A stretch of 5,812 nucleotides of DNA. Origin: Bordetella parapertussis (lineage in GTDB: Bacteria > Pseudomonadota > Gammaproteobacteria > Burkholderiales > Burkholderiaceae_B). This document shows, piece by piece, positions 1-5,812 of this stretch. Every line of letters begins with the position of its first letter. Positions within the stretch are counted from its first letter, which is position 1. The stretch lies in contig CAMBZR010000119.1 in NCBI GenBank assembly GCA_945872285.1, positions 1 through 5,812 on the forward strand. Direction: 5' to 3'. The translations under genes were made by a program, and so were the position numbers. The notes under the pieces are model-generated. The model was given only the letters and a program-made list of their open reading frames with translations, searched no databases and was not told where the DNA came from.

Positions 1-5
1 CGCAA

Positions 6-917
6 ATGACTCAAACAAATATCCATTCGTCTCGTGCCGCTGTTCGACCGCTTGCTCAAAACGCCTTGGCGCTGGATCATCTAGTGATTAACACGCATTT
101 TGAGATGAATGCGGCACATACGATCTTTGAACAACTCGGCTTTACTTTGACGCCGCGCGGGCGCCATAGCCTGGGTTCAATCAATCACCTGATGGTGTTT
201 GAGAACGATTACCTAGAACTGCTCGGTCTGCCAAGCGACGGTGGTCCGTTACGTGAAGAGGTCATTTCAAGCCCTGTTGGGATTGACGGACTCGTATTTA
301 AGACCACTGACGCTGCCCACACACACCAGTCTTTACAGACTGCGGGTTTTGCCGTGCAGCCTGTGCAGGCATTTTCGCGGCCTGTTGAGCTTGCTGGCGT
401 GGTGTCTGACGCTCGCTTCGAAACGGTACGTTTTGAGCCTGGCCAGTTTAGCGCCGGTCGTTTGTATTACTGCCAACATTTCACCCCTGAATTAGTTTGG
501 CGCAAAGAGTGGCGAGCCCACTCTAATGGCGTGAATAAACTGGCGGGCTTACTCATTGTGTGTGAATCGCCACAACAAGAAGCAAAACAATATGTCGCCG
601 CCGCCGGCGGTCTTGCAGCGCTTGGTGCAAACGGCGAGTATCGTGTACGTGGCGCACAGTACACCTTGGTCTTTGTGACTGCAGCGCAGTATGCAGAATG
701 CTTTGGTGGTTTGACCTGCGTAGGGGGTAAGCGCTCAAGTTTTTTTGGTGCGATCGCACTTCAGACGGCATCGTTGGCGCCGCTGCGTCAGGCACTAGAG
801 CGGCTGCAAAAAAATGGTTTGCACACGATCACCTGGCGCGAGCAACGCGGACGACTCGCGGTGCAAATTCCTGGCTTTAATACCTTGCTTGAGTTCGTTG
901 ACGCCGACATCGCATAA
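6..917 (+). CDS. VOC-superfamily (glyoxalase-like domain) protein
   Basis: This 303-residue cytosolic protein belongs to the vicinal oxygen chelate superfamily, close to the 'glyoxalase-like domain' group of proteobacteria. The first beta-alpha-beta module starts at L-D-H-L-V-I-N-T (residues 23-30). H25 is the usual first metal ligand, and H61 (N-H-L-M-V-F) and E71 (D-Y-L-E-L-L-G) are candidates for the next ones. A second region holds Y-C-Q-H-F-T-P-E-L-V-W (155-165), a stretch I associate with this subfamily, and the protein ends with a strand pattern at 283-298. The substrate cannot be told from sequence: the superfamily includes dioxygenases, glyoxalases and resistance proteins. The start is uncertain, because only five bases precede the ATG, no ribosome binding site can be seen and the frame is open to the window edge. 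The glutathione transferase gene follows 96 bases downstream on the same strand, so co-transcription is possible but not shown. Confidence 0.85.
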   Translation: MTQTNIHSSRAAVRPLAQNALALDHLVINTHFEMNAAHTIFEQLGFTLTPRGRHSLGSINHLMVFENDYLELLGLPSDGGPLREEVISSPVGIDGLVFKTTDAAHTHQSLQTAGFAVQPVQAFSRPVELAGVVSDARFETVRFEPGQFSAGRLYYCQHFTPELVWRKEWRAHSNGVNKLAGLLIVCESPQQEAKQYVAAAGGLAALGANGEYRVRGAQYTLVFVTAAQYAECFGGLTCVGGKRSSFFGAIALQTASLAPLRQALERLQKNGLHTITWREQRGRLAVQIPGFNTLLEFVDADIA

Positions 918-948
918 GTTTTTACCTTATCGCCTGAGCGCGTTCTAA

Positions 949-983
949 ATTTCGGGTTTCAAGTTTCGCGTTTCAAATTTCAA
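949..983. repeat. Five tandem 7-base repeats (RTTTCNN) upstream of the GST gene
   Basis: Five consecutive heptamers read ATTTCGG, GTTTCAA, GTTTCGC, GTTTCAA and ATTTCAA. The T-T-T-C core is invariant and the unit length is exactly seven bases. They fill the middle of the 96-base gap between the VOC gene and the GST gene and end 30 bases before the GST start codon. The array could be a simple-sequence expansion or a spacing element near the GST promoter. No function is shown by the sequence. Confidence 0.6.
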
Positions 984-1013
984 CGCTTTCTATCTTTTTT
1001 GAGGATCTTTTTC

Positions 1014-1634
1014 ATGTTCAAAATTTGGGGTCGTATCACTTCGATCAATGTCCGCAAAGCGGTATACGCAGCGCAAGAGCTTGGCCTTGACTTTGAACGC
1101 ATCGATGCGGGCGGTGTCTTTGGCATTGTCAAAACGCCAGAATATATTGCGTTGAATCCAAACTCGGTTGTCCCCACGCTAGTGGAGGGCGACTTTGTAC
1201 TGTGGGAGTCAAATGTCATCGTACGTTATTTGTGCGCCAAACATTCATTGGGCAAACTCTACCCAACTGACCTGCAAGAGCGTTTCAACGCCGAGCGCTG
1301 GATGGACTGGCAACAAACTACCTTTAGCCCCTCAGGGCGCGACGCGTTCTGGCAACTGATCCGTGTGCCTGAGGCCGAACGTGATATGAAAAAAGTCGAA
1401 GCCTCGATTGCGTCAACCGAGGTTCTGCTTGATCGTCTTGAAAATCATCTCAGTCACAATGTCTTTGTCGCAGGTTCCAACATGACGATGGCTGATATCC
1501 CTCTTACCTGTGAAGTACACCGCTGGTATGGCTTGCCGATCCCGCATAAACCACGCCCGGCCGTCGAGGCCTGGTACGCAAAAATGCTGGCTCGCCCCGC
1601 TGCTAAAAATGTACTGACCTTGCCTTTGTCCTAG
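1014..1634 (+). CDS. Glutathione S-transferase family protein
   Basis: This 206-residue cytosolic protein has the standard two-domain GST layout and length. The N-terminal thioredoxin-like domain (about 1-80) carries W-G-R-I-T-S-I-N-V-R-K (5-15), where S10 and N12 are the likely glutathione-activating residues. It also has V-V-P-T-L (52-56) with the conserved cis-proline P54, and W-E-S-N (64-67), where E65 and S66 bind the gamma-glutamyl part of glutathione. The all-helical C-terminal domain (about 88-206) holds the folding motif S-N-M-T-M-A-D-I (155-162). Such enzymes conjugate glutathione to electrophiles or act in dehalogenation and isomerisation; the substrate here is unknown. The ATG at 1014 is preferred over an in-frame TTG at 999, because GAGG at 1001-1004 sits nine bases before the ATG and the domain starts at M-F-K-I-W-G. 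The gene faces the lipoprotein gene convergently across an 81-base gap with no clear terminator. Confidence 0.93.
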   Translation: MFKIWGRITSINVRKAVYAAQELGLDFERIDAGGVFGIVKTPEYIALNPNSVVPTLVEGDFVLWESNVIVRYLCAKHSLGKLYPTDLQERFNAERWMDWQQTTFSPSGRDAFWQLIRVPEAERDMKKVEASIASTEVLLDRLENHLSHNVFVAGSNMTMADIPLTCEVHRWYGLPIPHKPRPAVEAWYAKMLARPAAKNVLTLPLS

Positions 1635-1715
1635 CCTCAGCGCTGCGCAATCGGGCCACGACGCTAAGCGTACACGTAGTGATCCCTTTGCTTAACCATG
1701 CGTTACCGCAGGCAC

Positions 1716-2639
1716 TTACTTCAGCGAGCCTTGCGTCAAGCGCTTAGGAGTCAAACTGGCAAAGTCTTGTGCATAGCCGCCAAGCTTCTTTTTTAGGTAA
1801 ATTTTTTGCTCTGGTGTCAAGCTATTCAAAACATCTGCCGTTGCTTGGGCCCAATCTTGTCTGAGTGGCGATTGTTGAGCGGCGAGTGCCGGTTCGCGAT
1901 AGCTCTTCAGGCTAGCTAAATACTCGCGCAAGGCGACTTCAGCCTGTAGGGGGTCTTTACCTCGATACTGCTCTAACAGGTCTAGCAAGGCTTTTTGCCT
2001 CAGCGTACGCTCGTCGCCCCAGCCTGCAAATATTTTTGACCGTCTGTCAGACAACGCAGTGATCAGCTTTTCTTGGCTCTTGGTGAGCACACCCAGCCAG
2101 TCTTCATAGCGTTTAAGCGCGCGTTTGTGGTGATTTTTGCGGGTCGCTTCGCTATTAGGATTCTTGAGGAATTCATTAAAATAATCTTTGTTCTCGCTTT
2201 CGAACTCGGCCTTGAGCCGTAACTGTTGCTTCGGAGTCAAAGTGACGAGCAGGCCGGCGAGTTGTGAAGCAGCGCGCTGCCCCAACACTTCAAGTGCGAA
2301 CTCAACCTGTTGTTGAATCGCTAGCACTTCGGTGACGGTAAAAGGTGTCGCCACCTCGACTCTTGCCTGCCAGGTTTCTAAGGTTCGCGTGTAGTCCGGT
2401 AAGGCGGTCTCGGCATGCCACGCAATGAAGGTCTCAAGCTCTTGATCAAGCGTCACCTTTTGCGCGCCATCCAGACTGAAATAACCATTCAGTCGATACG
2501 CCAGATAGTTAGGGGCATAGTTGTAAGCGATCTGCAACGAACTGCAGCCAGACAACACAAGCACAACGCAGAGCGCTTGAACAGCTTTGAGCAGACGTAC
2601 TTCAAAAAAAAATCGTTTTAACTTCAACAAACCTTGCAT
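1716..2639 (-). CDS. DUF6279-type secreted lipoprotein with LTxxQ motifs
   Basis: This is a 307-residue predicted lipoprotein. A basic N-terminus (K-L-K-R) and a hydrophobic stretch lead to the lipobox L-S-G-C, so C32 should be lipidated after export. The following S-S-L-Q-I-A-Y-N-Y-A-P-N and L-N-G-Y-F-S-L-D are what I recognise as the start of the DUF6279 family, which has no established function. The rest is helical and charge-rich. It contains LTPKQ (134-138), LTKSQ (185-189) and LTPEQ (274-278), a pattern typical of Spy/CpxP periplasmic chaperones, though the protein is about twice their length. The ATG at 2639 is chosen over a TTG at 2657 (six residues longer); neither has a good ribosome binding site, so the start is moderately uncertain. 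Nine T residues in the coding strand (2604-2612) encode F-F-F in the leader. The gene is convergent with the GST gene and is probably transcribed alone. Confidence 0.85.
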   Translation of the reverse strand: MQGLLKLKRFFFEVRLLKAVQALCVVLVLSGCSSLQIAYNYAPNYLAYRLNGYFSLDGAQKVTLDQELETFIAWHAETALPDYTRTLETWQARVEVATPFTVTEVLAIQQQVEFALEVLGQRAASQLAGLLVTLTPKQQLRLKAEFESENKDYFNEFLKNPNSEATRKNHHKRALKRYEDWLGVLTKSQEKLITALSDRRSKIFAGWGDERTLRQKALLDLLEQYRGKDPLQAEVALREYLASLKSYREPALAAQQSPLRQDWAQATADVLNSLTPEQKIYLKKKLGGYAQDFASLTPKRLTQGSLK

Positions 2640-2725
2640 AGGTAAACGCCGGATCAAAAACTAGCGAAAAATCGAATAAGTGCCTTTAACTACAAGAAGA
2701 AACACGCTCACCACTATTCTCAATT

Positions 2726-2792
2726 TTGGCACACTCTCATAACCAAACAAAATAACCCCACATGCTTGGTACACTCTTTTCACCAAACAAAG
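2726..2792. repeat. Pair of 27-base imperfect direct repeats, 40-base period, each TTGG-N13-CCAA
   Basis: Copy 1 spans 2726-2752 and copy 2 spans 2766-2792, with 22 of 27 positions identical. Both begin TTGG, share ACACTCT, and end with ACCAAACAAA. Inside each copy TTGG and CCAA form an inverted pair 13 bases apart; copy 2 extends this to TTGGT and ACCAA. The 40-base period is close to four helical turns, which would place two bound regulators on the same DNA face. They lie about 87-155 bases upstream of the lipoprotein start. An operator role is inference. Confidence 0.5.
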
Positions 2793-2826
2793 CCCTCTCC
2801 CACACGTTCTGCACAACAACGATGCA

Positions 2827-2842
2827 TGAGTCTGACTCAGAC
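2827..2842. repeat. Two overlapping 13-base palindromes
   Basis: TGAGTC-T-GACTCA (2827-2839) and GTCTGA-C-TCAGAC (2830-2842) are both perfect inverted repeats around a single central base, offset by three bases. Neither is followed by a T tract, so this is not a terminator. It may be a protein-binding site or chance. Confidence 0.4.
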
Positions 2843-2993
2843 CTCTAGAAAATTATCTCTTGAAAGTCACCTGCTCTTGCGCTTAAATGCAGCAAATGCA
2901 GGCCTCCAAACAGAGCTTTGCACTAAATAGCGCCTCTTTGCGTGCCTTGCATAGAAGCCCTTTCAACGATCCAACCAAGTGGATGGCTACCCC

Positions 2994-3143
2994 ATGAAAC
3001 GCACATTTGTCTCAACGCTTCAGATCACGACCATTGTTTTAGCGTCGGCCGCTGGCCTGCTTAGTTCGCAGGCACAGGCGCAAACCGGGTGGTCAATATT
3101 GGATCGGCGCCAACAGATTAGACTAGCCTTTGACGCTGGCTGA
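2994..3143 (+). pseudogene. 5' fragment of an exported protein, probably a solute-binding protein
   Basis: This is a 49-codon frame opening with ATG and ending at TGA (3141-3143). Its first 29 residues form a textbook Sec signal peptide: basic M-K-R, a hydrophobic core T-T-I-V-L-A-S-A-A-G-L-L, and a likely cleavage site at A-Q-A just before Q-T-G-W. The mature part, S-I-L-D-R-R-Q-Q-I-R-L-A-F-D-A-G, resembles the first strand of family-3 extracellular solute-binding proteins of ABC transporters, which typically start 'LD-x-x-x-x-x-G-x-I/L-R-V-A/G-x-D'. Such proteins are about 250-300 residues long, so this would be a stump. It stops 13 bases before the end of the convergent diiron hydroxylase gene, where GC content also falls. 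Upstream GTGGATGG is only a weak ribosome binding site. It could instead be a genuine short secreted peptide. Family assignment is tentative; the signal peptide is clear. Confidence 0.5.
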
Positions 3144-3156
3144 CAATTAAGAAATC

Positions 3157-4752
3157 TCAGTCAATCGTCGTGTCAGCAGAGCCAAACAATCGGTGGGCTG
3201 TGATCCCAATTGAATGGCAGTGATCAATCAATTTTTTTGCATTAACTGCCGGAACCGTATCCTCTGCAGGATCAATGCTAGTCACAAACTGTAGCCAGGG
3301 TTCTGCCCCCATGGCGTAGACATACACGTTTTTACAGCCTAAGCTTTCAATGACCTTCAGGCCTCTTTCAAAATCCGAGCCATTCAAACGTCTGGACTGA
3401 TCCTTTTTTCGATCAACGGCTAACGGCATATAAGCACCGTATACCCAACTAAACGGAGCCCCTAAGCACTCCATTCCTAAAAATAGTGTCGTGACCTCAC
3501 CATATATCTCATTAATCAAGTCGTACATTTTCGGTTCAAGGTTATTGCTGTCAGCGGCAAATAACATGGTGTCTTCACCTGCCTTCATCAACCAAGCTAC
3601 CTTACTTTTTATGTCTAAATCTCCGTGCTCACCAATAAAAGGCAAGGCAATCAGTGTTAGATCATGATGTGCCAGCTGCTCAAAAACCTCGAGCGCAATA
3701 ACTTTCTTGAAACCAATCGACTCAAGCATCAATTTCAAAGAAGGATCAACCAACGATCCACCGCTAGCAGGAACAACAACCGTATCAACCTTATGTCTGA
3801 TCGCCAGCAACGTCTCGATCAATACATGATCCGCATGATTATGAGTCAACACGACAAAGTCGATACGCTCTGGTAAATCTGCCAAGGTGAATCGTGGCAA
3901 GGCATCATCGCCCTCGTAAGCGATGAGAGGATCCACTAATACATTCGCACCGCTAGGTGATTCGACTAGTACGCAAGCATGGCCAAAATAGCGCCAACGC
4001 GTTTTGCCCAGAGGGGTCTTGACAGAGGGTCGAGCGTCGACTTCAGCTTCGGTCAACAAACTACGTAATAACTCTAGCTCTGCATCCGTCACAGACAAGG
4101 CATTTGCAATTGCTTCAAATGGTTGCGGATGAGTTCTGAGTTGCGCTAAAAAATCGTAAAGGTTCGACTCAAAAGGTTTGTTGATCTCTAGTGCGCCAGT
4201 CGTTTTTAAGCGTGGGGTACTAAACGCAAAAGGTCTATCGTTGCCCTTTACCCGATACATCATTGCGCTTTGCATATCTGGTCGTTGATATTTTTTTTTA
4301 TAAAGCAAAGGCTCAATGACCCTTATATCTGGTGCACCCGACAAGGTGTATACCAACTCAACGTACCCCTTAACACTTTCAGGAAGTTGCGAATAATACT
4401 GCTCAATGCTGAACCCATCAGCGCTCTTCATCAGAAGGCGCAAGGATTGACGCAACCCTTCACCAAACTGAATCATTTGTACTTGCTGCTTAGTCGACTC
4501 TAGAAGCGCTTTCACCTCGTCCACGCGCGCAGGAGGCAGGTCAACAAAAGGACCGCCTCTGAGCGCAGAATTTTTACAAGCCGCTTCATGGATATCTGGC
4601 GAGGAGACGAAGGACTCCATCAGCGGCAAATAACGATAGGCAAGGCTTAGGCATGCAGTCGCTGGCGAAATCATGTGCGACCACGCATACCAGCGAGAAA
4701 TTAATGGCTCAATCACAACGTCCGATTTGAGCAAATACTGAGTCGCAGACAT
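3157..4752 (-). CDS. CmlA-like diiron beta-hydroxylase (metallo-beta-lactamase fold) for NRPS-bound amino acid
   Basis: The protein has 531 residues, nearly the length of CmlA (532), the chloramphenicol-pathway enzyme that uses a dinuclear iron site and O2 to beta-hydroxylate an amino acid tethered to an NRPS carrier domain. An N-terminal domain (1 to about 245), with A-L-R-G-G-P-F-V-D-L-P at 63-73, precedes a metallo-beta-lactamase domain starting near R-W-R-Y-F-G-H-A-C (252-260). Visible metal motifs are T-H-N-H-A-D-H (H304, H306, D308, H309), G-E-H (E375) and A-A-D-S-N-N (D401). They line up within one or two residues with the CmlA ligands I recall (H305, H307, D309, H310, E377, D403). The further C-terminal histidine ligand cannot be placed by eye; H511, H513 and H520 are the only later histidines. 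A glutamate (E375) at the second-shell motif sets this type apart from zinc hydrolases. The ATG at 4752 is preferred over a TTG seven codons upstream. The gene lies 25 bases after mbtH and is surely co-transcribed. The amino acid substrate is unknown. Confidence 0.85.
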   Translation of the reverse strand: MSATQYLLKSDVVIEPLISRWYAWSHMISPATACLSLAYRYLPLMESFVSSPDIHEAACKNSALRGGPFVDLPPARVDEVKALLESTKQQVQMIQFGEGLRQSLRLLMKSADGFSIEQYYSQLPESVKGYVELVYTLSGAPDIRVIEPLLYKKKYQRPDMQSAMMYRVKGNDRPFAFSTPRLKTTGALEINKPFESNLYDFLAQLRTHPQPFEAIANALSVTDAELELLRSLLTEAEVDARPSVKTPLGKTRWRYFGHACVLVESPSGANVLVDPLIAYEGDDALPRFTLADLPERIDFVVLTHNHADHVLIETLLAIRHKVDTVVVPASGGSLVDPSLKLMLESIGFKKVIALEVFEQLAHHDLTLIALPFIGEHGDLDIKSKVAWLMKAGEDTMLFAADSNNLEPKMYDLINEIYGEVTTLFLGMECLGAPFSWVYGAYMPLAVDRKKDQSRRLNGSDFERGLKVIESLGCKNVYVYAMGAEPWLQFVTSIDPAEDTVPAVNAKKLIDHCHSIGITAHRLFGSADTTID

Positions 4753-4760
4753 TATGTGTA

Positions 4761-4764
4761 CCTT
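4761..4764 (-). promoter_or_regulatory. Ribosome binding site of the diiron hydroxylase gene
   Basis: Read on the minus strand, AAGG is followed by eight bases and then the ATG at 4752. This decides the start in favour of that ATG over the in-frame TTG at 4773, which would place this motif inside the coding region. The site lies in the 25-base gap after the mbtH stop codon. Confidence 0.6.
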
Positions 4765-4777
4765 GGCAAGCAAAAAA

Positions 4778-5023
4778 TCAATGCTTAACGACGGAATCCA
4801 TCGCGCGCCGCAAACTCGCTGGCCTCATATCTTTCCACTGCTCATCGATATAGGCAGAAACTTCTTGCTTGGAACCCGTAAACCCAAGGTCTTTCCAACC
4901 TAGGGGGATTTCCTTTTTTGCAGGCCAAATCGAATATTGCTCTTCGTCGTTGATCAGAACAGTAAATAGATCACCATCTATGGTGTAAGCATCAACGCGC
5001 TTATTGACATTAGTATCAGACAT
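4778..5023 (-). CDS. mbtH: MbtH-family protein (NRPS adenylation-domain partner)
   Basis: This is an 81-residue stand-alone MbtH-like protein; the family is usually 60-80 residues long. It shows most of the family signature: N-D-E-E-Q-Y-S-I-W-P (25-34), P-L-G-W (40-43), G-F-T-G (47-50), then W-K-D-M-R-P-A-S-L-R (63-72). Proteins of this family bind NRPS adenylation domains and are often needed for their solubility and activity. Two usual positions differ: the common 'C-L' before A-Y-I is V-S here (55-56), and the usual W-T-D is W-K-D. The three-helix end and the tryptophans that grip the adenylation domain (W33, W43) are present. Minus-strand AGGAA (5031-5035) lies about eight bases before the ATG and gives a good ribosome binding site. 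It is the first gene of the leftward operon, ahead of the diiron hydroxylase. Its presence strongly implies an NRPS gene close by, outside this window. Confidence 0.95.
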   Translation of the reverse strand: MSDTNVNKRVDAYTIDGDLFTVLINDEEQYSIWPAKKEIPLGWKDLGFTGSKQEVSAYIDEQWKDMRPASLRRAMDSVVKH

Positions 5024-5106
5024 TCAAATTTTCCTAAATTTTAAGATTTTTGAGTGATTTTGTGAGTAATTCAATCAGCTTTTGTCGTTCCCTATTCAGC
5101 CTCTAG

Positions 5107-5137
5107 ATTATATTACGGATTCTAGTAATTCTTTGAA
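5107..5137 (-). promoter_or_regulatory. Candidate sigma-70 promoter of the mbtH operon
   Basis: On the minus strand there is a perfect -10 box TATAAT (5112 down to 5107). A partial -35 box TTCAAA (5137-5132) lies 19 bases upstream, longer than the ideal 17. Transcription would begin near 5100 and leave a leader of about 75 bases before the mbtH ATG. An inverted repeat CTAGA-N13-TCTAG (5103-5125) covers the -10 box and much of the spacer, which could place a regulator over the promoter. Confidence 0.45.
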
Positions 5138-5159
5138 GAAAACCGTCTGCCTTAACGAT

Positions 5160-5175
5160 ACGTGGGGGTCCACGT
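5160..5175. repeat. Perfect inverted repeat ACGTGG-N4-CCACGT in the divergent promoter region
   Basis: Two perfect six-base arms flank a GGGT centre, about halfway between the mbtH start and the aromatic hydroxylase start. There is no T tract after it in either direction, so it is not a normal terminator. Its GC-rich sequence stands out in AT-rich surroundings. It is a plausible operator for a regulator controlling both directions; this is inference. Confidence 0.45.
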
Positions 5176-5247
5176 CTGCAGCGCACCAGCCCCTGAATTG
5201 ACTCATTCAAATTCAACATCATTTCTTTTGATTTTTAGAGTTTTTCA

Positions 5248-5812
5248 ATGACGACTCATAGTTACACCACTATCCAGCAATGGGATATTTATAGTCAAGA
5301 AAATCATAAAACATGGGAAATCTTGTTTAGCGCTTGTCATGAAAGCGCCTCACTGTATATGTGTAGTGAGTTTCTACAAGGTCTAGCAAAATTAGATCTA
5401 AATCATAAAAGAATTCCAAACTTAAAAGACCTTTCTGACCATCTGCGATCGATTTCCGGATGGGAAATCGTGACCGTTGCAGGCTTAGTGCCGGATGATA
5501 TTTATTTCGGTTTTATTGCTCAGAAAAAATTTCCGGTCAATATCAATATAAGAGATATTGAGCACTTAGATTTTATTGACTATCCCGATCTATTTCATGA
5601 TGATTTTGGCCATATACCTCTGCTAATTTCGCCCAACATTGCATCATTTATCCAATACTGCGGAATTTGTATCACCGGCGCGATTCGTGACAACTCACTC
5701 ACAAAGCTCGATGAATCAAAACGCCTCTACTGGTACACGATGGAGGTTGGCTTCGTCCGAGAGAGTGAAACAGTAAAAATCCTCGGTTCTGCGATCGCCT
5801 CGTCAAAAAAAG
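5248..5812 (+). CDS. Pterin-dependent aromatic amino acid hydroxylase (3' end beyond window)
   Basis: The first 188 codons are present and the frame is open at the window end. The family is the biopterin-dependent phenylalanine/tyrosine/tryptophan hydroxylases, cytosolic non-heme iron enzymes; bacterial members are about 260-300 residues and lack the animal regulatory domain, as seems true here. Visible landmarks are S-G-W-E-I-V-T-V-A-G-L-V-P (70-82), F-P-V-N-I-N-I-R (95-102), D-L-F-H-D-D-F-G-H-I-P-L-L (114-126) with iron ligands H117 and H122, and L-Y-W-Y-T-M-E-V-G-F-V (160-170) with the third ligand E166. The motif after the glutamate differs from the usual E-F-G-L. GC is about 40% by hand count (5281-5812), well below the left-hand genes. 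AGAG (5237-5240) seven bases before the ATG is a modest ribosome binding site. Divergence from mbtH suggests it supplies tyrosine, m-tyrosine or another ring-hydroxylated amino acid for peptide assembly rather than phenylalanine breakdown. Regiospecificity cannot be read by eye. Confidence 0.88.
   Translation, partial: MTTHSYTTIQQWDIYSQENHKTWEILFSACHESASLYMCSEFLQGLAKLDLNHKRIPNLKDLSDHLRSISGWEIVTVAGLVPDDIYFGFIAQKKFPVNINIRDIEHLDFIDYPDLFHDDFGHIPLLISPNIASFIQYCGICITGAIRDNSLTKLDESKRLYWYTMEVGFVRESETVKILGSAIASSKK

Follow-up and report, generated by a model that had tools for sequence, protein, structure and literature searches.

Likely edge of a nonribosomal peptide cluster with MbtH, CmlA-like and altered phenylalanine hydroxylase genes

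What is made by a locus in which genes for an MbtH-like protein, a CmlA-like protein and a pterin-dependent aromatic amino acid hydroxylase (AAAH) lie together, and does the hydroxylase serve a nonribosomal peptide synthetase (NRPS) or ordinary phenylalanine catabolism? The original prediction read these genes as the edge of a nonribosomal peptide (NRP) cluster, in which the pterin enzyme makes a hydroxylated aromatic amino acid, an NRPS loads it and the CmlA-like enzyme adds a beta-hydroxyl. We examined this in the window, i.e., the whole stretch of 5,812 nt that was analysed, where the AAAH gene runs past the right end at 5812 (Table 1), and in relatives of its proteins from other genomes.

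Genes of the window

Table 1. Coordinates of the features within the window, with the basis for each.
Feature	Position	Strand	Basis
Glyoxalase_3	6-917	+	ORF + Pfam
GST	999-1634	+	ORF + Pfam
DUF6279	1716-2657	-	ORF + Pfam
CmlA-type non-heme diiron beta-hydroxylase, 538 aa from TTG	3157-4773	-	CmlA_N 1.3e-73 + Lactamase_B_2 (Pfam)
MbtH-like protein, 81 aa	4778-5023	-	Pfam MbtH 1.1e-17
Divergent intergenic region, MbtH/CmlA vs hydroxylase, 224 bp	5024-5247	.	ORF coordinates
Pterin-dependent AAAH, first 188 codons, V/A type	5248-5812	+	Biopterin_H 6.2e-26 (match 5248-5811)

Open reading frames together with Pfam matches bore out that the MbtH, CmlA-like and pterin hydroxylase genes are side by side. 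The MbtH and CmlA-like genes share one strand and almost touch, and the AAAH gene is divergent from the MbtH gene across 224 bp. Promoter-like matches between 2600 and 5400 numbered 6 against a shuffle mean of 4.2, i.e., no excess, and a terminator scan gave the same outcome. No NRPS gene was present within the 5,812-nt window; an NRPS adjoins the same gene types in the related loci L004, L010, L011, L013, L121 and L122. The grouping of the trio is more than chance, since the same gene types were found together again in relatives.

MbtH-like proteins are helpers of NRPS adenylation domains. The 4778-5023 translation contains NxExQxSxWP ... PxGW ... WxDxRP, which we take to be the MbtH signature, and MbtH proteins 56-72% identical to it are encoded near the CmlA relatives in 6 of the 13 close loci described below.

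The CmlA-like protein, for which an in-frame ATG at codon 8 (~4752) is a likelier start than the listed TTG, combines a CmlA_N domain with a metallo-beta-lactamase fold bearing its metal motif, as CmlA-type enzymes do. Residues HxHxDH (311-316), E382, H383, D385, D408 and E435 were invariant among 18 aligned relatives. The closest solved structure was 8a90 (5.6e-121, 407.9 bits), an entry that itself reads non-heme diiron monooxygenase and that we take to be FrsH, followed by CmlA, 4jo0 (2e-105), the best two CmlA entries scoring 356.6 to 356.9 bits. From these sequence features the protein is predicted to be a beta-hydroxylase of a carrier-bound NRPS residue. A search of anti-phage families gave no match for either this protein or the hydroxylase fragment.

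Scanning genome contigs gave 166 CmlA relatives, of which 80 loci were kept; the 13 closest (L001-L013) were 56-67% identical and proteobacterial, with Zwartia, Sheuella and Polynucleobacter among them, followed by one at 46%. The closest named genome by CmlA was G001 (67%); in an order-wide sample, relatives at 1e-100 occurred in 5 of 399 genomes, none nearer than G001. In a quick tree of 40 CmlA rows, the window protein and that of Zwartia hollandica were both in a set of 17 rows (SH-aLRT 100).

Two types of hydroxylase, their pocket sites and their neighbours

The full-length counterpart of the window AAAH is P0001 (236 aa, 99% identical), whose contig has a recorded length of 108,650 bases. 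The hydroxylase fold was predicted with high scores (pLDDT 93.1, pTM 0.90) and by Foldseek matched bacterial phenylalanine hydroxylase (PAH; 4esm, TM 0.89). The iron ligands of a pterin-dependent AAAH, the equivalents of H285, H290 and E330, are kept in the window enzyme, and these together with the Arg270 and Trp326 equivalents are kept in all 33 hydroxylases compared. The enzyme had been called divergent, in agreement with a single-sequence search in which, among 9 proteins listed, only P0001 (itself) and P0002 (70%) exceeded 40% identity, and with its identity of about 36% to the Chromobacterium violaceum phenylalanine hydroxylase of solved structure. A scan of a viral collection with the hydroxylase gave 2 pattern matches and no relative.

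We compared all 32 hydroxylase loci obtained from 268 family genomes (E up to 1e-30), plus the locus in G011, at three pocket sites that we take to be positions 280, 331 and 346 of human PAH. Twenty-four loci had Glu280, Phe331 and Gly346 (the ordinary F/G type, PhhA); the other nine had Val at 331 and Ala at 346 (the V/A type), and at 280 seven of them had Tyr, one Leu and one Phe. The window AAAH reads Tyr/Val/Ala; Val and Ala recur in P0001 and P0002, and the Phe331 and Gly346 of PhhA are in none of these three. The best 120 profile hits, out of 1208, comprised 35 of V/A type (280 being Tyr, Phe or Asp), 84 of F/G type with Glu and 1 with Val/Thr/Ala, a list that leans to V/A because the search profile was itself V/A.

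The two types differ in their neighbours. An NRPS adenylation, MbtH or CmlA match was on the same stretch for 9/9 V/A loci vs 1/24 F/G loci, the sole exception (G171) being a 529-aa single-domain ORF that is probably an acyl-CoA ligase and is counted in the 1/24. Conversely, PhhB or HppD was on the stretch for 19 of the 24 F/G loci and for none of the nine V/A loci. The original prediction had named phhB-type neighbours of the hydroxylase as evidence against itself; these were absent from all nine V/A loci, the window itself covering just the neighbours to the left of its gene. Eight of the nine V/A loci came from the search of the 268 family genomes using the hydroxylase alone, and seven of the nine genomes had initially been picked up by way of CmlA. 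HppD was found in 0/9 V/A genomes vs 11/11 of the F/G genomes searched (of 24; one of the 11 being below the curated cut-off), and the phenylalanine-tyrosine-homogentisate route is therefore not available in the V/A genomes. A pterin dehydratase was encoded in 14 of 15 genomes, in all nine V/A genomes on a contig other than that of the hydroxylase.

The V/A rows with P0001 and P0002 formed one clade (support 100/98), which was kept without the three signature columns (SH-aLRT 93) and when three long-branch rows were also removed (99); both hydroxylase trees carry long-branch warnings, and the window enzyme has a long branch, its nearest rows being those of G001, G007 and G267. A single origin of the V/A type on the tree means that the V/A context counts are not independent of one another.

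The sites at 331 and 346 have a counterpart in the phenylalanine 3-hydroxylase (Phe3H) of Streptomyces, where, in the excerpted text of PMC7027792, C187 replaces the Phe and T202 the Gly of phenylalanine 4-hydroxylases; mutant C187A stays 100% meta and T202A is 67% meta. In P0001 the two sites (V167, A182) are 15 residues apart, the same spacing as in Phe3H, with Val and Ala in place of the Cys and Thr that define Phe3H. Since the equivalents of 331 and 346 are sites that affect meta regiochemistry in Phe3H, we infer from sequence that the window enzyme would hydroxylate the phenylalanine ring away from the para position, most likely at meta; it would work like Phe3H by having the same two sites changed, rather than by membership in Phe3H. 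A Streptomyces tendae plasmid hydroxylase has Phe/Thr/Ala at the three sites, adjoins an adenylation-domain gene and is near gntD.

Clusters and adenylation codes in relatives

Condensation domains were found in 13/13 genomes with close CmlA relatives; by the same search they were found in 2 of 14 control genomes. Of the 80 CmlA loci, whose stretches differ in length, four (L004, L010, L012 and L013) had the hydroxylase on the stretch and the remaining 76 did not. In the cluster of Zwartia panacis (G010), an outer protein and a thioesterase are followed by SPFH, ABC exporter, DUF697, ParA, DUF697, MbtH, an NRPS of 3272 aa, an NRPS of 6499 aa, hydroxylase, PhyH, Cupin_8 and, on the opposite strand, CmlA. 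Polynucleobacter (G011) has CmlA, MbtH and an NRPS at one contig end, with the hydroxylase and a second NRPS about 13 kb away; G007 has MbtH, then the hydroxylase, then an AMP-binding/ACP/KS/AT/DH/KR protein and an NRPS; and in G267 the hydroxylase adjoins MbtH at a contig end. By comparison with these relatives, the window is likely the edge of an NRPS-type cluster. Six of the 13 genomes with a close CmlA gave no AAAH match (these genomes may be incomplete), and for this reason beta-hydroxylation by the CmlA-like enzyme is separable from, and independent of, ring hydroxylation.

Adenylation codes were read by alignment for domains found by motif in the fetched stretches only, using anchor positions on GrsA and residue assignments that are our assumptions. 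The two cluster NRPSs of G010 gave DGQTCAAVC, DVWHVSLIH, DAQYFALVV, DVWHVSLID, DAWTVAAVC, DASKVGEVG and DILQLGMVW, of which we take DVWHVSLID to be Ser-like, DAWTVAAVC Phe-like, DASKVGEVG Asn-like and DILQLGMVW Gly-like. A DGQT-type code was present in G004, G010, G011, G012 and G013, i.e., in 5 of the 7 hydroxylase-bearing genomes vs 0 of the 6 others (Fisher p 0.021), a weak association. In each of the five stretches, the DGQT domain comes before any other adenylation domain of its NRPS, and in three of them MbtH is immediately upstream. Apart from Gly and Gln at code positions 2 and 3 this code is Phe-like, and those two residues would fit a ring-hydroxylated phenylalanine. No DGQT domain was found in G001, G007 and G267, which are nearest to the window by the hydroxylase tree, and the code thus need not apply to the window cluster. 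G001 has a Tyr-like code, DASTVAGVC; the tyrosine code is DASTVAAVC.

Proposed pathway, alternatives and known systems

The reading that we prefer, at a probability of about 0.6, is that the window is the edge of an NRP cluster in which the hydroxylase would act on the ring of free phenylalanine, adding a hydroxyl at a non-para position that is most likely meta; an NRPS, presumably encoded to the right of 5812, would load the ring-hydroxylated product with the assistance of MbtH; and the CmlA-like enzyme would add a beta-hydroxyl to a residue on a carrier, either this one or another. A carbinolamine dehydratase whose gene is at another place in the genome would be expected to recycle the pterin.

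The original prediction had both hydroxyls on one residue, the pterin enzyme supplying that on the ring and the CmlA-like enzyme the beta-hydroxyl once that residue is carrier-bound. Its NRPS context was upheld by the condensation domains (13/13) and the V/A loci (9/9), and its hydroxylase is by sequence not an ordinary PhhA; the single doubly hydroxylated residue fared less well and seems to us possible, yet doubtful. CmlA itself acts on a ring-substituted phenylalanine (PMC5061366, in part), the CmlA and hydroxylase genes are separated by 2.1-3.0 kb in four relatives and by 14.9 kb in G001, and the Tyr-like domain occurs in G001, the closest named genome by CmlA. Against this are the six close-CmlA genomes without a hydroxylase match, and the several modules that CmlA could target in Zwartia-type clusters: G010 has separate aromatic codes (DGQTCAAVC and DAWTVAAVC) in addition to the Ser-, Asn- and Gly-like codes.

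It is unlikely that the hydroxylase still makes p-tyrosine, now dedicated to NRPS supply. Its fold and iron ligands are those of phenylalanine 4-hydroxylase, and linkage to an NRPS by itself requires no new regiochemistry; however, bacteria make tyrosine anyway, both pocket sites linked to the choice between para and meta differ from PhhA in all V/A members seen, and the tyrosine code differs from DGQT. Substrate choice in the AAAH family depends on a few residues, and the altered pocket might mean that tryptophan or tyrosine is the substrate (giving 5-hydroxytryptophan or DOPA) rather than phenylalanine. We judge this less probable still, given that Trp326 is kept, whereas tryptophan hydroxylases have Phe at that position (PMC7027792, in excerpt). 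The least credible account is that of an ordinary PhhA for phenylalanine catabolism, near MbtH by chance: it belongs to the same Pfam family, and NCBIfam Phe4hydrox_mono matches the window AAAH, below its curated cut-offs (the fragment is short), but phhB or hppD was beside none of the nine relatives and all three signature sites are changed. We rejected it on the V/A context counts, the site counts among the profile hits and the absence of HppD from the nine genomes.

Returning to the non-para hydroxylase dedicated to an NRPS, we put at about even odds the broader proposal that a Y/V/A lineage in Burkholderiales makes a non-para tyrosine isomer by a pocket pair other than that of Phe3H, feeding undescribed peptides that also bear a CmlA-type beta-hydroxyl. 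To our knowledge, enzymes that make meta-tyrosine are rare. Those characterised and named in the partial text of PMC7027792 come from Streptomyces pathways. In the open-access literature we found no report of CmlA, MbtH and a phenylalanine hydroxylase in one NRP cluster; meta-tyrosine with an adenylation domain and NRP gave sansanmycin only; m-Tyr NRPS clusters were from Streptomyces or off-topic; nothing pertinent appeared for Polynucleobacter NRPS, as judged by abstract; and AAAH with NRP and tetrahydropterin gave none on this combination by title and abstract among the matches listed. NRPS-related terms were not found in a Zwartia vadi paper. The NRPS-linked V/A branch is distinct and stands out within the phenylalanine hydroxylase family, the absence of open-access reports on it being a weak indication. 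If the proposal is true, having a second lineage whose pocket residues differ would allow a test of which substitutions determine ring regiochemistry, Y/V/A at 280/331/346 would be a genome-mining signature for rare aromatic building blocks, and the locus would hint that freshwater Burkholderiales, e.g., Zwartia and Polynucleobacter, have a peptide family not yet described.

Compared with known systems, the window hydroxylase shares with Chromobacterium violaceum PhhA (1ltu) the fold (TM 0.89), the His/His/Glu iron ligands, Arg270 and Trp326, and differs from it in that Glu280, Phe331 and Gly346 are replaced by Tyr, Val and Ala and that its relatives are without phhB/hppD neighbours. The CmlA-like enzyme resembles FrsH and CmlA (8a90, 4jo0) in its CmlA_N and metallo-beta-lactamase domains, its conserved metal motif and its NRPS and MbtH partners (by relatives, for the window enzyme), whereas it belongs to a separate Burkholderiales clade; FrsH, of CmlA type and with an MbtH partner, acts on a leucyl-T domain according to excerpts of PMC7794379. 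The kasumigamide cluster likewise has a CmlA-like enzyme (KasD, gene kasD, proposed to beta-hydroxylate Phe) within an NRPS cluster, along with a cyclic peptide transporter, whereas a pterin hydroxylase is not mentioned for it in the portion of PMC5061366 consulted. Taken by its published description rather than by sequence (PMC7027792, in part), the Phe3H of uridyl peptide antibiotics is actinobacterial with Cys/Thr, whereas the window enzyme is from Burkholderiales with Val/Ala; in common, both appear to be AAAHs tied to NRPS supply that have residues other than Phe and Gly at the regiochemistry sites.

Oxygenases beside the hydroxylase

The pterin-dependent hydroxylase was repeatedly adjoined by PhyH and Cupin_8 oxygenases, at L119 and its relatives, and this recurrence makes additional oxidation steps likely in these clusters. 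A single open frame of 582 aa at locus L004 appeared to contain both the hydroxylase and the PhyH dioxygenase; it is possibly a gene fusion, which would suggest one pathway common to both.

Outlying hydroxylases

The hydroxylase of genome G082, with Leu at 280 (human PAH numbering), was the most divergent of the V/A type (Val/Ala at 331/346); it adjoins an NRPS-like ORF. A plasmid of Streptomyces tendae encodes a hydroxylase with the annotation "hypothetical"; this enzyme has Phe/Thr/Ala at the three pocket sites, and its gene neighbours are an adenylation gene and gntD.

Surrounding genes

No connection to the cluster was seen for the left-flank genes of the window, and 0/3 were found at the close CmlA loci of relatives. 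The ParA/DUF697/ABC exporter block, often with an SPFH protein, occurred also within the NRPS regions of L005, L007, L011, L012, L124 and L164; ParA-like matches were obtained for 8/13 genomes with close CmlA relatives, when stretches around the loci were searched. One idea is that the block is a candidate positioning system, for an export or an assembly complex.

Coordinates of features in the window and in loci of relatives (L numbers)
Feature	Location
Glyoxalase-like, GST, DUF6279 lipoprotein-like genes	window 6-2657
ParA-like ATPase, two DUF697 proteins, cyclic-peptide-type ABC exporter (NRPS region)	L118:12658-17433
Hydroxylase-PhyH frame	L004:12504-14252
PhyH and Cupin_8 oxygenases	L119:8320-10034
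G082 locus (V/A hydroxylase beside NRPS-like ORF)	L168:327-6377
S. tendae hydroxylase	L194:3974-4702
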